Source: Robiginitalea sp. (GTDB taxonomy: Bacteria; Bacteroidota; Bacteroidia; Flavobacteriales; Flavobacteriaceae). Taken from it: DNA of 64,000 bases. Made by a program: the position numbers and the translations under genes. The notes beneath the pieces are model-generated. The model was given only the letters and a program-made list of their open reading frames with translations. It did no database searches and was not told the origin of the DNA. The DNA is taken from assembly GCA_024638915.1 (NCBI GenBank), contig JAHEJJ010000008.1, positions 1 to 64,000 on the forward strand, in the 5' to 3' direction. This document shows positions 1-64,000 of the stretch, one piece after another (the first letter of the stretch is position 1; the number at the start of each line of letters is the position of its first letter).

Positions 1-942
1 ACCTATGGTACGGCCGTGGGGGTGATCAATCCGGATGCACCTTATAAGGTAGTGATCGAAGGGCATTCTGATGAGATTTCATGGTATGTGAATTACATCA
101 CGGATGAAGGACTGATCTACGTAATACGCAACGGAGGAAGCGATCATCAGATCGCTCCTTCCAAATGGGTGAATGTCCACACTAAAAAAGGTATTGTGAA
201 AGGGGTTTTTGGCTGGCCAGCCATTCATACACGCGACAGGAGCAAGGAACCACCACCGAAACTCGATAATATCTTTATCGATATCGGGGCCAAGGACAAA
301 AAAGAAGTTGAAAAAATGGGGGTTCACGTTGGATGTGTGATCACCTACCCGGATTCGTTCCAGATCCTGAATAAAAACAAGTTCATTTGTCGGGCGATAG
401 ATAACCGGGCAGGCGGATTCATGATTGCTGAAGTAGCCCGCTTATTGCATCAGAATAAAATTAAACTCCCCTTTGGCTTGTACATTACCAATTCAGTTCA
501 GGAAGAAATCGGATTAAGGGGGGCAGAGATGATCACACAAACCATAAAACCCAATGCTGCCATTGTTACCGATGTCTGCCACGACACCACCACCCCAATG
601 ATCGACAAAAAAACACAGGGACATACGGAAATGGGAGCCGGACCGGTAATTTCTTATGCTCCTGCTGTACAGAATAAATTACGGGAACGAATAATCGAAA
701 CAGCTGAGAAAAAGAAAATCCCTTTTCAAAGACTGGCTTCTTCAAGATCAACAGGAACAGATACCGATGCGTTTGCCTATAGCAATGGTGGTGTGGCATC
801 AGCTTTGATCTCCTTGCCGCTTCGTTATATGCATACTACCGTAGAAATGGTACATCGCGATGATATTGAAAATGTTATTCGACTGATCTACGAAACCCTG
901 CTGACAATCAAGGAAGGAGAAACTTTTAGCTATTTCGATTAA
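1..942 (+). CDS. M42 family metallopeptidase (5' end outside window)
   Basis: Cytosolic dinuclear-zinc aminopeptidase of the M42 (glutamyl aminopeptidase/deblocking) family. The reading frame is open from base 1, so the gene starts upstream. A GTG at 16 is internal and not a likely start. Visible metal and catalytic motifs, in order, are GHSDEI (His/Asp), AIDNRAGG (bridging Asp), QEEIGLRGA (catalytic Glu pair), VTDVCHD (Asp) and MHTTVEMVH (final His). I judge that about 40-50 N-terminal residues are missing compared with a full-length member of roughly 355-360 residues. The NUDIX gene follows after 21 bases on the same strand. Confidence 0.93.
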   Translation, partial: TYGTAVGVINPDAPYKVVIEGHSDEISWYVNYITDEGLIYVIRNGGSDHQIAPSKWVNVHTKKGIVKGVFGWPAIHTRDRSKEPPPKLDNIFIDIGAKDKKEVEKMGVHVGCVITYPDSFQILNKNKFICRAIDNRAGGFMIAEVARLLHQNKIKLPFGLYITNSVQEEIGLRGAEMITQTIKPNAAIVTDVCHDTTTPMIDKKTQGHTEMGAGPVISYAPAVQNKLRERIIETAEKKKIPFQRLASSRSTGTDTDAFAYSNGGVASALISLPLRYMHTTVEMVHRDDIENVIRLIYETLLTIKEGETFSYFD

Positions 943-963
943 CCCTGCCGTTATGAGAAAGCA

Positions 964-1548
964 ATGCCAATGGACGAGCTTGTAGATATACTCGATAACA
1001 AAGGTGATTTTACGGGAGAACAACTCTTGAAATCTGAAGCTCACAAAAGGGGCCTTTATCACCCAACGGTACATATATGGATTTATACCAGAGATGGAAG
1101 GGTGTTGATCCAAAAAAGGGGCCGCGAAAAAAAAACTTATCCGCTGCTTTGGGATGTTTCGGTAGCTGGGCATGTCGGGGCAGGTGAAAATATTTTATCT
1201 GCTGCGATCAGGGAAACCCATGAAGAAATCGGACTTGAAATCCGGCCTGAAGCCTTGGAAAAAATCGGGGTATACCGATCTGAACAGGTGCATGCCGAGC
1301 ATTTTAAAGATTTCGAATATCACCACAGTTTTATCTGTGAGCTCCAATCACCAATGAAAGACCTGAAAAAACAAAGTAGTGAGGTAGAGGAATTAAAACT
1401 TATTTCTCTTATAAGGTTCGCCGAAGAAACCTGGGGTTTGGGCAATCGGGCCGCGTTTGTCCCCCACCAGGGCAGCTACTACAAAGAAGTGGTGATGGCC
1501 ATCCAAAGCGCCTTAAAGCAATCCGATAAAAGTACTGGCCTGGCTTAG
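964..1548 (+). CDS. NUDIX hydrolase
   Basis: Predicted 194-residue NUDIX pyrophosphohydrolase. The NUDIX box is complete and begins at the Gly of GHVGAGE, with RETHEEIGL as its second half, so the metal-binding Glu residues are intact. The N-terminal stretch (HxxGLYHPTVHIWIY) resembles the IPP-isomerase-like/YfcD type that acts on larger substrates, but the substrate cannot be read from sequence. ATG 964 is used; ATG 970 is an equally possible start. The last 36 bases overlap the convergent hisS gene tail-to-tail. Confidence 0.9.
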   Translation: MPMDELVDILDNKGDFTGEQLLKSEAHKRGLYHPTVHIWIYTRDGRVLIQKRGREKKTYPLLWDVSVAGHVGAGENILSAAIRETHEEIGLEIRPEALEKIGVYRSEQVHAEHFKDFEYHHSFICELQSPMKDLKKQSSEVEELKLISLIRFAEETWGLGNRAAFVPHQGSYYKEVVMAIQSALKQSDKSTGLA

Positions 1549-2889
1549 GGGATAGAGCGTCTGCTCTCCACTTTCCATATTTTTGACCTGAAACTCCCCG
1601 GCCTTCAATTCATTTTCCCCGATGGAAACAACATATCTTACACCACGATTGTTGGCATATTTCATTTGCTTCTGGATCTTGGCCGGGTTGGGATAAATAT
1701 CACATTTTACCGAGGCCTTTCGCATCGCCTTTAGAAGTTTCATGGCTTCCATGGCTTCGGCCTGGCCAAAGTTTAGAAAAAACACCTGCAAATCCCTCTT
1801 CACAGACTCGGGAAAAAGTCCTAGTTCCTCCATGACCAGATAGATCCTGTCTAAACCAAAAGAGATCCCCACCCCACTGATATTATTGAGGCCAAAAATA
1901 CCGGTAAGGTCGTCGTAGCGACCTCCACCTCCTAAAGAGCCCATATTTATGCCTTGTGGGGCCTGAATTTCCAAAATAGGACCCGTATAGTAATTTAAAC
2001 CTCTCGCCAGAGTTATGTCCAATCGTACATCACAGCATTCCAGCCCCAGTTCTGCAATCGATTCCAATAGGAATCCGACTGCGGCTATTCCTTCCATGCC
2101 CACGGAACTATCTTTCAATATATTTCTCAAGGCCGACATCAATTCCTCATTGGATCCCTGAAGTGAAAACAATGGGGCCATTTTAGTTAAGGTCGAATCG
2201 GGAAAACCGCGTTGTTCCAATTCTGCCATAACTCCATCGACTCCTATTTTATCCATTTTATCCAGAGTGGTTGTAAATTCGATCATCTTATCTCCGGCTC
2301 CAAGAATTTCAGCCAGACCTGAAAGCATTTTCCGGTGGTTAAGGCGAATAGTTATCCCTTTAAAACCCAGATCCTTAAAAACAGCATCATACAATTGAAT
2401 AAATTCCAATTCCTGCAAAAGGGAATTACTGCCCACCACATCGGCATCGCATTGAAAGAACTCCCTAAAACGTCCTTTCTGAGGACGGTCTGCTCTCCAT
2501 ACCGGTTGAATCTGATATCGCTTAAAGGGAAAATCGATCTCGTGCTGATGCATTACCACATAACGTGCAAAGGGAACGGTAAGGTCGTAACGAAGTGCTT
2601 TTTGAGTGATTAAAGGCGCTAATTCCTGGGCGTCTTTATTATCATATATTTCCGGTCTTATCTTAGCCAGATAATCCCCCGAATTAAGGATCTTAAATAT
2701 AAGTCGGTCACCTTCATCCCCGTATTTACCGGTCAGGGTTTCAAGATTTTCCATGGCCGGGGTTTCGATGGGCAGGAAGCCGAATCGCTCGAACTGGCTG
2801 CGAATAATATTGATAATATAGTCTCTCTTGGCTATTTCAGCCGGTGAAAAGTCTCTTGTTCCTTTAGGTATCGATGGTTTCTGTGCCAT
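1513..2889 (-). CDS. hisS: Histidine--tRNA ligase
   Basis: Class II aminoacyl-tRNA synthetase that charges tRNA-His, 458 residues, normal length. The N terminus SIPKGTRDFSP is typical. Motif 2 is seen around PVWRADRPQKGRFREF, the histidine-specific HisA motif as LARGLNYYTGP, and motif 3 as GISFGLDRIY. The C-terminal anticodon-binding domain (from about residue 365) contains DIYPNPAKIQKQMKYANN. A TAnnTTTG promoter lies just upstream at 2907-2939. The 3' end overlaps the convergent NUDIX gene by 36 bases. Confidence 0.97.
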   Translation of the reverse strand: MAQKPSIPKGTRDFSPAEIAKRDYIINIIRSQFERFGFLPIETPAMENLETLTGKYGDEGDRLIFKILNSGDYLAKIRPEIYDNKDAQELAPLITQKALRYDLTVPFARYVVMHQHEIDFPFKRYQIQPVWRADRPQKGRFREFFQCDADVVGSNSLLQELEFIQLYDAVFKDLGFKGITIRLNHRKMLSGLAEILGAGDKMIEFTTTLDKMDKIGVDGVMAELEQRGFPDSTLTKMAPLFSLQGSNEELMSALRNILKDSSVGMEGIAAVGFLLESIAELGLECCDVRLDITLARGLNYYTGPILEIQAPQGINMGSLGGGGRYDDLTGIFGLNNISGVGISFGLDRIYLVMEELGLFPESVKRDLQVFFLNFGQAEAMEAMKLLKAMRKASVKCDIYPNPAKIQKQMKYANNRGVRYVVSIGENELKAGEFQVKNMESGEQTLYPLSQASTFIGLL

Positions 2890-2906
2890 GATTGAAAATA
2901 ATGCTA

Positions 2907-2939
2907 CAAATATAGTTCTTTGCGATAGGAACCTGTCAA
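2907..2939 (-). promoter_or_regulatory. Bacteroidota-type promoter of hisS
   Basis: On the minus strand a TATATTTG (-7 element, plus-strand 2907-2914) is preceded by TTG at 2937-2939, 22 bases away. This fits the TTG / TAnnTTTG consensus of the Bacteroidota primary sigma factor, with spacing at the long end. It leaves a leader of roughly 10-15 bases before the hisS ATG. Confidence 0.5.
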
Positions 2940-2947
2940 TTCCGGGC

Positions 2948-3421
2948 CTACTCCGCTATGATTTGATCGAACCACTGATAAAGCGCGCCCTTGGTAATTA
3001 CCGCACCTTTCCGGATAAGTTCAAACTTATCTATGTTCTTATCTTTGGTATATGCCTTAGCAGCGGTGAGGTACTCCACAAAATCGGATTGCCAGTTTTT
3101 TTTGAACCAGCCAAATCCTTCGTTGGTATTTAAGTCAATTTCAGGGTTCAATACTTTAACGGAAATAAGATTCATCTCCTTTTCATCGCACTTGAAAAGA
3201 TGCATATGCTGGGCGGAAATATTCTCCAAATATTCAACCTTGGCCAGGACCCCTTCCCAGATCAAGTCGCTAAAAACATCGACCTCTTCTTCAGCCAAAC
3301 TCGGTTTTTCCTTTTTCAGATTATCCCATTCCTCAGCAGTTATGCTTTGAGTGGAAAGGAAATTAATAAATTCCTGCTCCAGCTCAGTCAGCTGTTCTTC
3401 AGTTAGACGGATGTATTTCAT
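2948..3421 (-). CDS. DUF6495 family protein
   Basis: 157-residue acidic, probably cytosolic protein of unknown function. It begins MKYIRLTEEQLTELEQEF and carries a tryptophan-rich stretch (GFGWFKKNWQ) near residue 103. No signal peptide or membrane segment is visible. It looks like the flavobacterial DUF6495 family, which I recall near hisS in relatives; this assignment is from memory of the family. The start ATG is well supported because the frame closes shortly upstream. A terminator-like hairpin of the upstream receptor gene ends just before it. Confidence 0.75.
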   Translation of the reverse strand: MKYIRLTEEQLTELEQEFINFLSTQSITAEEWDNLKKEKPSLAEEEVDVFSDLIWEGVLAKVEYLENISAQHMHLFKCDEKEMNLISVKVLNPEIDLNTNEGFGWFKKNWQSDFVEYLTAAKAYTKDKNIDKFELIRKGAVITKGALYQWFDQIIAE

Positions 3422-3427
3422 CCCGCA

Positions 3428-3461
3428 AAAATAGGAAGGCCACCCAAAATGAGCGGCCTTC
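3428..3461 (-). terminator. Terminator of the Oar-like receptor gene
   Basis: GAAGGCC / GGCCTTC arms (3435-3441 and 3455-3461) form a stem that, read on the minus strand, is followed by CTATTTTTG. It sits between the stop of the receptor gene and the start of the DUF6495 gene. The same T tract contains TATTTTTG, so it may double as a -7 promoter element for DUF6495. Confidence 0.6.
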
Positions 3462-3482
3462 GTTGAATAATTTATTATGCCC

Positions 3483-6400
3483 CTAAAAAATATACCGCAA
3501 TCCGAATTGCATCTGCCATCTGGAGATCAGGTCCGGATTATTGATAAAGGTCGATGTCTGATTCGGATCAAAGCTGTATACCGGTGTACCGGTACCATCG
3601 ATCCTGACTCCTAGGGGCTGAGTGGTCAGCGGATTCTGAACAACGCCCCATTTAGAACTGATAAGGTTTCCGGCATTGAGGATATCGATACTGAATTGAA
3701 CGGTATGACGTTTGTTTTTCGGGCCAACATTAAAGTTATAGTCCTGAAGTATTTTAAGATCCCATCGATTGGCCCAGGGGCTTAAAATATCGTTCCTGCC
3801 CGCATAACCACCGCGTCGTCCATTGAGGTAATCATCTTGCTGGATAAAAGCCTCCAGTGCGGTACGTTGTGCAGCTGCATCCCCGTCGAATTGCATCTGG
3901 CCGATTTCAGCAGCGGTGGGTACATAGATCAGGTCGTTGGTAAACGAGCCGTCATTATTGATATCGCCGGAATAAATATAAGAAAACCGGCCTCCTTGCG
4001 CATATTCAAAAAATGCCCCTAAAGAGGTAGCCCAACGGTCGTTACTGCCATACTGCCAGGATTTGTTGATCTGTCCTATAAACCGATGTTTATTTCCAAA
4101 CAAGGAAGGAGATAATGCGGCGGTATTCACATTACCGAAGGCGGGATTCAGATCGAAAATATCGCTGCTGATTTCCGCACCCAGCGAATTCACATCGAGG
4201 CTTTCAAGGAAATTATAAGCCAGGCTTATAAATAAATTGTTGTCCCACTGTTTCTGGGCTTTAATCGACCAGTTAAAGGATCTTCCTTTATCTACATTGG
4301 AAAATACATAGGCATTAGTAGCACCCCCAAATATCTGTGCCCGGTCTTCCGGACGGTAGATCGCCCTGTTGTCTACCCCTGACAGGGTTCCCCCTGGAGT
4401 ACCAGCTCCAAAATTATTAACCGTAGCCGCATTCATGTCTTGGGTATAAATGATATCGGTGGTCACCACGACACCATTTTCGAATTTGTAATCAACGCCA
4501 AGGTTACTTCTCCAGACCTGAGGGAATTGAAAATTGGGATTTGTGGTCTGATAGAAGAAAAAATCAGTAGACTGCACCTGGTTGGCTACCCATACGAATG
4601 GAAATCTGCCCGAGAATATTCCGGATCCTCCTCTAACCTGGAAGCTTCTGTCTCCATGTACATCCCAATTAAATCCAACCCTTGGCGACCAGAGTATGTC
4701 GCGATCCGGCAGATCCAGACTACTGAGGAATATCGGGTTGCCGTTCTCGTCGAAATACTCAATGTCGGGGGCATAGGTACCTCCATCCTGAAGCAGGCCG
4801 CCTTTTCGGTCGATATTTTCCTGGATCAACTGCTTGGTATTAAAATAAAGCGGCTTATCTGCACGAAGCCCATAAGTGAGTTTAAAACGGTCTGAAATAT
4901 CCCAGGCATCCTGAAAATAAAAGGCAAGCTGGCCGAATTGGCTTTCTGCTAGTGCCCATCCTCCCGGCGTACCGATCGGCACAGAATTATTGGCCGAAAA
5001 TATCCCTTCCGCATTATCGATGGCATCGCCGATGAGATCATTATCCACCGCATCGAGGAATGACTGAACATTAGGAAAATCGGCAAATACTCCAACAGCC
5101 CCGCGAGCATCCCCGAAAAAATAAGCCCCAAGATTGAAGGAATTGAAAAACTTGAACCTTTCGTACGAGATCCCTGCTGTGAAGGTATGATTCCCCGCAA
5201 ATATGTTCATAGTGTTAGAGATCTGGAAGACATCCTGCTTCAGCCGGTTGTTGATGGAAAAAGGTTCATGGCCGGCTACGATAGCACGTACACCATCCTG
5301 TTGAATATTAATGGCTGGTGCCGGTGAAGAAAATGGATTCCTGAAATCGTTGAATTTGGTGTAGCCTATCTGAAATTTGTTTACCGCATTGCCATTGGAA
5401 AAGGTGGAGTTCAATTCGGCCAGATAGGAGTTGATCTCATTGTTGATCTCATATCCCGCGTTGGCAAACTGCAAAGTAATCGCATCGGGGCCACGCCTTC
5501 CGATGGCAAACTCGTTTGCCGTAAGGTCCCGTTTGGCATCCAGAAAATTATAGATAAGGGCCAAACGGTTATTGTCGTTAATATTCCAGTCGATCTTAAA
5601 GATTCCCTTGATCGATTCTGTGTCGAGCAAATACCCCTCATAGGGTCCTGTATTATATCCTAATGTTCCCAGGGCAGCCTGTACCGCATCCATATCGGTC
5701 GCGCTTACCCTCGAGACATTATTTCCTCCCTGGCCTCGGTCTGCCACAAAATTAGATCCCAAATCTTCCCGCTTATCGCTTTCAAAATTCGCAAAGAAGA
5801 AGACTTTGTTTTTTACAATTGGTCCGCCTATACTGACGCCAAATTGCGTTTGCGTCAGATCCGGAACAAAAATATCTTCCCCATCCACCTTGCTGCCTGT
5901 GAGATCCTGGTTTCTGAAAAACCCATATAACGTGCCGTGCACTTCGTTGGTGCCGCTTTTGGTTACTGCGTTGACAGAGGCACCGGTAAATCCGGCCTGA
6001 CTCACGTCATAAGGTGCCAGGGATACCTGGATCTGGTCGATGGCATCCAATGAAATCGGCTGGGCATTGGTCTGACCGCCTGGTGTGGCAGCATCCAGTC
6101 CAAAAGGGTTATTAAAAATAGATCCATCCAATGAAAAATTATTGTATTGGCTATTACGTCCGCCAAAGGAATTTCCGTCTGCGGTGGGTTCCAGACGGGT
6201 GAAATCGGATGCGGAGCGCGTGATGGTAGGTAAACGGGTTAATTCCCTTCTACCCAGGCTTGTTTCAGAGCCGGTTCGGTCACTTCCAAAAGTACCCCCT
6301 TGATCCCCGACAAGGACAACTTCTTGAAGTGCCTGGCTTTCACTGATCATTTGTGCGTCATAACTAAAGGTCTTACCCAATGAAAGAAAGATATCATCGC

Positions 6401-6668
6401 GTATCTGGTCTCTGAAACCAACATAGGATATTGTTACCTCATAGGGTCCACCCACACGCAGGTTGAGAAGGTTATATCTTCCTTCTTCGTTGGATATAGC
6501 ACCATAGCGTGTACCTGTAGGACTATGTATTGCTACGATGTTCGCTCCTAGAAGTGGAGCATTCTGATCGTCAACAACGGTTCCCCGAATGTTGGAAGTA
6601 GTTACCTGAGCTGTTGCCGTTAGGGTAAAAAAAAGTAAGCCTAAGACAGTGAATACTGGAAGTTTCAT
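3483..6668 (-). CDS. Oar-like TonB-dependent outer-membrane receptor
   Basis: 1061-residue outer-membrane protein. A signal peptide (MKLPVFTVLGLLFFTLTATA) is followed by a carboxypeptidase-regulatory-like beta-sandwich domain (about residues 25-110, TTSNIRGTVVDDQNAP), a plug domain with FSLDGSIFNNPFG and VNAVTKSGTNEVHG, and a long beta-barrel ending in aromatic residues (FGLRYIF). This is the OmpA-related Oar/TonB receptor type common in Bacteroidota. The substrate is unknown, and no SusD partner is adjacent, which argues against a canonical polysaccharide-utilisation SusC. Single-gene unit with a terminator after it. Confidence 0.88.
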   Translation of the reverse strand: MKLPVFTVLGLLFFTLTATAQVTTSNIRGTVVDDQNAPLLGANIVAIHSPTGTRYGAISNEEGRYNLLNLRVGGPYEVTISYVGFRDQIRDDIFLSLGKTFSYDAQMISESQALQEVVLVGDQGGTFGSDRTGSETSLGRRELTRLPTITRSASDFTRLEPTADGNSFGGRNSQYNNFSLDGSIFNNPFGLDAATPGGQTNAQPISLDAIDQIQVSLAPYDVSQAGFTGASVNAVTKSGTNEVHGTLYGFFRNQDLTGSKVDGEDIFVPDLTQTQFGVSIGGPIVKNKVFFFANFESDKREDLGSNFVADRGQGGNNVSRVSATDMDAVQAALGTLGYNTGPYEGYLLDTESIKGIFKIDWNINDNNRLALIYNFLDAKRDLTANEFAIGRRGPDAITLQFANAGYEINNEINSYLAELNSTFSNGNAVNKFQIGYTKFNDFRNPFSSPAPAINIQQDGVRAIVAGHEPFSINNRLKQDVFQISNTMNIFAGNHTFTAGISYERFKFFNSFNLGAYFFGDARGAVGVFADFPNVQSFLDAVDNDLIGDAIDNAEGIFSANNSVPIGTPGGWALAESQFGQLAFYFQDAWDISDRFKLTYGLRADKPLYFNTKQLIQENIDRKGGLLQDGGTYAPDIEYFDENGNPIFLSSLDLPDRDILWSPRVGFNWDVHGDRSFQVRGGSGIFSGRFPFVWVANQVQSTDFFFYQTTNPNFQFPQVWRSNLGVDYKFENGVVVTTDIIYTQDMNAATVNNFGAGTPGGTLSGVDNRAIYRPEDRAQIFGGATNAYVFSNVDKGRSFNWSIKAQKQWDNNLFISLAYNFLESLDVNSLGAEISSDIFDLNPAFGNVNTAALSPSLFGNKHRFIGQINKSWQYGSNDRWATSLGAFFEYAQGGRFSYIYSGDINNDGSFTNDLIYVPTAAEIGQMQFDGDAAAQRTALEAFIQQDDYLNGRRGGYAGRNDILSPWANRWDLKILQDYNFNVGPKNKRHTVQFSIDILNAGNLISSKWGVVQNPLTTQPLGVRIDGTGTPVYSFDPNQTSTFINNPDLISRWQMQFGLRYIF

Positions 6669-6715
6669 CGGTTTGCTTTTACGTTAGATTATTTAGGTTA
6701 TCCAAGTAAATGTAG

Positions 6716-6748
6716 CAAAAAAAAAGAGCTATGCGGGCATAGCTCTTT
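6716..6748 (-). terminator. Terminator of the rpsF-rpsR-rplI operon
   Basis: A perfect 12-bp stem (6723-6734 with 6737-6748, core AGAGCTATGC / GCATAGCTCT) is followed on the minus strand by a run of about ten T. It lies 25 bases after the rplI stop and upstream of the receptor gene start. Confidence 0.85.
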
Positions 6749-6773
6749 ACAACTTATCAACGCTTATTGACAA

Positions 6774-7226
6774 CTATTTTTTCTCGGGTACGACCTCGAA
6801 GGGTAATTCTACAATTACTTCCCTATGAAGCCTGATCTGAGCATCGTAGGGACCGGTTCTTTTTATCGTTCCCCCCTTGATGGTGATGTATTTCTTATCG
6901 ATTTCATGCCCTTCATTTCCTAAGGCAGCAGCGAGATCCATACTCGAAACTGAACCGAAAAGACGGTCCTGAGCTCCCACTTTGGCTGCGATTTTAATTT
7001 CCAGATTCTTGATGGCTTCTTCGATCTTCTTGGCTCCTTCAATGATCTGAGCTTCCTTATGTGCTTTTTGCCTCAGGTTTTCCTCGCGTACTTTTTTTGC
7101 AGATGGAGTGGCTAAAATGGCCAATCCATTGGGGATCAGATAATTTCTACCGTAGCCGTTCTTCACTTTTACAACGTCGTCCTTGAAACCAAGATTCAGC
7201 ACGTCTTCCTTTAATATGAGTTCCAT
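6774..7226 (-). CDS. rplI: 50S ribosomal protein L9
   Basis: 150-residue bL9. The N-terminal rRNA-binding domain shows the family signature around LNLGFKDDVVKVKNGYGRNY and PNGLA. A long central helix rich in Lys/Glu (about residues 45-75) and a C-terminal domain ending in EVVPEKK follow. It is the last gene of the rpsF-rpsR-rplI operon, 13 bases after rpsR, and a strong terminator follows. Confidence 0.97.
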   Translation of the reverse strand: MELILKEDVLNLGFKDDVVKVKNGYGRNYLIPNGLAILATPSAKKVREENLRQKAHKEAQIIEGAKKIEEAIKNLEIKIAAKVGAQDRLFGSVSSMDLAAALGNEGHEIDKKYITIKGGTIKRTGPYDAQIRLHREVIVELPFEVVPEKK

Positions 7227-7239
7227 TCGATCTTGCTTG

Positions 7240-7536
7240 TTACTTTAATAAATCTCCAACGTACGGCATCAAAGCTAAATGACGGGCCCTTTTTACAGCC
7301 TGAGCCACCTTTCTCTGGTACTTCAAAGAAGTTCCTGTTAATCTCCTGGGTAGCAATTTACCCTGTTCATTAACGAGTTTCATCAGAAAATCAGGATCCT
7401 TATAATCGATATATTTAATACCCGATTTCTTAAAACGACAATACTTCTTCTGTTTATTGGTTTCGATATTCAACGGGGTCAGATATCTGATCTCTCCGTC
7501 TTTCTTTCCTTTGGCCTGTTGTTCAATATTCGCCAT
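7240..7536 (-). CDS. rpsR: 30S ribosomal protein S18
   Basis: 98-residue bS18 with [17 protein letters not shown] and the conserved basic C-terminal half ([20 protein letters not shown]). It has an N-terminal extension of about 20 residues over the shortest homologues. It is the middle gene of the rpsF-rpsR-rplI operon, 5 bases after rpsF. In Flavobacterium johnsoniae bS18, bS6 and bS21 are reported to sequester the 16S rRNA anti-Shine-Dalgarno tail, which agrees with the scarcity of SD sequences here. Confidence 0.97.
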
Positions 7537-7541
7537 AATAC

Positions 7542-7880
7542 CTATACTTTAGCTTTGAGTCTAGTTCTTCTTTTTTCCGCCCATTCGATCGCGTGCTTAT
7601 CTAACTTTACAGTCAGGAATCGCATGATGCGTTCATCTCTTCTAAATTCTTGCTCATAAGGCCCAATGGCTTCTCCGGGCGCAGTGAATTCGAATAAGTG
7701 ATAAAAACCACTTTTTTTGTTCTGGATGGCGTACGCAAGCTTCTTCAGCCCCCAGTTTTCCTTAGAGACCATTTTGCCTCCCTGTTTCTTAAGGAAATCT
7801 TCAAATTTTTTTACTGTTTCCTCTATCTGCGTGTCGGATAGAACGGGATTTAAAATGAAAACAGTTTCGTATTGATTCAT
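7542..7880 (-). CDS. rpsF: 30S ribosomal protein S6
   Basis: 112-residue bS6 with the typical start [16 protein letters not shown], the [11 protein letters not shown]-like strand (seen as [19 protein letters not shown]) and [10 protein letters not shown]. It is the first gene of the rpsF-rpsR-rplI operon, driven by a consensus-like promoter at 7906-7936. S6 forms a heterodimer with S18 on the 30S platform, encoded directly downstream. Confidence 0.97.
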
Positions 7881-7905
7881 AATATCTTATAATTTTTTAG
7901 GAGCG

Positions 7906-7936
7906 CAAAAGTAAGAATATTTAATTCGAATCACAA
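7906..7936 (-). promoter_or_regulatory. Promoter of the rpsF-rpsR-rplI operon
   Basis: On the minus strand TTG (plus-strand 7934-7936) is followed 20 bases later by TACTTTTG (7906-7913), an excellent match to the Bacteroidota TTG / TAnnTTTG promoter. It leaves a leader of about 20 bases before the rpsF ATG. Confidence 0.7.
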
Positions 7937-8054
7937 GAAATTGAAAAAATCTTCGTTATAGGTACTAGAATCTTAAAAATTAAACTTAACCTAAACCCTA
8001 AATGCGCAATCATCGTCATTCGTACATGATTTTAAGCAATGTTTACAGTTTTTA

Positions 8055-8084
8055 TTGCAGTTAAACGTGTTTTTAAGTAATTTG
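8055..8084 (+). promoter_or_regulatory. Possible promoter of the LytTR regulator gene
   Basis: TTG at 8055-8057 and TAATTTG at 8078-8084 are 20 bases apart, resembling the Bacteroidota promoter but with one base fewer inside the -7 element. The 235-base gap between rpsF and this gene is AT-rich and holds no other recognisable feature on the plus strand. Confidence 0.4.
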
Positions 8085-8115
8085 TCGATGATTTAACCCC
8101 ACAAATCAACCACTT

Positions 8116-8808
8116 ATGAAGTTAAGAAGTATTGTTGTTGATGATTCTTCTATGCAGCGAATGGCAGTTGCAAAGTTAGTGAACAATCATCCCAATCTAG
8201 CACTGGTGGCCGAGTATAGCAATGCGATAGAGGCTAAAAACGGCATCAAAAACAACGAGATAGATCTCATTTTCCTCGACGTCGAAATGCCCATAATCAG
8301 CGGCTTCGATTTGCTTGAATCCCTTGAAAACCGCCCACAGGTGATCCTGATTACAGGAAAACCTGATTACGCTCTTAAGGCATTTGACTACGATGTGACC
8401 GATTATTTGCACAAACCTATTACCATGGCACGTTTCGATGCCTCGGTAAAGCGGGCTGTAGCCAAGTACGAGCAACTGCACAAGGTCAACGAGGACGAAG
8501 AGCATATTTTCGTGAAAAGCAACCTGAAAAAGCGAAAAGTAATTCTCAATGATATCAAATGGATAGAGGCGCTTGGCGACTATATTAAATTGGTTACCGA
8601 CGAAGCGAATATCGTGATCCTGTCGACCATGAAGGCTTTTGAAAAGCAGTTACCTTCGGAGAAGTTTCTGCGTATTCATAAGTCCTATATCGTCAATCTG
8701 GAAAAGATCGAGAAGTTCAACAGCAAAAATGTTGAAGTTAGCGGCAGGTCTATTCCACTAAGTCGAAATAAGAAAACAGAATTGGCGGAGGCATTAAGCA
8801 ACGTCTGA
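8116..8808 (+). CDS. LytTR-family response regulator
   Basis: 230-residue two-component response regulator. The N-terminal receiver domain (residues 1-120) has VVDDSS near the start, the phospho-acceptor Asp in IFLDVEMPIISGFDLL, and the YLHKPI lysine. The C-terminal LytTR DNA-binding domain (about 135-230) shows IKWIEALGDYIKLVT and FLRIHKSYIVNL. No sensor kinase is adjacent, so it is an orphan here. It converges with priA: its stop ends at 8808 and the priA stop begins at 8809, with no gap. Confidence 0.93.
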   Translation: MKLRSIVVDDSSMQRMAVAKLVNNHPNLALVAEYSNAIEAKNGIKNNEIDLIFLDVEMPIISGFDLLESLENRPQVILITGKPDYALKAFDYDVTDYLHKPITMARFDASVKRAVAKYEQLHKVNEDEEHIFVKSNLKKRKVILNDIKWIEALGDYIKLVTDEANIVILSTMKAFEKQLPSEKFLRIHKSYIVNLEKIEKFNSKNVEVSGRSIPLSRNKKTELAEALSNV

Positions 8809-11265
8809 TTATAGGTGATCTACATCGTAGATAACCCGTACTCCTTTGTACTGAGAAATAGCATGAAAAGACTGTTCTGTCCTTTTTATGCTATTTTTCA
8901 TTTTTGTAGGTGATACCTTTCTCGGGATTTTGACCAAAACATGTTTCAGGTATTGATTTCTGATCCTGGGTATGGGTGGGTACTCTGGTCCCAGAATCCA
9001 TGAACTGTATTTGAGCCGCAGTGCTTCAGTAAACCATTCGGCCGCTTCATTGAGCTTATTATATTCCTTGTGCTTGAAAGTAATGCGAATAATACGATTA
9101 TGCGGGGGGTAATGATACTGTTCCCGCTCATATAGTTGTTCCGAATACATGGTGAGATAATCATTGCTGCTGACCTGTTGCAGGATCAGATGGTAAGGAT
9201 TGTAAGTCTGAATGACAACCTGTCCCCTTTTTTCAGTTCGTCCGGCTCTTCCGGCTACCTGGGTCAACATCTGAAAACTCTTTTCGTGTGCCCTGAAATC
9301 AGGAAAATTCAACAGCGTATCTGCGTTCATGATCCCCACCAGATTCACATGCCTGAAATCGAGGCCTTTGGTCAGCATTTGGGTGCCTATTAGAATATCG
9401 ATCTCCTGATCTTCAAACTTTTGTATAATCTTTTCATGAGCATGCTTACCCCTTGTGGTATCAAAATCCATACGTGCAATCCTTGCTTCGGGAAAAAGTA
9501 CTCCGGCTTCCTCTTCTACCTGTTGGGTGCCAAATCCCTTGGTGTCCAGACTGTGATTCCCACACGCAAGACAGGCCGGCTGGAGCTCGGCATGATGCCC
9601 GCAATAATGACATCGGAGCTGATTTCTGTGGCGATGATAGGTTAAGCTCACATCGCAATTGGGGCAACCCGGGGAATGACCACAGCTGGTACACTCCACA
9701 ATTGGTGCAAAGCCCCGTCGGTTTTGAAACAGGATAACCTGTTGCTTAACCTCCAGTGATTCGTGAATCAACTCGATCAGACGATCGGAAAAATGTCCTT
9801 TGAGTCTTTTTTTTCGCCTGGAAAGTTTCAGATCTACCAGTTCGATTTCAGGCATCAGCACATTACCGTACCTCCGGGTCAGGCCAGCATAGGCGTATTT
9901 ACCAGCCTGAACATTATAATAACTTTCAATACTCGGTGTAGCTGAACCCAAAACCACCCGTGCACCATGCATTTGGGCCAGTACAATGGCGGCATCGCGG
10001 GCGTGGTACCTGGGCGCCGGATCGTACTGTTTAAAAGAAGTCTCGTGTTCCTCATCTACAATTATCAATCCCAATCGGGTATAGGGTAAAAAAAGAGACG
10101 ACCTTGCCCCGATAATCAATTGGGCTTTAGATTTCCGACCCATTACATTAAACCACACCTCTACCCTTTCCTGCATGTTGTAACGGGAGTGATATACTGA
10201 GATCATTTTACCAAAATACGCCCGCAGACGTTGAATGAGCTGCGCCGTAAGGGCGATTTCGGGTAACAAATAAAGCACCTGTTTTCCTTTTTCAAAACAA
10301 TCTTCAATGAGCTTTACATAAAGTTCTGTTTTTCCGGAAGAAGTAACCCCATGCAACAGCATCACCTTTCCCGCCTCATGACCTTCTTTTATGGTTTCCA
10401 AAGCGCTATTTTGATCATCATTGAGCACTACTGTTTCTCTGATATTATCGGTTTCACTGTAAGATACCCGATCGGTTCTCAGACTGAATTCCTCCAGGAT
10501 CCCTTTATCCAGGAGGGCCCGGATAACGCCTGGCGACACCCTGCTTTTTTGCTGAAGCGATTTAAGCAAAACCGGCTTTTTATTGGCAGACTGCAGTTGA
10601 AATAAGGCCAGTATGGCCTGAATTTGCTTTGGCGCCCTTTTCATGGATTCGAGGAGTTGCTCCAGGGCATTTTCTTCTTGAAAGCCTTTTGCTATTTCGA
10701 CATACCTAAGCATCTTAGGTTTGTACTGCTCTACCAGCTCTTCTTTCAGCATGATGGCCCTTAGCCGAACCAGTTCGTTAAGAATAGGAAGTACAGTTTT
10801 TTTCTCAAGCAATTCAGAAATATCATTTACCGATAGGGCTCCGCGATTTTTTAACGCCAATAACACCATTTCCTGTTCTTCCTTAAGCTGTTGTTTTCCT
10901 TTTTGGAAATCGCTGTTCAAAAGGACAATGGTCTCGCTTTCCAGCAAGAGCGCTCCGGGAACAGCAGTTCGGAATACCTCGCCTAATGTGCACATATAAT
11001 AGGAAGCAATCCACTCCCAATGCTGAAGCTGCGTCTCATTGACCGAAGGGACCTTTTCTAATATTTGATGGATGGATTTGGCCTCATAGGCCTGTGGTGG
11101 CATGTTATGTATTTCCATGACCAGGGCGGTATAAATCCGGGTTTTGCCAAAGGGAACAGCAACCCGCATGCCTTTCTTCAACTGTTGTGCCTCGGCAGGC
11201 GTCACCACATAGGTGAATAACCGCTCAAGAGGTATTGGTAATACTACATCGATATAATAATTCAT
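8809..11265 (-). CDS. priA: Replication restart helicase PriA (primosomal protein N')
   Basis: Superfamily 2 3'-5' DNA helicase that reloads the replisome at stalled forks, 818 residues from the chosen ATG. The frame is open for 22 more codons upstream (ATG at 11331), but the family N terminus starts at MNYYIDVVLPIPLERLF, so 11265 is preferred. Walker A is GVTSSGKTE (near residue 305), Walker B DEEHE, the zinc-binding insert CTSCGHSPGCPNC through CHYCG and CLACG (about 520-575), then GTQMLTKGLDF and QVAGRAGR. Normal length for the phylum. Confidence 0.95.
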   Translation of the reverse strand: MNYYIDVVLPIPLERLFTYVVTPAEAQQLKKGMRVAVPFGKTRIYTALVMEIHNMPPQAYEAKSIHQILEKVPSVNETQLQHWEWIASYYMCTLGEVFRTAVPGALLLESETIVLLNSDFQKGKQQLKEEQEMVLLALKNRGALSVNDISELLEKKTVLPILNELVRLRAIMLKEELVEQYKPKMLRYVEIAKGFQEENALEQLLESMKRAPKQIQAILALFQLQSANKKPVLLKSLQQKSRVSPGVIRALLDKGILEEFSLRTDRVSYSETDNIRETVVLNDDQNSALETIKEGHEAGKVMLLHGVTSSGKTELYVKLIEDCFEKGKQVLYLLPEIALTAQLIQRLRAYFGKMISVYHSRYNMQERVEVWFNVMGRKSKAQLIIGARSSLFLPYTRLGLIIVDEEHETSFKQYDPAPRYHARDAAIVLAQMHGARVVLGSATPSIESYYNVQAGKYAYAGLTRRYGNVLMPEIELVDLKLSRRKKRLKGHFSDRLIELIHESLEVKQQVILFQNRRGFAPIVECTSCGHSPGCPNCDVSLTYHRHRNQLRCHYCGHHAELQPACLACGNHSLDTKGFGTQQVEEEAGVLFPEARIARMDFDTTRGKHAHEKIIQKFEDQEIDILIGTQMLTKGLDFRHVNLVGIMNADTLLNFPDFRAHEKSFQMLTQVAGRAGRTEKRGQVVIQTYNPYHLILQQVSSNDYLTMYSEQLYEREQYHYPPHNRIIRITFKHKEYNKLNEAAEWFTEALRLKYSSWILGPEYPPIPRIRNQYLKHVLVKIPRKVSPTKMKNSIKRTEQSFHAISQYKGVRVIYDVDHL

Positions 11266-11421
11266 CCGTTCGGGCTCACTTGTTATATCCCCTTGATAGA
11301 CTGCATCCCGTTGTAAAGATTCAGAAATCAATTATCGCTAATCCATACCCTTTACTCTTAAATCCCATGGTTTCCATTGAAAAAACAACAAGGCATAATC
11401 GTCGGACGCTATCTGATCGGC

Positions 11422-12402
11422 CTAACCACTGGTCTCGTCTCTGCTCACATTTTTATGCAGGTAATTCAAGGTGGCATTGAGCTCAAATCCCAATAAGAGG
11501 ATTATGGAATTCAACCAAATATACACCATCAGAATGAGCAACCCTCCAAGTGCCCCATAGAGCTCATTGTATCGGGCAATTCGTTCCACATAAACCCCAA
11601 ATAAATATGAGGTGAGTAAAAACAACAATGTGGTCATGAGCGCCCCATAAGAGAAGAATTTTGCGTGCCGACCCTCCGCGGTGCCGAAATAATATAATAT
11701 TGCGGTAGTTAAATAGGAAAGTATAGTGAAAAAAATGATCTTGCCTATAGTGGCTCCAATGATATCATTATTGGATAAATCATACCCACGCGTTTTGGCT
11801 GCCCAGACACTGAGATAATCCAATATGTAAAATTCAAAATAAACATAGGCTACAGCCCCGATGATCAACAGGACTGAGAGGATAAGACCGACCATTAAGG
11901 CATAGGCATATTGTTTAAAGAAATTCCGCGTCAGTTCTATGTGATAAGAGTATTCAAAACCTGCGAATATAGAACTAACCCCATTGGTCATCAGGAATAT
12001 GGAAATCAAAAAGGCAGATGATAAAAGACCACCTCTTTTCTGGTCCTTGATCTGTTGATATATCTCTCCGAAATAGTCGCCTGTGGCGGCCGGCAGGAAT
12101 GACTCGAGGAACAAGAGGAATTGTGCATCGAAATTTTCATTTCCCAGACTAACAAAAGGAATGATAAACGGAATGAGCGTGACCAAAAAGATCAGCAATG
12201 GAAACAGGGCCATAAACAAACTGAAAGCGATGGCGCTTGCCCTGGCCGATAACGCACCTTCGACAATTCCTATAAAGTACATCTCGATCAGATCGTATAG
12301 AGACAGGCCTTCAAATGCCGGTAGCCTGACCTTTTTCAATAAACGAACCACCCATTTGATAATAGGGATACGCTCGAGTTTTTCTTCAATTTCTCTGCTC
12401 AT
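11422..12402 (-). CDS. YihY/virulence factor BrkB family membrane protein
   Basis: 326-residue inner-membrane protein with about six hydrophobic spans. Family features seen are the short amphipathic N terminus, ASAIAFSLFMALFPLLIFL for the first span, and the C-terminal LNSIILLLGFELNATLNYL. Once thought to include RNase BN, the family is now treated as transporter-like and of unsettled function. The start codon directly abuts the nadC stop (TAAATG), implying translational coupling with nadC. Confidence 0.88.
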   Translation of the reverse strand: MSREIEEKLERIPIIKWVVRLLKKVRLPAFEGLSLYDLIEMYFIGIVEGALSARASAIAFSLFMALFPLLIFLVTLIPFIIPFVSLGNENFDAQFLLFLESFLPAATGDYFGEIYQQIKDQKRGGLLSSAFLISIFLMTNGVSSIFAGFEYSYHIELTRNFFKQYAYALMVGLILSVLLIIGAVAYVYFEFYILDYLSVWAAKTRGYDLSNNDIIGATIGKIIFFTILSYLTTAILYYFGTAEGRHAKFFSYGALMTTLLFLLTSYLFGVYVERIARYNELYGALGGLLILMVYIWLNSIILLLGFELNATLNYLHKNVSRDETSG

Positions 12403-13260
12403 TTACACCGCTTTCAGACTTAAGTCTTTGTTAAAAACAGAATGGGTAAGGGCTCCGGTTGAAATATAGTCTACACCGCATTCCGCATATTGTCTGATAT
12501 TTTCCTCCGTAATCCCTCCTGAGGATTCGGTAAGACATTTTTCACCGATGATCTCCACCGCTTTCCTGGTCTCCTCAAAACTAAAATTGTCGAGTAAGAT
12601 CCGGTAGATCCCCTGATGTTTTAATATTTCTTCCACTTCCCGAAGATTCCTTGCCTCTACAATTATTTTCAGCTCTCTGCCAAGTCGGTCTAAATATGAT
12701 TTAGTCTTTTCGATAGCTTTGCTGATTCCGCCGGCAAAGTCGATATGGTTGTCCTTAAGCATGATCATGTCGTAGAGGGCAAATCGGTGATTCTCTCCTC
12801 CCCCAATGGTCACAGCCCACTTCTCTAAAGCACGGATACCCGGGGTTGTTTTTCTGGTATCGAGCACTCGGGTATGGGTACCTTCGAGCAAATGAGTAAA
12901 ATGCGCTGTCTTTGTTGCAATAGCGCTCATTCGTTGCATGGCATTGAGCACCAAACGTTCTCCTTTGAGAATACTCTGAGTATTACCCGTCACATAAAAC
13001 GCCACATCGCCATGGGAAACTTTGGTGCCATCCTCAATTAATATATCCAGTTTTATATCCTTGTCGAGATATTGAAAAACCAAACGAGCGAAATCTACTC
13101 CTGCCAGTATGGCGGAATCCTTCACAAGAAGTTTAGCCTTACCCACAGCATCCATCGGGATACAAGCCAGAGAAGTATGGTCCCCGTCTCCCACATCTTC
13201 ACGTATGCTGTTTTTAATAATGAGTTCGATCTCCCTTTGGAATTGAGCTTTGGAAATCAT
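12403..13260 (-). CDS. nadC: Nicotinate-nucleotide pyrophosphorylase (carboxylating)
   Basis: 285-residue quinolinate phosphoribosyltransferase, which makes nicotinate mononucleotide from quinolinate and PRPP in de novo NAD synthesis. Motifs seen are EDVGDGDHTS at the N terminus, NAMQRMSAIATKT, VLDTRKTTPGIRALEKWAV with GGGENHRFAL, LKDNHI, and VDYISTGALTHS at the C terminus. Length is normal. The downstream YihY gene starts immediately after its stop. nadA and nadB are not in the window. Confidence 0.96.
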   Translation of the reverse strand: MISKAQFQREIELIIKNSIREDVGDGDHTSLACIPMDAVGKAKLLVKDSAILAGVDFARLVFQYLDKDIKLDILIEDGTKVSHGDVAFYVTGNTQSILKGERLVLNAMQRMSAIATKTAHFTHLLEGTHTRVLDTRKTTPGIRALEKWAVTIGGGENHRFALYDMIMLKDNHIDFAGGISKAIEKTKSYLDRLGRELKIIVEARNLREVEEILKHQGIYRILLDNFSFEETRKAVEIIGEKCLTESSGGITEENIRQYAECGVDYISTGALTHSVFNKDLSLKAV

Positions 13261-13331
13261 AAAAGGATTTTCAGATGGGCTAAATTAATAAAATCTGCAT
13301 CTATTAAATAATATCCCAAGAGCGAAAATAA

Positions 13332-13339
13332 TAACTTTG
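13332..13339 (+). promoter_or_regulatory. Possible -7 promoter element of rlmH
   Basis: TAACTTTG matches TAnnTTTG but ends only four bases before the rlmH ATG at 13344. Transcription would then begin at or within a few bases of the start codon, giving a leaderless or nearly leaderless mRNA. No clear TTG is seen at the expected upstream distance. Confidence 0.35.
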
Positions 13340-13343
13340 GAGC

Positions 13344-13817
13344 ATGAAGGTAAAATTACTCGTTATCGGCAAAACTGACTCCGGTGCACTTTCCGAACTT
13401 ATTTCAGAATATGAATTAAGGCTCAAGCGCTATATTTCGTTCGAATTGGAGATCGTCCCAGATATCAGGAAGTCGGGTAAACTTTCTGAGGCTGAGCAAA
13501 TACGAAAGGAAGCAGAGGTATTGCTGAGCAGAGTAAACCCGGGAGATAAAATAGTTTTACTCGATGAACGTGGCCGTCAGCATAGTTCGCTGGATTTTGC
13601 AAAATATCTCCAGCAACAAATGAATTCAGGCATCAGGCAATTGGTTTTTATCATCGGAGGTCCTTATGGCGCAGATCAACGACTCAAACAAAAAGCAATG
13701 GATAGCTGGAGCCTCTCCAAACTGACCTTTTCACATCAAATGGTACGCCTTTTTGCGATTGAGCAGATCTACAGGGCCATGACGATCTTAAAAAACCAAC
13801 CTTATCATCATCGATAA
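13344..13817 (+). CDS. rlmH: 23S rRNA (pseudouridine(1915)-N(3))-methyltransferase RlmH
   Basis: 157-residue SPOUT methyltransferase that modifies pseudouridine 1915 in helix 69 of 23S rRNA. The C-terminal SAM-binding trefoil knot is visible as FIIGGPYGAD followed by LSKLTFSHQMVRLFAIEQIYRA, and the protein ends in the conserved PYHHR. Length is normal. It diverges from nadC across an 83-base gap. Confidence 0.96.
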   Translation: MKVKLLVIGKTDSGALSELISEYELRLKRYISFELEIVPDIRKSGKLSEAEQIRKEAEVLLSRVNPGDKIVLLDERGRQHSSLDFAKYLQQQMNSGIRQLVFIIGGPYGADQRLKQKAMDSWSLSKLTFSHQMVRLFAIEQIYRAMTILKNQPYHHR

Positions 13818-13834
13818 CAGCCCCATGATTGAAA

Positions 13835-14587
13835 ATGAAGTCAATAAAAGATCTGTTTTCTGATAATGCTGGGGGATATCAAAAATACCGCCCCGAATAT
13901 CCCATTGAATTTATCGAGGAAATCATTTCTCTAGTTCATGAACGTAACCGTTGTTGGGATTGCGGTACTGGTAACGGCCAGGTGGCTCGTAGACTATCAC
14001 GATATTTCAATGCGGTGAACGCCACAGATATCAGTCCTCATCAAATAAAAAAGGCTTACCGATCAAGAAATATCCATTATGAGGTTGGACGGGCCGAGCA
14101 AAGTTCTTTTCCTGATGATCATTTTGATCTGATTACGGCAGCACAGGCCATACACTGGTTTGATTTTTCACACTTTTTCAAAGAAATAACCAGGGTTTCA
14201 AAAAAAGGTGGCATTGTAGCCTTATGGGGATATGGTCTGCTGCGCTTTGAGAATGAATTCGACGCTGTTATCGACGAACTATATCAAAGGTTACAGGCAG
14301 ACTGGAGCAAGGAAAGGCGCCATATTGAAAATAATTATAATTCCATTCCATTTCCTTACGAGAAAATTCCATTGTCGAAGTCTTATTCGATAAAGCGAAC
14401 GTTTACTTTAGATGAACTTATTGGATATATCGATACCTGGTCTGCGATTAGAAATTTCAGAACGCGCCATCACCATGATCCCTTGGAGGAATTTATAGAA
14501 AATATTTCAATGGTTTGGGAAAAAAATGAAAAGCGCTTTATGGCGACATTTCCTATTTTTCACCAAATAGGAAGAATAACAAAATGA
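13835..14587 (+). CDS. Class I SAM-dependent methyltransferase
   Basis: 250-residue methyltransferase. The SAM-binding motif I is WDCGTGNGQVARRL (about residues 35-50); the post-motif VNATDISPHQIKKA and FDLITAAQAIHWFDF follow. The last motif is characteristic of the Methyltransf_11 branch that includes yeast Tmt1-like/trans-aconitate methyltransferase relatives. ATG 13835 is chosen; an in-frame TTG at 13829 is a weaker alternative. It follows rlmH by 17 bases and may be co-transcribed. The substrate is unknown. Confidence 0.85.
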   Translation: MKSIKDLFSDNAGGYQKYRPEYPIEFIEEIISLVHERNRCWDCGTGNGQVARRLSRYFNAVNATDISPHQIKKAYRSRNIHYEVGRAEQSSFPDDHFDLITAAQAIHWFDFSHFFKEITRVSKKGGIVALWGYGLLRFENEFDAVIDELYQRLQADWSKERRHIENNYNSIPFPYEKIPLSKSYSIKRTFTLDELIGYIDTWSAIRNFRTRHHHDPLEEFIENISMVWEKNEKRFMATFPIFHQIGRITK

Positions 14588-14612
14588 GCCTAAATGAGAG
14601 TGATTATTGCCG

Positions 14613-16496
14613 TTAATAGAGTACCCTGAATTTAATCGTATGATCTACTTTTTTTAAGGCCTTAATCACCTCCTTATTGTAATCTTTATCAAGATCCGTA
14701 ATTACATATCCCACTTCTGAATCCGTAGAAAGATATTGGCCTGAAATATTCATTTCATAATGAGCCAAAACCTCATTGATATGCGCCATCACTCCTGGAA
14801 CGTTTCTGTGAATATGCAGGAACCGATGTGCATTTTGCTGTTTGGGCAGTCTGATGTTAGGAAAGTTTACCGCGTCAAAAGTATTGCCCGAATTAACATA
14901 GTCCATGATCTTATTCGGAACGAAATCGGCGATATTACGTTGCGCTTCTTCAGTACTACCACCGATATGAGGCGTTAGAATAACGTTGGGTAGCCCTTGC
15001 AGTTCACTAATATATTTTCCGTTGCTCTTGGGTTCGTCGGGGAAAACATCAATGGCTGCCCCCATCAGTCTGCCTTCTTTAAGCGCCTTGGCTACAACAG
15101 GTATATCGAGTACAAACCCCCTTGATAAATTAACGAGAAAAGCGCCTTTTCTCATCTGATTGATTTCCCTTTCCCCTAGAAAATTATGATTGGCAGGATT
15201 GTCGTCGATATGAAGACTAACCACATCCGATACATTGAGCAGGTCTTCCAGCGTATCGCATTTTATCGCGTTACCCAGTGCCAGTTGGTCGTTGATATCG
15301 TAGTAATAAACCCTCATACCCATAGCCTCGGCCAGTACTGAAAGCTGCTTACCGATATTACCATAACCAACGATACCCAGATTCTTTCCTCTCACCTCCC
15401 TGGAATGCGCTGCTGTTTTATTCCACCTGCCCGAATGCATCTCGGTACTTCTGGGGAAAATAAACCTCATCAGCATAATGATCTGTCCTATCGCCATTTC
15501 CACTACCGAGCGGGTATTACTGTAAGGAGCGTTGAAGACCACAACCCCGCATTTCTTGCAATAATCAAGATCGATCTGGGCGGTGCCGATACAGAATGCC
15601 CCGACCACCAATAATTTATTGGCTGCGTCCAGAACTCTTTTGGTGACCTTAGTCTTAGATCGGATCCCCAAGACATGTACCCCTCTGATCTTCTCTATGA
15701 GTTCTTCTTCTGTAAGACTTTTATCTACCAGTTCAACAGCAAAACCGTCTTCAGAAAGATTGTCGAAGGCTACCGGATGAACGTTCTCTAGGAGTAATAT
15801 TTTTATTCGGTTTTTGGGATACGACAGGCTACGCGGTAGATCATTTACGAAGAGAAATTCATCGAGATTAGGGGTAACATGATCCGCATTATCGGCCGCC
15901 TTATCCCGATGCACGTTTTCGGTATAGGCAAAAAATTTATGAGCAATACCAGCTTCGCGCATTACATAATCGCTGTAACCATCACCGATCACCTGTACCT
16001 CTCCCTGAAGATCGAGTTGCTTTAGGCATTCTATCTTTCCGTTGTGGGTAGCCAACACATTGGCTTCATCGAAGCCAATAATATATCCTTCATCATCAAA
16101 TTTGAAGGTATTGGCATAGACACGATCTGAAGGGATATTGAATTCTTCTACGATCGGGTCGATGAATTCTTTAAATCCGCAGGAGATGACATAAATATCA
16201 TCCGAGAATTTCTCGAAGAATTCTTTATTGGCCGATATGGATTTTGATATCTTTTGACGCAGTTCTTTGACCAACGGTGGCAAATGATCCTGATGTGCTT
16301 TCAGCAGTCGGATCCTGCGTTCCAGCGATTCCGTAAAAGAAATGTCACCGTCAATACCAAGATTAGTGACTTTTTGTATCTCATCGATCACCTCCTGCCT
16401 GTTAACACGGCCCTGGAGACTCATTTCGGCAAGCACGTCGAGTGCTTCCACCCTTGTAAGGGTGCTGTCAAAATCAAAAACATATTTCCGACCCAC
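14613..16496 (-). CDS. serA: Fused phosphoserine phosphatase / D-3-phosphoglycerate dehydrogenase
   Basis: 627-residue two-enzyme fusion. Residues 1 to about 220 form a HAD-type phosphoserine phosphatase: nucleophile and acid in FDFDST (D8, D10), substrate-binding Glu at 17 and Arg near 60, VISCGF with Ser 105, Lys 154, and GDGYSD (171-176; usual form GDGxND). From about 228 the protein is phosphoglycerate dehydrogenase: NAD-binding GYGNIG (377-382), NLSRG, catalytic HIGGSTEEAQ, and a C-terminal ACT domain (about 555-627). It joins the first and last steps of serine synthesis; serC is not in the window. The gene stands alone. Confidence 0.9.
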   Translation of the reverse strand: MGRKYVFDFDSTLTRVEALDVLAEMSLQGRVNRQEVIDEIQKVTNLGIDGDISFTESLERRIRLLKAHQDHLPPLVKELRQKISKSISANKEFFEKFSDDIYVISCGFKEFIDPIVEEFNIPSDRVYANTFKFDDEGYIIGFDEANVLATHNGKIECLKQLDLQGEVQVIGDGYSDYVMREAGIAHKFFAYTENVHRDKAADNADHVTPNLDEFLFVNDLPRSLSYPKNRIKILLLENVHPVAFDNLSEDGFAVELVDKSLTEEELIEKIRGVHVLGIRSKTKVTKRVLDAANKLLVVGAFCIGTAQIDLDYCKKCGVVVFNAPYSNTRSVVEMAIGQIIMLMRFIFPRSTEMHSGRWNKTAAHSREVRGKNLGIVGYGNIGKQLSVLAEAMGMRVYYYDINDQLALGNAIKCDTLEDLLNVSDVVSLHIDDNPANHNFLGEREINQMRKGAFLVNLSRGFVLDIPVVAKALKEGRLMGAAIDVFPDEPKSNGKYISELQGLPNVILTPHIGGSTEEAQRNIADFVPNKIMDYVNSGNTFDAVNFPNIRLPKQQNAHRFLHIHRNVPGVMAHINEVLAHYEMNISGQYLSTDSEVGYVITDLDKDYNKEVIKALKKVDHTIKFRVLY

Positions 16497-16654
16497 CTGA
16501 TATTAATTTGTTAGTTATTTCAAGAGGCAAAATTAGTGATAATATCCAAGGTCGATGATGAATTACACCAAAAGTGCAGATGCCTGAAAAATATGTCTGT
16601 AAAAATGCCCATTTTCGATTTTTGGCCCAGAATCAATGTTGATATTGTAACCTT

Positions 16655-17356
16655 TTAATATGAATGAACATAAAGAAGTCCTGCCAAAACGGCCAATCCG
16701 AAACTGAGCAAGGTCCCGATGAGAATATATTCAGTGAGTTTTCTGCTGTTGCTCTCTTTAAGGTCGTTGAATCGGAAAACAGACTTGGCAGTAATCAGCA
16801 ACCCGATAGCCTCCCAGCGTCCCAGAATAATGAAAATCAGTACGAAAAGACGTTCGATAATGCCTATATACTTACCAGCATTAGGCAGGGACTTATGATC
16901 GAGCTCGATCTGTTCCGACATATTTTCCAACAATTTGCTCATTATAATGGCCGAAGGATAGGTCACAAAAACAATAGCCGTGATCAGGGGCCAGTCGATC
17001 TGCTCCCATAAGGTCGCAATGGTCTCCCATAGATTTCCAAAGAAAGCGCATGCAAAGAGCACTGCAAGATGCAGCAGCTGATCGATAAGGAAGGGGTATA
17101 ATTTATTTTTGAAGAGTGAATTCGCATACAGCTTAGCCAGATCGATCAGGTAATGAGATATTGCGATAACAAGGGCCATCTTCCAGAATGATAGGTCCCA
17201 TAGCAGCAGCATCATCAATCCATAATGAATGACGATATGAGCGTATAGGAATCCGGAACGGGCCTTATTCGCCTCCTTGTGTATCAGCCAACGTGTCGGT
17301 TGAAATACAAAATCACCCATGAGGTGAGCCAGTAATAATTTGGTAAAAATGATCAT
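16655..17356 (-). CDS. DUF3307 family membrane protein
   Basis: 233-residue polytopic inner-membrane protein with about six or seven hydrophobic spans. The N terminus LLLAHLMGDFVFQPTRW matches the DUF3307 signature (HLxGDFxxQ), followed by HIVIHYGLM and ISHYLIDLAKLY, giving several conserved His/Asp residues in or near membrane spans. Function is unknown. Its ATG overlaps the stop of the upstream satD-like gene (ATGA), so the two are translationally coupled and probably act together. Confidence 0.85.
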   Translation of the reverse strand: MIIFTKLLLAHLMGDFVFQPTRWLIHKEANKARSGFLYAHIVIHYGLMMLLLWDLSFWKMALVIAISHYLIDLAKLYANSLFKNKLYPFLIDQLLHLAVLFACAFFGNLWETIATLWEQIDWPLITAIVFVTYPSAIIMSKLLENMSEQIELDHKSLPNAGKYIGIIERLFVLIFIILGRWEAIGLLITAKSVFRFNDLKESNSRKLTEYILIGTLLSFGLAVLAGLLYVHSY

Positions 17357-17964
17357 GCTTCCAGTTCCTTAATGATTTGAGTATAGTATTCTAACATTTG
17401 TTGTACCAGCAGGTATCGGGCTCTCTTCTGGCGCTGGCTCACCGCCGATTGTCTGATCTTTAACTCATCGGCCATTTGAGACTGAGTCTTATCGGGTGCA
17501 GCCAATGAAAGGGCTATAATTTCGGCCGAAACAGGCGTCCAGTTGTCCATAAAATCAGAAGCCAGATCGATCATTAGATTTAAACTCCTATTCCGATGCG
17601 ACTCTCCGGTGTCTATTCCCATGTTCTTCTTTTGGCTTTTAAGCTTATCGAGCATGCGCCCTGACCTTTGATATGCCGTACCGTTAGACTCGCTTATCCC
17701 GTTACCCCTAAAATCCTCTTCTCCTAAACCTATGGCAATGCGCAGATCCAGATCTTTAATCACCTTTAATCTCGCTTTGAGCTCAAGGGCGATTTGAAGC
17801 GCGCGTTCCGGAGTACATCGAAGTTGAAATTCATCGCCCCTGTAAATCTCCCAATCCCTTGGGGTATCGCCCCATCTGGTAAGGGTTTCTTTGAGGAGTT
17901 GCATCCATTTCGCCGTTTCATGGCGGGCAGAATTAACGATATCTGCTGTGATTATGGCTTTCAT
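17353..17964 (-). CDS. SatD-like regulator: cyclase-like palm plus helix-turn-helix
   Basis: 203 residues. The N-terminal part resembles a compact class III nucleotide-cyclase/palm fold: ITADIVNSA (Asp 8), a second acidic site in YRGDEFQL (Asp 44), a strand RIAIGLGEE, and GTAYQRSGRMLDKLK. The C-terminal 60 residues contain a sigma-region-4-like helix-turn-helix (TQSQMADELKIRQSAVSQRQKRA). The overall pattern, with a DUF3307 gene overlapping by four bases downstream, matches the SatD/DUF3307 pairing known in other phyla. Whether it makes or binds a nucleotide is inference; the family's biochemistry is unknown to me. Confidence 0.75.
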   Translation of the reverse strand: MKAIITADIVNSARHETAKWMQLLKETLTRWGDTPRDWEIYRGDEFQLRCTPERALQIALELKARLKVIKDLDLRIAIGLGEEDFRGNGISESNGTAYQRSGRMLDKLKSQKKNMGIDTGESHRNRSLNLMIDLASDFMDNWTPVSAEIIALSLAAPDKTQSQMADELKIRQSAVSQRQKRARYLLVQQMLEYYTQIIKELEA

Positions 17965-18046
17965 AATAATAAGTGTATATACTAATATATTAAAATATAA
18001 TCTAATTAACTAATATTTAAGTATATTATTGTATTACCTTATAATT
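17965..18046 (-). promoter_or_regulatory. AT-rich control region of the satD-DUF3307 pair
   Basis: Eighty-two bases of almost pure A/T between the satD-like start and the next gene. The 8-mer ACTAATAT occurs twice (17981-17988 and 18009-18016), 28 bases apart, beside the imperfect palindrome AGTGTATATACT. This could be an operator for the helix-turn-helix protein encoded directly downstream, but AT content alone makes chance repeats likely. Confidence 0.3.
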
Positions 18047-18499
18047 TTAAAACCACCTTCTCACCTTAACCAGGTACTGATCATAGGCTTTTCCAAACCT
18101 ATTTCTCAGTGCTGTTTCCTCCGGCATGATCTGAAACCGGTTTATGTAAGCCACAAAACCCGCAGCGAACAAAGTGTTAAAGGCATTTCCCAGCCACAGT
18201 CCCCAGGCCAGCAACAATAGCAGCAAACTTAAATACATCGGGTTTCGCGTGTAATTATAGATCCCTCTGGTCACCAATACGGTGGTTTTCGAGGGATCCG
18301 ACGGATCGATGGTCGTCCTTTTCCGTAAAAATTGAAAAAGTGCTGTCAGGCAGATGGCCATCGCCAAAACGATAAAGATCTTTATCAGTACGAAACGCCC
18401 AAAAAAATCGAAATACCCCACGGGCAAGATCACGTCGAGCAGGTACATAAATCCACCAAAGATCAGGAAAATCAAAATGGGTGGTATTTTCAATGCCAT
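18047..18499 (-). CDS. Isoprenylcysteine carboxylmethyltransferase-like membrane methyltransferase
   Basis: 150-residue inner-membrane protein with about four spans, of the ICMT/phospholipid N-methyltransferase superfamily. The C-terminal SAM-binding signature is clear: GIYNYTRNPMYLSL followed by EETALRNRFGKAYDQYLVKVRRW. The substrate in bacteria is not known; candidates are lipids or small hydrophobic molecules. It precedes the satD-like gene on the same strand. Confidence 0.85.
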   Translation of the reverse strand: MALKIPPILIFLIFGGFMYLLDVILPVGYFDFFGRFVLIKIFIVLAMAICLTALFQFLRKRTTIDPSDPSKTTVLVTRGIYNYTRNPMYLSLLLLLLAWGLWLGNAFNTLFAAGFVAYINRFQIMPEETALRNRFGKAYDQYLVKVRRWF

Positions 18500-18574
18500 T
18501 GAATTGAATTAAGGGATTTTAAAATTAGTATTTTTACCGCCACTTTTGCTTTACCTTCTTAATTTAACAACAGC

Positions 18575-19159
18575 ATGAAGTTGGTATTCGCCACGAATAA
18601 TCCCAATAAGCTTGAAGAGGTGCGCCTGTTGCTGCCAAAAAAATTCGCGCTTCTTTCGCTCAAGGATATCGGTTGTTTGCAAGACATCCCGGAAACAGCT
18701 CCTACCCTGGAGGGCAATGCTATACTTAAAGCTGAATATGTGAATGAGCATTTCGGATATCCCATTTTTGCTGACGATACAGGGCTTCTTGTAGAAGCCC
18801 TAAACGGCGCACCGGGAGTTTTTTCGGCCCGCTATGCCGGTGAGCATAAAAATGCGGATGATAATATGGATAAAATACTATCCGAGTTAAAAGGAACAGA
18901 CAACAGAAAAGCCCGATTTGTCACTGTAATAGCCCTGAAAACAAAGGATGAACTGCATTTATTCAAAGGTGAAGTAAGAGGGTATATCGAACAGGAGCGA
19001 AAAGGTAGTGGAGGATTTGGTTACGACCCTATTTTCAGGCCCGAAGGATATTCCAAAACCTTTGCGGAGATGAGCACTAGTTCGAAAAACCAGATCAGCC
19101 ATCGCGGCCTTGCACTCCGAAAACTTCAGGCCTACCTGCATGCTGTTACCGGAATATGA
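18575..19159 (+). CDS. rdgB: Non-canonical purine NTP pyrophosphatase (RdgB/HAM1)
   Basis: 194-residue house-cleaning enzyme that hydrolyses dITP, ITP and XTP to monophosphates. Motifs are FATNNPNKLEEV at the N terminus, FADDTGLLVEALNGAPGVFS, GFGYDPIFRPEGYSKTFAEM and ISHRGLAL near the C terminus. Length and order match the family. The gene reads towards the DEAD-box helicase gene but is separated from it by 175 bases that contain a promoter-like element. Confidence 0.96.
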   Translation: MKLVFATNNPNKLEEVRLLLPKKFALLSLKDIGCLQDIPETAPTLEGNAILKAEYVNEHFGYPIFADDTGLLVEALNGAPGVFSARYAGEHKNADDNMDKILSELKGTDNRKARFVTVIALKTKDELHLFKGEVRGYIEQERKGSGGFGYDPIFRPEGYSKTFAEMSTSSKNQISHRGLALRKLQAYLHAVTGI

Positions 19160-19225
19160 ATTTACTCGATCGTATATTTAGATCAACAGGACCATCTTAA
19201 GGACATCAACCAAAAATAATTAACC

Positions 19226-19233
19226 TATCTTTG
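19226..19233 (+). promoter_or_regulatory. Possible -7 promoter element of the DEAD-box helicase gene
   Basis: TATCTTTG fits TAnnTTTG. It would give an unusually long leader of about 95 bases before ATG 19335, in contrast to the short leaders elsewhere in the window. Confidence 0.45.
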
Positions 19234-19239
19234 CCCCTT

Positions 19240-19334
19240 TAAATTACGCTTCATTTACATGTGTTGCGATGAGTACCATTAAAACTCTCACTCGCTCTAT
19301 GCAACGCCTCAAATAGCGATCAGGAACTAAATAG
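19240..19334 (+). promoter_or_regulatory. Long 5' leader with a 15-codon upstream ORF
   Basis: The predicted leader contains an open frame at 19269-19316 (ATG to TAG; peptide MSTIKTLTRSMQRLK) and arms GTTGC (19263-19267) and GCAAC (19301-19305) able to close a loop around most of it. Cold-inducible helicase mRNAs often have structured leaders, but no known RNA family is recognised here. Confidence 0.35.
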
Positions 19335-21068
19335 ATGATTTCATTTCAAAAATTAGGGTTGGAACCAACCCTATTGCAGGCCATTTCAGACCTCGGATTC
19401 AAACAACCCTCGGAAATACAACAGAAAGTCATTCCAATGCTACTTACGGAAACCACCGACCTGGTTGCCCTGGCGCAGACAGGAACCGGTAAAACCGCAG
19501 CCTTCGGATTTCCGCTTTTACAGAGCATTGATGCCCGGTCGAGATCGGTCCAGGGATTAATCCTTACCCCCACACGGGAGTTGTGCCTGCAAATCAGCAA
19601 CGAGTTGAGGCTATACGCGAAATATGTTAAGGGATTGAAGATAGTTTCGGTCTACGGCGGTGCCAGTATAAGCGAACAGGCGAAGACTATACGTTCAGGG
19701 GCACAGATCGCAGTGGCGACACCTGGGAGACTTAAAGATATGATAGAGCGAAAACTGCTCGATATCTCCAAAATTGAATATTGTATACTGGATGAAGCAG
19801 ACGAAATGCTAAACATGGGATTTTATGATGATATCATGAATATCCTGTCTTATACACCAAAAAACAAACTCACCTGGTTGTTTTCGGCGACCATGCCGTC
19901 AGAGGTAGAAGCAATTGCCAGAAAATTCATGATGAATCCGGCACAGATTACGGTGGGAGCGAGAAATACCGGAATCGATACAGTGCGCCATGAATACTAT
20001 GTAGTTGGCGGGAGAGATCGATACGAAGCCTTGAAAAGGCTGGCGGATGCCAATCCAGGCATATTTTCGGTTGTTTTTTGCAGGACCAAAAGAGATACTC
20101 AGAAAGTTGCGGAAAAGTTGATCGGCGACGGATATAATGCCGGGGCCCTGCATGGCGATCTCAGTCAGAATCAACGCGATTTGGTGATGGGCGCTTTTAG
20201 AAAGAATCAGATACAACTACTGGTTGCTACAGACGTAGCAGCCAGGGGTATCGACGTAGATGATATCACACACGTAATCAACTACCAGCTACCCGACGAA
20301 ATCGAGACCTATACCCATAGGAGTGGCCGAACAGGCAGGGCAGGCAAATCTGGTGTTTCGATGGTTATCATTACCCGAAGTGAACATGGTAAGATTAAAC
20401 GTATCGAAAAAAAGATCAACCAAAAATTCGAGGAAAAACCGATCCCCAGTGGTTTGGAGATCTGCGAAATACAGTTGTATCACCTGGCCAACAGAATCAA
20501 AAATACCGAGATCGATGAGGCGATCACAGGCTTCCTTCCCGCCATTGCAGATGTATTGGAAGGACTCGACAGAAATGAACTGATCAAAAAGATCTTTACA
20601 GTCGAGTTTAGCCGTTATTACTCCTACTACCAAAAGAAACGCGAACTAAATTCAGGCTCTGTAAAATCGGGTGCCGGCGATTATAGCAGCAATGGAGATT
20701 CCGTTCGGTTTTTTATCAACCTGGGCGAACGGGACGGCTTTGATTGGAAGTCGCTAAAAGACTTTCTGAAAAAGAAACTCAACCTGGAACGAGATGATCT
20801 CTACAAAGTGGATGTAAAGGACAGTTTTTCTTTTTTCAATACCGATTCGGCTTTTAGCGGACAGGTAGTAGAATCCCTGGCTTCTTTTAAACTAGACGGG
20901 CGAACGATAAAGGTTGAGATTTCGAACGCACCTGGCTCTGGGCGCCGTTCCAAAGGACAAAAGGGTCGAAAACGAAATTATGATGCTTCCGGACCCAAAA
21001 AGAGAAGCAGGGGCAAGTCCAAAAAATCAGGACGCCCGAAAAACAAGCAGAAAAAAGGATTCTATTAG
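19335..21068 (+). CDS. DEAD-box ATP-dependent RNA helicase with DbpA-type RNA-binding domain
   Basis: 577-residue RNA helicase, likely in ribosome assembly or cold adaptation. Motifs in order are Q motif (GFKQPSEIQ), AQTGTGKT, PTRELCLQI, DEADEML, SAT, VATDVAARGIDV and HRSGRTGRAG. A DbpA-like RNA-recognition domain lies at about residues 455-535 (FFINLGERDGF). The tail, about 45 residues, is very basic and rich in Lys, Arg, Gly and Ser, as in CsdA/DeaD-type helicases. Best described as DeaD/DbpA-like; the exact orthologue is uncertain. Confidence 0.93.
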   Translation: MISFQKLGLEPTLLQAISDLGFKQPSEIQQKVIPMLLTETTDLVALAQTGTGKTAAFGFPLLQSIDARSRSVQGLILTPTRELCLQISNELRLYAKYVKGLKIVSVYGGASISEQAKTIRSGAQIAVATPGRLKDMIERKLLDISKIEYCILDEADEMLNMGFYDDIMNILSYTPKNKLTWLFSATMPSEVEAIARKFMMNPAQITVGARNTGIDTVRHEYYVVGGRDRYEALKRLADANPGIFSVVFCRTKRDTQKVAEKLIGDGYNAGALHGDLSQNQRDLVMGAFRKNQIQLLVATDVAARGIDVDDITHVINYQLPDEIETYTHRSGRTGRAGKSGVSMVIITRSEHGKIKRIEKKINQKFEEKPIPSGLEICEIQLYHLANRIKNTEIDEAITGFLPAIADVLEGLDRNELIKKIFTVEFSRYYSYYQKKRELNSGSVKSGAGDYSSNGDSVRFFINLGERDGFDWKSLKDFLKKKLNLERDDLYKVDVKDSFSFFNTDSAFSGQVVESLASFKLDGRTIKVEISNAPGSGRRSKGQKGRKRNYDASGPKKRSRGKSKKSGRPKNKQKKGFY

Positions 21069-21143
21069 TTAACAGACTATTAAAAAATAGGCCGAGGTTG
21101 TAATTTTTTATTTCTTAGTAGTTTTGAGTCAGCTTTGCCATTG

Positions 21144-21920
21144 ATGAAGAAGTTTCTATTAATTATCACCCTTATTTCTGCATTCGCAGGATTAGCTCAG
21201 GAAGTCAACGACACAATTCCCTCCATGACCTTTGAGGCTATCGTCCTCAATGCACAATCAGGAACGCCCTTGCAAAGTGTGCACGTAATCAACCTGAACA
21301 AAGTAATCGGCACGATCACAGATAATAAGGGGAAATTTTCGATTGAGGCTTCTGTGAACGATACCTTATATTTTTCCTATCTGGGCTTCAAATCTCAAAA
21401 GATACGTGTGACAAACGATATGTTCAAGTTCCAGGACACCAAGATATCACTCACCGAATTGGCTTATGCGCTTGAAGAAGTGATTGTTAGGCCCTATCAA
21501 CTCACAGGCTATCTGGAAATCGATGTAAAAAACCTTCCGATCAATACCGCCTATCAATACAGCATTTCTGGTTTGCCGGTAAGTTATGAGGCCGGTAACA
21601 AAAACCCCAGCGCCGTAACCAAGGTACTGGGTGCTATACTAAATCCTGCCGATCTCCTGAGAAATCTCTTTGGAAAACAACCCAACCAGATGAAGAAGCT
21701 AAGAAAAATCAAAGAAGACGATGAGATACGAAATCTATTGGCTTCCAAATTCGACCGCGAAACACTTACCGAATTGCTTCAATTGGAAAAAGTCGATATC
21801 GACGACATCCTGGCCAACTGTAATTATTCAAAATCATTTATCAGAACAGCCAACGATTTGCAGATCCTTGATGCTATCAGCAGTTGTTATGAGGAATACA
21901 AGGTTTTAAATCGAAATTGA
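21144..21920 (+). CDS. Carboxypeptidase-like regulatory domain exported protein
   Basis: 258-residue secreted or outer-membrane-associated protein. A signal peptide (MKKFLLIITLISAFAGLA) is followed by a CarboxypepD_reg-like beta-sandwich (FEAIVLNAQSGTPLQSVHV, GTITDNKGKFSIEA, YFSYLGFKSQKI; about residues 30-110). Such domains normally head TonB receptors, but no plug or barrel follows. The C-terminal half is soluble and helical with no recognised domain. ATG 21144 is chosen over in-frame TTG codons at 21135 and 21141. Confidence 0.8.
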   Translation: MKKFLLIITLISAFAGLAQEVNDTIPSMTFEAIVLNAQSGTPLQSVHVINLNKVIGTITDNKGKFSIEASVNDTLYFSYLGFKSQKIRVTNDMFKFQDTKISLTELAYALEEVIVRPYQLTGYLEIDVKNLPINTAYQYSISGLPVSYEAGNKNPSAVTKVLGAILNPADLLRNLFGKQPNQMKKLRKIKEDDEIRNLLASKFDRETLTELLQLEKVDIDDILANCNYSKSFIRTANDLQILDAISSCYEEYKVLNRN

Positions 21921-22130
21921 TTCTTTACTGCCACTCAAGGTCTTGATTTCCTAAAGGATATCACATGTTTGGTTTTTATTTCGCCAGAGTACTAAATAAA
22001 TTTTATAATTCAACGATCATTTTATAGTTTTAAACCTTGTTTTGGTCGGCCAGATGTTGAATACCCCATACTATAATCGAACCGAAAAAGGATAGCCGAA
22101 ACATTCCTTAATTCAACAGTATACCAACAT

Positions 22131-23822
22131 ATGAAAAATCTGCTTATTGCCAGTATCTTAACCTGCTTGCTTCTCTCCTGTGTGCAAACCAAAAAAGATG
22201 ATGCTTCGAAAACCGTCTTCGCGGCCGATTCCATCGCTTCTACCGCAAAAGAAATACCATTTACCTGGGAGGGGGCCAATATATATTTCCTGCTTACAGA
22301 TCGTTTTCATAATGGAAATCCGGAGAACGACTTAAATTTTGACCGAACCGACACTACAGGTGTGCTCCGAGGTTTTATGGGCGGCGACCTGCAGGGGATT
22401 ACCGAAAAAATTAAATCGGGTTATTTCGATGAGCTGGGGGTAAATGCCCTATGGTTCACCCCAGTTGTGGAACAGATTCATGGTGCCACAGACGAGGGTA
22501 CCGGAGCTACCTATGGATACCATGGTTATTGGGCCAAGGACTGGACTGCATTAGACCCTAACTTCGGAACAAAAAAAGACCTCGAAACACTGGTAAAGAC
22601 CGCGCATCAGCGCAATATCAGGATACTGATGGATGTGGTCATCAATCATACCGGCCCGGTTACCGAGACGGACCCGGCATGGCCGTTGGACTGGGTGAGA
22701 ATGGAACCGACCTGCGAATTCACCAGCTATGAGAATACCACAAGCTGTACCCTGGTTGACAATCTGCCCGACATCTATACCGAATCTGACGAAGCGGTGA
22801 AACTTCCCGATCCCTTGCTTGCCAAATGGAAGAGTGAAGGCCGACTTAGTAATGAGCTCGATGAGTTACAATTATTTTTCGAGAGAACCGGATATCCGAG
22901 GGCCCCACGATTCTATATTATCAAATGGCTCACGGATTATGTAAATGATCTGGGTATCGACGGGTTTCGTGTCGATACGGTAAAACACGCCGATGAAAAA
23001 GCCTGGGCCGAATTATATAAGGAAGCCTCCTATGCCTTCGAAACCTGGAAGAAAAAACACCCTAATAAGGTACTGGATGATAATCCGTTCTATATGGTGG
23101 GCGAAGTATACGACTATGGCATCAGCAATGGAAGATGGTTCGATTTTGGCGATAAAAAAGTGGATTATTACGATCACGGATTTAAAAGCCTGATCAATTT
23201 TGAACTGAAAACCGATGCTGAAAAATCATATGAGACTATTTTTAGAAAGTACCATAAACTTCTTCAGGGCAAGCTTAAATCGAAAAGTGTGGTGAATTAC
23301 CTCACATCGCACGATGATGGCACTCCCTTCGATAAAAAAAGGGAAAAACCCTACTATTCCGCCAATGTTCTATTGTTATGCCCCGGGGCTTCCCAGATCT
23401 ATTATGGCGATGAAAGTGCACGAACTCTTATTGTGGAAGGCACACAAGGTGATGCTACACTCAGATCGTTCATGAACTGGAGCGAAATCGACAGTTTGGT
23501 TGAAAAACAAAACATCCTTAAACATTGGCAAAAGCTCGGCCAGTTCAGAAGGAATCATCCGGCGGTTGGAGCCGGTAAACATCGCCGCCTTGCCAAATCA
23601 CCCTATGTTTTTAGCAGAAGCTATATCGATGGGGAATTCAAGGACAAGGTGGTGATCGGCCTGGATCTCCCCAAAGGAAAGAAATCGTTATGGGTAAAAG
23701 GCTATTTTGGAAATGGAACCAGACTATTTGATAGCTATTCAGAAACAGAGGTTGAAGTTAAAAATGGCAAAGTCTTGCTGGACAACCCATACGATATCGC
23801 CCTGCTGGAGCTTGCTCAATGA
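22131..23822 (+). CDS. GH13 alpha-amylase-family lipoprotein
   Basis: 563-residue glycoside hydrolase, exported as a lipoprotein (lipobox LLSC, cysteine near residue 17). GH13 conserved regions are DVVINHTG (region I), GFRVDTVKHAD (nucleophile Asp, region II), MVGEVYDYG (acid/base Glu, region III) and LTSHDDG (region IV), so the catalytic triad is complete. Domain C with beta strands forms the last 90 residues. Probably hydrolyses maltodextrins or starch at the cell surface or in the periplasm. It is not next to a susC/susD pair, so it is not part of a local utilisation locus. Confidence 0.93.
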   Translation: MKNLLIASILTCLLLSCVQTKKDDASKTVFAADSIASTAKEIPFTWEGANIYFLLTDRFHNGNPENDLNFDRTDTTGVLRGFMGGDLQGITEKIKSGYFDELGVNALWFTPVVEQIHGATDEGTGATYGYHGYWAKDWTALDPNFGTKKDLETLVKTAHQRNIRILMDVVINHTGPVTETDPAWPLDWVRMEPTCEFTSYENTTSCTLVDNLPDIYTESDEAVKLPDPLLAKWKSEGRLSNELDELQLFFERTGYPRAPRFYIIKWLTDYVNDLGIDGFRVDTVKHADEKAWAELYKEASYAFETWKKKHPNKVLDDNPFYMVGEVYDYGISNGRWFDFGDKKVDYYDHGFKSLINFELKTDAEKSYETIFRKYHKLLQGKLKSKSVVNYLTSHDDGTPFDKKREKPYYSANVLLLCPGASQIYYGDESARTLIVEGTQGDATLRSFMNWSEIDSLVEKQNILKHWQKLGQFRRNHPAVGAGKHRRLAKSPYVFSRSYIDGEFKDKVVIGLDLPKGKKSLWVKGYFGNGTRLFDSYSETEVEVKNGKVLLDNPYDIALLELAQ

Positions 23823-23824
23823 TT

Positions 23825-24190
23825 TTATTTCTGGGAGTGAAGCGCGATTCTATTTCCCTCTGAATCTTTCAACAAGGCCATAAAACCGTGTCCCCCGCCT
23901 ATTTCAGTTTTTGGTTTTAAAATCGTGCCTCCTGCAGAGGCCACCCGGCCGAGTTCAACATTTACGTCCCTGCACGAAAAATAGATCAGCACACCGTGGC
24001 TATCACTGGGTTGATACATCTCATGATGAACCAACGATCCCGAGGCCCCTTTATCACCGTCAGGGGGAGGGAACCAACCCATGATCAGTCCGTCCAGATC
24101 ATGAACCGAGATGGATATTTCAAAAACCGATTCATAAAATGTTTTCGCCCGGTTCATGTTCGTCACGGGGATTTCAAACCAACCAACCAT
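23825..24190 (-). CDS. VOC (glyoxalase/bleomycin-resistance-like) family protein
   Basis: 121-residue single-domain vicinal-oxygen-chelate protein: GWFEIPVTNMNRAKTFYESVF at the start and GGHGFMALLKDSEGNRIALHS at the end give the two beta-alpha-beta halves. The reaction is unknown. It converges with the amylase gene with two bases between stops, and lies downstream of the SRPBCC gene on the same strand (8-base gap), probably co-transcribed with it. Confidence 0.87.
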   Translation of the reverse strand: MVGWFEIPVTNMNRAKTFYESVFEISISVHDLDGLIMGWFPPPDGDKGASGSLVHHEMYQPSDSHGVLIYFSCRDVNVELGRVASAGGTILKPKTEIGGGHGFMALLKDSEGNRIALHSQK

Positions 24191-24198
24191 AATATTTT

Positions 24199-24729
24199 TT
24201 AATTAGATTCCATCAATTCTTTCAAGCTTCCAAGGCCTTCTTCAAAATCTTTGCCCACGGCCTTATCCATATTCATAAATAGCATCATTATACTCATCGG
24301 AAACTTATTGCTACCACTAAAACCCCATATTACTTCGGTCTGGCCGTTATCGGTTTTCTTTACTTTCAGGTAAGCATCAGATACAGATTTCCAGGGTTTT
24401 AGAAATCTCAGTTCTGATTCTATGACTTCATTATCAACTATGCGTTTCAACTCCTGCTCTCCCATGCCTACTTCCTTGTTCCCATCCCATTTACTAATCG
24501 CCCCTACCTCTCCGTCGGTGCCTACGAATTCCTTTTTCATATTGGGATCCCTCTTTCCCCAGGGGCTCCATTCGTCCTGGTTTTTAAGATATTTTAGATA
24601 ATCAAAAACTTTTGATACCGGTTGGTTAATAGTAGTACTCCGGTTAACATCATAGCTCTTAGGTGCAATGATCGCCAAAATAACAATCAAGAGCACTAGC
24701 CCTAAAACAATGTAAAGAACAGTCGTCAT
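24199..24729 (-). CDS. SRPBCC (START-like) family protein
   Basis: 176-residue protein with a hydrophobic N-terminal segment (VLYIVLGLVLLIVILAIIA) followed by a START/Bet v1-like domain (NRSTTINQPVSKVFDYL, EWSPWGKRDPNMKKEF). Likely membrane-anchored with the lipid/ligand-binding domain outside or inside the inner membrane; topology is not decided by sequence. Ligand unknown. It precedes the VOC gene. Confidence 0.85.
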   Translation of the reverse strand: MTTVLYIVLGLVLLIVILAIIAPKSYDVNRSTTINQPVSKVFDYLKYLKNQDEWSPWGKRDPNMKKEFVGTDGEVGAISKWDGNKEVGMGEQELKRIVDNEVIESELRFLKPWKSVSDAYLKVKKTDNGQTEVIWGFSGSNKFPMSIMMLFMNMDKAVGKDFEEGLGSLKELMESN

Positions 24730-24927
24730 TAGTCTGATATTTAGTTTGTTAATTCAGGATATAAGTTACATTATATTATCTGTTCTCCCAACAAATAAGG
24801 CTGATGAGAGGTCTTTTCTTTATTTTATTCAAATTTTCAATAAAACGAAAATGGAATAAAGCCCTTTTAACGGGAGAAGGGTAATTACCTTAGAAGGCCA
24901 AATAGAAGAAGAATGCATGTGTTATTA

Positions 24928-25596
24928 TTAAGAGGAACGAACTATTTCAGAATAATACCTTTCAATGATCTGGTCCGAGTTTTTAATGGTCTTTTTTGCC
25001 CAATCCAGGCGCTTGGCCAATATCTCTTTTTCGTTAAGGTGCCAACTTATTTCACTTTCCCGAAGTTTTGCGGTAAGTACCTGCAGAATAATAGCCACAG
25101 AGACCGAGACATTGAGGCTTTCGCTAAAACCCACCATAGGAATCTGAAGAGTGTCATCAGCCGCTTCCAGAACCTCATGGCTCAGACCTTCCTTTTCCGT
25201 GCCAAAAAAAATCGCTGTCTTTTGATTTAAATTGTATGCATTGAGATCTATGGCTTCGGGTGAAGGGGTTGTCGCTACAATCCTGCACCCCTGGTCCCGC
25301 AGGTAACCAATACACTCCGCAGCATTTTTATAGCTGTTTATATCGACCCATTGCTGGGCTCCAACAGCAATATTCTTGTCGATACGGTTTCCAAAACGAT
25401 CTACTATAAGATGCAACTGTTGTATCCCGAAAACATCGCAACTCCGAACAATGGCGCTCGCATTGTGCATTTGGAAAACGTCTTCTGCCACAACGGTAAG
25501 AAAATTAGTCCTTAAACCAAGAACCTCCAGGAATCGCTCTTTGCGTTGCGGAGTTAGTAATGACTCCAGATATGTTAGCAGGTTTTTGTCAATCAT
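24928..25596 (-). CDS. trmH: tRNA (guanosine(18)-2'-O)-methyltransferase TrmH
   Basis: 222-residue SPOUT methyltransferase modifying G18 in the tRNA D-loop. SpoU motifs are NASAIVRSCDVFG (motif 1), AIFFGTEKEGLS (motif 2) and IPMVGFSESLNVSVSVAII (motif 3). The C-terminal helical extension, as in TrmH, separates it from shorter TrmL proteins. The 198-base gap downstream (24730-24927) to the SRPBCC gene is AT-rich and shows nothing recognisable. It diverges from the sirtuin gene. Confidence 0.92.
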   Translation of the reverse strand: MIDKNLLTYLESLLTPQRKERFLEVLGLRTNFLTVVAEDVFQMHNASAIVRSCDVFGIQQLHLIVDRFGNRIDKNIAVGAQQWVDINSYKNAAECIGYLRDQGCRIVATTPSPEAIDLNAYNLNQKTAIFFGTEKEGLSHEVLEAADDTLQIPMVGFSESLNVSVSVAIILQVLTAKLRESEISWHLNEKEILAKRLDWAKKTIKNSDQIIERYYSEIVRSS

Positions 25597-25617
25597 CGCT
25601 CTAATTTAAGAAAAACG

Positions 25618-25625
25618 TAATTTTG
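25618..25625 (+). promoter_or_regulatory. Possible -7 promoter element of the sirtuin gene
   Basis: TAATTTTG fits TAnnTTTG, 16 bases before the ATG at 25642. No TTG is seen at the ideal distance upstream. Confidence 0.4.
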
Positions 25626-25641
25626 GAAGATTGCAATAGTT

Positions 25642-26337
25642 ATGTCAAAAAAAATTGTGGTGCTGACTGGTGCTGGAATGAGCGCCGATAGCGGATTAAA
25701 GACATTTAGGGACGCCGATGGACTCTGGGAGGGTCATGATGTGATGGAGGTGGCATCGCCCCAGGGATTTGCGCGCGATCCTACGCTGGTACTCGATTTT
25801 TACAACCAGAGGAGGAGACAATTGCTGGAGGCCTCACCCAATGAAGGGCACAGAGCCCTGGTTGAACTCGAGCATCATTTCGAGGTCAGTATCGTGACCC
25901 AGAATGTTGATGATCTCCATGAGAGGGCTGGGAGCAGCCACGTACTGCACTTGCACGGCGAGTTATTCAAGGTAAGAAGCACAGGGAACCCCATGGATGT
26001 TTTGGAATGGAAAAAAGACCTGACCTTGGGGGATTGTTGTGGTTCTGGTTTTCAATTACGGCCCCATATAGTATGGTTTGGCGAACAGGTTCCTCTATTG
26101 CCGAGGGCAGCTCAGATTACACGTGAGGCCGATCTGCTTTTGATCATCGGAACATCCATGCAGGTATATCCGGCCGCAAGTCTTATTCACTATTCCCCTC
26201 CAGGAATACCGATATTTTTTATAGATCCCAGGCCTACGGTTTCTCCAGATGATTTTGAAAACCTTACAATCGTCGCTAAAACGGCGGCGGCAGGAGTCCC
26301 TACTGTGGTTTCTGATCTAATTGGTAGAGCAATCTAG
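25642..26337 (+). CDS. cobB: Sir2-family NAD-dependent protein deacylase
   Basis: 231-residue sirtuin. NAD-binding GAGMSADSG and FRDADGLWEGH, TQNVDDLHERAG, catalytic His in HLHGEL, and IIGTSMQVYPAASL are all present. The Tyr and Arg of FYNQRRRQ match the class III (SIRT5/CobB-like) signature linked to desuccinylation. The zinc module is odd: of the usual four cysteines only an adjacent CC pair (GDCCGSG) remains, and the position after KVR is Ser. The last 38 bases overlap the convergent haem-binding protein gene. Confidence 0.93.
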   Translation: MSKKIVVLTGAGMSADSGLKTFRDADGLWEGHDVMEVASPQGFARDPTLVLDFYNQRRRQLLEASPNEGHRALVELEHHFEVSIVTQNVDDLHERAGSSHVLHLHGELFKVRSTGNPMDVLEWKKDLTLGDCCGSGFQLRPHIVWFGEQVPLLPRAAQITREADLLLIIGTSMQVYPAASLIHYSPPGIPIFFIDPRPTVSPDDFENLTIVAKTAAAGVPTVVSDLIGRAI

Positions 26338-26773
26338 TGGTTTCGGCCCATTCGATCACAGCCTCCCGTTGGGCGTCTGTTAACCTCGCTTCGCTATGAG
26401 TCCATGTATACTCACGCAACGGCATTTCTCCAGATTCCACAGTTTCGATTACCTCCTCCAGCTTATGATCCTTCTTTTTTGAATCATAGGAATCCCAATT
26501 TGAAAAATCCAGATGCCCCTTTCCATGTTCGATATGATCTGCAATCCAAAATGATACCGGGGCAATATTGTTATACCATGGATACTTTGTGTTATCACTA
26601 TGGCAGTCATAGCAGCTGCTTGTTAATATTGTCATGACCTCTTCAGGTGGATTAGTCTCTTCCTCAAAAACCGCATTATCCGGGGTTTCAGATACGTTCT
26701 TTTCCGGTCTGATAAACTGGATGGCGAACAGTACCACCAGCATAAATAGTGCTATCTTTTTCAGTATTTTCAT
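26300..26773 (-). CDS. Haem-binding domain (c-type cytochrome-like) protein
   Basis: 157-residue exported protein. A hydrophobic N-terminal segment (MKILKKIALFMLVVLFAIQF) is followed by one CxxCH haem-attachment site (SSCYDCHSD, about residue 60) and the family pattern YPWYNNIAPVSFWIADHI. The end, SGEMPLREYTW...DAQREAVIEWA, is typical of haem_bd proteins. Probably periplasmic and tethered to the inner membrane. The start is set at the ATG giving the signal segment; the frame is open further upstream but without a coherent protein. Overlaps the sirtuin gene by 38 bases. Confidence 0.88.
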   Translation of the reverse strand: MKILKKIALFMLVVLFAIQFIRPEKNVSETPDNAVFEEETNPPEEVMTILTSSCYDCHSDNTKYPWYNNIAPVSFWIADHIEHGKGHLDFSNWDSYDSKKKDHKLEEVIETVESGEMPLREYTWTHSEARLTDAQREAVIEWAETTRLLYQLDQKPQ

Positions 26774-26884
26774 CGGCTTGTTATTTCCATTGATTAAGCA
26801 TGGGTGAATATATTTATTTTTCATTTTACCAGACAAGTAAAATTCATTATATCCGGATACCAATAACCAATTAGCACTTATTCT

Positions 26885-27451
26885 GTGAATATCGATCAGC
26901 TCTGCGAAAAACTGAATTATATAAATCATTCACATATTATGCGCATGGAAATGGCTCGTTTTATATTACAACATCCACAGCTGGTACACAACATGCTCGA
27001 AATCGCTTTCCAGAACGACAATCCGATTTCCGCGCGGGCCTGCCGGGTGCTGGAGTATGCCGCCCGACAGGATCTGCGTTACCTGGATCCCCATCTCGAT
27101 CAATGGGTTTCAGGCCTTTCCGGCTTACACCTTGATTCATCCATAAGGCCGATGGCAAAAATCTGTGAACTCCTGGTGTTGGAATATTACGGTGAAGCCT
27201 CAAAAACTGGTACTTCTTGTTTGGCACCCAAACATCTCGAAATTATGGTCTCGGCCTGCTTCAACTGGCTTATAGGCCCCCATAAGGTTGCCCCCAAAGC
27301 CTATTCGATGACCAGTCTATACCATCTCGGTAAGGATCATGACTGGGTCCATGCCGAGTTACAATTGCTGCTTGAAAATGAATATTCCAATGGTAGCGCC
27401 GCCTATAAGGCTAGGGCCCGGCAGATCCTGTGGAAACTCCGGAATCGTTAG
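26885..27451 (+). CDS. HEAT-like helical protein upstream of purB
   Basis: 188-residue soluble, all-helical protein with HEAT/armadillo-like repeats (ARACRVLEYAARQDLRYLDPHLD, then a second unit around RPMAKICELLVLEYY). The start is a GTG at 26885; a later ATG would lose the first helix. It precedes purB by 91 bases in the same direction. I recall related proteins in flavobacteria being labelled adenylosuccinate lyase because of this position, but it has none of the lyase motifs. Function unknown. Confidence 0.75.
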   Translation: MNIDQLCEKLNYINHSHIMRMEMARFILQHPQLVHNMLEIAFQNDNPISARACRVLEYAARQDLRYLDPHLDQWVSGLSGLHLDSSIRPMAKICELLVLEYYGEASKTGTSCLAPKHLEIMVSACFNWLIGPHKVAPKAYSMTSLYHLGKDHDWVHAELQLLLENEYSNGSAAYKARARQILWKLRNR

Positions 27452-27503
27452 CGCGGAACAAAACTAGACGCCACTGCTCTTTCAAACTCCCGGCCTTATA
27501 AGT

Positions 27504-27511
27504 ATCTTTGC
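27504..27511 (+). promoter_or_regulatory. Possible -7 promoter element of purB
   Basis: TATCTTTG fits TAnnTTTG and lies 31 bases before the purB ATG at 27543. If active, purB has its own promoter in addition to any read-through from the HEAT-like gene. Confidence 0.45.
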
Positions 27512-27542
27512 ATTTTCATTGCCTAAAACAACACCAATCTGC

Positions 27543-28886
27543 ATGTCATTAAATCCCTTAAACGCAATTTCACCGATCGATGGGCGCTACCGGTCTCAGA
27601 CCGAACCCCTGTCTGCTTATTTTTCTGAGCAGGCCCTGATCAAATACCGTTTGCTGGTAGAAGTGGAATACTTTATTGCACTTTGCGAATTGCCCTTGCC
27701 CCAACTCAAAGAAATTAAAAGTGAGGTTTTCCCACAACTGCGGTCTATTTATAAAGGATTTACCGAAATAGATGCTCAAGAGATCAAGGATATAGAGAAA
27801 ATCACCAACCACGATGTAAAGGCGGTGGAATACTTTTTAAAAAAGAAGTTTGATCAACTCGGTTTATCATCTTATAAAGAATTTATCCATTTCGGACTTA
27901 CTTCTCAGGATATCAATAATACCGCCATACCTCTATCGATCAAAAATGCGTTGAACGAAGTCTATATACCGGCGTTTACGGCCTTAGTTGGATTATTAGA
28001 AGAACGGGCAGAAGAATGGAAAGATGTGCCCATGCTCGCCCGAACCCATGGCCAGCCGGCCTCCCCTACCCGTTTGGGGAAAGAGATCGCGGTTTTTGTG
28101 AAACGGCTCAAAGAGCAATTCGACTTATTGGTCAACATCCCGAGTGCGGCAAAATTTGGAGGTGCTACAGGAAATTTTAATGCCCACCAGGTAGCCTATC
28201 CGGCTATCGACTGGAAGGAATTCGGAGGGAAATTTGTTAACCAAAATCTTGGATTACATCACAGTTTTCCAACCACGCAGATTGAGCATTACGACCATTT
28301 AGCAGCCCTTTTCGACGGATTGAAACGCATCAATACTATTCTGCTTGACCTTAACCGGGATTTTTGGATCTATATTTCAATGGATTATTTTAAGCAAAAG
28401 ATCAGGCAAGGCGAAATTGGATCTTCTGCGATGCCACACAAGGTTAACCCGATCGATTTTGAGAATTCAGAAGGAAATCTGGGTATGGCCAACGCCCTGT
28501 TTGAACATTTATCAGCCAAACTGCCTATTTCCAGATTACAGCGCGACCTAACCGATAGCACTGTTTTGAGGAATATCGGCGTACCTATAGGGCATACGCT
28601 ACTTGCCTTTCGATCTACTTCAAAAGGCCTGGATAAAATATTACTCAATCCGGGAAAATTGCAATCCGACCTGGAGGACAATTGGGCCGTATTGGCTGAA
28701 GCCATCCAAACCATTCTCAGGCGAGAAGGCTATCCCAATCCCTATGAGAGTTTAAAGGAACTTACCAGGACCAATTCAAAGATCACATCCGAAAGTATCG
28801 CGGCCTTTATCCAAAATCTCGATGTGCCTCCCAAAATCAAGGAGGAGCTCATGGCGCTCAGGCCAGAATTGTACACCGGTATTTAA
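27543..28886 (+). CDS. purB: Adenylosuccinate lyase
   Basis: 447-residue enzyme acting twice in purine synthesis (SAICAR to AICAR and adenylosuccinate to AMP). The N terminus LNAISPIDGRYRSQTEPLS is family-typical. TRTHGQPASPTRLGKE appears as ARTHGQPASPTRLGKE, and the fumarase-superfamily signature is GSSAMPHKVNPIDFEN, with the catalytic Ser loop. ATG 27543 is chosen over an in-frame TTG eight codons upstream. Ends 25 bases from the convergent mscS gene. Confidence 0.97.
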   Translation: MSLNPLNAISPIDGRYRSQTEPLSAYFSEQALIKYRLLVEVEYFIALCELPLPQLKEIKSEVFPQLRSIYKGFTEIDAQEIKDIEKITNHDVKAVEYFLKKKFDQLGLSSYKEFIHFGLTSQDINNTAIPLSIKNALNEVYIPAFTALVGLLEERAEEWKDVPMLARTHGQPASPTRLGKEIAVFVKRLKEQFDLLVNIPSAAKFGGATGNFNAHQVAYPAIDWKEFGGKFVNQNLGLHHSFPTTQIEHYDHLAALFDGLKRINTILLDLNRDFWIYISMDYFKQKIRQGEIGSSAMPHKVNPIDFENSEGNLGMANALFEHLSAKLPISRLQRDLTDSTVLRNIGVPIGHTLLAFRSTSKGLDKILLNPGKLQSDLEDNWAVLAEAIQTILRREGYPNPYESLKELTRTNSKITSESIAAFIQNLDVPPKIKEELMALRPELYTGI

Positions 28887-28911
28887 GCTATAAGTGGTCT
28901 TTTGGCGAAAC

Positions 28912-29727
28912 TTATTCGCTTTTTTGGATCTGCACTCTGTGCGGATAAGGTATTTCAATACCAGCCTGGTCTAATGCTAATTTGCATCCTTCTATAGTGG
29001 CGAAATATACATCCCAATAATCTTCGGGTTTGCAAAACGGACGTACGGCAAAATTCACTGAGCTATCGGCCAACTCGAGCACCGCTACTGTCGGCGCTGG
29101 TTCCCGTATTACTTTATCATTTGCGGTAAGGACCTCCATCAATACTTTCTTGGCCTTCTTGATATCCTCACCATAACCTATCCCGATAACAGTATCGACA
29201 CGGATCCTGCCCTCGGCGGTATAGTTGATGATGTTTCCATTCGCCATAGGTCCATTGGGTATGATCGCCAGTTTATTTTCCGGCGTATTGAGCTTGGTGG
29301 TAAAGATCTCGACTTCCTTAACCACACCGAGTTCGCCTTGAGCCTGGATCAGGTCGCCGATTTTATAAGGTTTGAAAATCATGATCAGCACCCCTCCGGC
29401 AAAATTGGAGAGAGAACCTTGCAAAGCGAGGCCAACGGCCAAACCGGCAGCAGCGATCACAGCAGCAAAGGTGGTAACGTTCACCCCAAGGGTTGCAATA
29501 ACTATGATTACCAGCAGCACTTTTAAGGCCCAGCCTGACAGATTTAGTATGAATCGTTTCAGGGACTCTTCATAATTGCTTTTTTTCATCAATTTGCCTG
29601 AGATCCTCATGATCCGTTTGATGATCCACGAACCGATAAGAAAGAGAACTAGGGCGCCAATTACCTTGGGGCCATATTCCCAACCAAATTCCATTATTTT
29701 TTCAAGATAGTACTGGGCATTTTCCAT
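28912..29727 (-). CDS. mscS: Small-conductance mechanosensitive channel MscS
   Basis: 271-residue MscS channel of minimal length. Three hydrophobic spans; the pore-lining third span has the glycine/alanine-rich pattern AAAGLAVGLALQGSLSNFAGG, followed by the beta domain (KIGDLIQAQGELGVVKEVEIF, IPNGPMANGNIINYT) and the mixed C-terminal domain ending in EIPYPHRVQIQ. Releases solutes on hypo-osmotic shock from the inner membrane. Confidence 0.95.
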   Translation of the reverse strand: MENAQYYLEKIMEFGWEYGPKVIGALVLFLIGSWIIKRIMRISGKLMKKSNYEESLKRFILNLSGWALKVLLVIIVIATLGVNVTTFAAVIAAAGLAVGLALQGSLSNFAGGVLIMIFKPYKIGDLIQAQGELGVVKEVEIFTTKLNTPENKLAIIPNGPMANGNIINYTAEGRIRVDTVIGIGYGEDIKKAKKVLMEVLTANDKVIREPAPTVAVLELADSSVNFAVRPFCKPEDYWDVYFATIEGCKLALDQAGIEIPYPHRVQIQKSE

Positions 29728-29796
29728 GAGTTAAATATTTATTTAGTGTTTGGCCTAAAGGTAAAAATTGTATTGGAAATTTGCGGATCAGTTTAA

Positions 29797-29829
29797 ATAA
29801 AAAACCGCGAATGTTAAACATTCGCGGTT
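29797..29829 (-). terminator. Terminator after the sigma/DUF4252 operon
   Basis: AACCGCGAATGTT (29803-29815) pairs with AACATTCGCGGTT (29817-29829), a 13-bp perfect inverted repeat, followed on the minus strand by TTTTTTATTT. It lies 25 bases after the last DUF4252 gene and isolates it from mscS. Confidence 0.85.
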
Positions 29830-29853
29830 AATAAGAATATATTTTATAAAGGC

Positions 29854-30396
29854 TTAGCCTTTGAGAAACTCCCCAATATCACCAAGGTTTTCGGCATTAT
29901 AGTCGGAAGTCTGAAGAACTTTAACCAGTTGGATCAGATGAGCAGGATTCATGTCATCGCCGAGTACACGGATCAGTGCAAATCCTTTATCATCACTACT
30001 CCCGTATATGATCACCTCATCGATCGCATCTTCCTCGCCCAGATATTTGATCACACCTTTACCGTATTTGGAATTCAGTTTCATGAGTTCCACGAACTTA
30101 TCGCTCTTCAGTATGGAACTTACCTTAGCCTTTTCCACCTGGTATTCACTCTCATTCGTCGAATTGATCTTAAAAGCCAATACGTTCAATTTCTTTAAAG
30201 ATTCCAAGGCCTGACGCTGTGATTTAGAAAGATCGGCTTCCTGCAGGTTTAAAATACTGGCAGGCACATCGAGCGAAATAAAATTCGGATTTTCTGAATT
30301 ATCCACGTAGTATTCCTGCAAGCTCTGGGATGTAGAGCAGGCCGAAAGTGCCAGTATACCGGAAATCACAAGGATGTTGATTATAAATTTTTTCAT
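29854..30396 (-). CDS. DUF4252 family lipoprotein
   Basis: 180-residue predicted lipoprotein (LALSAC lipobox, cysteine near residue 20). The mature part shares the pattern of its neighbour: a C-terminal alpha/beta region with IKYLGEEDAIDEVIIYGSSDDKG and GFALIRVLGDDMNPAHLI. DUF4252 proteins are Bacteroidota-specific and of unknown function. It is the fourth and last gene of a sigma factor / anchor / DUF4252 / DUF4252 series, 83 bases after its paralogue. Confidence 0.85.
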   Translation of the reverse strand: MKKFIINILVISGILALSACSTSQSLQEYYVDNSENPNFISLDVPASILNLQEADLSKSQRQALESLKKLNVLAFKINSTNESEYQVEKAKVSSILKSDKFVELMKLNSKYGKGVIKYLGEEDAIDEVIIYGSSDDKGFALIRVLGDDMNPAHLIQLVKVLQTSDYNAENLGDIGEFLKG

Positions 30397-30479
30397 TTTG
30401 ATCGTATTTTAGCCCTTTAACCGCTTGTATATAGTGCCATAAGCAAATACACAAGCGGGAGGCATTGATTGATGAATAA

Positions 30480-31031
30480 TTATTTTGATTTATTCTTATC
30501 CGCCTGATTCAATTCCTCAGGCAGGTTCATTTTCTTGGTCAACGAACCAATTTTAGTCAGATCTATATCACCTGTAAGCGTTAACAGAACTGTTTCGATC
30601 TGACGATCATTTACCTTCATTTCTGAATGTTTTATGCCGGTAACAAACATCAACAGTTCGCTTACATGATCTTCGTCCTTTCCGTTTCGCACGTAAAACT
30701 TAACATTGGCATCCTTGTCCTTAACCCGCATCAGTTCTTCCAATGACTCTGTTTTAAGGTACTTATCTACGGTTGCCTTCATATCTGCTGAGATCTTGGT
30801 GTCCTCAGTGATAAATACTTTTAAACCGCTAAGGCTTTTGGCAATATCCATAAAATCCTTAGCCTCAGGATCATCTGTGTCCACATCCATTTTTACGAGG
30901 AGGTTGAACATATTCTTGTTCACTACCACCGAACTGACTTCATCCAGATCCTCGTATTTATCGAAAATGGACTGCGCAAACAGGCCTGCGGGTAAAAAAG
31001 CTAATACTGCAATTATAATATACTTTCTCAT
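30480..31031 (-). CDS. DUF4252 family exported protein
   Basis: 183-residue protein with a cleavable signal peptide (MRKYIIIAVLAFLPAGLFAQ), hence periplasmic, unlike its lipoprotein paralogue downstream. The DUF4252 core includes SSVVVNKNMFNLLVKM and a C-terminal LLMFVTGIKHSEMKVNDRQI. It follows the putative anti-sigma gene by 11 bases. Function unknown; the operon suggests it is an output or sensor of the sigma factor. Confidence 0.85.
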   Translation of the reverse strand: MRKYIIIAVLAFLPAGLFAQSIFDKYEDLDEVSSVVVNKNMFNLLVKMDVDTDDPEAKDFMDIAKSLSGLKVFITEDTKISADMKATVDKYLKTESLEELMRVKDKDANVKFYVRNGKDEDHVSELLMFVTGIKHSEMKVNDRQIETVLLTLTGDIDLTKIGSLTKKMNLPEELNQADKNKSK

Positions 31032-31042
31032 GGTCTTAATTT

Positions 31043-31474
31043 TTAATCGTTTTTGTAAAGTTTTTGTTTTGTCTGTTCAAATTCATTGAGATAGGCCACT
31101 TTATTTGTGCCTCGTTCTAAGTTCGATGCCAGCAAACTCAATGCCTTTCTCGTTTCATTGTAGGCAATTTCTGCCTGTCTTTGTTCCTGGTACTCCCGAT
31201 ACTGTTCAGGGCCAAAAAATATGCCAAAAGCCAAGATCACTGCCGCTGCAACGGATATCCATCTGTAATGATACGTTCTAGGTTTTAATGGAACCTGCTT
31301 CGTAAAGCGTTCTTCTTTGGCATGCGACAAGTAGCTGAAAAGTGGAATATACTGCTCCAATTGTGGAGCAACCTCTTCCCCATTAAAATACTTCCGAAGC
31401 AGATTTTCCTCTGTTACCGTCGTTTTAGCTTCAAAATACTTGTCTAAAAGTTTTTTTATGTTATCCAATTCCAT
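31043..31474 (-). CDS. Membrane-anchored protein paired with ECF sigma factor (putative anti-sigma factor)
   Basis: 143 residues: a cytosolic helical N terminus of about 70 residues (LLDKYFEAKTTVTEENLLRKYF), one membrane span (about 71-88, ISVAAAVILAFGIFFG), and a short charged periplasmic tail. No classical zinc-binding anti-sigma motif is seen. Its start overlaps the sigma factor end by 14 bases, so the two are translationally coupled; anti-sigma function is inferred from that and from topology. Confidence 0.75.
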   Translation of the reverse strand: MELDNIKKLLDKYFEAKTTVTEENLLRKYFNGEEVAPQLEQYIPLFSYLSHAKEERFTKQVPLKPRTYHYRWISVAAAVILAFGIFFGPEQYREYQEQRQAEIAYNETRKALSLLASNLERGTNKVAYLNEFEQTKQKLYKND

Positions 31475-31970
31475 AACGATGTCTTTCTAATAATTTTTCT
31501 CTAACTGTTTTTCTCGCTCTCGACAGCGTAACTCTTATCGCGGTTGGCTTCATGTCAAGCAATTCGGCGATTTCCGCGAACTCATATTGTTCTACATCCC
31601 GCAGTTGTAATACCATTTTCTGCTGCTGCGGCAAATCTTCCATAATTCTTTCCACCCAACTAAGACTGTCCTTTACTTCCACTTCCCGTTGCAGGGAGGT
31701 ACCACCGTCGGTAAAATTGCTGTGGACCAGTTTTAGGTTGCCCGACTGTTTCGATTTTAATCGGTCCAGACAGAAATTTTTGGTCATGGTCATCGCAAAA
31801 GCTTCTACATTCTTGTAACCGCTTATTTTACTCTTCTTGGCCCACAATTTCATCAGAATCTCCTGGGTCGCATCTTCTGCTTCCTCAGAGGAGACCAGCA
31901 ACCTTTTGGCCAGCCGGTAAAGCTTGTCCTTAAAGGGCAATACCACATTTAAGAATTCCGATTGCGTCAT
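31461..31970 (-). CDS. ECF-type RNA polymerase sigma factor
   Basis: 169 residues from ATG 31970; an in-frame ATG at 32000 would add ten residues and cannot be excluded. Sigma region 2 is visible as FKDKLYRLAKRLL...EEAEDATQEILMKLW, and region 4 as LPQQQKMVLQLRDVEQYEFAEIAELL with a helix-turn-helix (MKPTAIRVTLSRARKTVREKL). It heads the four-gene unit with the anti-sigma-like gene and two DUF4252 genes. No FecR-type gene or TonB receptor is attached, unlike many Bacteroidota ECF systems. Confidence 0.92.
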   Translation of the reverse strand: MTQSEFLNVVLPFKDKLYRLAKRLLVSSEEAEDATQEILMKLWAKKSKISGYKNVEAFAMTMTKNFCLDRLKSKQSGNLKLVHSNFTDGGTSLQREVEVKDSLSWVERIMEDLPQQQKMVLQLRDVEQYEFAEIAELLDMKPTAIRVTLSRARKTVREKLLERHRYGIG

Positions 31971-32209
31971 ATCAGGTTGTTCGGTTGTTGTGTATACCAT
32001 TGAAGGTCTCTTACAATAGCAAGACGAAGCACCTTAATTATTGTTACAAAAAAAAACATTTTGTTTCTACATTGGCATTAATCATTCGATTTTAAGGTGC
32101 AACAAGTAGGGCTTTTGGCTGTTGGATTGTTGTAGTATTAAGGAACCTATAACGTTTACAATTGGTACGATATTTGCCGTATTCCGTATATTTACCAAAA
32201 ATTAGTTTG

Positions 32210-33682
32210 ATGAAGAAGTATCTATGGTTGCCCCTGGCCTTTACCTTTCTTTTCATATCCTGTAATAAGAATGACGACGGTATCGGCCTTCCCGGAGGCC
32301 CCAATCCCAACAACATCAATGCCACCACCCAGGATTTTATGTGGAAATCCATGAACCTGTGGTATTTCTGGCAACAAGATGTAGCTGATCTGGCCAATAA
32401 TCGCTTTAATAACGATGAACAATACACAGAATTTCTGGTGAGCACCCCCGATCCGGCTGAGTTTTTCGAGCAACTCCGTTTCGATGAAGATCGTTTTAGC
32501 TGGACGGTTACAGACTATAAGGAGCTTACCGAGTTTCTTGGAGGAGTGACCAAAAGCAACGGGTTGGATTTTACCCTTTTTACTTCGAATGATAGTGAAA
32601 GCATTTTCGGAGTTGTAAACTATGTTCTGCCCAATTCCGATGCCTCAACCAAGGACATTTCCAGGGGAGAGATATTTACGGGGGTTAACGGGACATCTCT
32701 TACGCTTAGCAATTATGAAGCCCTTTTATTCGGGGAAGAAGACACCTATACGCTTGATATGGCCGTTGCAGATGGTACAATGCTTACTCCTAATGGTAAG
32801 GAAGTAACTTTGACCAAGTTCGAGAACTTCCAGGAAGATCCCATTTACATCAATAAAACGTTCGATATCAATGGTCAGAAGATCGGGTATTTGATGTATA
32901 ATCGTTTCCTCAATGAATTCGATGAACAGCTCAATGCTGCCTTTGGACAACTGAAAACGGCAGGGATTACCGATCTTATCCTCGATTTGAGATACAATAG
33001 CGGAGGATCCGTAAATACGGCACGTCTTTTATCTAGTATGATTTACAGTACCAACACCAACCAGGTTTTCCTCAGGGATCGATGGAACGACAAATTACAA
33101 GATATTCTGGGCGATACAGACTACTTCGCTTCCACCACTGGAGGCGGATCTCCCATCAATACTTTAAATCTGAACAGGGTCTATATTTTGACCACCAGAG
33201 GGACAGCTTCAGCCAGTGAGCTTGTTATCAACGGCCTGAATCCTTATGTCGATGTATTTTTAATCGGCCGGACGACCAGAGGCAAAAACGAGTTTTCACT
33301 AACCATGGTAGATGATCCGGATCGTGAAGGAGCACCTTATCTATATTCGAGTTCGCGTGAAAATTTTATCAATCCTGATAATATTTGGGGCATTCAACTC
33401 CTCGTAGGAAGAACGGAGAACTCAGAAGGTTTCCTGGATTATACCGACGGTTTTACACCAATGATCGACCAGCAGGAGGAACTTGGAAACTATGGTGTGC
33501 TGGGAGAGGAAAATGAACCTCTTTTAGCCACTGCTATCGAAGAGATTACCGGGATTTCATCAAGAAGGGCACTTCGTACAGGGCCTCGTATGCCTATGGA
33601 ATTTATATCGAACTCTAAAATGTACGATCCGCTTAAAGACAATATGATCATGGACCGGCCTATAGATCTTAAGATTCGATGA
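32210..33682 (+). CDS. S41 family C-terminal-processing-type peptidase lipoprotein
   Basis: 490-residue lipoprotein (lipobox FISC, cysteine near residue 19) with a tail-specific protease-like core. An N-terminal helical domain (FMWKSMNLWYFWQQDV) is followed by a PDZ-like region, then the S41 domain: DLILDLRYNSGGSVNTARLL, the catalytic Ser in GTASASELVINGL and Lys in GRTTRGK. Likely an outer-envelope protease. The start is placed at the ATG giving the lipoprotein signal; an upstream in-frame ATG at 32162 gives no coherent signal peptide. Gap 32001-32209 shows no other feature. Confidence 0.9.
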   Translation: MKKYLWLPLAFTFLFISCNKNDDGIGLPGGPNPNNINATTQDFMWKSMNLWYFWQQDVADLANNRFNNDEQYTEFLVSTPDPAEFFEQLRFDEDRFSWTVTDYKELTEFLGGVTKSNGLDFTLFTSNDSESIFGVVNYVLPNSDASTKDISRGEIFTGVNGTSLTLSNYEALLFGEEDTYTLDMAVADGTMLTPNGKEVTLTKFENFQEDPIYINKTFDINGQKIGYLMYNRFLNEFDEQLNAAFGQLKTAGITDLILDLRYNSGGSVNTARLLSSMIYSTNTNQVFLRDRWNDKLQDILGDTDYFASTTGGGSPINTLNLNRVYILTTRGTASASELVINGLNPYVDVFLIGRTTRGKNEFSLTMVDDPDREGAPYLYSSSRENFINPDNIWGIQLLVGRTENSEGFLDYTDGFTPMIDQQEELGNYGVLGEENEPLLATAIEEITGISSRRALRTGPRMPMEFISNSKMYDPLKDNMIMDRPIDLKIR

Positions 33683-33702
33683 TCCTCGTCCAAAAGCATT
33701 GG

Positions 33703-33730
33703 AAAAGCCCGTTTAAACGGGCTTTTTTTT
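33703..33730. terminator. Bidirectional terminator between S41 peptidase and BtuB-like genes
   Basis: A 24-base perfect palindrome at 33703-33726 (arms AAAAGCCCGTTT / AAACGGGCTTTT) sits between two convergent stops. It has T runs on the downstream side in both directions, so it can end both transcripts. Its last bases run up against the stop of the BtuB-like gene. Confidence 0.85.
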
Positions 33731-35594
33731 ATAGTGTGAACGAAAGGCCGAAACGCATATTCCTGCCTCTGGTGGTAAATCCGACAACCTCAGTAAAATC
33801 TGTATTGAAAAGGTTTTCAATATTGAAAAATAGTCTTAATCTGTTGTTCAACACCTCATGGGAAATACCGAGTCCGAAAAGTGAATATGGGTCAAGCGCC
33901 ACATCGTTAAAGCTATTAAAATCCGTATCTGCTCGTTGGCCCGTGTAAGAATAGGTAGCCGAAGCCAGCGTGTTCTCAGATAGACTGTACGCCAGGCTTG
34001 CATTGACTTTGTGCTTGGGTATGCGTATGGCATTATCCCCTTTACGTTCAGTAAATGTATAGTTAGCGCTAAAGCTCAATACCTCGAGTGCCTGCCCGTC
34101 TATTTCAAACTCTGCACCCTGAACATCTACAGTATCTTCGGCATTCAGATACTGGAAGCTGATATTGTCGAAAAAAACAAAATTATCTTCCTTCCTGCTG
34201 AAATAAAGCAGATTCATCCGTAATCCGCCTCTAGTTTGGTATTCCAGTCCGGTCTCAATAGTACGATTGGTTTCCGGTTCCAGATCCGCATTGGCCCCGA
34301 ATTCACCAAACAACTGGGTCAATGATGGAGTAATATAGGAGGTGGCATAGGAACCAAGCGCTTTGAGATAACCATTTTTCAATGTGAAGACATAGGAAGG
34401 ATTGAAGTTATAGACCCAATGCGTCCCGTATTCTGAATGATTATTCATGCGCAACCCTCCATTGATATTCAAACCAAAATCTGAGATATAAACCGTATTG
34501 AGATAGGGATCGGCAATAGTGAATTGTTCGATTGTGGCAAAATCAGTCTGATCCTTTACGGAGTTCAACCCCAGGATGGTATAAAATTTTTCCTTTATTA
34601 TATATTTTACAAAGAGATCAGTTACATAGTTCCGGCCTGTAAATGTTCCGGGAAAAGCGCTGAAATTCTCTGAAGCATAGTTCGAATAAGCACTGTTCAA
34701 GGCTAACTCACCATTTTTAAAATTCCATTTACCCGACAGGCCTATTCGCTTCTGCTCACTTTCAAACCGATAAGGAGCATCGGATAAGCCAAAAGACTCG
34801 TCGTAATCCGTGCGGAGTTTAGATTGGTTGGCATAAACCCGAAGACTGATATCGTTTGTAAACCTATATCCGAGCTGAATATCAGTGTTGTATCTGCTGG
34901 TAGGATCCTCTTCATTCTCCTCTGTAATGATTGATGAAAGCCCATTTACATAAGTATGAGCAAAACCGACACCATAGGTAAAACGGTCCAGAGTACCGCT
35001 GAAATTTGCATTGTTGTTAAACTCAGCCAAGTTGTAGTTCTGATCTGTGGCCGACTGATTGGTGCCTATGGTCGATTGAATTTCTCCTGCAATATTTTGA
35101 GAAGATGGATTTTTGGTGGTGATGTTGATTACGGCGGTGGCGGCATTGGCACCATAGAGTGTGCTTGCGGCTCCCTTAATAATTTCGATCGATGCGATCT
35201 GTGATGTGGACAACAATCTGAGGTCATATTCCTGGGAAAACGAGGCAGGATCGTTTACACGCAAACCATCGATAATGATTAAAACCTGTCTTCCCCGACC
35301 CCCCCTGGCAAAAATACCAAGAATTTCACCCCGCCTGGTCCGGCTGCCTGCAATTTCAAATCCACTTTTTTGATTGATGATTTCGGCTATGGAGCGACCC
35401 TGGTTGCGGCGAAGCTCCAAACTATCGATCCTGATCACTGTTTTACCGGAATTTTCCCTGCGTAATTCAAATCTGGAATCGGTCACGACCACCTCTTCCA
35501 AAACCTGCACATCAATTTTAGATTGATCCTGCTGTGCGTAAAGGCATGTAACCAAAGGCAGGCATGCGCAAAACAGCCATATTCTTGAGCTCAT
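33729..35594 (-). CDS. btuB: BtuB-like TonB-dependent vitamin B12 receptor
   Basis: 621-residue outer-membrane receptor. After a signal peptide ending at LYAQQ comes a short TonB-box-like region, then a plug with IFARGGRGRQVLIIIDGLRVNDP, IEIIKGAASTLYGANAATAVINI, and a barrel ending in MRFGLSFTL. The size (about 600) fits BtuB rather than SusC or Oar types. A cobalamin riboswitch lies in its leader and a B12-type ABC transporter diverges upstream, so cobalamin (or cobinamide) is the likely ligand. Confidence 0.88.
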   Translation of the reverse strand: MSSRIWLFCACLPLVTCLYAQQDQSKIDVQVLEEVVVTDSRFELRRENSGKTVIRIDSLELRRNQGRSIAEIINQKSGFEIAGSRTRRGEILGIFARGGRGRQVLIIIDGLRVNDPASFSQEYDLRLLSTSQIASIEIIKGAASTLYGANAATAVINITTKNPSSQNIAGEIQSTIGTNQSATDQNYNLAEFNNNANFSGTLDRFTYGVGFAHTYVNGLSSIITEENEEDPTSRYNTDIQLGYRFTNDISLRVYANQSKLRTDYDESFGLSDAPYRFESEQKRIGLSGKWNFKNGELALNSAYSNYASENFSAFPGTFTGRNYVTDLFVKYIIKEKFYTILGLNSVKDQTDFATIEQFTIADPYLNTVYISDFGLNINGGLRMNNHSEYGTHWVYNFNPSYVFTLKNGYLKALGSYATSYITPSLTQLFGEFGANADLEPETNRTIETGLEYQTRGGLRMNLLYFSRKEDNFVFFDNISFQYLNAEDTVDVQGAEFEIDGQALEVLSFSANYTFTERKGDNAIRIPKHKVNASLAYSLSENTLASATYSYTGQRADTDFNSFNDVALDPYSLFGLGISHEVLNNRLRLFFNIENLFNTDFTEVVGFTTRGRNMRFGLSFTL

Positions 35595-35608
35595 ATTCGT
35601 TCAAATAC

Positions 35609-35661
35609 TTAAACGGGAGACGTAGATTTGTTACGTGTAAACTCTTATCCCGAAAGTTTAA
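35609..35661 (-). promoter_or_regulatory. Candidate expression-platform hairpin of the cobalamin riboswitch
   Basis: On the minus strand TTAAAC then GGGA (plus-strand 35656-35661 and 35648-35651) can pair with TCCCGTTTAA (plus-strand 35609-35618), ten base pairs with a four-base bulge. The downstream arm ends about 15 bases before the btuB ATG and has no T run after it, which favours control of translation over termination. Confidence 0.45.
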
Positions 35662-35675
35662 CATTCCATTCTGTT

Positions 35676-35885
35676 TTGGCAGGTCTCCTGACTTGCATCT
35701 CACGACCCACCTTCCCGTCTTATTTAATTTATAGACAGTGGTATTGAAGAGGCCGCGAGTTCCGAACCTTCGGGTTCGAATGAGCTCACAGTTGCGGGTA
35801 CAGTTCCAGAATTTTTGTTGCTGCCTCAGCTGAATAAGTAATAACTACCAGCCGAAACCCAACAGATCACTGGATTCCCTTTTAA
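35676..35885 (-). promoter_or_regulatory. Cobalamin (AdoCbl-type) riboswitch upstream of btuB
   Basis: On the minus strand the leader contains the B12-box core CCCGCAACTGTGA (around plus-strand 35785-35800) and the 3' P3/closing element GTCAGGAGACCTGCC (35678-35692), both hallmark sequences of cobalamin riboswitches. The 5' part starts near GGGAATCCAGTG (35875). A side hairpin GAACCCGAAGGTTC lies between. It occupies most of the 411-base gap between btuB and the transporter genes. It controls only the minus-strand gene; no second copy is seen for the plus-strand operon. Confidence 0.93.
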
Positions 35886-35972
35886 TCCTATCAACTTGAC
35901 GTTTCTAAGAACCAAAATCGCTGGCGAAGGTAAACATTTTAATTTCAAGTTCTAGAAACGGTTGTTTAGTTT

Positions 35973-35980
35973 TACCTTTG
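35973..35980 (+). promoter_or_regulatory. Possible -7 promoter element of the B12 ABC transporter operon
   Basis: TACCTTTG fits TAnnTTTG, 25 bases before the ATG at 36006, on the strand opposite the riboswitch. Confidence 0.4.
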
Positions 35981-36005
35981 AAAGTCGAATCCTGAGGTCA
36001 ACTCT

Positions 36006-37142
36006 ATGCGCTTGATGCTTCTTTTTAGTTTAATCCTGATCAATGGATGTAAATCGGAACAAAGCGCAGATAAAAATCTACCTACCTCCTCTGGCGACAA
36101 GACCATTGTACATGCCCGTGGCTTTAACATCTCTGTGCTGCCTAATGGAATAAAAATGGTACATGTAAATTCACCATGGCCTGATTCGGATACAGGATTT
36201 GTATATGCACTTGTACCCGCAGATGTAAACCATGCAGAAATTCCCGGACCTGTTAACGCTATAATCCCAGTTCCTGTTGAACGTATCATCCTTACTTCCA
36301 CCACTCATATCCCGGTATTGGAAGCGCTTGGTCTTGAAGATAAATTGGTGGGTTTTCCGGAAACGCGTTATATCTCCTCGGAAAAGACAAGAAAAAGGAT
36401 AGATCAGGGATTAGTGGCCGAATTGGGCAGTAATGAACTACTGAATACCGAGGTAGCCATCGAACTGCAACCGGAACTTGTGATAGGTTTTGGCATCGAC
36501 GGCCAGAACAAGGCATACCAGGCACTTGAGAACACCGGTATCCCTGTTGTTTATAATGGCGACTGGACCGAACCGAGCCCCCTGGGCAAAGCGGAATGGA
36601 TAAAGTTCTTCGCACCTTTTTTTGAGTTGGAATCCAAGGCCGACAGTATCTTTTCTGCTATTGAAACCAATTATCTCGAATCTAAAAGCCTGGCAAAGTC
36701 AACCCGCCAGAGACCTGCGGTTCTAAGCGGTGCACTCTATAAAGATGTTTGGTACCTCCCTGCCGGTGAAAGTTGGGCAGCAGGCTTCATCGAAGATGCC
36801 AATGCAGAATATTTATGGAAAGAAACCAAAGGCACAGGTAGTCTAAGTCTTAGCCTTGAGGCCGTGTTGGATAAAGGTGCTGAAGCAGACTACTGGATCT
36901 CGCCCTCTCAATTCGGCTCTTATAACGAAATGATTAGAGCTAACGAGCATTATACAAGCTTTAAGGCATTCCGCGAAAAAAGAGTTCATACTTTTGCGCT
37001 GACCAGAGGGAGTACCGGGGGTTTGTTATATTATGAATTGGGACCCGCAAGGCCCGATATCGTACTCCGCGATCTTATCCGTATTTTTCACCCGGAACTG
37101 TTACCCGATCACGAACCATTTTTTTTTAAACCGCTCGAGTAG
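36006..37142 (+). CDS. btuF: ABC transporter substrate-binding lipoprotein (BtuF-like)
   Basis: 378-residue periplasmic-binding lipoprotein (lipobox LINGC, cysteine near residue 15) of the class III (B12/iron-siderophore) type: PVERIILTSTTHIPVLEALGL, the N-lobe motif LLNTEVAIELQPELVIGFG, and a C-lobe with RPAVLSGALYKDVWYLPAG. B12 as ligand is inferred from the riboswitch and BtuB-like gene next door; siderophore or haem remains possible. It ends with TAG at 37140-37142, and the permease frame continues in phase directly after. Confidence 0.87.
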   Translation: MRLMLLFSLILINGCKSEQSADKNLPTSSGDKTIVHARGFNISVLPNGIKMVHVNSPWPDSDTGFVYALVPADVNHAEIPGPVNAIIPVPVERIILTSTTHIPVLEALGLEDKLVGFPETRYISSEKTRKRIDQGLVAELGSNELLNTEVAIELQPELVIGFGIDGQNKAYQALENTGIPVVYNGDWTEPSPLGKAEWIKFFAPFFELESKADSIFSAIETNYLESKSLAKSTRQRPAVLSGALYKDVWYLPAGESWAAGFIEDANAEYLWKETKGTGSLSLSLEAVLDKGAEADYWISPSQFGSYNEMIRANEHYTSFKAFREKRVHTFALTRGSTGGLLYYELGPARPDIVLRDLIRIFHPELLPDHEPFFFKPLE

Positions 37143-38174
37143 TTGACCGTCAAAAAAAAATACTATTTCTCTTTTATTGTATTGGGCATCGTATTGCTGC
37201 TAAGTACAATGTTAAACCTTGGATTAGGCTCGGTCTCCATACCTTTTAATGAGGTCATGGGGGTGCTTTTTGGTGGTGATAGCAGCAGGGAATCCTGGTC
37301 CTATATCATTTGGAACTACAGAGTACCAAAGGCATTGACCGCCATTCTGGTGGGTAGCGCCCTATCGTTGAGTGGCCTGCTCATGCAAACCTTGTTTAGA
37401 AATCCGCTGGCGGGGCCTTTTGTACTGGGAATAAGCTCTGGAGCAAGTTTGGGCGCAGCCCTTCTTATCATGGGGACTGCAATATGGAGTGGATGGTTTT
37501 CCTATGGAATCATCAACGATATTTCCTTGGCCATCGCTTCAGGTATTGGTAGTTTTTTGGTTTTGTTGATCGTGGTGGTGGTGGCCACCCGGGTAAAGGA
37601 TTCGATGGCGCTACTGATCATTGGGCTGATGTTTGGGAGTATTACTGCAGCTATTGTTACCGTGTTGTCGTACTTTACGCAGGCAGAGCAGCTTCAGCAA
37701 TATATATTCTGGTCGTTTGGCACTGTTGGAAACCTAAACTGGACCCAATTACTGATCCTCACGACCTCTACCTTAGTTGGGCTATTCCTGAGTGTCTTGA
37801 GTCTTAAATCCTTAAATGCCCTATTGCTTGGAGAACAATATGCACGAAGCATGGGTGTCCATATAAGAAAAGCACGCTATATTATTATTATCGCTACAGG
37901 CATCCTGGCCGGAGCCGTCACCGCATTTGCCGGCCCAATCGCTTTTATCGGTTTAGCTGTGCCCCATCTTACCAGACAAATTTTTAATACAACAGACCAT
38001 AAAATATTAGTGCCGGCTGTACTTATGTATGGTGCTATCTTGCTATTACTATGTGACACGCTGGCGCAATTGCCAATGTCGTCCTATGTATTGCCCATCA
38101 ACGCCATAACGTCTATAATCGGTGCCCCAGTGGTTATTTGGTTATTGATTCGCAAAAAGAAAATGATCTTTTAG
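37143..38174 (+). CDS. btuC: FecCD-family ABC transporter permease (BtuC-like)
   Basis: 343-residue inner-membrane permease with about nine or ten spans. Family motifs are LGLGSVSIPFNEV near the N terminus, WNYRVPKALTAILVGSALSLSG, GLLMQTLFRNPLAGPFVLGI, and VTAFAGPIAFIGLAVPHLTR. The only start that keeps the first span is TTG 37143, placed immediately after the btuF TAG and in the same frame. Translation therefore probably depends on reinitiation after btuF. Confidence 0.9.
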   Translation: MTVKKKYYFSFIVLGIVLLLSTMLNLGLGSVSIPFNEVMGVLFGGDSSRESWSYIIWNYRVPKALTAILVGSALSLSGLLMQTLFRNPLAGPFVLGISSGASLGAALLIMGTAIWSGWFSYGIINDISLAIASGIGSFLVLLIVVVVATRVKDSMALLIIGLMFGSITAAIVTVLSYFTQAEQLQQYIFWSFGTVGNLNWTQLLILTTSTLVGLFLSVLSLKSLNALLLGEQYARSMGVHIRKARYIIIIATGILAGAVTAFAGPIAFIGLAVPHLTRQIFNTTDHKILVPAVLMYGAILLLLCDTLAQLPMSSYVLPINAITSIIGAPVVIWLLIRKKKMIF

Positions 38175-38203
38175 ATTAAAAATTAAATATCAAGAGCTCA
38201 ACT

Positions 38204-38974
38204 ATGCTAAAATCAAAAGGTCTCGAAGTTGGATATCGCACGCAGCGGGAAACGATTTCTGTATCGCGGAATATAAGTTTTGAGCTTTCTGAAGGGGAAA
38301 TGGGCGCTATTGTTGGGGTTAATGGAATTGGAAAATCAACATTGTTACGGACGCTGGCCAGAGTTCAACAAGAGCTTTCAGGCAGCATCGAAGTCGCAGG
38401 TAAGACTATAGATAAATATCGCCAGAAAGATTGGGCCACAAAAGTCAGTGTGGTGCTTACCGAACCTCTGGCGGCTAAAAATCTGAGCGTCCAGCAACTT
38501 GTAGGACTCGGGCGCCATCCCTATACAAATTGGATAGGTATGCTATCCCATACCGATATCGCTAAAATTCAGGAAGCTATTGAGTTGATAGGTCTGGATG
38601 AATTGAAATACAAAAAGTGTCATGAACTCAGCGATGGTCAGCTGCAGAAGGTATTGATCGCCAGGGCCCTGGCCCAGGATACATCTGTTATCCTTCTCGA
38701 TGAACCTACAACTCACCTTGATCTTTATCACAAAGTCCAGATACTAAAATTGCTGCAGGAAATCGCCCATAGGAAAAAGAAAACAATACTCTATACCACC
38801 CACGAGATCGATTTAGCGATTCAACTCTGTGATAAGATCCTGATCATGGAAAAAAATCAAAACTCATTTGGTTCACCGGAAGCCTTGATAAAATCCGAAC
38901 ATTTTAATAGATTATTCCCAACAGACACCATAAGATTCGACCCTGAAACCGCATCCTTCAAGATCCGTAAATAA
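38204..38974 (+). CDS. btuD: ABC transporter ATP-binding protein (BtuD-like)
   Basis: 256-residue ATPase of the FecE/BtuD/HmuV class: Walker A GVNGIGKSTLLRTL, signature ELSDGQLQKVLIARALAQD, Walker B VILLDEPTTHLDL, switch His in TTHEIDLA. It follows the permease by 29 bases and completes the binding protein / permease / ATPase set, which together import the ligand from the periplasm. Confidence 0.92.
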   Translation: MLKSKGLEVGYRTQRETISVSRNISFELSEGEMGAIVGVNGIGKSTLLRTLARVQQELSGSIEVAGKTIDKYRQKDWATKVSVVLTEPLAAKNLSVQQLVGLGRHPYTNWIGMLSHTDIAKIQEAIELIGLDELKYKKCHELSDGQLQKVLIARALAQDTSVILLDEPTTHLDLYHKVQILKLLQEIAHRKKKTILYTTHEIDLAIQLCDKILIMEKNQNSFGSPEALIKSEHFNRLFPTDTIRFDPETASFKIRK

Positions 38975-39037
38975 TCCTGACACGGCGCTTGGATTTCTTA
39001 CGAATCACTTATCTTTACTTTTAACCGTGTCGATGAA

Positions 39038-40357
39038 ATGGATATAGGCATTACATATATTTTAATTGGGTTAGGATTTGTCTTAATTGGCTTTTTACTA
39101 GGTAGTTACGTATACAAACTAAAGCTACGCTCCGGGCAGGCTGTAGGTCTCGAGCAGGAGAAATATTTTAAGCAACAAGTTCATAACATAGAAAAACAAC
39201 TGGAGAAGGAGAAGGAAGAAAAAGACAGGTTGAGGACCGAAAAGGAACGACTCGGGCTGGTAAATAGTCGATATGAAGCAGACATGGAAAATCTGCGTCA
39301 AAAAAATGAGGATCAAAAGGAAGAAATTGAAAAAGTGCAGCAAAGACTCTCAAGGGAATTTGAAATCATGGCCAATAAAATCCTCGATGAGAAAAGCCAG
39401 AAATTCACCAAACAGAATAAAGAGAATTTAGAGAATATTCTAAACCCCCTGAAGGAGAAGATCAAAACCTTCGAGGATAAGGTCGAAAAAACACATAAGG
39501 AAAGTATAGATTATCACGCAGCCCTCCGGCAACAGATCTTCGGACTCAAGGAATTGAATGAACAAATGTCAAAGGAAGCGCTTAACCTCACCCGCGCATT
39601 AAAGGGCGACAGCAAAATACAGGGAAACTGGGGCGAGTTGGTCCTGGAGCGGGTTCTTGAGAAATCAGGTCTGGAAAAAGGACGGGAGTATAGTGTACAA
39701 CAGAGCTTTGTAAACAGAGATGGAAGTCGGGTACTGCCCGATGTGATCATTAATCTGCCGGATGGTAAAAAGATGGTCATCGATTCCAAGGTCTCGCTTA
39801 CAGATTATGAACGCTATATCAATGCAGAGGAAGAAGAAAGGGCAGCGCATTTAAAAAACCACCTGGTTTCGCTTAAAAAACATGTGGAACAACTCTCTTC
39901 CAAGAAATACGAAGATCTCTACGAAATGGAGAGTCCGGATTTTGTTTTGATGTTTATTCCTATAGAACCCGCATTTGCCATCGCCCTGAATAATGATAAT
40001 AATCTATATAATAAAGCCTTCGAGCAAAATATCGTCATTGTAACACCAACCACTCTCCTGGCGACACTCAGGACCATCGACAGTATGTGGAGTAACGAAA
40101 AGCAGCAGCGCAATGCTATTGAGATCGCCCGGCAGGCGGGAGCATTATACGACAAGTTCGAAGGCTTCATCACCGATCTTACCAAGGTAGGCACTAAGAT
40201 GGATGCGGCCAAAGGTGAATACGAGGAGGCGATGAAAAAATTATATAAGGGCCATGGCAACCTTATCTCACGCGTTGAAAACCTCAAGAAAATGGGGGCC
40301 AAAGCTAAAAAATCCATGCCGGAAAACCTCATGAAAAGGGCTGGTGAAAACCATTGA
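39038..40357 (+). CDS. rmuC: DNA recombination protein RmuC
   Basis: 439-residue protein with one N-terminal membrane span (ITYILIGLGFVLIGFLLGSYVY), a long coiled coil (about residues 35-180, Lys/Glu/Gln-rich), and the RmuC nuclease-like domain (GNWGELVLERVLEKSGL, SRVLPDVIINLPDGKKMVIDSKVSL, ALNNDNNLYNKAF). RmuC limits DNA inversions at short repeats in E. coli. Normal length. Confidence 0.95.
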   Translation: MDIGITYILIGLGFVLIGFLLGSYVYKLKLRSGQAVGLEQEKYFKQQVHNIEKQLEKEKEEKDRLRTEKERLGLVNSRYEADMENLRQKNEDQKEEIEKVQQRLSREFEIMANKILDEKSQKFTKQNKENLENILNPLKEKIKTFEDKVEKTHKESIDYHAALRQQIFGLKELNEQMSKEALNLTRALKGDSKIQGNWGELVLERVLEKSGLEKGREYSVQQSFVNRDGSRVLPDVIINLPDGKKMVIDSKVSLTDYERYINAEEEERAAHLKNHLVSLKKHVEQLSSKKYEDLYEMESPDFVLMFIPIEPAFAIALNNDNNLYNKAFEQNIVIVTPTTLLATLRTIDSMWSNEKQQRNAIEIARQAGALYDKFEGFITDLTKVGTKMDAAKGEYEEAMKKLYKGHGNLISRVENLKKMGAKAKKSMPENLMKRAGENH

Positions 40358-40390
40358 CTAAATAAACAGTAAACGATTATAGGATATCTT

Positions 40391-40768
40391 ATGGGACGAT
40401 GGTTTAAAAAATTCATATTGATATTTTTAGGATTCGGAATACTTTTCCTGGTGGGCGGATACACTTTTATAAACTATGTCCCTTATAGTGAGGGCGTACG
40501 TTCCGGTGAGCTCATTAAATTCAGCAGGAAAGGGGTCTTGGTTAAAACATGGGAAGGTGAGATCAGCCAGGGTATATCAGGAGCGCAGATTTTTGCCTTT
40601 TCGGTTATGGACAAGGAAAAGGCAGTCATCGATAACCTGGTAGCGTATGAAGGGCAATATGTAAAACTCTATTATATTGAAAAATACCGGACATTTTTCT
40701 GGTGGGGCGACTCCAATTATTTCATCACCAAAGTGGAACAAAATCAGTCGCCGCATATCAGAGAATAA
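40391..40768 (+). CDS. Small single-span membrane protein next to pentose-phosphate genes
   Basis: 125 residues: one N-terminal span (FILIFLGFGILFLVGGYTFI) and an extracytoplasmic domain with SGELIKFSRKGVLVKTWEGE and YEGQYVKLYYIEKYRTFFWWGDSNYFIT. No known fold is recognised. Relatives in flavobacteria sit beside zwf/gnd genes and are, from memory, sometimes mislabelled as 6-phosphogluconate dehydrogenase, which this protein cannot be. It converges with pgl, with 7 bases between. Confidence 0.75.
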   Translation: MGRWFKKFILIFLGFGILFLVGGYTFINYVPYSEGVRSGELIKFSRKGVLVKTWEGEISQGISGAQIFAFSVMDKEKAVIDNLVAYEGQYVKLYYIEKYRTFFWWGDSNYFITKVEQNQSPHIRE

Positions 40769-40775
40769 AGTGCTT

Positions 40776-41498
40776 TTAGCGCGCCGATTCGAGTTGGACG
40801 GCGGCTTCACGATCCAGGAACCAACTTAAATTTCCCGATTCCGGAGCTACCAAAGCCGCTGGATAACTATTATAAGATCCCTCTTCCCTTACGATCTCCC
40901 TTAATTTTTCAGCCTTGGCTTGGCCTGTAACCAGGAAGACTACCCTGGCGGCATTATTGATAATCTTTCCTGTTAAAGTAATTCTCTCCTGTCCTGTTTC
41001 CGGGTGTTGTGCCACTTCACAAATCTTTTCTGAATTCCACAATTCGATCTGATGCGGAAAAATGGAAGCGGTATGACCGTCATCTCCCATACCGAGGATC
41101 AGCAAATCGAAATGAGGCACATCATTCTTTAAGGGAATATTCTCTTGCAATATTTTAGCATATGCAAGAGCTTCATCCCCTGGTATATTTTCTCCTTTGA
41201 TCCGATGGACATTGGTTTCTGGAATATCGACCTTAGACAATAGAAAATCTCGGGTCATCTTATAGTTGCTCTGCTCGTCAGAGGGGGGAACACAGCGTTC
41301 GTCGCCCCAGTAGAAATGTACTTTTCCCCAGTCAACTTTTGAACTGTACCGGGCTGCAAGGGCCTCAAAGACGATCCTGGGCGTGCTTCCGCCCGAAAGT
41401 GCCACATGGACTTCAACTTTCTCCTCAGTAAAATTGCAGAAAAACTCGGCAAACCGATCCGCTAACCGCTGCTTGGTATTATAGATTTTAAGTATCAC
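40776..41498 (-). CDS. pgl: 6-phosphogluconolactonase
   Basis: 240-residue DevB/NagB-type lactonase, second step of the oxidative pentose-phosphate pathway. Motifs are VALSGGSTPRIVFEAL, YWGDERCVPPSDEQSN and LGMGDDGHTASIFP, with the catalytic His in the last. It is 12 bases downstream of zwf and clearly in its operon. Confidence 0.95.
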   Translation of the reverse strand: MILKIYNTKQRLADRFAEFFCNFTEEKVEVHVALSGGSTPRIVFEALAARYSSKVDWGKVHFYWGDERCVPPSDEQSNYKMTRDFLLSKVDIPETNVHRIKGENIPGDEALAYAKILQENIPLKNDVPHFDLLILGMGDDGHTASIFPHQIELWNSEKICEVAQHPETGQERITLTGKIINNAARVVFLVTGQAKAEKLREIVREEGSYNSYPAALVAPESGNLSWFLDREAAVQLESAR

Positions 41499-41510
41499 AT
41501 TTTAGGCGAT

Positions 41511-43043
41511 TTAACATATTACACAGAACCCCGGATCATCAGCCAGGTTTTCGCCAGGATTCCTCCAGGAATACGAACCGTCAAAAAGATCTCCGGAATT
41601 AAGGGGCCCCCAAACCCCGGCTGAATATCCATACATACGGACGTCCCGTCCATTATTCCAATAATCAAGGATAGGGTCGACGAATTCCCAGGCTGCTTCT
41701 ACCTCATCTGCCCTGGCATAAAGCGTTGCATCGCCCTGCATGGCGTCGAGTAAGAGCCGCTCATAAGCAGACATCACATTTGTTTCGACAAGGCTCGAAT
41801 AATAGAAGTCGAGGTTGGCCCGTTCCACCTTGAATCCCTGCCCGGGTACCTTAACCCCGAATTTCAGTAATATACCTTCATCGGGTTGGATCCTTATGAT
41901 CAGTTTATTGTCCTTTTCACTCACACCCGCACTGGAAAAGATATGATGATGGGGTCCTTTAAAATGGATCACCACTTCTGTTACTTTGGTGGGCATGCGT
42001 TTAGCTGTACGAACGAAGAAGGGCACATCTTTCCAGCGCCAGTTGTCCACATAAAATTTTATGGCTGCATAAGTCTCTGTGGTCGATTCTGGATCAACAC
42101 CTTGTTCTTCACGATATCCTTTTATGGTCTGTCCGTTTAAGTTGGATGCGACATACTGGGCACGAATGGTATTTTCAAAAAGGACTTTCTCATCGTTCAT
42201 AATCCGCAACGATTTAAGTGCTTTTACCTTTTCGTTCCGTATTTCTTCAGGCTGATCGCTAATGGGGGGTTCCATTACCACAAGGGATACAATTTGCATC
42301 AGGTGGTTTTGAAACATATCACGAAGCGCACCCGACTTATCATAGTATCCCCCTCTTTTTTCAACGCCTACTTGTTCGGCATTCGTAATCTCTACATGGT
42401 GGATAAAGTGCCTGTTCCAAAGCGGTTCGAAAATACTGTTTGCAAACCGTGTTACCAGAAGGTTCTGTACGGTCTCCTTTCCCAGGTAATGATCGATCCT
42501 GAATATCTGAGATTCCTTAAAATACCTTTGAAGTCCTCTGTTGAGTTCCTGAGCTGACTTCAGATCATAACCAAATGGTTTTTCTACAATCAGCCTTCTC
42601 CATCCTTCAGAATCATCGGAAAGGGATTGTTCTGCCAGATTTTTAGCGATGATTTCGTAGATATTAGGAGGTGTGGAAAGATAAAAAATATAATTACCCT
42701 GAGTTCCCAGATCCCTATTTAGACTTTCGATCCGTTCCTTTAAACCGCCGTAATGTTCGGCATAATCTCCCCCGATATCCTGGTAGTATAACAAATTGGA
42801 AAACTCCCTCAGACGTTTCTTATCTCCATTTTCCAACCGATCTTTCAAATACGGGCTTTTCGTAACTACTTTTTCCCGAAAATCCTCATCGCTAAGTTCA
42901 CTCCGACTGGTGCCGAGAATTGCAAAATTTTCCGGTAGAAAATCTCCCAAATATAGATCGTATAAGGCCGGGATCAATTTGCGGGCCGTTAAATCACCTG
43001 AGGCCCCGAAAATAATCAGCATTTGGTTTTCCGTTCTATTCAT
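41511..43043 (-). CDS. zwf: Glucose-6-phosphate 1-dehydrogenase
   Basis: 510-residue enzyme oxidising glucose 6-phosphate to the lactone with NADP. The nucleotide fingerprint is IIFGASGDLTARKLIPALY and the active-site signature RIDHYLGKETVQN is intact. Length is normal. Zwf and Pgl are co-transcribed on the minus strand and diverge from gnd across 182 bases, so all three oxidative-branch enzymes share one control region. Confidence 0.97.
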   Translation of the reverse strand: MNRTENQMLIIFGASGDLTARKLIPALYDLYLGDFLPENFAILGTSRSELSDEDFREKVVTKSPYLKDRLENGDKKRLREFSNLLYYQDIGGDYAEHYGGLKERIESLNRDLGTQGNYIFYLSTPPNIYEIIAKNLAEQSLSDDSEGWRRLIVEKPFGYDLKSAQELNRGLQRYFKESQIFRIDHYLGKETVQNLLVTRFANSIFEPLWNRHFIHHVEITNAEQVGVEKRGGYYDKSGALRDMFQNHLMQIVSLVVMEPPISDQPEEIRNEKVKALKSLRIMNDEKVLFENTIRAQYVASNLNGQTIKGYREEQGVDPESTTETYAAIKFYVDNWRWKDVPFFVRTAKRMPTKVTEVVIHFKGPHHHIFSSAGVSEKDNKLIIRIQPDEGILLKFGVKVPGQGFKVERANLDFYYSSLVETNVMSAYERLLLDAMQGDATLYARADEVEAAWEFVDPILDYWNNGRDVRMYGYSAGVWGPLNSGDLFDGSYSWRNPGENLADDPGFCVIC

Positions 43044-43124
43044 TTTCCAGCTATTAAATCCACGGGTATTTTGCCCTATTAGTTTGAAGGAATGAATGTA
43101 AAATAGGGTTACAATTTTTTCACT

Positions 43125-43132
43125 TACATTTG
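43125..43132 (+). promoter_or_regulatory. Possible -7 promoter element of gnd
   Basis: TACATTTG fits TAnnTTTG. It would give a leader of about 85 bases, long for this window, which contains the hairpin at 43166-43197. Confidence 0.4.
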
Positions 43133-43165
43133 AATTGATCCCTAAGAACGAATATAGAATTTATT

Positions 43166-43197
43166 CTTGTATTCTCGGGCTGAGCGCGAGAAGCAAG
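43166..43197 (+). promoter_or_regulatory. Hairpin in the gnd leader
   Basis: TTCTCG (43172-43177) pairs with CGAGAA (43187-43192), and outside it CTTG (43166-43169) pairs with CAAG (43194-43197), giving about ten base pairs with a small internal loop. It lies 28 bases before the gnd ATG. No T run follows, so it is not a terminator. Confidence 0.4.
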
Positions 43198-43225
43198 TTA
43201 TAGGCGAACGATAAAATTCTTATCT

Positions 43226-44635
43226 ATGAAAGAATCCTATTATGATTTTGGTCTGGTGGGCCTGGGGGTCATGGGCCGAAACTTTATACTCAATGTAGCT
43301 GATAAAGGTTTCAAGGCCTGTGGCTATGATCTCGATCCCGAACAGGTGAAGGCTCTGGTGAGTGAAGGAGGAGATCTCTCCAGGGTAAATGCGACTGATG
43401 ATATTGTCAAATTTGTGACTTCCCTACAAAAGCCACGAAAGATCATGTTGCTCGTACCGGCTGGTAAAATTGTCGATTCTGTTATAGAAAGCCTAGTACC
43501 CCATCTGGCCAAAAATGATATAATTATTGACGGTGGTAACTCTTATTTTACCGATACAGACCGAAGAGAGTCGTATTTGAGCTCAGAGGGGATCCATTTT
43601 TTTGGTGCCGGTGTTTCCGGCGGAGCGAAAGGCGCCCGGATCGGGCCAAGTATCATGCCGGGAGGATCACAATCTGCCTATAAAGAAGTTAAGGCGATTT
43701 TCGAAGCGGTAGCGGCCGATTTCGAGGGAGAGCCCTGTGTGGCATACCTCGGGCCAAAATCTGCCGGTAATTATGTCAAAATGGTCCATAACGGGATCGA
43801 ATATGGACTGATGCAACTAACCTCTGAGATTTATGATATTCTAAAAAGAGCAGCTGGTCTGAATAATGATGAGTTGCACCAATTATATGCCGATTGGAAT
43901 CGGGGACGTCTTCAATCCTTTCTGGTGGAGATATCCTCTGAAATTTTTACAAAAAAAGAAGATGGTGATTCCGAGCCACTGATCGATCTTATCCTTGATA
44001 AGGCCAAACAAAAGGGCACCGGAAAGTGGACTTCGCAAAATGCTATGGATCTGGGAATTCCTGTACCAACGATCGATGTTTCGGTTAGTATGCGAGAGAT
44101 CTCTGCCTTGAAGGAAGACCGGATGGCCGCCGAAAAGCTCTTTCCAAAAAAAGCACCGACTCCGATAAAAAAAGAAAAACTAAGCCAACTGGCCGAGGAG
44201 GCATTGTATTTTTCATTTATAATCACTTATGCCCAGGGAATGCATCAGTTATCTGAAGCCTCAAAGGAATATGGCTATGAATTAGATCTGGCGACTATTG
44301 CAAAAATCTGGAGAGCGGGTTGCATCATCCGCGCAGCCTTACTGGAAGACATTGCCCAAGCTTACCAGGAAGAAAAGACGCTGGAAAATCTATTGCTGGC
44401 AGCTTCTTTTGCAAATAAAATTAAATCAACTGTAGGATCAGCACGCGAACTGGTATCCTATGCCGTTACCAATGGAATCCCACTACCTGGATTGTCTAAT
44501 TGTCTGGCGTATTTTGATGCGTATTCATCAGGACGTTTACCGCTAAACCTGATCCAGGCTCAAAGAGATTACTTTGGTTCCCATACTTATGAGCGTCTGG
44601 ATAAGGAAGGTAGCTTCCACACTGAATGGGAATAA
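43226..44635 (+). CDS. gnd: 6-phosphogluconate dehydrogenase (decarboxylating)
   Basis: 469-residue enzyme making ribulose 5-phosphate, CO2 and NADPH. N-terminal Rossmann motif GLGVMGRNFILNVADKGF, substrate region DGGNSYFTDTDRRE, VSGGAKGARIGPSIMPGG, and KMVHNGIEYG with the catalytic Lys are all present. Normal length for the long (E. coli-like) form. Divergent from zwf-pgl. Confidence 0.97.
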   Translation: MKESYYDFGLVGLGVMGRNFILNVADKGFKACGYDLDPEQVKALVSEGGDLSRVNATDDIVKFVTSLQKPRKIMLLVPAGKIVDSVIESLVPHLAKNDIIIDGGNSYFTDTDRRESYLSSEGIHFFGAGVSGGAKGARIGPSIMPGGSQSAYKEVKAIFEAVAADFEGEPCVAYLGPKSAGNYVKMVHNGIEYGLMQLTSEIYDILKRAAGLNNDELHQLYADWNRGRLQSFLVEISSEIFTKKEDGDSEPLIDLILDKAKQKGTGKWTSQNAMDLGIPVPTIDVSVSMREISALKEDRMAAEKLFPKKAPTPIKKEKLSQLAEEALYFSFIITYAQGMHQLSEASKEYGYELDLATIAKIWRAGCIIRAALLEDIAQAYQEEKTLENLLLAASFANKIKSTVGSARELVSYAVTNGIPLPGLSNCLAYFDAYSSGRLPLNLIQAQRDYFGSHTYERLDKEGSFHTEWE

Positions 44636-44652
44636 TATTTGGCTTAAACCAT

Positions 44653-45510
44653 CTAGAAATTAAATACCCTGCTCAGGTTAAACCCAAAGTAAATATCACC
44701 TTTGCTCCAATCCCCTACAGCATTGCCCAGAAATCCACTTTCGAATGTCGGTTGTGCGTTGGTAAAATGCAATTGGAAAACATGGCCGCCGGTTTCTATA
44801 TCAACTCCTATGGAAAGCGGATTCACAAAGGGCGATCCATCTGCACGGTTCAGGTGCCAGCCATAATCCACATTTATGCTCCACCGCTTACCCACTTTGT
44901 AACGGCCGCCAATACCCAGCGCATATTGATTATTATCCTGCGGCTCATAATCCACATATCCTTCATAAAAATAAGTGGGCATTAGTTCAACAGATAGTCG
45001 TTCCGATACTTTTCTGGATATCAGCAATTGTTGGGTAAATGAAATCCTGTCGCTAAAGTCGACCGGGCGCAAAATCAATGCTTCTTCCAGCAGGGTATTC
45101 ACAGCGGCCTGACTATAGCCGACAATCGTTATCGGAAATCTCTCTTGTTGACTTGCTAAACGATACTTCCCATTCATTTCATAGGTCTTATTAAAGGAGT
45201 GCCTGGAGATACTCAGATTGAAACCATCGGTAAATCCATAGATAAACTGGATTCGTGTATTGGCGAAATCCAGTCCGAAAAAGTCGTCAATACCATTTTT
45301 TATGCTTCCAAAACGGTGGGAGATTACGAAGTAGAACTCTCGTTTGTTAATCAATTTTGTGGATTCAAAATTGACTATTTTAAGGCCTTTGAACGCCGCA
45401 TCGGCCAATTTTGTGCTGTCTTCCTTGTCGATCTCATCGAGCAGATCGTCCTGTGCAATAGATAGGGAGAAAGATAAAAGGCATAGCAGCAGCCATATTA
45501 TATGTTTCAT
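44653..45510 (-). CDS. DUF5777 family beta-barrel protein
   Basis: 285-residue outer-membrane protein: signal peptide (MKHIIWLLLCLLSFSLSIAQ), then alternating strands (FYFVISHRFGSIKNGIDDFFGLD, RIQFIYGFTDGFNLSISRHS) ending in aromatic FGFNLSRVFNF. This fits the Bacteroidota DUF5777 barrel family, often found with YceI and cytochrome-type genes. Function unknown. It diverges from the yceI gene. Confidence 0.82.
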   Translation of the reverse strand: MKHIIWLLLCLLSFSLSIAQDDLLDEIDKEDSTKLADAAFKGLKIVNFESTKLINKREFYFVISHRFGSIKNGIDDFFGLDFANTRIQFIYGFTDGFNLSISRHSFNKTYEMNGKYRLASQQERFPITIVGYSQAAVNTLLEEALILRPVDFSDRISFTQQLLISRKVSERLSVELMPTYFYEGYVDYEPQDNNQYALGIGGRYKVGKRWSINVDYGWHLNRADGSPFVNPLSIGVDIETGGHVFQLHFTNAQPTFESGFLGNAVGDWSKGDIYFGFNLSRVFNF

Positions 45511-45713
45511 AACGGAATTACTTTGGTAAAATAGATCATGGCAGTTAGAATAATAAACTTACAAATAAAAAAATTTACCCTCGCCTTGCCATTTTTATCT
45601 TTATGACAGCCGTTATGGACCTGATGAAATATGCTGCTTTAGGGAAAGATTTTTATACTTTTTCCGTTTGGAATAGTAATTGAGACTATTGGAGTTGTCG
45701 TTATAGAAGATTC

Positions 45714-46262
45714 ATGAAAAGCTTTTTGCCAATTTTACTGACCTTATGCCTGTCTGTGGGTATCTGTCATGCGCAAAACCGTTATAAGACCACCATGGGT
45801 CAGGTAAATATCAATGCCTCTACCCCATTGGAAGACATCGACGCCCTGAATACTACCGCCAATGCCATACTAGATCCTGCAACAGGAAATTTTGCGGTTG
45901 TCTTACTGGTTAAGGAATTTGAATTCGATCGGAAACTGATGCAGGAGCATTTTAATGAAAACTACATGGAGTCAGACAAATATCCCAAAGCGATCTTTAG
46001 TGGTACGCTGCAGGACTTCGAACCGGACTTTATGGATAATTTACCGGCAGATTATGATCTGAATGGCAAGCTTACCATACATGGCATCACCAGGCCTCTA
46101 AAGACTATTGTACGACTATCCCGTAAAGAAAATCTATTGATACTGGAGTCGGAATTCATGGTAGCATCAGAGGACCATGGCATTGAGGTACCAAGGCTCG
46201 TATTTAAAAAAATAGCCCGGGAGGTGCAGGTACGAGCGAGTCTTGAACTCTTCGCTCAATAA
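45714..46262 (+). CDS. YceI family periplasmic protein
   Basis: 182-residue lipocalin-like protein with signal peptide (MKSFLPILLTLCLSVGICHA). The YceI pattern is seen as the N-terminal MGQVNINASTPLEDIDALN, then YPKAIFSGTLQDF and LTIHGITRPL. YceI proteins bind isoprenoid-type lipids in the periplasm. The 203-base gap upstream (45511-45713) contains one short open frame but nothing convincing. Confidence 0.85.
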   Translation: MKSFLPILLTLCLSVGICHAQNRYKTTMGQVNINASTPLEDIDALNTTANAILDPATGNFAVVLLVKEFEFDRKLMQEHFNENYMESDKYPKAIFSGTLQDFEPDFMDNLPADYDLNGKLTIHGITRPLKTIVRLSRKENLLILESEFMVASEDHGIEVPRLVFKKIAREVQVRASLELFAQ

Positions 46263-46306
46263 TCCGGGTCATAACGCTGGTTGAACAACCTAAATCAGTC
46301 TACCAC

Positions 46307-49159
46307 CTATTTGCTCAGGTACATCTTACGCCTGGTATAGAGATTGTAAAACTCATCGTCCTTAAGACTCTCTATGAACAATATGCTTTCTCCTGTGCTT
46401 TTCATCTCCGGTCCCAGGTTCTTATTTACATTGGGGAATTTATTAAATGAAAAAACAGGTTGCTTAATGGCATAGCCCTCCAGTTTGGGGTAGAATTTAA
46501 AGTCTTTCAATTTCTTCTCGCCAAGCATGATCTTTGTAGCGTAGTTCACATAGGGCTCTCCGTAGGCCTTCGCGATGAAGGGCACGGTTCTGGAAGCTCT
46601 TGGATTAGCTTCAATTACATACACCATATCATCCTTTATGGCGAACTGTATATTGATAAGGCCAACCGTATTAAGGGCAAGTGCAATGGTCTTTGTATGG
46701 TCCTTAATCTGTTGCATCACGAATTCACCCAGATTAAAGGGTGGTAAGGTAGCATTTGAGTCGCCACTGTGAATCCCGCAGGGTTCTATATGCTCCATGA
46801 TCCCGATGATATAAATATCATTTCCATCGCATATGGCATCAGCTTCCGCTTCGATGGCCCCATCCAGATAATGATCTAGCAGCAATTTGTTATTGGGGAT
46901 CTTTCTCAGGAGATCGACCACATGTTCTTCCAATTCGGCATCGTTTATCACGATCTTCATACCTTGGCCTCCCAAGACGTAGGACGGCCGGACCAGGAGG
47001 GGGAAGTTCAGTTCCTTAGCCAGCTCCAGGGCTTCATCTGCACTCTCGGCCACACCAAAGGGCGGATAGGGAATATTGTTCTTTTTCAGCAATCTTGAGA
47101 AGCTACCCCGGTCTTCCGCAAGATCGAGCGAAGTAAAACTGGTACCCATGATTTTGATCCCATATTTATCGAGTTTCTCCGCCAGCTTCAGAGCGGTCTG
47201 CCCTCCGAGCTGCACAATAACACCTTCCGGCTTTTCGTGCAGGATAATATCGTAGATATGTTCCCAAAAGACCGGTTCAAAGTAGAGCTTATCGGCCGTA
47301 TCAAAATCTGTGGAAACTGTTTCCGGGTTACAATTGATCATTATGGTTTCATAACCACACTCCGCCGCAGCCAGTACCCCATGAACACAACAGTAATCGA
47401 ACTCGATTCCCTGACCTATACGGTTAGGGCCTGAACCCAGCACTACTATTTTTTTCCGATCTGTCACTTCGCTGTCGTTGGCCACATAACGCTTACCTTC
47501 CGCTGTCTCGATCTCCTCTTCAAAAGTAGAATAGTAGTAAGGTGTCATCGCTTTAAACTCGGCGGCACAGGTATCTACTAATTTATAAACACGGTTGATG
47601 TTCAGCTGCATTCTTTTGTTATGGACCTCAGATTCAAAACAGTCGAGCATATGTGCGATCTGTCTGTCGGCAAATCCTTTTTGTTTTCCTTCGAGCAAGA
47701 GGTTTTTGGGGAGGTTCTCTATGGTATATTTCGATATTTCTTTCTCCAGTAAATGCAGTTCTTCATATTGTTTCAGGAACCACATATCGATCTTAGTGAT
47801 GTCATGTATTCTGCTCAATGGGATCCCAAGCTGGATAGCATCGTAGATGACAAAAACGCGATCCCAACTCGGAACCGTTAGCTTGCTAATGATCTTTTCA
47901 TAGTTCTTGTATCCCTTGCCATCGGCTCCCAGTCCGTTGCGTTTGATCTCAAGCGATTGTGTCGCCTTATGAAGAGCTTCCTGGAAAGATCGGCCGATGC
48001 CCATTACTTCACCTACAGACTTCATCTGAAGTCCCAGGGTCCGGTCCGAACCTTCAAATTTGTCGAAATTCCAGCGTGGGATCTTAACGATCACATAATC
48101 GAGAGTTGGTTCAAACAGAGCCGAAGTCGATTTGGTAATCTGATTTTCCAACTCGTCCAAGCTATAACCTATAGCGAGTTTCGTCGCTACTTTTGCGATA
48201 GGATAACCCGTAGCCTTGGAGGCCAGCGCAGAAGATCTGGACACTCTCGGATTGATCTCGATGGCGATAATATCTTCTTTTTCATCGGGGCTCACGGCAA
48301 ACTGCACATTGCAGCCACCGGCAAAATCTCCGATATTACGCATCATTTTGATAGCCATATCACGCATTCGCTGAAAAGTGGTATCGGAAAGTGTCATGGC
48401 AGGTGCTACCGTGATCGAGTCGCCCGTATGGATACCCATAGGGTCCATATTTTCAATGGTACAGATGATCACAACATTGTCGTTCTTATCTCTGAGCAAC
48501 TCCAACTCGTATTCCTTCCAGCCGATTAGCGCCTTATCGATCATCACTTCGTGGATGGGCGATACCTCCAGACCACGGCTCAGCATCGTATCAAAATCTT
48601 CCGGATCGTGAACGATAGATGCCCCTGCGCCCCCCAGGGTATAAGAAGCCCGTATCACAAGAGGAAATCCAAAATCCTGTGCGATCTCCTTCCCTTTTAA
48701 AAAGGAAGTCGCCGAGGTCTGCGGTGGGACCCCGATGCCAATCTTCATCATCAACTCCCTGAACTGCTCACGGTCTTCGGTAATATTGATCGCCTCAATA
48801 TCCACTCCTATAATTTCTACTTTAAAGTCATCCCAAACACCCTTTTCGTCGGCTTGGATGCACAGATTTAAGGCCGTCTGCCCGCCCATTGTGGGGAGTA
48901 CTGCATCTATTTCGGGGTGTTCTTTTAAGATATGAATTATCGATTTGGTGGTCAGGGGTAGCAGATAGACGTGGTCTGCCATTGCCGGATCGGTCATAAT
49001 GGTAGCCGGATTGCTGTTGATCAAAATGGTTTTAATTCCATCTTCCCTTAATGACCGTAACGATTGGGATCCTGAATAGTCGAATTCACATGCCTGTCCT
49101 ATAATTATCGGTCCGGACCCGATGATGAGAACTGTATTTAAATCTTTTCTTCTGGGCAT
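46307..49159 (-). CDS. carB: Carbamoyl-phosphate synthase large subunit lacking the allosteric domain
   Basis: 950-residue CarB that makes carbamoyl phosphate for arginine and pyrimidine synthesis with CarA (not in the window). Both ATP-grasp halves are complete: N-terminal IIGSGPIIIGQACEFDYSG and LPTMGGQTALNL, then the second half with VLGSGPNRIGQGIEFDYCC and VQLGGQTALKLA. The protein stops about 25 residues after the second half's MKSTGE, where E. coli CarB (1073 residues) continues into the MGS-like domain that binds UMP and ornithine. It lies 87 bases after rpmH with a terminator between. Confidence 0.96.
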   Translation of the reverse strand: MPRRKDLNTVLIIGSGPIIIGQACEFDYSGSQSLRSLREDGIKTILINSNPATIMTDPAMADHVYLLPLTTKSIIHILKEHPEIDAVLPTMGGQTALNLCIQADEKGVWDDFKVEIIGVDIEAINITEDREQFRELMMKIGIGVPPQTSATSFLKGKEIAQDFGFPLVIRASYTLGGAGASIVHDPEDFDTMLSRGLEVSPIHEVMIDKALIGWKEYELELLRDKNDNVVIICTIENMDPMGIHTGDSITVAPAMTLSDTTFQRMRDMAIKMMRNIGDFAGGCNVQFAVSPDEKEDIIAIEINPRVSRSSALASKATGYPIAKVATKLAIGYSLDELENQITKSTSALFEPTLDYVIVKIPRWNFDKFEGSDRTLGLQMKSVGEVMGIGRSFQEALHKATQSLEIKRNGLGADGKGYKNYEKIISKLTVPSWDRVFVIYDAIQLGIPLSRIHDITKIDMWFLKQYEELHLLEKEISKYTIENLPKNLLLEGKQKGFADRQIAHMLDCFESEVHNKRMQLNINRVYKLVDTCAAEFKAMTPYYYSTFEEEIETAEGKRYVANDSEVTDRKKIVVLGSGPNRIGQGIEFDYCCVHGVLAAAECGYETIMINCNPETVSTDFDTADKLYFEPVFWEHIYDIILHEKPEGVIVQLGGQTALKLAEKLDKYGIKIMGTSFTSLDLAEDRGSFSRLLKKNNIPYPPFGVAESADEALELAKELNFPLLVRPSYVLGGQGMKIVINDAELEEHVVDLLRKIPNNKLLLDHYLDGAIEAEADAICDGNDIYIIGIMEHIEPCGIHSGDSNATLPPFNLGEFVMQQIKDHTKTIALALNTVGLINIQFAIKDDMVYVIEANPRASRTVPFIAKAYGEPYVNYATKIMLGEKKLKDFKFYPKLEGYAIKQPVFSFNKFPNVNKNLGPEMKSTGESILFIESLKDDEFYNLYTRRKMYLSK

Positions 49160-49187
49160 CTTAACTTATTGATTATTGTGGTATAGA

Positions 49188-49223
49188 CAAAAAAAAGGTG
49201 TTACCTGATGAAAGTAACACCTT
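49188..49223 (-). terminator. Terminator of rpmH
   Basis: AAGGTGTTAC (49195-49204) pairs with GTAACACCTT (49214-49223), a ten-bp perfect stem with a nine-base loop, followed on the minus strand by a run of eight or nine T. It lies 24 bases after the rpmH stop and just before the carB start. Confidence 0.88.
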
Positions 49224-49246
49224 ATTGATTATTGTTTTGACGATCA

Positions 49247-49405
49247 TTATTTTTTATGTCTGGGCTCTGAGGATACACTTAATTTCTTTCTTCCTTTTGC
49301 CCTTCTACGTGCCAACACTTTTCTCCCACTTACAGAGTCCATGCGTTCCCTGAAACCGTGCTTATTCCTTCTCTTTCTTTTGGATGGCTGATATGTTCTT
49401 TTCAT
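49247..49405 (-). CDS. rpmH: 50S ribosomal protein L34
   Basis: 52-residue bL34, read directly from the minus strand: it starts [19 protein letters not shown], continues with the family core [19 protein letters not shown], and ends EPRHKK followed by TAA. Highly basic, as expected. Driven by the promoter at 49467-49496 through a leader holding a hairpin, and followed by a strong terminator, so it is a single-gene unit. rnpA, its usual neighbour elsewhere, is not here. Confidence 0.96.
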
Positions 49406-49427
49406 TCCGAAGAATTTTATTGATAAA

Positions 49428-49447
49428 TATGCCGAAAAGACGGCATA
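49428..49447 (-). promoter_or_regulatory. Hairpin in the rpmH leader
   Basis: TATGCCG (49428-49434) and CGGCATA (49441-49447) form a seven-bp perfect stem with a six-base loop inside the predicted 5' leader of rpmH, about 22 bases before the ATG. Confidence 0.45.
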
Positions 49448-49466
49448 GGCTACTAAAATCTGGGCG

Positions 49467-49496
49467 CAAATATACGAAGAGTTTTTGCTTTGCCAA
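49467..49496 (-). promoter_or_regulatory. Promoter of rpmH
   Basis: On the minus strand TTG (plus-strand 49494-49496) is followed 19 bases later by TATATTTG (49467-49474), one of the best matches in the window to the Bacteroidota TTG / TAnnTTTG promoter. Confidence 0.7.
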
Positions 49497-49529
49497 ATTG
49501 GAGCGAAAAAATAATTCGTATAGATTTGT

Positions 49530-49537
49530 TACTTTTG
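49530..49537 (+). promoter_or_regulatory. Possible -7 promoter element of the exported-protein/TPR gene pair
   Basis: TACTTTTG fits TAnnTTTG, 22 bases before ATG 49560. It diverges from the rpmH promoter about 60 bases away. Confidence 0.45.
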
Positions 49538-49559
49538 CGACATCTTTTAACCACCCGAC

Positions 49560-50096
49560 ATGCTGCTCATGAGAAGTTACTTCTTTTGGCTTATCTTCTT
49601 GTTTTTTTGCACTGGTCTGTGGAGCCAGCATTCATTGCATTATACGCTTAAAAAAGGTGATACCTATGTTGTTGAGCAAAATGCCCTTAAAGAATCCGTT
49701 CGTAGCGAATTTGGTTCCCGAGCCCTTTCCGCCAGTTTTGGGCAGATGACCTTTATCTATCCGAATGGTAAGGACAGTTTACAGAGAAGTTGGCAAAATG
49801 AATACAACGGAAAATTTTCCGCAAAAAATATCTGGACGCTAGTAAAATCCACACAGGCAGAGAACCACATAAAAGGCCAGGCCTATATAGAAGTGGATAT
49901 CGAAGATAAAGGTACAAGCATGTCTCTGAGCGGAAAGCAGGAGACCACGATTACCGCCGATATCACCACGGGTTTTATCCTCGACATGTTGGTCGAGGGT
50001 TATTCAGAAGGCACCGCCATGATCGACTTTACAGGCGATGTCTCAATTCCCACCACAGTAAGGTCGACTACCAGTTACAAACTAATCAGAAATTGA
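49560..50096 (+). CDS. Exported protein of unknown function
   Basis: 178-residue protein with a signal peptide (MRSYFFWLIFLFFCTGLWSQ, if ATG 49569 is the true start; ATG 49560 adds three residues). The mature part is beta-rich (LHYTLKKGDTYVVEQNA, FIYPNGKDSLQRSW, ITTGFILDMLVEG). The KGDTY...QN pattern is reminiscent of DUF6263-type proteins, but this one is short and the assignment is weak. It is followed after one base by a TPR membrane protein, so the two form an operon. Confidence 0.7.
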   Translation: MLLMRSYFFWLIFLFFCTGLWSQHSLHYTLKKGDTYVVEQNALKESVRSEFGSRALSASFGQMTFIYPNGKDSLQRSWQNEYNGKFSAKNIWTLVKSTQAENHIKGQAYIEVDIEDKGTSMSLSGKQETTITADITTGFILDMLVEGYSEGTAMIDFTGDVSIPTTVRSTTSYKLIRN

Positions 50097-50097
50097 T

Positions 50098-50613
50098 ATG
50101 TTCAACAAAATCATAAAAATAATTCTTGCAGCAGTGCTGTTAGCCTATGCAGGATATCAGTTCGCAGAAGGGAATATCGGGAACGGGATTTTTCTAATCC
50201 TCCTCGCATTGGTATTTGTCTTCCTCTATTTTAGAAACGAACTTATCCTCCTGGCTTTTTTACGAATGAGGAAACAAGATCTTGATGGAACTCAGAAATG
50301 GCTGGAAAGAATTAAAAATCCAGAATCCGCATTAACACAAAAGCAACAGGGCTACTACAACTACCTCTATGGAATCATTTATTCTCAAAAGAACCTGACC
50401 CAAGCAGAGAAATATTTCAAAAAGGCATTGAAACTAGGACTGAATATGGACTACGATGTGGCTATGGCCAAATTAAGCCTGGCAGGGATTGCCCTGCAAA
50501 AAAGGCGAAAACGAGAGGCTACCACGCTACTGCAGGAAGCCAAAAAACTCGATAAAAACAATATGCTGACAGAGCAGATCAAGATGATGCAACAGCAGAT
50601 GAAACGCATCTGA
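50098..50613 (+). CDS. Membrane protein with TPR-like repeats
   Basis: 171 residues: two N-terminal hydrophobic segments (IIKIILAAVLLAYAGYQF and GIFLILLALVFVFLYF) followed by a cytosolic helical region of about 100 residues with TPR-like units (YYNYLYGIIYSQKNLTQAEKYFKKALKLGL). Function unknown. Its ATG lies one base after the previous stop, indicating coupling with the exported protein; it converges with the lytic transglycosylase gene. Confidence 0.78.
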   Translation: MFNKIIKIILAAVLLAYAGYQFAEGNIGNGIFLILLALVFVFLYFRNELILLAFLRMRKQDLDGTQKWLERIKNPESALTQKQQGYYNYLYGIIYSQKNLTQAEKYFKKALKLGLNMDYDVAMAKLSLAGIALQKRRKREATTLLQEAKKLDKNNMLTEQIKMMQQQMKRI

Positions 50614-50614
50614 A

Positions 50615-51574
50615 TTACCGGCTCGTGGAATAATATCCTTTATTGGGAATTTGAATGATATACTTCTTGCCTGAGGCATTATTCAGGTGAGGCTCTCTCA
50701 ACCAGGGATTATGCCTCTTAAGGACCTTATAATTAATCCCGTACTGCGAGGCGAAATCAGCAAAGTTTGCCACTGCGGTATCAACCTCCACATTAAAAGT
50801 TGGGACCGCACTATAAAAATCCTGATTCTCAACTTCATAACCGTATTTCCCTGGATTACTTAGGATTTCTTTGATAGCAAGAATACGAAATACATAACGA
50901 CCCGTTTCCTCACCCAGGAGCAGATCGTAATAGTCATTTGCCTGTTGGATATTCATGAACTTATTAATAGATCCAGGACCCGCGTTATAGGCTGCGGCAG
51001 CAAGGGTCCAGCTGCCGAATTTTTCTTTATACCTCTTCAGGTACCTGCAGGCAACATCAGTAGCTTTTTCCAAATGATAGCGTTCGTCTACATTGCCGTT
51101 AACTTCCAGGCCATACTCGCGAGCGGTGGCTTTCATGATCTGCCAGAAGCCCGTAGCCCCAGCAGGTGAAACCGTATTCTGAAGACCGCTTTCGGCCACG
51201 GCCAGGTATTTGAAATCTTCCGGCACATTGTGTTTTCTCAAAATAGGTTCGATGACGGGAAAGTATTTATGAGCCCTCTTCATCAGTAATAAGGCGTTCG
51301 ACTGCCAATAGGTATTGACCAGAAATTCCCGGTCGATCCGTTCCATGATCTCAGGATCTTCCTGTGGTACTCTTTCACCGGCAAAGATCAAATTATTAGG
51401 TATATCGATCGCTGAGATCGTATATTCAGGAGCTACATTTTTTTTGCCATCTTTATCTTTGATTTCCGTAGGAATCTCGATTGGATCTACCGGACTCCGC
51501 TGAACTGCAAAAACAAGGGTGCTGATCACAAAGACCACACCCAGAATCATCAAAATTTTCTTCAACACCACCAT
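50615..51574 (-). CDS. GH23 lytic transglycosylase (MltD-like)
   Basis: 319-residue peptidoglycan lyase with an N-terminal signal anchor (ILMILGVVFVISTLVFAV). The SLT/GH23 core runs from about residue 105: VPEDFKYLAVAESGLQN with the catalytic Glu in AESG, SPAGATGFWQIM, and AAAAYNAGPGSINKF. A C-terminal region (FADFASQYGINYKVLKRHNPWL) resembles a LysM-like module. Likely envelope remodelling. Confidence 0.92.
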   Translation of the reverse strand: MVVLKKILMILGVVFVISTLVFAVQRSPVDPIEIPTEIKDKDGKKNVAPEYTISAIDIPNNLIFAGERVPQEDPEIMERIDREFLVNTYWQSNALLLMKRAHKYFPVIEPILRKHNVPEDFKYLAVAESGLQNTVSPAGATGFWQIMKATAREYGLEVNGNVDERYHLEKATDVACRYLKRYKEKFGSWTLAAAAYNAGPGSINKFMNIQQANDYYDLLLGEETGRYVFRILAIKEILSNPGKYGYEVENQDFYSAVPTFNVEVDTAVANFADFASQYGINYKVLKRHNPWLREPHLNNASGKKYIIQIPNKGYYSTSR

Positions 51575-51605
51575 TACTTTAAAATTGATTGTTTATTCAA
51601 AGGTA

Positions 51606-52283
51606 TTAAATAGAACTCCCTTCCTCCAAAATAATTGTGGGTAAGCGTTGATTAAACCATCTGAAACGGTTCAGGATCATAATGTGCGTCCCGTCTTCGA
51701 CCCGTATACAATCTTTGATATGCTGAATAGGAAATACCGCATCCTTATTTCCATGAATATGCACTAATTCAGGATCATGCTCGCGTTGACTCCAATGTAT
51801 CATCTGGTCAATAGACCAGTCGATATAATATTTATCTCTTATCGAAAGATATTCTTCATAAAGCTCTAGCCTTTTGGTCACTATTTCACCAAAGGCATAT
51901 TTAGCCAGAAGTTCAACATTGTTGATCAAGCCCGTGGGAAGGAGTTTATGGATCTTGGTGTATTTGGCAAAAATCAAACGTTTGGGAAGCTCGGACTGGC
52001 TCTTTACACTAGAGATAATAATAACTTTCTTCACCGGGACAAGCCTGGCCATTTCCTGTACCAATATCCCCCCAAAGGAAACACCGATCAAAACCGGCTT
52101 TGGATGAGTGATATGATGGCACATGGCCTCTGCGTATTCCACCAGTGTCATACCGCGTTTTGGTACAAACCATTCAAGTCTATGGGTCTCGAAACGATCT
52201 TCATCGAGTTGAATATTCTTGAAGATGCTAGAATTTGCTGCCATCCCAGGCATCAGATAAACATGTATTTTAGTTGCCCCCAT
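51606..52283 (-). CDS. Alpha/beta hydrolase
   Basis: 225-residue soluble hydrolase. The nucleophile elbow is GVSFGG (near residue 75), the early strand is YLMPGMAANSSIF, and a late VHIHGNKDAVFPIQHI supplies the usual Asp, with a His in DGTHIMI. Typical ester or thioester hydrolase fold, substrate unknown. It precedes the lytic transglycosylase gene on the same strand by 31 bases, so the two may be co-transcribed. Confidence 0.85.
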   Translation of the reverse strand: MGATKIHVYLMPGMAANSSIFKNIQLDEDRFETHRLEWFVPKRGMTLVEYAEAMCHHITHPKPVLIGVSFGGILVQEMARLVPVKKVIIISSVKSQSELPKRLIFAKYTKIHKLLPTGLINNVELLAKYAFGEIVTKRLELYEEYLSIRDKYYIDWSIDQMIHWSQREHDPELVHIHGNKDAVFPIQHIKDCIRVEDGTHIMILNRFRWFNQRLPTIILEEGSSI

Positions 52284-52329
52284 CCAGTGTTTAGCGTGGT
52301 AATTCCTAGGAAATTAGCATTTTTTTTGC

Positions 52330-52337
52330 TACTTTTG
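52330..52337 (+). promoter_or_regulatory. Possible -7 promoter element of the small GNAT-like gene
   Basis: TACTTTTG fits TAnnTTTG and would give a leader of about 95 bases before ATG 52438. Confidence 0.35.
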
Positions 52338-52437
52338 TTCGCTGGATGTAAATTAATTACTCTCGGTCCGTTTTTTTAAAATTGCGATTCTAAACATCGT
52401 GATTTTTTTATCTGAAACCACACTAAATTCTAACTAT

Positions 52438-52731
52438 ATGAGTGAAGTAATCATTAAGGACAATAGTTTCTTGCGACAATTTGAAACTAGAGTTGACGGG
52501 CATTTAGCCAAAATTGAATACTCTTCGCAAGAACGCAAAGTATTTCTCACTAAACTCGTGATTCCGGAAGAAATTTCCATAGATGGATTTAAAGAAGATT
52601 TTATTAAGGGAGTTCTGCATCATATCCAGGGACAAAATCTTAGAGTAGTACCAACCAGTCCACAGATCGCAGGATTTTTAAGAAAGAACAGACAATATAA
52701 AGAGATGCTTCCGGTGGGGATACGTATCTGA
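52438..52731 (+). CDS. Small GNAT-like acetyltransferase-fold protein
   Basis: 97-residue protein matching the minimal YidJ/Gcn5-like (GNAT_like) family: GHLAKIEYSSQERKVFLTKL, then LVIPEEISIDGF and LRVVPTSPQIAGFLRKN, with VVPTSP in place of the usual acetyl-CoA loop end. ATG 52438 is chosen; the frame opens at 52399 but the family begins at the chosen start. A terminator follows 30 bases later. Confidence 0.82.
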   Translation: MSEVIIKDNSFLRQFETRVDGHLAKIEYSSQERKVFLTKLVIPEEISIDGFKEDFIKGVLHHIQGQNLRVVPTSPQIAGFLRKNRQYKEMLPVGIRI

Positions 52732-52761
52732 TAAATTTTGTCTACAGGATAAATAAAAGCT

Positions 52762-52790
52762 AACCCGGTTCAGAACAGCCGGGTTTTTTA
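52762..52790 (+). terminator. Terminator of the small GNAT-like gene
   Basis: AACCCGG (52762-52768) pairs with CCGGGTT (52779-52785), seven bp with a ten-base loop, followed by TTTTTT. It ends just before the convergent mtaB stop at 52793. Confidence 0.8.
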
Positions 52791-52792
52791 GG

Positions 52793-54121
52793 CTATTCTT
52801 GCAAGCTTGTTTCCAGGATTTTGAACCGGACCATTCCTTCTTCATCCATTTCCGTCAATTCCACCTCCAGCATAGAATTAACTAATTCCGGATCCCATGG
52901 GGTTCTAAGGCGCACATAGTTTTCTGTAAATCCATACATATAACCCTTTTTGTTCTCTCCTTCCAGGAGCACCTTACGCCTGGCACCTATTTGAGATTCA
53001 TAATAAGCTCTTCGTTTTTTTGCTGAAAGCCCCCTGAGCATTTTACTTCTCTTTTTTCTAACCTCAGGAAGAACAGTATCCGGCATTTGAGAAGCCGGTG
53101 TATTATCGCGCTCACTGTAGGTGAAAACATGAAGGTAGGAAATGTCTAACTCATTCAGGAATGTATATGTTTCCAGAAAATCTTGGTCTGTTTCACCAGG
53201 AAATCCTACGATCACATCTACCCCGATACAGGCATCGGGCATATTTGCTTTGATCTGCTTTACCTTTTTGGTGTAGAGGCTGCGTTGATACCTCCTGCGC
53301 ATGAGTTTTAGTATTTTATCGCTACCGCTCTGCAATGGAATATGGAAATGCGGCACAAAAATTTTGCTCGAGGCTACAAAGTCGATGATCTCATCCCTCA
53401 ATAAATTAGGTTCTACAGATGAGATCCGTATACGCTCAATCCCTTCGACTTTTTCAAGTGCCTTAACAAGATCATAAAAGGTATGGTCGTGCTTTTTATT
53501 CCCGTTTTCACCTTTTCCATAATCCCCGATATTAACACCGGTAAGCACTATTTCTTTGATATTCTGTTCCGCAATGTTCCTGGCGTTATCCAGAACATTT
53601 TCAAGGGTGTCGCTACGCGATATCCCCCTGGCAAGCGGTATGGTACAAAAACTGCATTTGTAATCACATCCATCCTGGACTTTAAGGAATGCACGGGTCC
53701 GGTCTCCAATAGCATAGCTGCCCACATAAAAATTAGCTTCCTCTATCTCACAGGAATGAATTACCCCCTCATGCTTCTTATTGAGATCGTCGAGGTATGC
53801 CAGGATATTAAATTTCTCGGTAGCACCCAATACGAGGTCTACTCCTTGCAATGAAGCAATTTCCCGGGGTTTAAGTTGGGCATAGCAGCCAATAGCGACT
53901 ATAAATGCGTCGGGATTAAGCTTAAGCGCTTGTCTGACGATCGATTTAAACTGTTTATCAGCGTTTTCCGTAACCGAACAGGTATTGATAACATAAATAT
54001 CTGCAGCAGCATCAAAACTCACGCGCTGAAAAGCTTCGCCAGTGAACTGACGGGCTATGGTAGAAGTTTCCGAAAAATTCAGCTTACAACCCAGAGTATG
54101 AAAAGCCACTCGTTTATTCAT
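52793..54121 (-). CDS. mtaB: tRNA threonylcarbamoyladenosine methylthiotransferase MtaB
   Basis: 442-residue radical-SAM enzyme adding the 2-methylthio group to t6A37. The N-terminal UPF0004 domain shows FHTLGCKLNFSET and YVINTCSVTENADKQ; the radical-SAM cluster motif is CDYKCSFC (CxxxCxxC, about residue 150), then GISRSDTLENV and VDVIVGFPGET; a C-terminal TRAM domain (RRKVLLEGENKKGYMYGFT) ends the protein. The GCKLN start separates MtaB from MiaB and RimO. Confidence 0.95.
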   Translation of the reverse strand: MNKRVAFHTLGCKLNFSETSTIARQFTGEAFQRVSFDAAADIYVINTCSVTENADKQFKSIVRQALKLNPDAFIVAIGCYAQLKPREIASLQGVDLVLGATEKFNILAYLDDLNKKHEGVIHSCEIEEANFYVGSYAIGDRTRAFLKVQDGCDYKCSFCTIPLARGISRSDTLENVLDNARNIAEQNIKEIVLTGVNIGDYGKGENGNKKHDHTFYDLVKALEKVEGIERIRISSVEPNLLRDEIIDFVASSKIFVPHFHIPLQSGSDKILKLMRRRYQRSLYTKKVKQIKANMPDACIGVDVIVGFPGETDQDFLETYTFLNELDISYLHVFTYSERDNTPASQMPDTVLPEVRKKRSKMLRGLSAKKRRAYYESQIGARRKVLLEGENKKGYMYGFTENYVRLRTPWDPELVNSMLEVELTEMDEEGMVRFKILETSLQE

Positions 54122-54208
54122 ATGCTATCAAAAACCATTTTGGGGCAGCTAAGATACCAACTTCCGGCCAAATGCGATGGCAGTCTGTCTAAAGGAATAA
54201 ATAATAGT

Positions 54209-55390
54209 CTAACGGGGATAATTACGCCATTTTTTAGTGATTTCGAAGACATGGTTCAGGATATCTGCCTCCACCTTATCGAAGGTCACTCCTCTTCGAG
54301 CCATCATCACCTCTGCGGCTTCAAAAGCTTTTTTAGGATAATAGGTCGAAAAGCCGGTGGCTCCTCCCCAACTAAAACTGGGTACAAAATTTCTGGGAAA
54401 ACCTGGCACGTAGATATTCGAATTCACCCCTATCACGGTTCCTGTATTGAACATGGTGTTAATGGCTGTTTTACTGTGGTCGCCCATCATGAGGCCACAG
54501 AATTGCAGGCCGGTTTGTTCAAAACTTTCGGTAGCATAATTCCAAAGCCTGACTTTCGCATAATTGTTCTTCAGGTTCGAATTGTTGGAGTCGGCTCCGA
54601 TATTACACCATTCACCCAGCACTGAATTCCCAAGGTAACCATCATGACCTTTGCTGGAATAACCGAAGATCACTGAATTATTGATTTCACCACAGACCTT
54701 CCCATAAGGTCCTACGGTGGTAGGACCATAGATTTTAGCCCCCATTTTAACCACAGCATTATCACAAAGCGCAAGCCCCCCGCGGATCATATTCCCTTCC
54801 ATTACAAGTGAATCTTTGCCCAGATAGATTGGGCCTTCCGAGGCATTGAGAATACTGAATTCTACCCTGGCCCCTTTTTCCAGAAATATATTTTCGGGAT
54901 GGATCACACTATTGCTCTTAGAGATGGGCTCGCTTTCTCTTCCATGGGTCAGTAATTCAAAGTCGGCCTGAAGTGCCTCACCATTCTTCGAGAATATATC
55001 CCAGGTATTTTCAATTCGGAATGTTGTACCCTCATAAGCAACTTCATCAAAGTTTTCTTTTTTGAACTCCTTCCGAGGGTCATCAGTGCAGTAGGCTATG
55101 GTCTCTTCACTATTAACCAGAGCCTCACCGACTTTAAGTTTCAGAATTTGCTCTGCGAGTATTGTGTCTGGAACGAAGGAAGCATCGATCATTACGTTTA
55201 TGGCTTCCGTTCTCAAAGGATATTTTATACTTAAGTAATCTTCGGTCCTGGTACTGGTTACCGTATTCAGTATGGTTTCCCACTTTTCTCTGATCGTCAG
55301 GATTCCTATCCTGATATCTGCCACCGGCCTTGTAAAGGTAAAGGGCAGCAGTGAATCCTTCACCGGTCCATCAAAGAGTATGTAGTTCAT
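54209..55390 (-). CDS. GlmU-like putative sugar nucleotidyltransferase/acyltransferase
   Basis: 393-residue protein of the Bacteroidota alternative-GlmU type. The N-terminal half starts MNYILFDGPVKDSLLPFTFTRP and lacks the GxGTRM pyrophosphorylase motif. The C-terminal half (from about residue 180) is a left-handed beta-helix with hexapeptide repeats (ENIFLEKGARVEFSILNASE, IYLGKDSLVMEGNMI). A role in UDP-GlcNAc synthesis is known only as a prediction for this family. It follows rpmE2 with a terminator between. Confidence 0.85.
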   Translation of the reverse strand: MNYILFDGPVKDSLLPFTFTRPVADIRIGILTIREKWETILNTVTSTRTEDYLSIKYPLRTEAINVMIDASFVPDTILAEQILKLKVGEALVNSEETIAYCTDDPRKEFKKENFDEVAYEGTTFRIENTWDIFSKNGEALQADFELLTHGRESEPISKSNSVIHPENIFLEKGARVEFSILNASEGPIYLGKDSLVMEGNMIRGGLALCDNAVVKMGAKIYGPTTVGPYGKVCGEINNSVIFGYSSKGHDGYLGNSVLGEWCNIGADSNNSNLKNNYAKVRLWNYATESFEQTGLQFCGLMMGDHSKTAINTMFNTGTVIGVNSNIYVPGFPRNFVPSFSWGGATGFSTYYPKKAFEAAEVMMARRGVTFDKVEADILNHVFEITKKWRNYPR

Positions 55391-55409
55391 CTCGAATCTT
55401 TTGATAAAA

Positions 55410-55445
55410 GTATAAAAATAACGCCCCCGATGAGAATCGGGGGCG
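55410..55445 (-). terminator. Terminator of rpmE2
   Basis: CGCCCCCGA (55422-55430) pairs with TCGGGGGCG (55437-55445), a nine-bp GC-rich stem with a six-base loop, followed on the minus strand by TTATTTTTATAC. It lies 27 bases after the rpmE2 stop. Confidence 0.85.
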
Positions 55446-55472
55446 TATACCTATCTTTTTACGACCAAAGGA

Positions 55473-55775
55473 TCATTCTTCCTGAGAACTGGCAGTGTTG
55501 GCTGCCTTTTCCGATGTCGGTTTAGCTTTTTTGAACTTATCGTACTTGCTCTTAAACTTGTCGATCCTACCTGCGGTATCCACCAATTTAGCTTTACCGG
55601 TGTAGTATGGATGAGAAGTTCTGGAGATCTCAAGTTTCACCAGTGGATATTCTACCCCTTCTACCGTAATGGTTTCCTTAGTGTCTGCGGTAGACTTTGT
55701 GATAAAAACATCGTCGTTAGACATGTCCTTGAAGGCTACTAATCTGTAATTCTCAGGGTGAATATCTTTTTTCAT
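55473..55775 (-). CDS. rpmE2: 50S ribosomal protein L31, type B
   Basis: 100-residue bL31 of the zinc-free type [20 protein letters not shown] at the start, [23 protein letters not shown] in the middle, and no cysteines. It has a C-terminal tail of about 20 residues rich in Ala, Ser and Glu beyond the core. The start is set at the ATG that begins the family N terminus; the frame opens ten codons upstream. The promoter at 55803-55833 and the terminator downstream make it a single-gene unit. Confidence 0.95.
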
Positions 55776-55802
55776 ATCTCTTCTTATATCTATAAGCGGC
55801 TG

Positions 55803-55833
55803 CAAATTTAATCATTTTTCTATTATACAGCAA
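55803..55833 (-). promoter_or_regulatory. Promoter of rpmE2
   Basis: On the minus strand TTG (plus-strand 55831-55833) is followed 20 bases later by TAAATTTG (55803-55810), a close match to the Bacteroidota promoter. Confidence 0.68.
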
Positions 55834-55931
55834 TCCACCGGCCAAAAAAGAATTCTTAAAATCGCTATCTTTATTTGTAACAAAAAAACCTTTGCCTACA
55901 CTAACATTTTACTAACTTAAAGAAAGAATAC

Positions 55932-56450
55932 ATGGAAGAAAGTCAACCAAAAACCGGGAAATATTCTCTTAACTTCGGATTAATACTGGGCCTTATCAGT
56001 GTGGTCTTTGGCATTATGCTCTACACAATGGATGCCCATACCTCACAGGATCCGGCCAATACGGTCATCAGTATTGTCATCATGGTGGCCGTGATCATTT
56101 GGGGAATCATCAGTTTCAGAAAGGCCAACAATGGATTCTTAAGCCTGGGTGAAGCCGCTAAACTGGGAGCTGGTATCGCACTTGTGGCTGGCATAATCGG
56201 TGTGATTTACACCATGGTCATGGCCAATGTGATCGATACCGATTTCGCCTTGAAGATCGCTGAAGTTCAAAAGGTAAAAGCCGAAGCAGACGGTGTGATG
56301 ACACCAGAGCAAATACAACAACAGTACGATGGGACCATCAATTATTTCTGGATCTCCTACCCCATTATCCTGATTTTCAATATTATCGCCGGTCTTGTGG
56401 TTGGGGTCATTGGAGGCTTGATCCTCAAGAAAGTAAAGCCTACCTATTAA
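55932..56450 (+). CDS. DUF4199 family membrane protein
   Basis: 172-residue inner-membrane protein with four predicted spans (LNFGLILGLISVVFGIMLY, VISIVIMVAVIIWGII, GAGIALVAGIIGVIYTMVM, ISYPIILIFNIIAGLVVGV) and a hydrophilic loop before the last. The pattern LGEAAKLGAGIALVAG fits DUF4199, a Bacteroidota family of unknown function that often precedes a GT2 glycosyltransferase gene, as it does here (43-base gap). Confidence 0.85.
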   Translation: MEESQPKTGKYSLNFGLILGLISVVFGIMLYTMDAHTSQDPANTVISIVIMVAVIIWGIISFRKANNGFLSLGEAAKLGAGIALVAGIIGVIYTMVMANVIDTDFALKIAEVQKVKAEADGVMTPEQIQQQYDGTINYFWISYPIILIFNIIAGLVVGVIGGLILKKVKPTY

Positions 56451-56493
56451 AAGTTAAAAATTGTACTTTTGAGCGGAATCTAGGAAACCGCCT

Positions 56494-57441
56494 ATGAACC
56501 TCTCGATAGTAATTCCATTACTGAACGAAGAAGAATCAATAAGAGAACTGCACGATTGGATTGCACAGGTGATGGAATCCAATCGTTTTTTATACGAACT
56601 TCTGTTTATCGATGATGGTAGCACCGATAATTCCTGGAGCATCATCGAGACTCTCGCCGCAGATAATCCAGAGGTAAAAGGTATTCGCTTCCTGAAGAAT
56701 TTTGGTAAGTCTCAGGCACTACATGCCGGTTTTGAAGTAGCCCAGGGCGAAGTGGTGATTACCATGGATGCTGATCTACAAGATAATCCGGAAGAGATCC
56801 CTCATCTTTATAAACTTATAAAAGAAGAGAAGTACGACCTGATTTCGGGTTGGAAAAAAAAGCGGTTCGACTCTATCCTGGCCAAGAACATTCCTTCAAA
56901 AGTTTTCAATTGGGCAGCTCGAAAGACCTCAGGAGTCAAATTACACGATTTCAATTGCGGACTTAAGGCCTTTAGAAATGATGTGATCAAGAACATCGAG
57001 GTATCGGGAGAAATGCACCGTTATATTCCTGTTCTTGTTAAAAACGCTGGTTTTACACGTATTGGGGAAAGAGTAGTACAACACCAGGCACGGAAATATG
57101 GAAAGACAAAATTTGGGGCTGAGCGTTTCATCAATGGTTTGCTGGATCTCATCACGATATGGTTTGTCTCCAAATTTGGCAAACGACCGATGCACCTTTT
57201 CGGGGCACTGGGAGTTTTGATGTTCCTGATCGGTTTTGGTTTTGCTATTTACCTGGGTATCGATAAACTTTTTATCAATCCAACAGGCCGTCTCTTGGCC
57301 GATCGACCCCAGTTTTATGTATCCCTTGCTGCTATGATTATAGGAACCCAATTCTTTCTTGCAGGATTTTTGGGTGAGATAATCCTCCGGGCTAAGAAAG
57401 ACAAGCCCAATTACAACATTTATAAAAAACTCAATTTCTAG
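56494..57441 (+). CDS. GT2 glycosyltransferase (dolichol-phosphate mannosyltransferase/ArnC-like)
   Basis: 315-residue membrane glycosyltransferase. The GT-A domain shows VIPLLNEEESIRELHDWI, IDDGSTDNSWSII, KNFGKSQALHAGF, and the metal-binding TMDADLQDNPEEI; QHQARKYGKTKFGAERFI is also typical. Two C-terminal spans (LFGALGVLMFLIGFGFAIYL and FYVSLAAMIIGTQFFLAGFL) anchor it. Likely transfers a sugar from a nucleotide donor to a polyprenyl phosphate for envelope glycans. It pairs with the DUF4199 gene. Confidence 0.9.
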   Translation: MNLSIVIPLLNEEESIRELHDWIAQVMESNRFLYELLFIDDGSTDNSWSIIETLAADNPEVKGIRFLKNFGKSQALHAGFEVAQGEVVITMDADLQDNPEEIPHLYKLIKEEKYDLISGWKKKRFDSILAKNIPSKVFNWAARKTSGVKLHDFNCGLKAFRNDVIKNIEVSGEMHRYIPVLVKNAGFTRIGERVVQHQARKYGKTKFGAERFINGLLDLITIWFVSKFGKRPMHLFGALGVLMFLIGFGFAIYLGIDKLFINPTGRLLADRPQFYVSLAAMIIGTQFFLAGFLGEIILRAKKDKPNYNIYKKLNF

Positions 57442-57575
57442 CGTTTTAGACTGAAATGACCTTTTGCGGTCCGTCCAGATTTGAATTGGAGCAGAAACCA
57501 ATAATCGTCCGATGGCGTAAAAGAACAAAAAGCAAGTTTTTCATTCCCTAAATTTGTTCTGAAATCGCGAATCTT

Positions 57576-57592
57576 AAAAGTAATTACTTTTG
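57576..57592 (+). promoter_or_regulatory. Palindromic promoter-like element upstream of the phosphosugar mutase gene
   Basis: TACTTTTG (57585-57592) fits TAnnTTTG and overlaps a 16-base perfect palindrome (57576-57591, half-site AAAAGTAA). The intergenic gap 57442-57716 (275 bases) contains nothing else that I can recognise. Confidence 0.4.
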
Positions 57593-57716
57593 CCATTATT
57601 GAGGAAATATCCCGATTTTAATCCCTTTTCCATGTTTAAAACCAGCTAATTCCGGAAAATTAGGTTATAGCTTGAGAATCTATTGTAATTTTACCTTATC
57701 AATACGATCTGAATCG

Positions 57717-59426
57717 ATGGATGCAATTAGAACAACAGCACAAAAATGGCTTGGTGATTTTTTTGACGCTTCGGTACGACAGGAAGTGCAACGCCTTCTC
57801 GAAGGGGATATCAACGAACTAAAAGACCGCTTTTATAAGAATCTGGAATTTGGCACAGGTGGTATGCGCGGGGTTATGGGTGCCGGCACCAATCGCATCA
57901 ATAAATATACCCTGGGTAAAAGCACACAGGGCCTGAGCAATTATCTTCTCCGGGTCTATCCAGGGGAGCTACCTAAAGTGGTTATCGCCTATGATTGCAG
58001 GCATAATAGCGATACCCTTGCCCGTACTGTAGCAGAAGTATTCTCCGCCAACGGAATTAAGGTTTTTCTTTTCTCGGCCCTGAGAACCACACCTGAACTT
58101 TCATTTGCGGTACGTCATCTTAAATGCCATGCAGGTGTAGTGCTTACCGCATCCCATAATCCCCCGGAGTACAATGGATATAAAGTCTACTGGACCGACG
58201 GCGGCCAGATTGTACCCCCTGAGGATCGTGAAATCATCGATGAGATCAACGCCCTGGAATATGAAGACATCCGTTTTGAGGCGAATCAGGAATTAATCGA
58301 GTTGATCGATCAAAATGTAGATGAGGCTTTTTTCGAAGCCTCCGTAAACAATGGAAATTATAATGCCGAAGGCAAGGACGATTTCAGCATTGTCTTTACT
58401 TCGCTTCATGGCACTTCCATCACCGCAATTCCGGAGGTGTTGAAACGTGCAGGATATTCAAATGTTACGATCATAGAGGAACAGGCAGAACCCGATGGCA
58501 GCTTTCCTACGGTAGATTCCCCAAATCCTGAAGAACCAGAAGCATTAAAAATGGCCATAGATAAAGCGGAGGAGATCGGAGCTGATATGGTGGTGGGCAC
58601 CGATCCTGACAGCGACCGGCTAGGTATTGCCGTCCGTGATTACGATGGAAAACTTCAACTGTTGAATGGAAACCAAACCATGCTTTTGATGACAAGGTTC
58701 CTGCTGGACGAGAAAAAGAAAAAAGGATTCGACGGAAACGAGTTTATTGCCAGTACCATCGTCTCCACACCGATGATGGAGGAACTGGCCAGGGCATATG
58801 GTGTAGAGTGCAAAACCTCCCTCACAGGATTTAAATGGATCGCTAAAATGATCAGGGACTACCCCGATCAGTTCTTTATAGGCGGAGGAGAAGAAAGTTT
58901 TGGGTTTATGGTTGGCGATTTTGTGCGCGATAAAGACGCTGTCACCTCAACACTCTTAGCTTGCGAGATCGCGGCCCAGGCAAAATCCAGGGGAAGCTCT
59001 TTTTATAATGAGCTGATCAGCTGTTTTATCGCATATGGTTATTACAAAGAACGCTTGATCTCGATTACAAAAAAAGGGATTCAAGGGGCAGAGGAGATCG
59101 TAAAAATGATGGAAGACCTAAAACTCAATCCATTGGAAGAACTCGATGGTTCAAGAGTGGTGCGCATTGACGACTATAACAGCTCCATTTCAACCAATAG
59201 GATCGATGGAAGGACTACTCCACTGTTGCTTCCTAAATCCAATGTACTGATCTATACCGCTGAAGATGGTACTCGTATGGCCGCTCGGCCTAGTGGAACC
59301 GAACCCAAAATCAAATTTTATTTCAGTGTCAATACTACTTTGGAAGAAAAGGAGGCATTGGAAAAAACTTCAACATTGCTCGATACTAAGATCGACCGCA
59401 TCATTGCCGAACTCAAGCTTGTTTAA
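57717..59426 (+). CDS. Phosphosugar mutase (phosphoglucomutase/phosphomannomutase)
   Basis: 569-residue alpha-D-phosphohexomutase. The four domains are marked by the active-site TASHNPPEYNGYKVYW (phospho-Ser near residue 145), metal-binding DPDSDRLG (about 296), sugar-binding GGGEESFGFM (about 390) and phosphate-binding RPSGTEPKIKFY (about 525). Length and motifs match the PgcA-like long form. ATG 57717 is chosen over an upstream in-frame TTG. The next gene's ATG overlaps its TAA (TAATG), so it is coupled to the ABC exporter. Confidence 0.94.
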   Translation: MDAIRTTAQKWLGDFFDASVRQEVQRLLEGDINELKDRFYKNLEFGTGGMRGVMGAGTNRINKYTLGKSTQGLSNYLLRVYPGELPKVVIAYDCRHNSDTLARTVAEVFSANGIKVFLFSALRTTPELSFAVRHLKCHAGVVLTASHNPPEYNGYKVYWTDGGQIVPPEDREIIDEINALEYEDIRFEANQELIELIDQNVDEAFFEASVNNGNYNAEGKDDFSIVFTSLHGTSITAIPEVLKRAGYSNVTIIEEQAEPDGSFPTVDSPNPEEPEALKMAIDKAEEIGADMVVGTDPDSDRLGIAVRDYDGKLQLLNGNQTMLLMTRFLLDEKKKKGFDGNEFIASTIVSTPMMEELARAYGVECKTSLTGFKWIAKMIRDYPDQFFIGGGEESFGFMVGDFVRDKDAVTSTLLACEIAAQAKSRGSSFYNELISCFIAYGYYKERLISITKKGIQGAEEIVKMMEDLKLNPLEELDGSRVVRIDDYNSSISTNRIDGRTTPLLLPKSNVLIYTAEDGTRMAARPSGTEPKIKFYFSVNTTLEEKEALEKTSTLLDTKIDRIIAELKLV

Positions 59427-61252
59427 TGGATTATTTCAGGAAAATTTTACGGTTTGCAGGTCCGTATCGTCGATATGGCTTTTTAAATATATTCTTTAAC
59501 ATATTATATGCCTTGTTCAGTGCGCTTTCCTTTGCCGCTCTGATCCCAATGCTCGATGTATTGTTCAATAAAACAAAGAAGGTCTATACTGTGCCTGAAT
59601 ATTCGGGAATGGGTAATATAAAGGAATTCCTGATGGACTCCATAAACTACCGGCTCACAACCTATTCGGGAGATGATGAAATGAAGGGCTTGGTTCTTGT
59701 TATCGGTTTGGTGCTAGCGCTTTTCCTGATGAAGAATATCTTTAATTATCTTGCCATGTACTTCATTACGTTCTTAAGAAATGGCGTACTGAAAGATGTG
59801 AGGAACGCGATGTACAAAAAGATAGTGGAGCTTCCTATCTCATTTTTTTCTGAGAAAAAGAAAGGGGATGTTATCGCCCGTATATCTTCAGATGTGCTGG
59901 AAATACAACACTCGTTCCTTTCTATTTTAGAATTGATCGTACGAGAACCCCTGACGATACTATTTACTATTATAGTGATGTTTTCTATCAGCACCAAGTT
60001 AACGCTGTTTGTCTTCATCTTTATCCCGATTGCCGGTATGATTATATCGCGTATTGGAAAATCCTTGAAAAAACAGTCGGCCAGAGTGCAGTTAGAACAG
60101 GCAGAATTCCTATCGATAGTAGAAGAAACACTAAGTGGTTTAAGGGTGATCAAGGCCTTTAATGCCGAATCGAGATTTTCAAAGGTATTTCAAAAATCTA
60201 CCGAACGTTTTTTCAGGTTCTCGAACAAACTTCTAAACCGCCAGAATCTGGCCTCGCCAATTGGAGAATTCCTCGGAATACTGGTAATCGGGGTACTTCT
60301 GTGGTTTGGAGGTAAAATGGTGCTTATAGAAGGCAGTCTCGATGCTTCCTCATTCATCGCCTATATGGGACTGGCTTATAATATCCTGACCCCAGCCAAA
60401 GCGATAAGCAAGGCATCCTACGGGGTTAAAAAAGGCAACGCAGCGGCAGAAAGGGTCCTGGAAATCCTCGAAACAGAAAATACCGTCAAGGAAAAACCCG
60501 GGGCTATTGATAAAATGGATTTTACCTCCGGGATAAGTCTGGCAAATGTGTCTTTTAAGTACGAAGATGAATTTGTATTAAAAGACTTCAGCCTCGAAGT
60601 ACCCAAGGGCAGCACTGTTGCACTGGTAGGACAATCGGGCAGCGGGAAAAGCACCATCGCCAATTTGGTGATGCGTTTTTACGATGTAACCGATGGTCTG
60701 GTTAAAATGGATGATGTTGACATCAAACACCTCACAAAGAAATCGCTCCGCGACCTCATAGGCCTGGTGACCCAGGATTCTATTTTGTTCAATGATAGCG
60801 TTAGGAATAATATTTCGCTGGGAAAAAACGATGCTACGGAAGATGAGATTGTTGAAGCGGCGAAAATAGCGAATGCGCACGAATTCATAATCGAACTTCC
60901 CAAGGGCTATGATACCAATATCGGAGACGGGGGTAATAAGCTCAGCGGCGGTCAGAAACAACGCCTTTCCATCGCCCGGGCCGTTTTGAAAAACCCACCG
61001 GTTATGCTGCTGGATGAAGCAACTTCCGCTTTGGATACAGAAAGTGAACGACTGGTACAGAATGCCCTGGAAAACATGATGCAAAACCGTACTTCCATAG
61101 TGATTGCGCATCGGTTGTCTACCATTCAGAATGCCGATAAGATCGTGGTGTTGCAAAAAGGTAAAATCGTGGAGATTGGTTCGCATAAAGATCTTCTCAC
61201 CGCAGATGGTGTATATAGAAATCTGGTTGATATGCAATCCCTTGGGGCCTGA
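59426..61252 (+). CDS. MsbA-like ABC exporter (fused permease and ATPase)
   Basis: 608-residue half-transporter: six N-terminal spans (YALFSALSFAALIPMLDVLF is the first), then ATPase with Walker A GQSGSGKSTIA (about residue 400), Q-loop VTQDSILF, signature LSGGQKQR (about 506), Walker B VMLLDEATSALD and switch His in VIAHRLS. The family exports lipids or drugs; lipid A flipping is the usual role of the closest named member. Its start codon overlaps the mutase stop. Confidence 0.93.
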   Translation: MDYFRKILRFAGPYRRYGFLNIFFNILYALFSALSFAALIPMLDVLFNKTKKVYTVPEYSGMGNIKEFLMDSINYRLTTYSGDDEMKGLVLVIGLVLALFLMKNIFNYLAMYFITFLRNGVLKDVRNAMYKKIVELPISFFSEKKKGDVIARISSDVLEIQHSFLSILELIVREPLTILFTIIVMFSISTKLTLFVFIFIPIAGMIISRIGKSLKKQSARVQLEQAEFLSIVEETLSGLRVIKAFNAESRFSKVFQKSTERFFRFSNKLLNRQNLASPIGEFLGILVIGVLLWFGGKMVLIEGSLDASSFIAYMGLAYNILTPAKAISKASYGVKKGNAAAERVLEILETENTVKEKPGAIDKMDFTSGISLANVSFKYEDEFVLKDFSLEVPKGSTVALVGQSGSGKSTIANLVMRFYDVTDGLVKMDDVDIKHLTKKSLRDLIGLVTQDSILFNDSVRNNISLGKNDATEDEIVEAAKIANAHEFIIELPKGYDTNIGDGGNKLSGGQKQRLSIARAVLKNPPVMLLDEATSALDTESERLVQNALENMMQNRTSIVIAHRLSTIQNADKIVVLQKGKIVEIGSHKDLLTADGVYRNLVDMQSLGA

Positions 61253-61313
61253 GGATAAGTACGTCTTAAACCTTTTTGGTCTATAATAGTCTAAAAGTTA
61301 TAAGAAACAAGTC

Positions 61314-61847
61314 TTGATAGCTGAAGAGACCTTAGTACAACGGTTAAAACAGAAGGATTCCAAAGCGTTCGAAGTACTGATCGATACGCACAAAGAACGC
61401 CTTTATTGGCATATCCGAAGGATTGTGCTGAATCACGATGATGCCAATGATGTATTACAGAACACCTTTATCAAGGTTTTCAGGAGTATCGATGGTTTTA
61501 AAGGAGATAGCAAGCTTTTTTCATGGATATACCGAATCGGTACCAACGAAGCACTCACTTTTATAAAAGTGAAATCTAAAAAGTTAGGATTAGGAATGGA
61601 TGAAGTACAGGAACATATGGTCAATAATTTAGAAGCTGATGTTTATTTTGAGGGAGACGAAATACAGTTGAAATTACAAAAAGCACTTGCCAAACTCCCC
61701 GAAAAACAAAAGCTTGTTTTTATGATGAAATATTTCGAGGAAATGAAATACGGTGAAATTTCAGCCATTCTCAACACATCGGTAGGAGGTCTGAAGGCGT
61801 CCTATCATTTGGCCGTTAAAAAAATTGAATCGTATCTTAAGGAATAA
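61314..61847 (+). CDS. ECF-type RNA polymerase sigma factor
   Basis: 177 residues, started at TTG 61314, since no ATG keeps sigma region 2 complete. Region 2 is visible as FEVLIDTHKERLYWHIRRIV and DDANDVLQNTFIKVF, region 4 as LPEKQKLVFMMKYFEEMKYGEISAIL with SVGGLKASYHLAVKKIESYL. It heads a three-gene unit with a membrane-anchored protein and a Spy-like exported protein, and is unrelated to the sigma/DUF4252 unit in the 31 kb region. Confidence 0.9.
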   Translation: MIAEETLVQRLKQKDSKAFEVLIDTHKERLYWHIRRIVLNHDDANDVLQNTFIKVFRSIDGFKGDSKLFSWIYRIGTNEALTFIKVKSKKLGLGMDEVQEHMVNNLEADVYFEGDEIQLKLQKALAKLPEKQKLVFMMKYFEEMKYGEISAILNTSVGGLKASYHLAVKKIESYLKE

Positions 61848-61932
61848 AAATAGGGTAAAATTGAATGGTCGAAAAATACGGTAAACGAAAAGGGATTAAA
61901 CCTTTTAAAACAGGAAAAGTCATATTGAAGCC

Positions 61933-62445
61933 ATGGGGAAAATAAGTAAAAAAGAAGGATTTAAAATTCCTGAAGGTTATTTTGAAGGCTTATCAGAAGA
62001 GATCATGTCCAAATTAGATGCTGGCTCTTTAGATCTGCCTAAATCTGATGGTTTTACGGCTCCAGATGGATATTTTGATTCCCTGGGCAAAGAAGTATTG
62101 GCCAAAGAGCAAACCGATGAGATCAGGGTGATCAGACTTAAACCCTATAAAAAACTGTTTTTTGCTGCAGCTTCGGTGGCCGCAGCCGTGGTCTTGATCT
62201 TTGGATGGCAATGGCAGAGCAGTCAGTCTGTCGACTTTGGGGATATCGCCAGTGGTGAACTACAGGCATATTTCGAAGACAATTCCACCGGTTTGACCTC
62301 TTACGAGATTGCTGAGGTCTTACCGATAGAGGATTTGGAGTTAGACGATATTTTGGAAAGCAATTTGAATGATGAGAATATAGTGGATTATTTAGAAGCC
62401 ACCATAGAGGATATAGATGAACTTAATTTAAACAATGATGATTAA
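61933..62445 (+). CDS. Single-span membrane protein paired with ECF sigma factor (putative anti-sigma factor)
   Basis: 170 residues. The cytosolic N terminus carries two copies of a motif F-x-x-P-x-G-Y-F (GFKIPEGYFEGLSEEI near residue 9 and GFTAPDGYFDSLGKEV near residue 40). One span follows (about 77-93, FFAAASVAAAVVLIFGW) and then a very acidic periplasmic tail (EVLPIEDLELDDILE). Position 85 bases after a sigma gene suggests an anti-sigma role, which is inference. It overlaps the next gene by 11 bases. Confidence 0.75.
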   Translation: MGKISKKEGFKIPEGYFEGLSEEIMSKLDAGSLDLPKSDGFTAPDGYFDSLGKEVLAKEQTDEIRVIRLKPYKKLFFAAASVAAAVVLIFGWQWQSSQSVDFGDIASGELQAYFEDNSTGLTSYEIAEVLPIEDLELDDILESNLNDENIVDYLEATIEDIDELNLNNDD

Positions 62446-62890
62446 ATACGGCAAAATGGGGGCCATTGTTCTGTGCTTATTCGCCACCTTCGTAGTATTT
62501 GGGCAAGGTGGACCAGGCAGAGAAAAGATAAAAACACTCAAAGTAGCTTTTATCACAGAGCGATTGAGTCTTACTTCAGATGAGGCTCAGGCCTTTTGGC
62601 CCATTTATAATGAGCATGAGAAAAACATCCAGAGGATCAGGCGTAGTGAGCGCTTTGGAATACAAGCTAAATTGATGGATATGGAGCTGCTAACCCAGTC
62701 TGAAGCCAGTGGTCTGCTAAGTCAGCTCATGGAGCTTGAAGAGACAAAACAAGATTTACATTTCTCTTTTTTGGAAAAGATGAGCACGGTAATCTCACCC
62801 AAGAAGACCCTTTTGTTGATCAAGGCAGAGGAAGATTTTAAAAGAAGGCTTTTAAGGGAAATGCAGCAAAGAAGAAAAGGAGGAGGATAG
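62435..62890 (+). CDS. Spy/CpxP-like periplasmic protein of the sigma operon
   Basis: 151-residue helical protein with signal peptide (IVLCLFATFVVFG). The mature part shows a Spy/CpxP-like pattern: TERLSLTSDEAQAFWPIYNEHEKNIQRIR, with charged helices, ending in a Lys/Arg/Gly tail. Similar proteins in flavobacteria are labelled sensors of ECF-type sigma factors. A chaperone or sensor role is inferred from the operon. It overlaps the anti-sigma-like gene by 11 bases and is followed by a terminator. Confidence 0.82.
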   Translation: MMIKYGKMGAIVLCLFATFVVFGQGGPGREKIKTLKVAFITERLSLTSDEAQAFWPIYNEHEKNIQRIRRSERFGIQAKLMDMELLTQSEASGLLSQLMELEETKQDLHFSFLEKMSTVISPKKTLLLIKAEEDFKRRLLREMQQRRKGGG

Positions 62891-62943
62891 TGATTTTCAA
62901 CCAAAGGAACCAAAAGGAAGCCAAATGTCTTCCTTTCGTGCAG

Positions 62944-62973
62944 GGAAGCGGGGTTTATCCGCTTCCTTTTTTA
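62944..62973 (+). terminator. Terminator of the ECF sigma / Spy-like operon
   Basis: GGAAGCGG (62944-62951) pairs with CCGCTTCC (62959-62966), eight bp with a seven-base loop, followed by TTTTTTATTT. It separates the sigma module from the methyltransferase gene. Confidence 0.85.
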
Positions 62974-62993
62974 TTTGGTTTATCCCAAAATGA

Positions 62994-63001
62994 TACCTTT
63001 G
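62994..63001 (+). promoter_or_regulatory. Possible -7 promoter element of the RsmB-like gene
   Basis: TACCTTTG fits TAnnTTTG, 16 bases before ATG 63018. It lies directly after the terminator of the preceding operon, so the gene has its own promoter. Confidence 0.45.
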
Positions 63002-63017
63002 CCAGATCTATATTCCA

Positions 63018-64000
63018 ATGCGTTTACACAGAAATCTAGTTTTTGCAGTCACCAGAACACTTCATCAGATCTTCAACGAAGAAGTCTATGCCGATAAGGC
63101 TGTCGAGAAAAGTCTGAAAAGCAATCCCCGTTGGGGATCCAGGGATCGGGGATTTATTGCTGAAACCGTTTATGATATCGTAAGATGGAAACGTTTATAT
63201 ATGGAAATAGCATCGGTTTCAGAACCTTTTCAGCAGCAAGGCCTGATAAGGCTTTTTACGGTTTGGGCAACACTAAAAGGTATACCACTACCTCCTTGGG
63301 AAGAGTTCGGACTTGTTCCGACCAGACGGATAAAAGGCCGGTTCGACGAGCTTTCACATATTCGAAAATTTAGAGAGTCTATCCCAGACTGGCTGGATGA
63401 TATGGGAAATGAGGCGCTCGGGGAACCCTTATGGTCTGAGGAGTTAAAAGCCCTCAATCAGGTAGCTCCCGTTGTGTTGCGCACTAATACATTAAAAACC
63501 AATCGTGAAGAACTTAGAAAAGCATTGTCAAGAGAAAATATCCAAACGGCATGCCTAAAACACTATCCTGACGCCCTGGCGCTTGAACAAAGGTCCAATG
63601 TTTTCAGAACCGAGGCTTTTAAATCGGGATTATTCGAAGTTCAGGATGCATCTTCTCAAAAGGTAGCCCCCTTTTTAGAGCCAAAACCCGGAATGCGGGT
63701 CGTAGATGCCTGTGCAGGAGCTGGAGGCAAAGCGTTGCACCTTGCCTGTCTGATGGAAAACAAAGGGCAAATCATCGCATTGGACATTTACCAGCAAAAA
63801 TTAAAAGAATTGAAACGTCGGGCCAGGAGGAATGGGGCACACAATATTGAAGCAAGACTTATAGAATCCAACAAGATAATAAAGAAGCTTCATGGAACAG
63901 CAGACAGGGTACTGATCGATGCTCCCTGTAGTGGTTTGGGTGTCTTACGGCGTAATCCTGATGCGAAATGGAAACTATCGCGAGAATTTGTGTTGAAGCT
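63018..64000 (+). CDS. RsmB/NOP family 16S rRNA cytosine-C5 methyltransferase (3' end outside window)
   Basis: Open to the window edge, 327 complete codons, starting MRLHRNLVFAVTRTLHQIF. The N-terminal NusB-like helical domain (GSRDRGFIAETVYDIVRWKRLY) is followed by the SAM domain: QDASSQKVAPFLEPKPG, motif I VVDACAGAGGKALHLA, IALDIYQQKLKELKRR, and IDAPCSGLGVLRRNPD with the PC catalytic cysteine. The second (TC-type) cysteine lies beyond the window. Probably methylates a 16S rRNA cytosine. Confidence 0.92.
   Translation, partial: MRLHRNLVFAVTRTLHQIFNEEVYADKAVEKSLKSNPRWGSRDRGFIAETVYDIVRWKRLYMEIASVSEPFQQQGLIRLFTVWATLKGIPLPPWEEFGLVPTRRIKGRFDELSHIRKFRESIPDWLDDMGNEALGEPLWSEELKALNQVAPVVLRTNTLKTNREELRKALSRENIQTACLKHYPDALALEQRSNVFRTEAFKSGLFEVQDASSQKVAPFLEPKPGMRVVDACAGAGGKALHLACLMENKGQIIALDIYQQKLKELKRRARRNGAHNIEARLIESNKIIKKLHGTADRVLIDAPCSGLGVLRRNPDAKWKLSREFVLK

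Follow-up and report, generated by a model that had tools for sequence, protein, structure and literature searches.

Two overlapping genes lie on the minus strand of the window, a stretch of 64,000 nucleotides from Robiginitalea sp. The first (17353..17964) encodes a SatD-like protein of 203 aa which, according to the list of open reading frames, Pfam and an AlphaFold2 model, combines a palm domain (residues 1-118, 17611..17964) with a C-terminal helical domain of the helix-turn-helix (HTH) type (residues 122-202, 17359..17601). The second (16655..17356), recognised from its open reading frame and from Pfam, encodes a DUF3307 membrane protein of 233 aa. The stop of one gene and the start of the other are joined in an ATGA at 17353..17356, as the original prediction had read from the sequence, and this overlap recurs in 36 of the 55 close loci inspected. 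The motifs on which that prediction relied, ADIVNS (with Asp 8), YRGDEF (with Asp 44), RIAIGLGE and GTAYQRSGRMLDKL, were all found, in the order claimed. Upstream of the SatD-like gene, and on the same strand, a motif scan located three operator-like palindromes of the form TATWAG-N8-CTWATA, each with one mismatch and each 28 bp from the next (17968..17987, 17996..18015 and 18024..18043).

We speak of a "SatD-like" protein because its score with the SatD family model PF16264 (27.3 bits, residues 7-181 aligned to model positions 6-194 of 211) lies below the curated cut-off of 29; relatives in the same 43-row alignment pass it (L123 with 53.5, L124 with 110.9 and L131 with 55.6 bits). At E 1, neither Guanylate_cyc, nor GGDEF, nor any other Pfam cyclase model matches the SatD-like protein of the window, and no model of PADLOC-DB 2.0.0 matches either member of the pair. 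The GG(D/E)EF signature is absent from the SatD-like protein, its hairpin reading YRGDEF.

A nucleotide-cyclase-like palm had been proposed from the letters alone, and the predicted fold does contain one. The AlphaFold2 model (83 aligned sequences; pLDDT 96, pTM 0.92) arranges strands 2-10, 38-41, 45-50, 73-81 and 115-118 and helices 17-29, 52-67 and 96-111 as a palm, followed by a C-terminal domain of helices across residues 122-202. Structure searches returned class III cyclases, GGDEF domains and CRISPR palms alike. The top solved match in Foldseek was the class III adenylyl cyclase Ma1120 (4wp9; E 7.9e-4, the sole match below 0.001, with a modest TM-score by query, TMq, of 0.39), and other cyclases, GGDEF domains and Cas10-type chains came after it. 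VIA returned GTP cyclohydrolase III (2qv6; Z 11.2, 108 residues, 2.8 A), Cmr2 (3ur3; Z 11.1, 121 residues, 3.2 A), the GGDEF domain 4zvg (Z 10.7, 115 residues, 2.9 A), OaPAC (4yut; Z 10.6, 134 residues, 3.7 A) and a DinB palm (Z 9.8); since rows within one unit of Z are ties, the fold class is clear and the subfamily is not. Nothing in the viral structure library matched the SatD-like model below E 0.001. A profile of the family (alignment A1) gave 23 matches at E 10 or below among the sequences of solved structures, mostly DNA-binding domains over the C-terminal part, with the diguanylate cyclase DosC (E 0.74) over the palm; these matches, the best at 0.03, are at chance level, and sequence kinship to solved structures was dropped for this reason. 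The C-terminal HTH of the original prediction agrees with the model, in which about 80 C-terminal residues are helical, and with a weak Sigma70_r4 match over this region (E 4.7e-4, 20.1 bits, below the cut-off of 24.1).

In palm cyclases and polymerases, the metal-binding positions are on the first strand and the hairpin. The SatD-like model places Asp 8 on its first strand (codon 17941..17943, minus strand) and Asp 44 on its hairpin, in RGDEF (codon 17833..17835, minus strand). Twelve columns are invariant in 28 Flavobacteriales rows. A wider set of 43 rows, selected to span Bacteroidota, Pseudomonadota, a Fusobacterium, haloarchaea and prophage-like contigs, retains only these two as invariant residues, while Ser 12, Gly 43, Gln 47, Arg 75, Gly 102 and the start Met are at least 90% conserved. 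L009, which was flagged with a stop, and the duplicate L030 were omitted from alignment A1, and L063, for which the start rule failed, from A3. The original prediction had staked itself on both Asp being kept across homologues, as they are in these 43 divergent rows. We consider Asp 8 and Asp 44 to be putative two-metal ligands, their equivalence to the ligands of cyclases being drawn from order and topology in the model.

Adjacency of the two genes, which the original prediction proposed to survey, extends over several phyla. A SatD-like protein is encoded in 29 of the 60 genomes searched (own genome included), and a DUF3307 frame lies directly downstream in all 29; this frame is broken in two in L012, as it is in L239, and in both the SatD-like gene stays open. 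Among 80 contigs from named genomes, 79 have an adjoining DUF3307 gene and the 80th ends 77 bases past the SatD-like gene. Starting from the other side, DUF3307 is present in 95 of 395 Bacteroidota genomes, with one copy each, and in 46 of 171 genera; a SatD-like gene is directly upstream in 88 of the 94 DUF3307 regions that remain when our own is left out. Of the six others, two have a truncated DUF3307 gene and four an intact one with no SatD beside it. By whole-genome search, no SatD palm was found in G155, G441 (80% complete) or G297, despite their intact DUF3307; G102, where the two are likewise not adjacent, has a divergent SatD palm elsewhere in the genome. In L235, L236 and L240 an intact DUF3307 gene without adjacent SatD lies downstream of a ThiF/MoeB-like gene (identified by eye) in a cluster of the thiamine type, which may possibly represent a separate use of the membrane protein.

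The SatD profile matches 128 of the 395 Bacteroidota genomes, more than DUF3307 does. We fetched 40 of the 49 additional matches, mostly divergent, and the partner module (see below) adjoins the SatD-like gene in 35 of these 40 loci. Overall a partner is found downstream in 249 of 255 SatD-like loci, which partly overlap (some genomes occur in two sets), are therefore not independent, and partly served to build the module profile; 103 of them (L117-L131, L161-L254) were picked by their DUF3307, and among the loci chosen by SatD the count is 146 of 152. Many kinds of bacteria and some archaea have the pair, and plasmids, prophage-like contigs, a Fusobacterium and haloarchaea are among its carriers; no SatD was found in the 14 named control genomes. 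Three of the six partner-less loci are contig ends. As for the other three, Asp 8 is replaced by His in L263, Asp 8 by Lys and Asp 44 by Asn in L276, and L300 retains both; partner-bearing loci have Asp 8 in 248 of 248 readable cases and Asp 44 in 249 of 249. An Aerococcus relative of SatD (tblastn E 8e-13 to the Fusobacterium SatD) has neither the Asp motifs (by eye) nor the module, and therefore not all SatD relatives can work alike. From these comparisons, in which the numbers are small, the putative active site appears to be tied to the partner. We note in passing that in Aerococcus tenax (L303 4097-7709) ribonuclease and barstar-family genes directly precede a SatD relative without Asp motifs and a DUF975 membrane protein.

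The choice of DUF3307 as the partner, made in the original prediction, stands for the window and for close loci, but not for the family at large, where the constant part is the C-terminal module and not the Pfam domain. In the window protein the Pfam domain is N-terminal (PF11750, residues 3-105, 17042..17350, minus strand; 99.5 bits against a cut-off of 23). An alignment of 54 DUF3307 rows (50 of the 75 extracted partners of the close clade, the window protein and three viral rows) has invariant polar residues that include H11, D15, Q19, H40, H68, D72, D92, Q93 and H96. We did not adopt a reading of these His and Asp residues as a membrane metal hydrolase, the residue pattern being its sole support. 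In PHROGs, the window protein matches a "membrane protein" family of the moron category (E 8.3e-14). Its model is all-helical (mean pLDDT 85) and had no Foldseek match below E 0.45, the VIA results being led by serum albumin (Z 7.0); because these matches are uninformative, we assign no fold.

The core of the C-terminal module, as delimited by profile and alignment, spans approximately residues 150-233 (16658..16909, minus strand), carries the pattern G..ER...K...R...Y..G, and has no Pfam match at E 1 in the window protein. In divergent pairs this module is preceded by other N-termini or by none: some partners are short, at about 105-115 aa, with two or three membrane helices predicted, and others have a different polytopic N-terminus. 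They match the C-terminal half of the full-length DUF3307 profile, and PF11750 is silent at these places. The sequence comparisons identify a C-terminal membrane module as what stays constant in the partner, and the Pfam DUF3307 domain as only one of the N-termini that can precede it; this description of the partner is new.

A second element that is new to the reading of this pair is the operator-like array. Of the 80 close loci, 60 have exact copies of TATWAG-N8-CTWATA upstream of satD. The 126-bp stretches examined there hold 140 sites, or 13.9 per kb; the remainder of the same loci has 0.002 per kb, and 20 shuffles gave none. Since the pattern was read from the same sequences, more weight goes to a less circular test that accepts any tandem palindrome. 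By this test, arrays are present in 65 of the 80 close loci (mean of resampled sequence 9.0), in 57 of the 88 phylum-wide loci (6.8), in 24 of the 40 divergent loci (1.4) and in 9 of the 15 plasmid or phage loci used out of 18 (0.2), each mean coming from five rounds of resampling; arrays went undetected in 31 phylum-wide, 16 divergent and 6 plasmid or phage loci. The rule for choosing starts may misplace a few genes, so that these counts are probably low rather than high. The period is 28 or 29 in 153 of 155 arrays (20-45 being allowed), and the palindrome itself differs in sequence between lineages despite this common period. Pairs of 20-mers at a distance of 28 or 29 with at least 14 identities were found in 182 of 223 upstream stretches versus 3 of 223 control stretches.

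A search of seven genomes gave 18 exact sites, of which 11 are at satD; the other seven are single sites, fewer than the 35 of a reversed control pattern. In our own genome the copies at satD are all inexact and the one exact site lies elsewhere; the window holds two further one-mismatch palindromes outside the array. Among the partner-less loci, the remnant of an array persists in L263, where 15 of 20 positions agree at period 28, but not in L276, where 8 of 20 do. Judging from these sequences, the arrays fit autoregulation by the HTH domain, perhaps as an oligomer, and they lend support to the feedback through the HTH that had been suggested for the pair.

The genomic settings are heterogeneous. 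In the clade of the window, about 60 of 80 contigs share serA-like, PEMT and Ham1 neighbours, a stable synteny that is unlike a typical defence island; in the phylum-wide set the same neighbours are found in 4-7 of 94 regions. The serA-like neighbour (14613-16496, minus strand) encodes a 627-aa chain which, according to Pfam, comprises HAD phosphatase, D-isomer 2-hydroxyacid dehydrogenase (SerA-like) and ACT domains, possibly two activities of the serine pathway in one protein, and it has a match at E 1e-100 in 10 of the 60 genomes (own included). By eye, the genes around the 40 divergent loci often resemble housekeeping genes, and those of the pairs in Salinivibrio and Sphingomonas parapaucimobilis are ordinary metabolic genes.

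Mobile copies also exist. Three prophage-like contigs of IMG/VR carry the pair (SatD query); a single query with DUF3307 retrieved no contig there, and 50,697 phage records contained no match to a phage-borne SatD, to the window DUF3307 protein or to the Fusobacterium SatD. Among plasmids, for which 15 of 20 matches were fetched, a 3,770-bp E. coli plasmid (pEC34A) has, apart from one short hypothetical gene, no evident cargo other than the pair, and pairs are also present on a 4,424-bp Klebsiella plasmid and on haloarchaeal plasmids. In P. fragi the pair lies between two integrase genes, and in E. kobei it is 2.2 kb and one transposase away from a GajB gene. A stretch of a Sphingomonas insulae plasmid (L128 1-9685) brings together, in less than 10 kb, the SatD-like/DUF3307 pair, two genes annotated as an AAA ATPase-helicase pair, a TIR protein, an HTH with an ImmA/IrrE protein, and a Pycsar-type cassette. 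Neither the E. kobei pair nor the pEC34A pair has a DNA match in complete E. coli genomes. Six of eight plasmid or phage proteins compared with PADLOC at E 0.01 have no match (P0004, P0006, P0007, P0008, P0011 and L111), and the weak matches of P0003 and P0009 are all in the HTH region. The mobile settings suggest some use of the pair by mobile DNA; the defence genes within a few kb of two plasmid copies are anecdotal, and these copies, with the pair as plasmid cargo, are the third new element.

We think that there is about an even chance that the pair forms a two-gene, self-regulated nucleotide-signalling module, in which the palm protein controls a membrane effector. Starting from what sequences and models display (the fold, the two invariant Asp, the pair itself, the constant module and the operator-like arrays), the module would work as follows. 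The two-metal palm of the SatD-like protein (Asp 8, Asp 44) would bind, and probably convert, an NTP, and its HTH would bind the tandem palindromic operators, with their 28-29 bp period, before its own gene. The overlapping membrane gene would be the output, addressed via the constant C-terminal membrane module, and the variable N-terminus, which may be the Pfam DUF3307 domain, a different polytopic domain or next to nothing, would set what is done at the membrane. It is the metal and NTP chemistry, the binding of the HTH to the arrays and the control of the membrane protein, by a nucleotide or by contact, that we infer. The least certain elements are that the palm would normally restrain its partner, and that the role of the pair would be protection against phages or other mobile DNA. 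By analogy, restraint would be favoured by the precedent of Panoptes and by a report on the essentiality of satD in S. pyogenes (both discussed below); the genomes with DUF3307 alone speak against it, as does the doubt whether streptococcal SatD keeps Asp 8, Asp 44 and the module. The intact DUF3307 genes of G155, G441 and G297, whose genomes lack a SatD palm, imply that the partner need not be toxic alone, and for this reason we do not make a strict antitoxin our main claim.

One can also imagine, although we find it rather unlikely, that SatD is a non-catalytic NTP-sensing transcription factor, in which the Asp pair binds Mg-NTP and tunes the HTH on the array, the membrane protein being merely a regulated gene (a transporter or a stress protein). 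Two invariant Asp would suit NTP-metal binding just as well, and the HTH, the arrays, the 11 of 18 exact sites located at satD and the fact that single sites elsewhere are no commoner than the reversed control pattern are all expected for such a regulator. Taken alone, however, it leaves unexplained that the palm is joined by one and the same membrane module in nearly all loci across phyla, and that two of the three truly partner-less copies have lost Asp 8, one of them together with Asp 44.

A guard of the Panoptes kind, which is a special case of the signalling module that we prefer, seems to us unlikely. SatD would make a nucleotide that silences a toxic membrane partner, and depletion of this nucleotide by a phage would free the partner and kill the cell. 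Passages of PMC12657230 describe the same logic as established for mCpol and 2TMbeta, mCpol making the c-di-AMP that keeps 2TMbeta silent, and the presence of the pair as cargo of small plasmids, sometimes near defence genes, would be in keeping with it. So would S. pyogenes transposon data, in which satD, according to passages of PMC11323703, is the single accessory gene (178 of 249 genomes) in the highest essentiality class. Against this stand the three genomes with intact DUF3307 and no SatD palm, the all-helical DUF3307 model, which is not of the 2TM-beta type, the doubt whether S. pyogenes satD has this partner or the Asp pair, and the Lactobacillales relative that lacks both. Nonpolar satD mutants of S. 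mutans are reportedly viable, which also counts against a guard. A broader formulation is, in our opinion, improbable as well: SatD pairs would be a widespread and so far undescribed class of guard systems of bacteria and archaea in which a palm-made nucleotide gates the effector via the C-terminal module, the palm protein meters its own production through its HTH on the operator array, swappable N-termini vary the output, and loss of the nucleotide or of the enzyme, for instance under phage attack, frees the effector.

We are equally doubtful about a housekeeping module for envelope or acid stress ("secretion and acid tolerance"), spread vertically with occasional transfer. The chromosomal synteny kept in about 60 of 80 close loci and the single copy per genome in Bacteroidota are what one would expect from such a module, but its distribution over genera is patchy and pairs are found on small plasmids and prophage-like contigs; moreover, the acid-tolerance name stems from an operon that also holds ffh. 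Finally, a chance resemblance, that is, a small ferredoxin-like HTH protein beside an unrelated membrane gene, is very improbable: such folds are common and the TM-scores modest (even for the top match), but adjacency, Asp invariance and operator periodicity across phyla contradict it.

SatD and DUF3307, two families to which no function is attached, become one testable system whose parts can be named: a pair of candidate catalytic Asp residues, a membrane module that stays constant, and an operator-like array. If the palm is active, such a system may bear on satD being both accessory and essential in S. pyogenes, as stated in passages of PMC11323703. The pair is also compact, as it fits on one 3.8-kb E. 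coli plasmid. The literature searched, with subscription papers and preprints largely outside its scope, contains no biochemical function for SatD or DUF3307 and no description of the pair; PMC8504454 names DUF3307 in a table row, and PMC10326533 mentions a "SatD family protein". Judging by their titles, the papers listed for the name SatD use it in other senses; the one microbiology paper among them, PMC11456916, was discarded, "satd" standing there for "saturated".

Among known proteins, the family takes its name from SatD of the Streptococcus mutans sat operon, and PF16264 covers most of the window protein; the window protein falls under the cut-off of this model, and the Lactobacillales relative is without Asp motifs and module. 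We know of no function for S. mutans SatD. The CARF-HTH regulators (Csa3/CasR) resemble SatD in joining a ligand-binding-type domain to an HTH, and the plasmid SatD-like protein P0003 has weak PADLOC matches to CasR/CARF/Csa3 models over residues 149-212, the HTH region. CARF domains are Rossmann-like, whereas SatD has a palm and a dedicated membrane partner. Class III and GGDEF cyclases share with the SatD model the palm topology and, judged by order and topology, an Asp on the first strand and another on the hairpin, but the SatD hairpin reads RGD(S/E)FQ and not GGDEF, and Pfam matches are lacking.

The closest analogies are with systems that couple a palm to a membrane protein. In Pycsar (PycC and PycTM), a protein with a class III cyclase-like fold acts with a transmembrane partner, and a Pycsar-type cassette lies directly beside the SatD pair of S. 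insulae. Nevertheless, hhalign of the 43-row SatD-like profile with one Pycsar-type cyclase gave no match, PycTM does not match the window DUF3307 protein (Pfam, E 1), and SatD differs by its HTH. Panoptes, like the SatD pair, consists of two genes, for a small stand-alone palm protein and a membrane protein, and, following passages of PMC12657230, is found together with nucleotide-signalling defence genes, a setting shared by one SatD pair. It differs in that the SatD palm is fused to an HTH and its gene has an operator-like array upstream, and in the effector: the 2TMbeta protein of Panoptes combines TM helices with a beta-barrel (PMC12657230, in the same passages), whereas the DUF3307 model is all-helical, with another constant module. 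If its palm is active, the SatD pair would add a self-regulating member to the palm-plus-membrane signalling represented by Pycsar and Panoptes.
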